Shown here: positions 1 through 6,505 of the stretch, piece by piece | Layout of the letters: each line of letters begins with the position of its first letter | How positions within the stretch are numbered: position 1 is the stretch's first letter | Assembly: GCA_022573935.1 (NCBI GenBank) | Contig: JACZTE010000057.1 | Span: 1-6,505, forward strand | Reading direction: 5' to 3' | Source of the DNA: Chloroflexota bacterium | GTDB taxonomy: Bacteria; Chloroflexota; Dehalococcoidia; DSTF01; RBG-16-68-14 | Length of the DNA stretch: 6,505 nt | Translations under genes and position numbers: made by a program | Notes under the pieces: model-generated | What the model was told of the DNA's origin: nothing | The model's input: only the letters and a program-made list of their open reading frames with translations | Databases searched by the model: none

Positions 1-290
1 TCGCGCAGCAGGTCGTCGTCGGGCGCCAGCTCCAGCGTCGCGAGCGCCTCGCTCACCAGCCGTTCGCTGGGCGGCTGCTCCAGCCGATCGCTGTTCCAGC
101 TCTCGAGCCAGCGTGCCACCGTTGCGCTCAGCGCCCGGTCCAGCTCCGCGGGCGGCGGCACATCACCGCCCAGCGTGGCCACCAGCCTCTCGTGTATGCG
201 CAGAGCGCAGAGCCGGCGAGCGTCCTCGCGCGGGGCGAAGTCCCAGAGGGTGTGACCAAGGTCGAAGACGACGGCGCGGATGGCGGCCAC
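1..290 (-). CDS. HAD-superfamily hydrolase, N-terminal part (runs off the window)
   Basis: Seen: the reverse-strand frame starting at GTG 290 reads VAAIRAVVFDLGHTLWDF and stays open to the window edge, giving about 96 codons. The AVVFDLGHTL stretch (residues 6-15) is HAD motif I, where the first Asp (D10) forms the phospho-aspartyl intermediate. The second acidic position of the usual DxD is Gly here (D-L-G), a variant found in many uncharacterised HAD phosphatases. Residues 20-96 are Leu/Ala/Glu-rich and would begin the helical cap. Motifs II to IV lie outside the window, so substrate and activity cannot be judged. The GTG start lies one codon after the stop of the lipoprotein gene at 294 and in the same frame, so translational coupling is likely. 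No Shine-Dalgarno is visible, and no ATG is available near the N-terminus. The family call is fairly firm; the exact function is unknown. Confidence 0.72.
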   Translation of the reverse strand, partial: MAAIRAVVFDLGHTLWDFAPREDARRLCALRIHERLVATLGGDVPPPAELDRALSATVARWLESWNSDRLEQPPSERLVSEALATLELAPDDDLLR

Positions 291-293
291 GGC

Positions 294-818
294 TTATTCG
301 ACCCAGATGCCGGGGACAGTGAACTCTGCCTGCGCCCCCGCGGCCGTCTCGATGAGAATGCGGAAGCGAGTCTCTGACGCCTCTAGCACGATGGCTACCT
401 CGTGACCGACAAAGTCTGCCTTCTGTTCAGCGGACCAGAAGCTGTCGCCGCATACATGTGGAGCGTAGATCGTCTCCGCTGAGGTCTGGAAAGCCAGCAG
501 CTCGTTCTCGCAAGACGCGTCCTCCAACTGGCGCGTCTCGATCGACTCCGGCGGTTCGTTCGCCCGCCGGATGAAGCGCCCCAGCGTCGTGGTCTGCTCG
601 ATCGGCTGCGCCCCCGCGGGTACCGTCAGTGGCTTGTCGACGGGTGTTACAGGTACGACGGTGGAGCCGTTGATGGTGGTAGGAGTTGGACCTATCCCGG
701 CCGGCGGAGCGTCATCGCCGCTCCCGCAGGCCGCAAGGAGGGCCAGCAAGAGTACTGGGGTGACGAAGCTGATGCGAAACCAGAGCACGTCATTCGAGTG
801 TAGTGGGCCGGTGTCCAC
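294..818 (-). CDS. Putative lipoprotein of unknown function
   Basis: Seen: 174 residues with a signal peptide and a lipobox, LLALLAAC, whose Cys31 would be lipidated after signal peptidase II cleavage. It is followed by GSGDD and a Pro/Thr/Val/Gly-rich linker (about 33-76). The C-terminal domain (about 77-174) is acidic and has two Cys (103 and 123) that could form a disulfide outside the membrane. It ends in alternating hydrophobic residues suggestive of beta strands (EVAIVLEASETRFRILIE). I do not recognise the domain. The start is uncertain: GTG 818 is the longest, but GTG 788 would give a more normal 21-residue signal sequence beginning VLWFRISF; neither has a clear Shine-Dalgarno. It is divergent from the sugar-phosphate transferase gene and immediately upstream of the HAD hydrolase, with which it probably forms an operon. 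A surface-anchored role is inference from the lipobox only. Confidence 0.72.
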   Translation of the reverse strand: MDTGPLHSNDVLWFRISFVTPVLLLALLAACGSGDDAPPAGIGPTPTTINGSTVVPVTPVDKPLTVPAGAQPIEQTTTLGRFIRRANEPPESIETRQLEDASCENELLAFQTSAETIYAPHVCGDSFWSAEQKADFVGHEVAIVLEASETRFRILIETAAGAQAEFTVPGIWVE

Positions 819-858
819 CGGACAAGGGCTGGCACAGGCACTGTCCTCTCAGGCGTCA

Positions 859-867
859 TGCTACACT
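859..867 (+). promoter_or_regulatory. Possible extended -10 promoter of the sugar-phosphate transferase gene
   Basis: TGCTACACT matches the extended -10 pattern TGnTATAAT with the key T, A and final T in place. It lies 36 bases before the chosen ATG at 903, inside the divergent gap between the lipoprotein and transferase genes. There is no convincing -35 at 16-18 bases upstream. Pattern match only. Confidence 0.3.
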
Positions 868-891
868 GATGCGGTGATGACGGCGGAGTGC

Positions 892-895
892 GAGG
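892..895 (+). promoter_or_regulatory. Ribosome binding site deciding the ATG 903 start
   Basis: GAGG ends 7 bases before ATG 903, a normal Shine-Dalgarno spacing. The longer alternative start, GTG 888, overlaps this region and would add only five residues (beginning with the GTG Met, then RGGE) that do not belong to the family, so ATG 903 is preferred. Confidence 0.5.
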
Positions 896-902
896 CGGGG
901 AG

Positions 903-2039
903 ATGCTAGACGTCTATATCATCACGTTAGCGCTGGCGGTGGGTCTGGGTCTGACCACGACGCTCCTGTTGCTGGCGGCGTCACGCACGGCGCGCCTCGC
1001 CGGCCTCTTCCACGAGGGGCGAGGCACCAGCGAACGGCCGCGCTGGGGCGGCGTCGTTGTCTTCGTCACCTTCGCCCTGACGCCATTCATCGCCTCCGCG
1101 ATCTCTGACCGAGCCTCGGAACTCTTTTCACCCAAATCGGGCGACTTCCTGGCGTTCTTGGCCGCCTGCGCCCTCATCTTCGCCGTGGGCTTCCTTGATG
1201 ACTGGAAGGTGCTCGGCTGGCGACCCAAACTGCTGGCCCAAATGGCCGCTGCCTCCGCCGTCTACTCCGCCGGCTACAGCATCGATCAGGTCGGTCTGCC
1301 CTGGGGGCCACAGTTCACGTTGGGCCTGATGGCGCCAGTAGTGACGGTGCTCTGGGTGGTGTTCTTCACCAACGCGATCAACTTGGTGGACGGTCGCGAT
1401 GGTGTGGCGGCGGGTGTGGCCATCTTGGCGGCAGTAACGCTGGCGCAGGTAGCCGCCAACGCGGACCACCCGACGGTCGCGCTGTTGCTAGTCGCTGTTG
1501 CTGGAGCCGGCCTAGGGTTGCTCCCCTTCAATCTGCCGCCCGCTTCCGTCTACTTGGGCGACTCCGGCGCGCTGCTGCTGGGCTTCATCCTCGGCGCGCT
1601 CTCTATTCGCGCCGCCACCGGCACGACCGAGGCCGTCTTCATCGCCGTGCCTATCGTCGCTCTGGGCTTCCCGATCCTCGATACGGTGCTTGCTGTGGTG
1701 CGTCGGGTGCTCGATCATCGCAACCCCCTGCTGGGCGATCAGGACCATATCCACCATCGATTGGAACACGCCGGGTTCGGCCCGCGAGGCCTGCTGGCCG
1801 TGCTGTACACTATCTCGGCCCTCCTGGCGGGAGGCGCCATCCTTCTCCACTATGTCCACGTGTTTGTCCTGGAGGCGTTGGTGCTGGTGAGCATACTGCT
1901 GCTGGTAGCAGCGATTCTCACCAGGCTCGGGTACATCTTCTCGCTTTGGAACAGCGCCAGCATAATCTGGCTCCGCCGGCGCCTGGGCGTGACGGACGAG
2001 TCTCCGGCAAGCGTCCTCGGGCACGGCGAGCAAGACTGA
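903..2039 (+). CDS. WecA/TagO-type polyprenyl-phosphate sugar-1-phosphate transferase
   Basis: An integral-membrane enzyme of the MraY/WecA family. It moves a sugar-1-phosphate (usually GlcNAc-1-P) from a UDP-sugar to undecaprenyl phosphate, starting lipid-linked synthesis of a surface glycan. Seen in 378 residues: about ten hydrophobic segments; RWGG (47-50); GFLDD (96-100), the Mg/substrate acidic pair; NAINLVDGRDGVAAG (157-171) with D163 and D166; YLGDSGA (217-223) with D220; FPILDTVLAVVRR (256-268); and DQDHIHHRL (279-287). The HIHH box is typical of the WecA/TagO branch rather than of MraY, so a role in peptidoglycan is less likely. The RDG in the DGxDG motif replaces the common LDG. Length is normal for the family. 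It converges on the GT2 gene with only 11 bases between stop codons, and no stem-plus-T-run terminator is visible there. Sugar specificity cannot be read from the sequence. Confidence 0.9.
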   Translation: MLDVYIITLALAVGLGLTTTLLLLAASRTARLAGLFHEGRGTSERPRWGGVVVFVTFALTPFIASAISDRASELFSPKSGDFLAFLAACALIFAVGFLDDWKVLGWRPKLLAQMAAASAVYSAGYSIDQVGLPWGPQFTLGLMAPVVTVLWVVFFTNAINLVDGRDGVAAGVAILAAVTLAQVAANADHPTVALLLVAVAGAGLGLLPFNLPPASVYLGDSGALLLGFILGALSIRAATGTTEAVFIAVPIVALGFPILDTVLAVVRRVLDHRNPLLGDQDHIHHRLEHAGFGPRGLLAVLYTISALLAGGAILLHYVHVFVLEALVLVSILLLVAAILTRLGYIFSLWNSASIIWLRRRLGVTDESPASVLGHGEQD

Positions 2040-2050
2040 CGGATCGCGCG

Positions 2051-2941
2051 CTATCGCTGCCCGGGCCGTAGCACACGCCGAGCGTTGTGGACGGCAAGCT
2101 GCGCGCCACAGCGTAGCAGGATCCCTGTCCGCACCATGGCATCGGCTACGAGGCGCGCGCTTGCGTTGTCCGGTCGCATGTAGGCGCGATAGTAGCGCCA
2201 CATGCCGCGGTGTCGCTCCCTGATCGTGCGGCTGGCGAGAGTGGCGGCGCTCACGCCGATGTGGTGCCGCACCGATACCTCCGGAAAGTAGACCACGCGC
2301 AGCCCCGCGCGATGCGCCCGCCGGCAGTAGTCCACATCTTCGATCGACCAGAAGTAGCCTTCATCAAGCGGCCCGATCTTCTCGTGGGCGAAGCGGGGCA
2401 GCAGCCAGCACGCCGCCGATGCCCAATCCACGTCGGCGATGGCGTCGTGATCGAAATCGGTCATCAGGTAGCGCTTGGAGAAGCGGTTGCCGGGCAAGAG
2501 CCGGGTGAGCAGCGAGTAGCGGTTGAACAGGGCGGTGTTGAGGCCGGGAAAGGCGCGACACGAGAGCTGGACAGAGCCGTCGGCGTCCAGCAGTTTAGGG
2601 GCGAGGATGCCGATCGTCGGGTGCTCCCGCTGGTACGCGAGCATGGGCGGTAGCAGATTGCTGGTCAGCTCTGTGTCGGGATTGAGGATGAAGAATGCCT
2701 CGCCGCGGGCCAGCCCGATCCCCTGGTTCACGCCGCGAGCGAAGCCGTCGTTGCTGGATCTCCGCACCAGCGTCACCTGCGGGAACTCCGCCAGCACCAT
2801 CTCCGGCGTTTCGTCCTGTGAGGCGTTATCGACGACGATCACCTCGAAGTCGACCTCTTGCGTGTGTGTGTAGATGGAGCGTAAGGAGCGGCGGAGCAGC
2901 TCGCGCCCGTTATAGCTGACGATGACGATGGAGACATCCAT
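2051..2941 (-). CDS. Family 2 glycosyltransferase (rhamnosyltransferase-like, COG1216 type)
   Basis: An inverting GT-A fold glycosyltransferase that uses a nucleotide sugar, probably extending a lipid-linked or surface polysaccharide on the cytoplasmic face. Seen in 296 residues: the N-terminal strand SIVIVSYNGRELL (4-16); VDNASQDET (37-45) with D38 for nucleotide binding; NDGFARGVNQGIG (64-76); NPDTEL (87-92), the DxD-equivalent metal site; and PLDEGYFWSIEDVDYCRR (191-208), whose E-D-x-D supplies the likely catalytic base. HH at 226-227 follows. This order is that of WbbL/RfbF-like GT2 enzymes, and the length is normal. ATG 2941 sits right before the first beta strand, although no Shine-Dalgarno is visible. 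It is the last of three co-oriented transferase genes but is separated from the GT4 gene by 146 bp of palindromic repeats, so it may be transcribed less strongly or from its own start. Acceptor and sugar are unknown. Confidence 0.9.
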   Translation of the reverse strand: MDVSIVIVSYNGRELLRRSLRSIYTHTQEVDFEVIVVDNASQDETPEMVLAEFPQVTLVRRSSNDGFARGVNQGIGLARGEAFFILNPDTELTSNLLPPMLAYQREHPTIGILAPKLLDADGSVQLSCRAFPGLNTALFNRYSLLTRLLPGNRFSKRYLMTDFDHDAIADVDWASAACWLLPRFAHEKIGPLDEGYFWSIEDVDYCRRAHRAGLRVVYFPEVSVRHHIGVSAATLASRTIRERHRGMWRYYRAYMRPDNASARLVADAMVRTGILLRCGAQLAVHNARRVLRPGQR

Positions 2942-2988
2942 GCGTGGAAGGCTACCACATTCGCTGCGGCAGAGGTTCTAGCTGGGCC

Positions 2989-3085
2989 CTCTCTGTGGGT
3001 CGGGCTTTAGCCGAGCGGTCTCTCTCTGCGGGTCGGGGCTTCAGCCCGACGACGAACGGCTCAGCCCGACAGGCTGAAGCCTGTC
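2989..3085. repeat. Cluster of degenerate palindromic (REP-like) repeats
   Basis: Two imperfect direct copies about 33 bp apart begin CTCTCTG (2989 and 3022), each followed by GGGTCGGG-CTTnAGCC. The second copy contains the imperfect hairpin GTCGGGGCTTCAGCCCGAC (3032-3050). A third, shorter piece, GGCTCAGCCCGAC (3058-3070), leads into a perfect inverted repeat with 8-bp arms, GACAGGCT/AGCCTGTC (3068-3085). On the minus strand this last hairpin begins two bases after the GT4 stop codon. There is no T-run, so it is not a classic intrinsic terminator, but it could stabilise the 3' end of the message or reduce readthrough. Similar GGCTTCAGCC palindromes are dispersed in many GC-rich environmental genomes (recollection, not searched). 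Confidence 0.65.
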
Positions 3086-3087
3086 CC

Positions 3088-4206
3088 TCAGGACTTCGCC
3101 GCCGATTCGTAGACGGAGAGCGTTTCGCGGGCGGTGCGCTGCCACGAGAACTGCTTCGCCCGTTCGAGGCCGCGCGCCCGGAGGTCGGTTCGTAGCGCGT
3201 CGTCCGAGAGCAGCCGGCCCATCGCCTCCGCCAGCGCTCCCACGTTTCGCGGGTCGACGAGGAGTGCCGCGTCGCCGGCGATCTCCGCCGTCCCCGCTAC
3301 ATTGGCGGTCACGACCGGCGTGCCGCAGGACATCGCCTCCAACACCGGCAGCCCGAACCCCTCGTAGAGCGATGGGAACGCGAGTAGCGTCGCCGCGCTG
3401 TAGAGAGCCGGCAAGTCGCCGTCCGGCACGTAGCCGAGAAAGCGCACCTGGCCCTGTCCCAACCGTCGCGCCTGCTCGTAGTCGCCCTCGTAGCGCCACG
3501 CCGGCAGGCCAGCCACCACCAGCGGGCAGTCGGCGCCCGCGCCCTCCAGGCCGGCATAGGCTTGGATGAGACGGCCACGATTCTTCCCCGGCTCAAGACT
3601 GCCAATACTGAGGATGTAGCGGCCGGGCAGCTGGTACTGCTGACGGAGGCGGTCCAGCACCGACTCGTCCTCGATGGGGACGTACTGGGGACCGGCCGCA
3701 TCCGGGATGGTAACGACACGCTCGTCGGGGACGCCCAGCCTGTCGATCACATCGCGCCGAACCGTCTGCGATGGTGTGATGATGGTTTCGGCCACGCGGG
3801 CGGCGGCGCGGGTCACCGTAGCCATGTAGAGGCGACGAGCGGCTGGGTAGCGTTCGGGCAAGACGAGAAACGTCACGTCGTGGAAGGTGACCACACGTGG
3901 CCGCCGAGTTGCCAGCGGGGTGTGGTGGTGCGGCGAATGGAGCAGGTCGATCTCGTGGCGGCGGAGCAGCGAAGGCAGCCGCGTCTGCTCCCAGGCGAGG
4001 CGCGCCACTCGAGATGACTGGTCGATGTGGACGACCTGCAGCCGTGGCTGCTCTGCGGCCAGCTCGTCGAAGAGGCCCGTACGGGCGAAGACCGTGAGCT
4101 GGTGCGCGCCAGCCATCTCGGCAAGCGCCCGCACCAGCTGGTAGGTGTAGACGCCGGCGCCGGCCATCTGGCGCGGGATTGCGGAGCCGTCGACGGCGAT
4201 GCGCAT
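3088..4206 (-). CDS. Family 4 (GT-B) glycosyltransferase, glycan chain extension
   Basis: A retaining GT-B glycosyltransferase, probably cytoplasmic or peripherally membrane-bound, that adds a sugar (mannose-type in many relatives) to a growing polysaccharide. Seen in 372 residues: an N-terminal Rossmann half starting MRIAVDGSAI with the Gly-rich acceptor loop AGAGVYTYQLVRAL (15-28); DLLHSPHHHTPL (87-98); and VTFHDVTFLVLPERYP (106-121). The nucleotide-sugar half has YILSIGSLEPGKNRGRLI (197-214), RFLGYVPDGDLPALYS (255-270) and SLYEGFGLPVLEAM (279-292), carrying the E282-x7-E290 motif of GT4 enzymes, then GTPVVTANVAGTAEIAGDAA. The frame is open upstream to 4395, but that part overlaps the previous gene and is not protein-like. 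ATG 4206 is chosen because it begins the first beta strand; GTG 4224 would add six residues. It lies 23 bases after the upstream GT2 stop, so it is in the same operon. Donor sugar unknown. Confidence 0.92.
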   Translation of the reverse strand: MRIAVDGSAIPRQMAGAGVYTYQLVRALAEMAGAHQLTVFARTGLFDELAAEQPRLQVVHIDQSSRVARLAWEQTRLPSLLRRHEIDLLHSPHHHTPLATRRPRVVTFHDVTFLVLPERYPAARRLYMATVTRAAARVAETIITPSQTVRRDVIDRLGVPDERVVTIPDAAGPQYVPIEDESVLDRLRQQYQLPGRYILSIGSLEPGKNRGRLIQAYAGLEGAGADCPLVVAGLPAWRYEGDYEQARRLGQGQVRFLGYVPDGDLPALYSAATLLAFPSLYEGFGLPVLEAMSCGTPVVTANVAGTAEIAGDAALLVDPRNVGALAEAMGRLLSDDALRTDLRARGLERAKQFSWQRTARETLSVYESAAKS

Positions 4207-4229
4207 CGGTTCGGCTGAGCTCACGAGTG

Positions 4230-5147
4230 CTAGAAGTCCTGCACCTCCAGGGTGCGGCCCATCCGTCCCTGGTAGTAGTGCAGCATGCCCAGAAGCAGCG
4301 CCTTCAGCATCGCCCGCTCGCCGGAGAACGCATAGCGGAGCAAAAATGCCGCGCGTGTCGCCCAAAAGTAGAGCGTGAAGTAGCTGTACTTCCATCGCGA
4401 GCGCATGTGCTTGCGCACCAGGTACGGTCGGTTACGGGTGGCGTAGTAGTACTTGAAGGGCGTCATCCAGCCGCCGCCGCTCGAAGCGCTCTCTCGATGG
4501 TAGATCACCGCCTCAGGCACGTAGAGTTGGCGATAGCCTTGCTCAAGCGCCCGCCGCAGGAAGTCGGTCTCTTCGTAGTACATGAAGAAGCGCTCGTCCA
4601 GCGGCCCGATCTCGTTGAACGCGGACGTCGGCACCAGCATGCAGCAGAAGCTTGCGGTCTGCACCTCGCGGCGGCTGCGGGTAGCGGAACCGTCCAGCTT
4701 ACCGTGGTGGGTGTTGCGGAAGAGCCCCAGCGTCCAGTCGAAATCGCCGGAATGGGTGCTGATCAAGCGCGGGTCTTCCGCGTAGAGGATACGGGGCACC
4801 ACCATGGTCTGCTCGTCCGCGGCGTCCACTAAGAGGTGAAGGAAGCCGGGCTGGTGGCTGGTGTCATTGTTGAGGAAGAGGATGTAGTCGAATTGTTGTT
4901 CGTGGCAGTACCGCGCGCCGATGTTGTTGCCGCTGGCGGTCCCCACGTTCTCGTGGCAGTGGATAACGTGGGCCTGGGGAAAGCGAGTCGCGATCTGGAA
5001 CGCGGAGCCATCGTGCGACCCGCCATCTACGATGACGAGATGCGCGTTAGGGTAGTCGAGGCGGCCGATCGAGTCGATGAACTCGCCGATGAAATCGGCG
5101 CTGTTGTAGTTCACGACGACGATGCCGACGGAAGGCGGCTCGCTCAC
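4230..5147 (-). CDS. Family 2 glycosyltransferase (COG1216 type), first gene of the GT operon
   Basis: An inverting GT-A glycosyltransferase. Seen in 305 residues: VGIVVVNYNSADF (7-19); VDGGSHDGS (40-48), nucleotide binding; NVGTASGNNIGARY (67-80); FLNNDT (91-96), the metal-binding DxD-like site; SFCCMLVPTSAFNEIGPLDE (166-185); and FFMYYEETDFLRRALEQGY (187-205) with the catalytic-base acidic cluster E192/E193/D195. YYYATRNRPYLVRKH (233-247) is a signature of this subgroup. The C-terminal part (about 256-292) is hydrophobic and basic and may sit on the membrane. It differs clearly from the GT2 at 2051-2941, so the two are not a recent duplication. The start is GTG 5147, because the first beta strand follows within ten residues. 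An AGGAG lies only one base before it, which is unusually close; a TACTAT at 5159-5154 would alternatively make the message nearly leaderless. Sugar and acceptor unknown. Confidence 0.9.
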   Translation of the reverse strand: MSEPPSVGIVVVNYNSADFIGEFIDSIGRLDYPNAHLVIVDGGSHDGSAFQIATRFPQAHVIHCHENVGTASGNNIGARYCHEQQFDYILFLNNDTSHQPGFLHLLVDAADEQTMVVPRILYAEDPRLISTHSGDFDWTLGLFRNTHHGKLDGSATRSRREVQTASFCCMLVPTSAFNEIGPLDERFFMYYEETDFLRRALEQGYRQLYVPEAVIYHRESASSGGGWMTPFKYYYATRNRPYLVRKHMRSRWKYSYFTLYFWATRAAFLLRYAFSGERAMLKALLLGMLHYYQGRMGRTLEVQDF

Positions 5148-5189
5148 ACTCCTATAGTACCCACCCTACGTTCGTGGGGCGAATGGCTC

Positions 5190-5218
5190 TTCACGCTGCG
5201 GTTGTAGACGAGTATGAT
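5190..5218 (+). promoter_or_regulatory. Possible sigma-70-type promoter, rightward
   Basis: TTCACG (5190-5195) and TATGAT (5213-5218) are separated by 17 bases, a good fit to a vegetative promoter (TTGACA/TATAAT). It points away from the glycosyltransferase operon, towards the ATG at 5287. That fits an originally divergent gene in the left-hand genome, of which only the first codons remain. Consensus match only; no known target. Confidence 0.4.
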
Positions 5219-5286
5219 AGCCTAGTGCAGCAGAATCGGACCGTTCTCCTTGCGCCCGACCCGGTTGCGCCTTGGTACAGCCGGGC

Positions 5287-5670
5287 ATGAGCCGAGGCAG
5301 GCTCCTGCTTACGGCGGTTGCCCTCATCCTCCGCGCCGCCGGCGCCCGGGCCGGGGCCACATCGGCGGGCTACATCCTGTTGCGCCTGCCCCATGAGCTC
5401 AAGGAGCTGTTCTCCCAGTGGCTCGCCACCCATTACCCGGACAAGGCCGACCACGTCCTCAGCCTGGTGCGGCAAAGCCGTGGCGGCCGCCTCAACGATC
5501 CCGCCTTCGGCAGCCGCATGGTGGGAACCGGGAGCTATGCCACCATGCTGGGCCAGCGCTTCAAGGCCGCGTGCCGGCGCCTGGAATTGAACCCGCGCGA
5601 GGGCGGCATGCTCGATACCTCGGGGTTCCGCCCACCGCCCCTGCCCGGCCAACAACTGAAATTGTTTTAG
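5287..5670 (+). CDS. C-terminal fragment of a PA0069-family radical SAM protein with a foreign N-terminus
   Basis: Seen: 127 residues. From about residue 22 onward (GATSAGYILLRLPHELKELF, then ATHYPDKADHVLSLVRQSRGG, GTGSYATMLGQRFKAACRRL, and a tail ending FRPPPLPGQQLKLF) it matches the end of PA0069/Rv2578c-type radical SAM proteins as I know them. Those proteins are about three times longer and carry an N-terminal CxxxCxxC Fe-S/SAM domain. That catalytic domain is absent, and no Cys cluster occurs upstream in any frame. Residues 1-15 (MSRGRLLLTAVALIL) instead look like a signal peptide, and the sequence before 5300 carries a promoter-like element. I read this as a chimeric frame, probably from assembly, and not a working enzyme. 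A TTG at 5272 could extend it by five residues. It lies 45 bp upstream of rnhB in the same direction, an arrangement I recall from Alphaproteobacteria. Confidence 0.75.
   Translation: MSRGRLLLTAVALILRAAGARAGATSAGYILLRLPHELKELFSQWLATHYPDKADHVLSLVRQSRGGRLNDPAFGSRMVGTGSYATMLGQRFKAACRRLELNPREGGMLDTSGFRPPPLPGQQLKLF
5305..5345. other. Probable junction between two unrelated genomes
   Basis: Left of this stretch are a Chloroflexota-like glycosyltransferase operon, a rightward promoter-like element and a signal-peptide-like start. Right of it the reading frame abruptly becomes the C-terminal third of an alphaproteobacterial radical SAM protein, followed by rnhB. The stretch itself is low-complexity GC (CGCGCCGCCGGCGCCCGGG), where short overlaps could be misjoined. 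No IS end, tRNA or target duplication is visible. The exact break cannot be fixed by eye. Confidence 0.5.
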
Positions 5671-5715
5671 CGCGAGCAGGCTTTCACTTCCAGCCAACCA
5701 TGTTAGTTTCCGGCG

Positions 5716-6342
5716 ATGCCCGACTTCCGACTAGAGCTTGCCCATCCCGGGCTCGTTGCCGGCATCGACGAAGCCGGACGCGGGCCCTGGGCCGGTCCCG
5801 TCATCGCCGCCGCCGTGGTGCTTGACCGTGACCGCTTGCCGATGGGCCTCCTGAATACCATCGACGATTCCAAGGCGCTTTCGCGCGCACGGCGCAAGCA
5901 AATCTACGCCGGCTTGCGGGCGCTCATCGGCAACGGCGTCCATATCGGCATCGGCGGCGCCTCTGCCGCCGAGATCGACCGGGTCAATGTCCTGGAAGCA
6001 ACCATGCTGGCCATGGGCCGGGCGCTCCGGGCGCTCGATGTGTTGCCCGACCTCGCCCTGGTCGACGGCAACCGGGCGCCGAAGCTGCCCTGCGCCGTCA
6101 AGACCGTGGTGGGCGGCGATCGGCTGAGCCTTTCCATCGCCGCCGCCTCCATCGTCGCCAAGGTCACCCGCGACGGCATCATGGCCGAACTGGCCCGGCG
6201 CCATCCCGGCTTCGGCTGGGAACACAATGCCGGCTATGGCACCGCCCGGCACCAAGAGGGCCTCGCCGCCCAGGGACCAACCCGCCATCACCGCCGGTCC
6301 TTTGCCCCGATCCGGCGTCTTTTGGAGCCAGAGTCCCACTAG
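5716..6342 (+). CDS. rnhB: Ribonuclease HII
   Basis: A cytoplasmic endonuclease that cuts the RNA strand of RNA-DNA hybrids. It starts ribonucleotide excision repair by nicking at single ribonucleotides and helps remove primers and R-loops. Seen in 208 residues: GLVAGIDEAGRGPWAGPV (12-29) with catalytic D18 and E19; IDDSKALSRARR (49-60); LALVDGN (113-119) with D117; VVGGDRLSLSIAAASIVAKV (131-150) with D135, completing the DEDD metal site; KVTRD (149-153); and WEHNAGYGTARHQEGL (168-183) followed by HHRRSFAPIR (191-200). All type 2 RNase H motifs are present and the length is normal, so it should be active. ATG 5716 begins shortly before the first strand; no Shine-Dalgarno is visible. It follows the radical SAM fragment by 45 bp and precedes a probable methyltransferase gene. 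Its motifs and style suit Rhodospirillales-like Alphaproteobacteria (inference). Confidence 0.96.
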   Translation: MPDFRLELAHPGLVAGIDEAGRGPWAGPVIAAAVVLDRDRLPMGLLNTIDDSKALSRARRKQIYAGLRALIGNGVHIGIGGASAAEIDRVNVLEATMLAMGRALRALDVLPDLALVDGNRAPKLPCAVKTVVGGDRLSLSIAAASIVAKVTRDGIMAELARRHPGFGWEHNAGYGTARHQEGLAAQGPTRHHRRSFAPIRRLLEPESH

Positions 6343-6344
6343 AC

Positions 6345-6353
6345 TTATCCACA
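6345..6353 (+). promoter_or_regulatory. Consensus DnaA box
   Basis: TTATCCACA is an exact match to the strong DnaA box. It begins two bases after the rnhB stop codon and shares its last two bases with the left arm of the 6352-6406 inverted repeat. A single box does not make an origin: no second box or AT-rich unwinding element is nearby. Control of the downstream gene by DnaA is the more natural inference. Confidence 0.55.
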
Positions 6354-6406
6354 AGATGTTGAGTCCCGCTTAAAGCGGAATCCACGATATAGTGTCTAAC
6401 ATCTTG
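6352..6406. repeat. Perfect 9-bp inverted repeat enclosing a 6-bp-stem hairpin
   Basis: CAAGATGTT (6352-6360) and AACATCTTG (6398-6406) are exact reverse complements, 37 bases apart. Between them CCGCTT-A-AAGCGG (6366-6378) is a second perfect inverted repeat with a one-base centre. The inner stem is flanked on both sides by GANTC sites, and a TATAGT lies between it and the right arm. It may be a dyad operator, a folded leader or the 3' end of the rnhB message. No T-run follows, so an intrinsic terminator is less likely. Confidence 0.65.
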
Positions 6407-6459
6407 ATTCCAAAAATACTTATTGACGGCGAATCCAGTTTGACTCATGGTGCGCCGCC

Positions 6460-6505
6460 ATGTCCAAAATAACCCGCAAACCCGGCGCCGGCATGATCAG
6501 CCCTG
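6460..6505 (+). CDS. Start of a gene, probably a CcrM-type adenine methyltransferase (partial)
   Basis: Seen: ATG 6460 opens a frame reading MSKITRKPGAGMISP to the window edge, a basic start of 15 codons. That is too short to identify from sequence. The inference of CcrM (N6-adenine methylation at GANTC once per cell cycle) rests on position directly after rnhB, the gene order I recall from Alphaproteobacteria, and on the GANTC-rich spacer. A competing ATG at 6447 in another frame gives MVRRHVQNNPQTRRR, which is less likely but not excluded. No clear Shine-Dalgarno precedes either start. Confidence 0.4.
   Translation, partial: MSKITRKPGAGMISP

Follow-up and report, generated by a model that had tools for sequence, protein, structure and literature searches.

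In Caulobacter crescentus, the GANTC sites of the methyltransferase gene ccrM lie in the leader of the gene. The presence of GANTC in a ccrM promoter is already known: two sites are reported for the Caulobacter promoter (PMC10073500), and the gene is described as being expressed from the hemimethylated chromosome (PMC2217572, PMC10073500). The P1 promoter of ctrA has one GANTC at -29/-28 from the transcription start and is active when hemimethylated (PMC4287350). The activity of the ftsZ and mipZ promoters depends on CcrM, and in the case of ftsZ the GANTC is located between -35 and -10 and its methylation raises the activity, which is highest in the fully methylated state (PMC3708114). In the same organism, GcrA prefers methylated GANTC and recruits the polymerase (PMC3667746), and gcrA and ccrM have been described as being either both present or both absent (PMC3885167). 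A supplement to PMC2877005 gives counts of GANTC upstream of cell-cycle genes.

The window analysed here, i. e. the whole stretch of 6,505 nucleotides, contains six GANTC sites in 116 bp (6331-6446, Table 1): the first is found within the last codons of rnhB, and the other five are located in the spacer (6343-6459) that separates rnhB from an open reading frame starting with ATG at 6460. The sequence-only reading had reported these six sites in or next to the spacer and a single site in the preceding ~990 bp, and both statements are correct: the site at 5866 is the only other one past position 5237. The window as a whole is even poor in GANTC, with 18 sites (12 of them before 6331) as compared to 26 expected from shuffled sequences. 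When the window was simulated with Markov models (500 runs per order), six sites per 116 bp came up once at first order and never at second or third order. When the composition was taken from the 116-bp stretch itself, six sites were reached once in 20,000 first-order simulations and never in 20,000 mononucleotide shuffles. It is hardly credible that such a cluster has arisen by chance in an AT-richer spacer or reflects a hairpin or terminator at the 3' end of rnhB: the spacer does harbour a perfect 9-bp inverted repeat, and the RNA fold is slightly better than that of shuffled sequences (z -2.0), but 11 of 200 shuffles are equal, a scan of the window with simple consensus sequences found no terminator-like site (and no promoter), the simulations very rarely reach six sites, and the cluster is conserved in related loci and throughout the class. 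A chance origin was therefore dismissed on the basis of simulation and conservation, and the RNA hairpin as an explanation on the basis of its weak signal.

Table 1. Features around the GANTC cluster in the window (positions refer to the whole window).
Feature	Position	Strand	Basis or remark
rnhB (ribonuclease HII), 208 aa	5716..6342	+	PF01351, E 9e-45
GANTC site 1 (GAGTC)	6331..6335	.	inside rnhB end
Consensus-like DnaA box TTATCCACA	6345..6353	+	minority of relatives
Inverted repeat, left arm (CAAGATGTT), perfect 9 bp	6352..6360	.	
GANTC site 2 (GAGTC)	6361..6365	.	sequence
GANTC site 3 (GAATC)	6378..6382	.	sequence
GANTC site 4 (GATTC), in conserved upstream block TAA-N4-TTGATTC	site 6406-6410, block 6397..6410	+	
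Inverted repeat, right arm (AACATCTTG)	6398..6406	.	
Predicted -35 element TTGACG	6423..6428	+	comparison with relatives
GANTC site 5 (GAATC)	6431..6435	.	offset +8 from TTGAC, between -35 and -10
GANTC site 6 (GACTC)	6442..6446	.	offset +19 from TTGAC
Predicted -10 element CATGGT (CANNNT), 17-bp spacer	6446..6451	+	CANNNT in 67/67 +19 promoters
Probable ccrM, first 15 codons (MSKITRKPGAGMISP)	6460..6505	+	synteny; weak N-terminal resemblance

Searching one genome per species with the RnhB protein gave 80 loci, mostly from uncultured Rhodospirillales and other Alphaproteobacteria. A CcrM-type open reading frame (DPPY with CcrM context) is present at most 700 bp 3' of rnhB and on the same strand in 57 of them; eight loci with ccrM at a distance of 706-2786 bp were left out of this group, and 15 have no ccrM in the locus. 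Representative CcrM proteins score 606-632 bits with NCBIfam NF050803 in four of four cases tested, which is below the cut-off of 830 tuned to Caulobacter, the two proteins tested for domains have both PF01555 (N6_N4_Mtase) and PF18755 (RAMA), and the best solved relative of the representative proteins is CcrMI 6pbd. The expectation of a GANTC methyltransferase downstream of rnhB is thus borne out by the relatives, whereas for the window itself, which ends after 15 codons, the assignment follows from synteny and the promoter and not from the sequence of the gene. The peptide MSKITRKPGAGMISP resembles MSRITKKP, the N-terminus of a DNA methyltransferase encoded in an alphaproteobacterial assembly and the best among the 120 matches listed of 7,958; however, shuffling the peptide gave a score as good in 7 of 300 cases. 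The gene is very probably ccrM.

The open reading frame at 5272-5667 on the plus strand, which we take to be a radical SAM gene (PA0069-like), matches with residues 33-132 only the last part of a protein that has ~360-400 amino acids in several relatives and is often encoded upstream of rnhB. In the window, glycosyltransferase genes on the opposite strand occupy the place of the upstream part, and the gene therefore looks cut, either by a rearrangement or by an assembly join. The genes between 888 and 5147, a GT4-type membrane transferase gene on the plus strand and three glycosyltransferase genes on the minus strand, make up a surface polysaccharide cluster that adjoins rnhB.

The density of GANTC follows ccrM. 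Between rnhB and ccrM, the 57 loci have 181 sites in 9,245 bp (19.6 per kb) as compared to 665 sites in 333,660 bp (2.0 per kb) in the remainder of the same loci; at least three sites are present in 36 of the 57 spacers, and at least four in 116 bp in 28 of them. The 14 loci that lack ccrM (L064, at a contig end, was not counted) have only four sites in 2,380 bp after rnhB (1.7 per kb). Three Defluviicoccus loci (L004, L006 and L024), for which no CcrM match was obtained at E 1e-30, contain two, zero and zero sites after rnhB, respectively. The 461.6 kb outside the ccrM spacers contain only two clusters of at least four sites per 116 bp. One of these (L002:4149) is the putative promoter of a ccrM gene displaced by 2.8 kb from rnhB; in this locus, the cluster is located at ccrM. 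Conservation of the sites in the spacer of relatives had been set as a check beforehand, and the clusters are indeed kept along with ccrM and are absent downstream of rnhB in loci that lack it.

The same picture emerges from 190 genomes sampled evenly across the class, of which 133 have CcrM. Upstream regions were taken from 130 of these (three with partial matches were left out), and 128 were analysed since two were too short. GANTC sites are found at 0.3 per kb between -400 and -350 and at 23 per kb between -100 and -50 bp of the start of the CcrM domain, and the density drops to 1.7 per kb inside the gene. The largest 116-bp cluster comprises at least three sites in 79 of the 128 regions, at least five in 27 and at least six in 11; 15 regions are devoid of GANTC, which counts against generality. 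The impression that the density in the window looks high thus does not set this genome apart: the window represents the upper range of what is common in the class. As judged from the comparison of sequences, the cluster belongs to a widely conserved putative promoter ahead of ccrM, and its telling feature is the fixed placing of three GANTC sites on a -35/-10 core, less so the number of sites.

With all 121 TTGAC motifs in the 128 regions as the anchor, GANTC is found 47 times at offset +19, 26 times at +8 and 22 times at -15, and on average 2.2 times at other offsets between -60 and +60. After removal of 13 redundant regions from a total of 188, 175 regions including the window were available, and 67 of them have a GANTC at +19. 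In each of these 67, a CANNNT hexamer begins at the last base of the +19 site, 17 bp from the -35 element, even though this feature had not been selected for. The middle base of the +19 site is C in 50 cases and A in 17 but never G or T, and most of the 67 promoters have a further inner GANTC at +6 to +10 (55) and an upstream GANTC at -40 to -5 (58). Among the 86 promoters with a GANTC at +8, +10 or +19, A and T are present at the key -10 positions in 79, including 12 of the 19 that lack the +19 site. The first ATG follows the -10 element by 6-10 bases in 52 of the 86, suggesting that the mRNA would be leaderless or nearly so. The resulting grammar is: GANTC, -35 TTGAC, GANTC, GANTC abutting the -10 CANNNT, and ATG beside the predicted start. 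The window has precisely this order: GATTC (6406), TTGACG (6423), GAATC (6431), GACTC (6442), CATGGT (6446) and ATG (6460), with the sites at 6431 and 6442 between the two promoter elements and the last base of the latter serving as the first base of the -10 hexamer. Moreover, its upstream block agrees with the consensus derived from 49 sites positioned at -15 to -17 relative to TTGAC. A generic sigma-70 scan of the window did not call any promoter because CATGGT has only three of the six consensus bases, and the promoter of the window came out from the comparison alone. The grammar has its limits, too: of the class-wide regions (125 after removal of redundancy), 46 show the +19 form, another 29 have a site at +6 to +10 but not the +19 form, and the remaining 50 have neither, which speaks against generality.

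This promoter form is nearly private to ccrM. In the 190 genomes, the strict form TTGAC-N3-GANTC-N6-GANTC has 26 matches, 20 of which are located at most 131 bp upstream of a CcrM match. A control with the second spacer extended by two positions gave six matches, none of them at ccrM, and this equals the six off-target matches of the real form. A reversed pattern had no matches at all; this control is weak because reversed GANTC is CTNAG, which has itself been reported as rare (PMC3973325), and we rely on the shifted spacing instead. In the 26 genomes reached via the loci, 13 of 14 strict matches are found at CcrM genes (one a second CcrM-like gene), and in 30 genomes chosen by pattern, TTGACG-N13-GAMTCA-NNN-T has 30 matches, 27 of them at ccrM. 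Both of these sets were picked partly for the pattern, and the 190 genomes are the unselected sample. The strict matches away from ccrM (L087, L137, L142, L143, L147, L154, L155) showed no common gene. Since the strict pattern is mostly found at ccrM, it does not, by this test, represent a general GcrA-type promoter. In L089 (G020:C78), the second CcrM-like gene is preceded by a strict GANTC promoter of its own; this genome has two GcrA matches on different contigs and may thus be a mixed assembly.

The tight link to ccrM also bears on the idea of an element controlled by replication or DnaA, in which GANTC sites and a DnaA box would form an origin-like structure. The window does contain TTATCCACA at 6345, and the box is enriched 8.5-fold in ccrM upstream regions (TTATNCACA in 13 of 175 regions as compared to 12 occurrences across 479,775 bp from the 80 loci). 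However, 13 of 175 is a small minority, and the cluster tracks ccrM and has a promoter grammar, so that we regard such an element as very improbable. A CtrA-activated ccrM promoter of the Caulobacter type was discarded as well: the CtrA box TTAA-N7-TTAA does not occur in the window, and it is rare, yet denser than background, in the relatives (6 of 175 regions, 60.8 kb, as compared to 10 in 480 kb of loci). The GANTC sites upstream of the core shift in position yet remain numerous, as might be expected if they served as a binding array, with CcrM or another protein acting by occupancy or local hypomethylation rather than by a methyl mark on the core promoter. The core sites, however, are in fixed phase with -35 and -10, and we consider the array improbable as an explanation of the cluster. 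The commonest flank before the upstream sites is TATT or TGTT, and in one relative (L021), ACATGTTGAGTC and its inverse GACTCAACATGT, ~30-70 bases past rnhB, flank an inner GANTC upstream of the core.

What could these sites do? We lean, on balance, towards a methylation-gated, self-limiting ccrM promoter whose core and upstream part are formed by these sites. CcrM probably controls its own production, since the cluster is located in the putative promoter of the very enzyme that methylates such sites. RNA polymerase with the housekeeping sigma factor would use TTGACG and CATGGT and start near 6458, thus giving a leaderless or nearly leaderless mRNA and placing the core GANTC sites at about -52, -27 and -16. 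As CcrM methylates GANTC, its promoter would be marked by its own product: The most probable course is that the promoter is hemimethylated and active once the replication fork has passed, and that CcrM then builds up, remethylates the cluster and shuts its own promoter; the multiplicity of sites would sharpen or delay this shut-off. We infer both the methylation of the sites and the direction of the response. Published precedents back methylation control of such sites but differ in sign, and ftsZ of Caulobacter, in the literature that we found the only tested case of a GANTC between -35 and -10, opposes the self-limiting reading by analogy. The self-limiting form is preferred because it provides a pulse and fits the published accounts of ccrM.

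The main rival is positive autoregulation: methylated GANTC sites would recruit GcrA and the sigma-70 polymerase and switch ccrM on, so that CcrM production would persist in a methylated cell, and the fall after replication would be due to other factors. This agrees with the preference of GcrA for methylated sites and its recruitment of polymerase (PMC3667746), with the maximal activity of fully methylated ftsZ (PMC3708114), and with the proximity of the site at about -27 to the -29 position of ctrA P1 (PMC4287350); moreover, of 26 genomes in which ccrM follows rnhB, 23 contain GcrA. On the other hand, nine genomes with such a promoter gave no match to the Rhodospirillales GcrA profile (E 0.01) and none above the Pfam cut-off, and the sites do not favour YGAKTCK, the extended GcrA motif of Caulobacter cited in PMC7987155. 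This motif fits 13 of 46 sites at +8, 8 of 18 at +10, 17 of 67 at +19 and 7 of 58 at -14 to -17, with about one quarter expected, i. e. near chance except for +10 (above) and -14 to -17 (below), and, by eye, it fits none of the six sites of the window; we therefore gave it up as a signature of the sites. Taken together, positive autoregulation seems possible but rather unlikely. The nine genomes, six of which had been picked for the strict pattern, include four from the order of Oceanibaculum pacificum; their GcrA may have diverged or, in assembled genomes, may fall into a gap. For the self-limiting promoter, GcrA might contribute to reading the marks in most lineages, and the reader in some lineages would be another one, perhaps the polymerase or CcrM itself. 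It is tempting to speculate, although we do so with considerable reserve, that Alphaproteobacteria share a ccrM-private, leaderless three-GANTC promoter which is read by sigma-70 polymerase or CcrM independently of GcrA, as a self-contained feedback on the level of methylation. As a separate observation, GcrA was found in six genomes (G028, G029, G032, G034, G037 and G038; three of them Defluviicoccus) that had no CcrM match at E 1e-30, which runs against the published rule of co-occurrence.

In the literature searched, which covered few subscription papers, we came across no report of a class-wide, phased arrangement of GANTC sites at ccrM, and the setting of the CcrM pulse outside Caulobacter, in bacteria whose ccrM is not wired to CtrA, is little studied there. 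Within the same literature, the phasing of three sites on the core, the almost exclusive association with ccrM, the wide distribution of the promoter and its occurrence in genomes with no detectable GcrA appear to be new. With a grammar nearly private to ccrM, autoregulation by DNA methylation can be approached from the sequence; the grammar also leads one to expect leaderless ccrM mRNAs, and it singles out lineages such as the Oceanibaculum order in which any reading of the marks would have to do without a recognisable GcrA. As in the ccrM promoter of C. crescentus, GANTC sites are located in the putative promoter of the gene for the same methyltransferase; unlike the two sites described there, the window has six, three of them on the -35/-10 core, and no CtrA box. 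The GANTC of ctrA P1 at -29/-28 is close in position to the +8 site of the window at about -27; however, P1 is described as having a single site, belongs to another gene and is repressed by CtrA, whereas here there are three core sites, and nine genomes bearing the promoter have no GcrA that we could find. Finally, the ftsZ and mipZ promoters of Caulobacter (CGACTC) share with the ccrM promoter a conserved GANTC, in the case of ftsZ even between -35 and -10, but these division genes are reported to have one conserved site each, whereas the promoter of ccrM carries a phased set.
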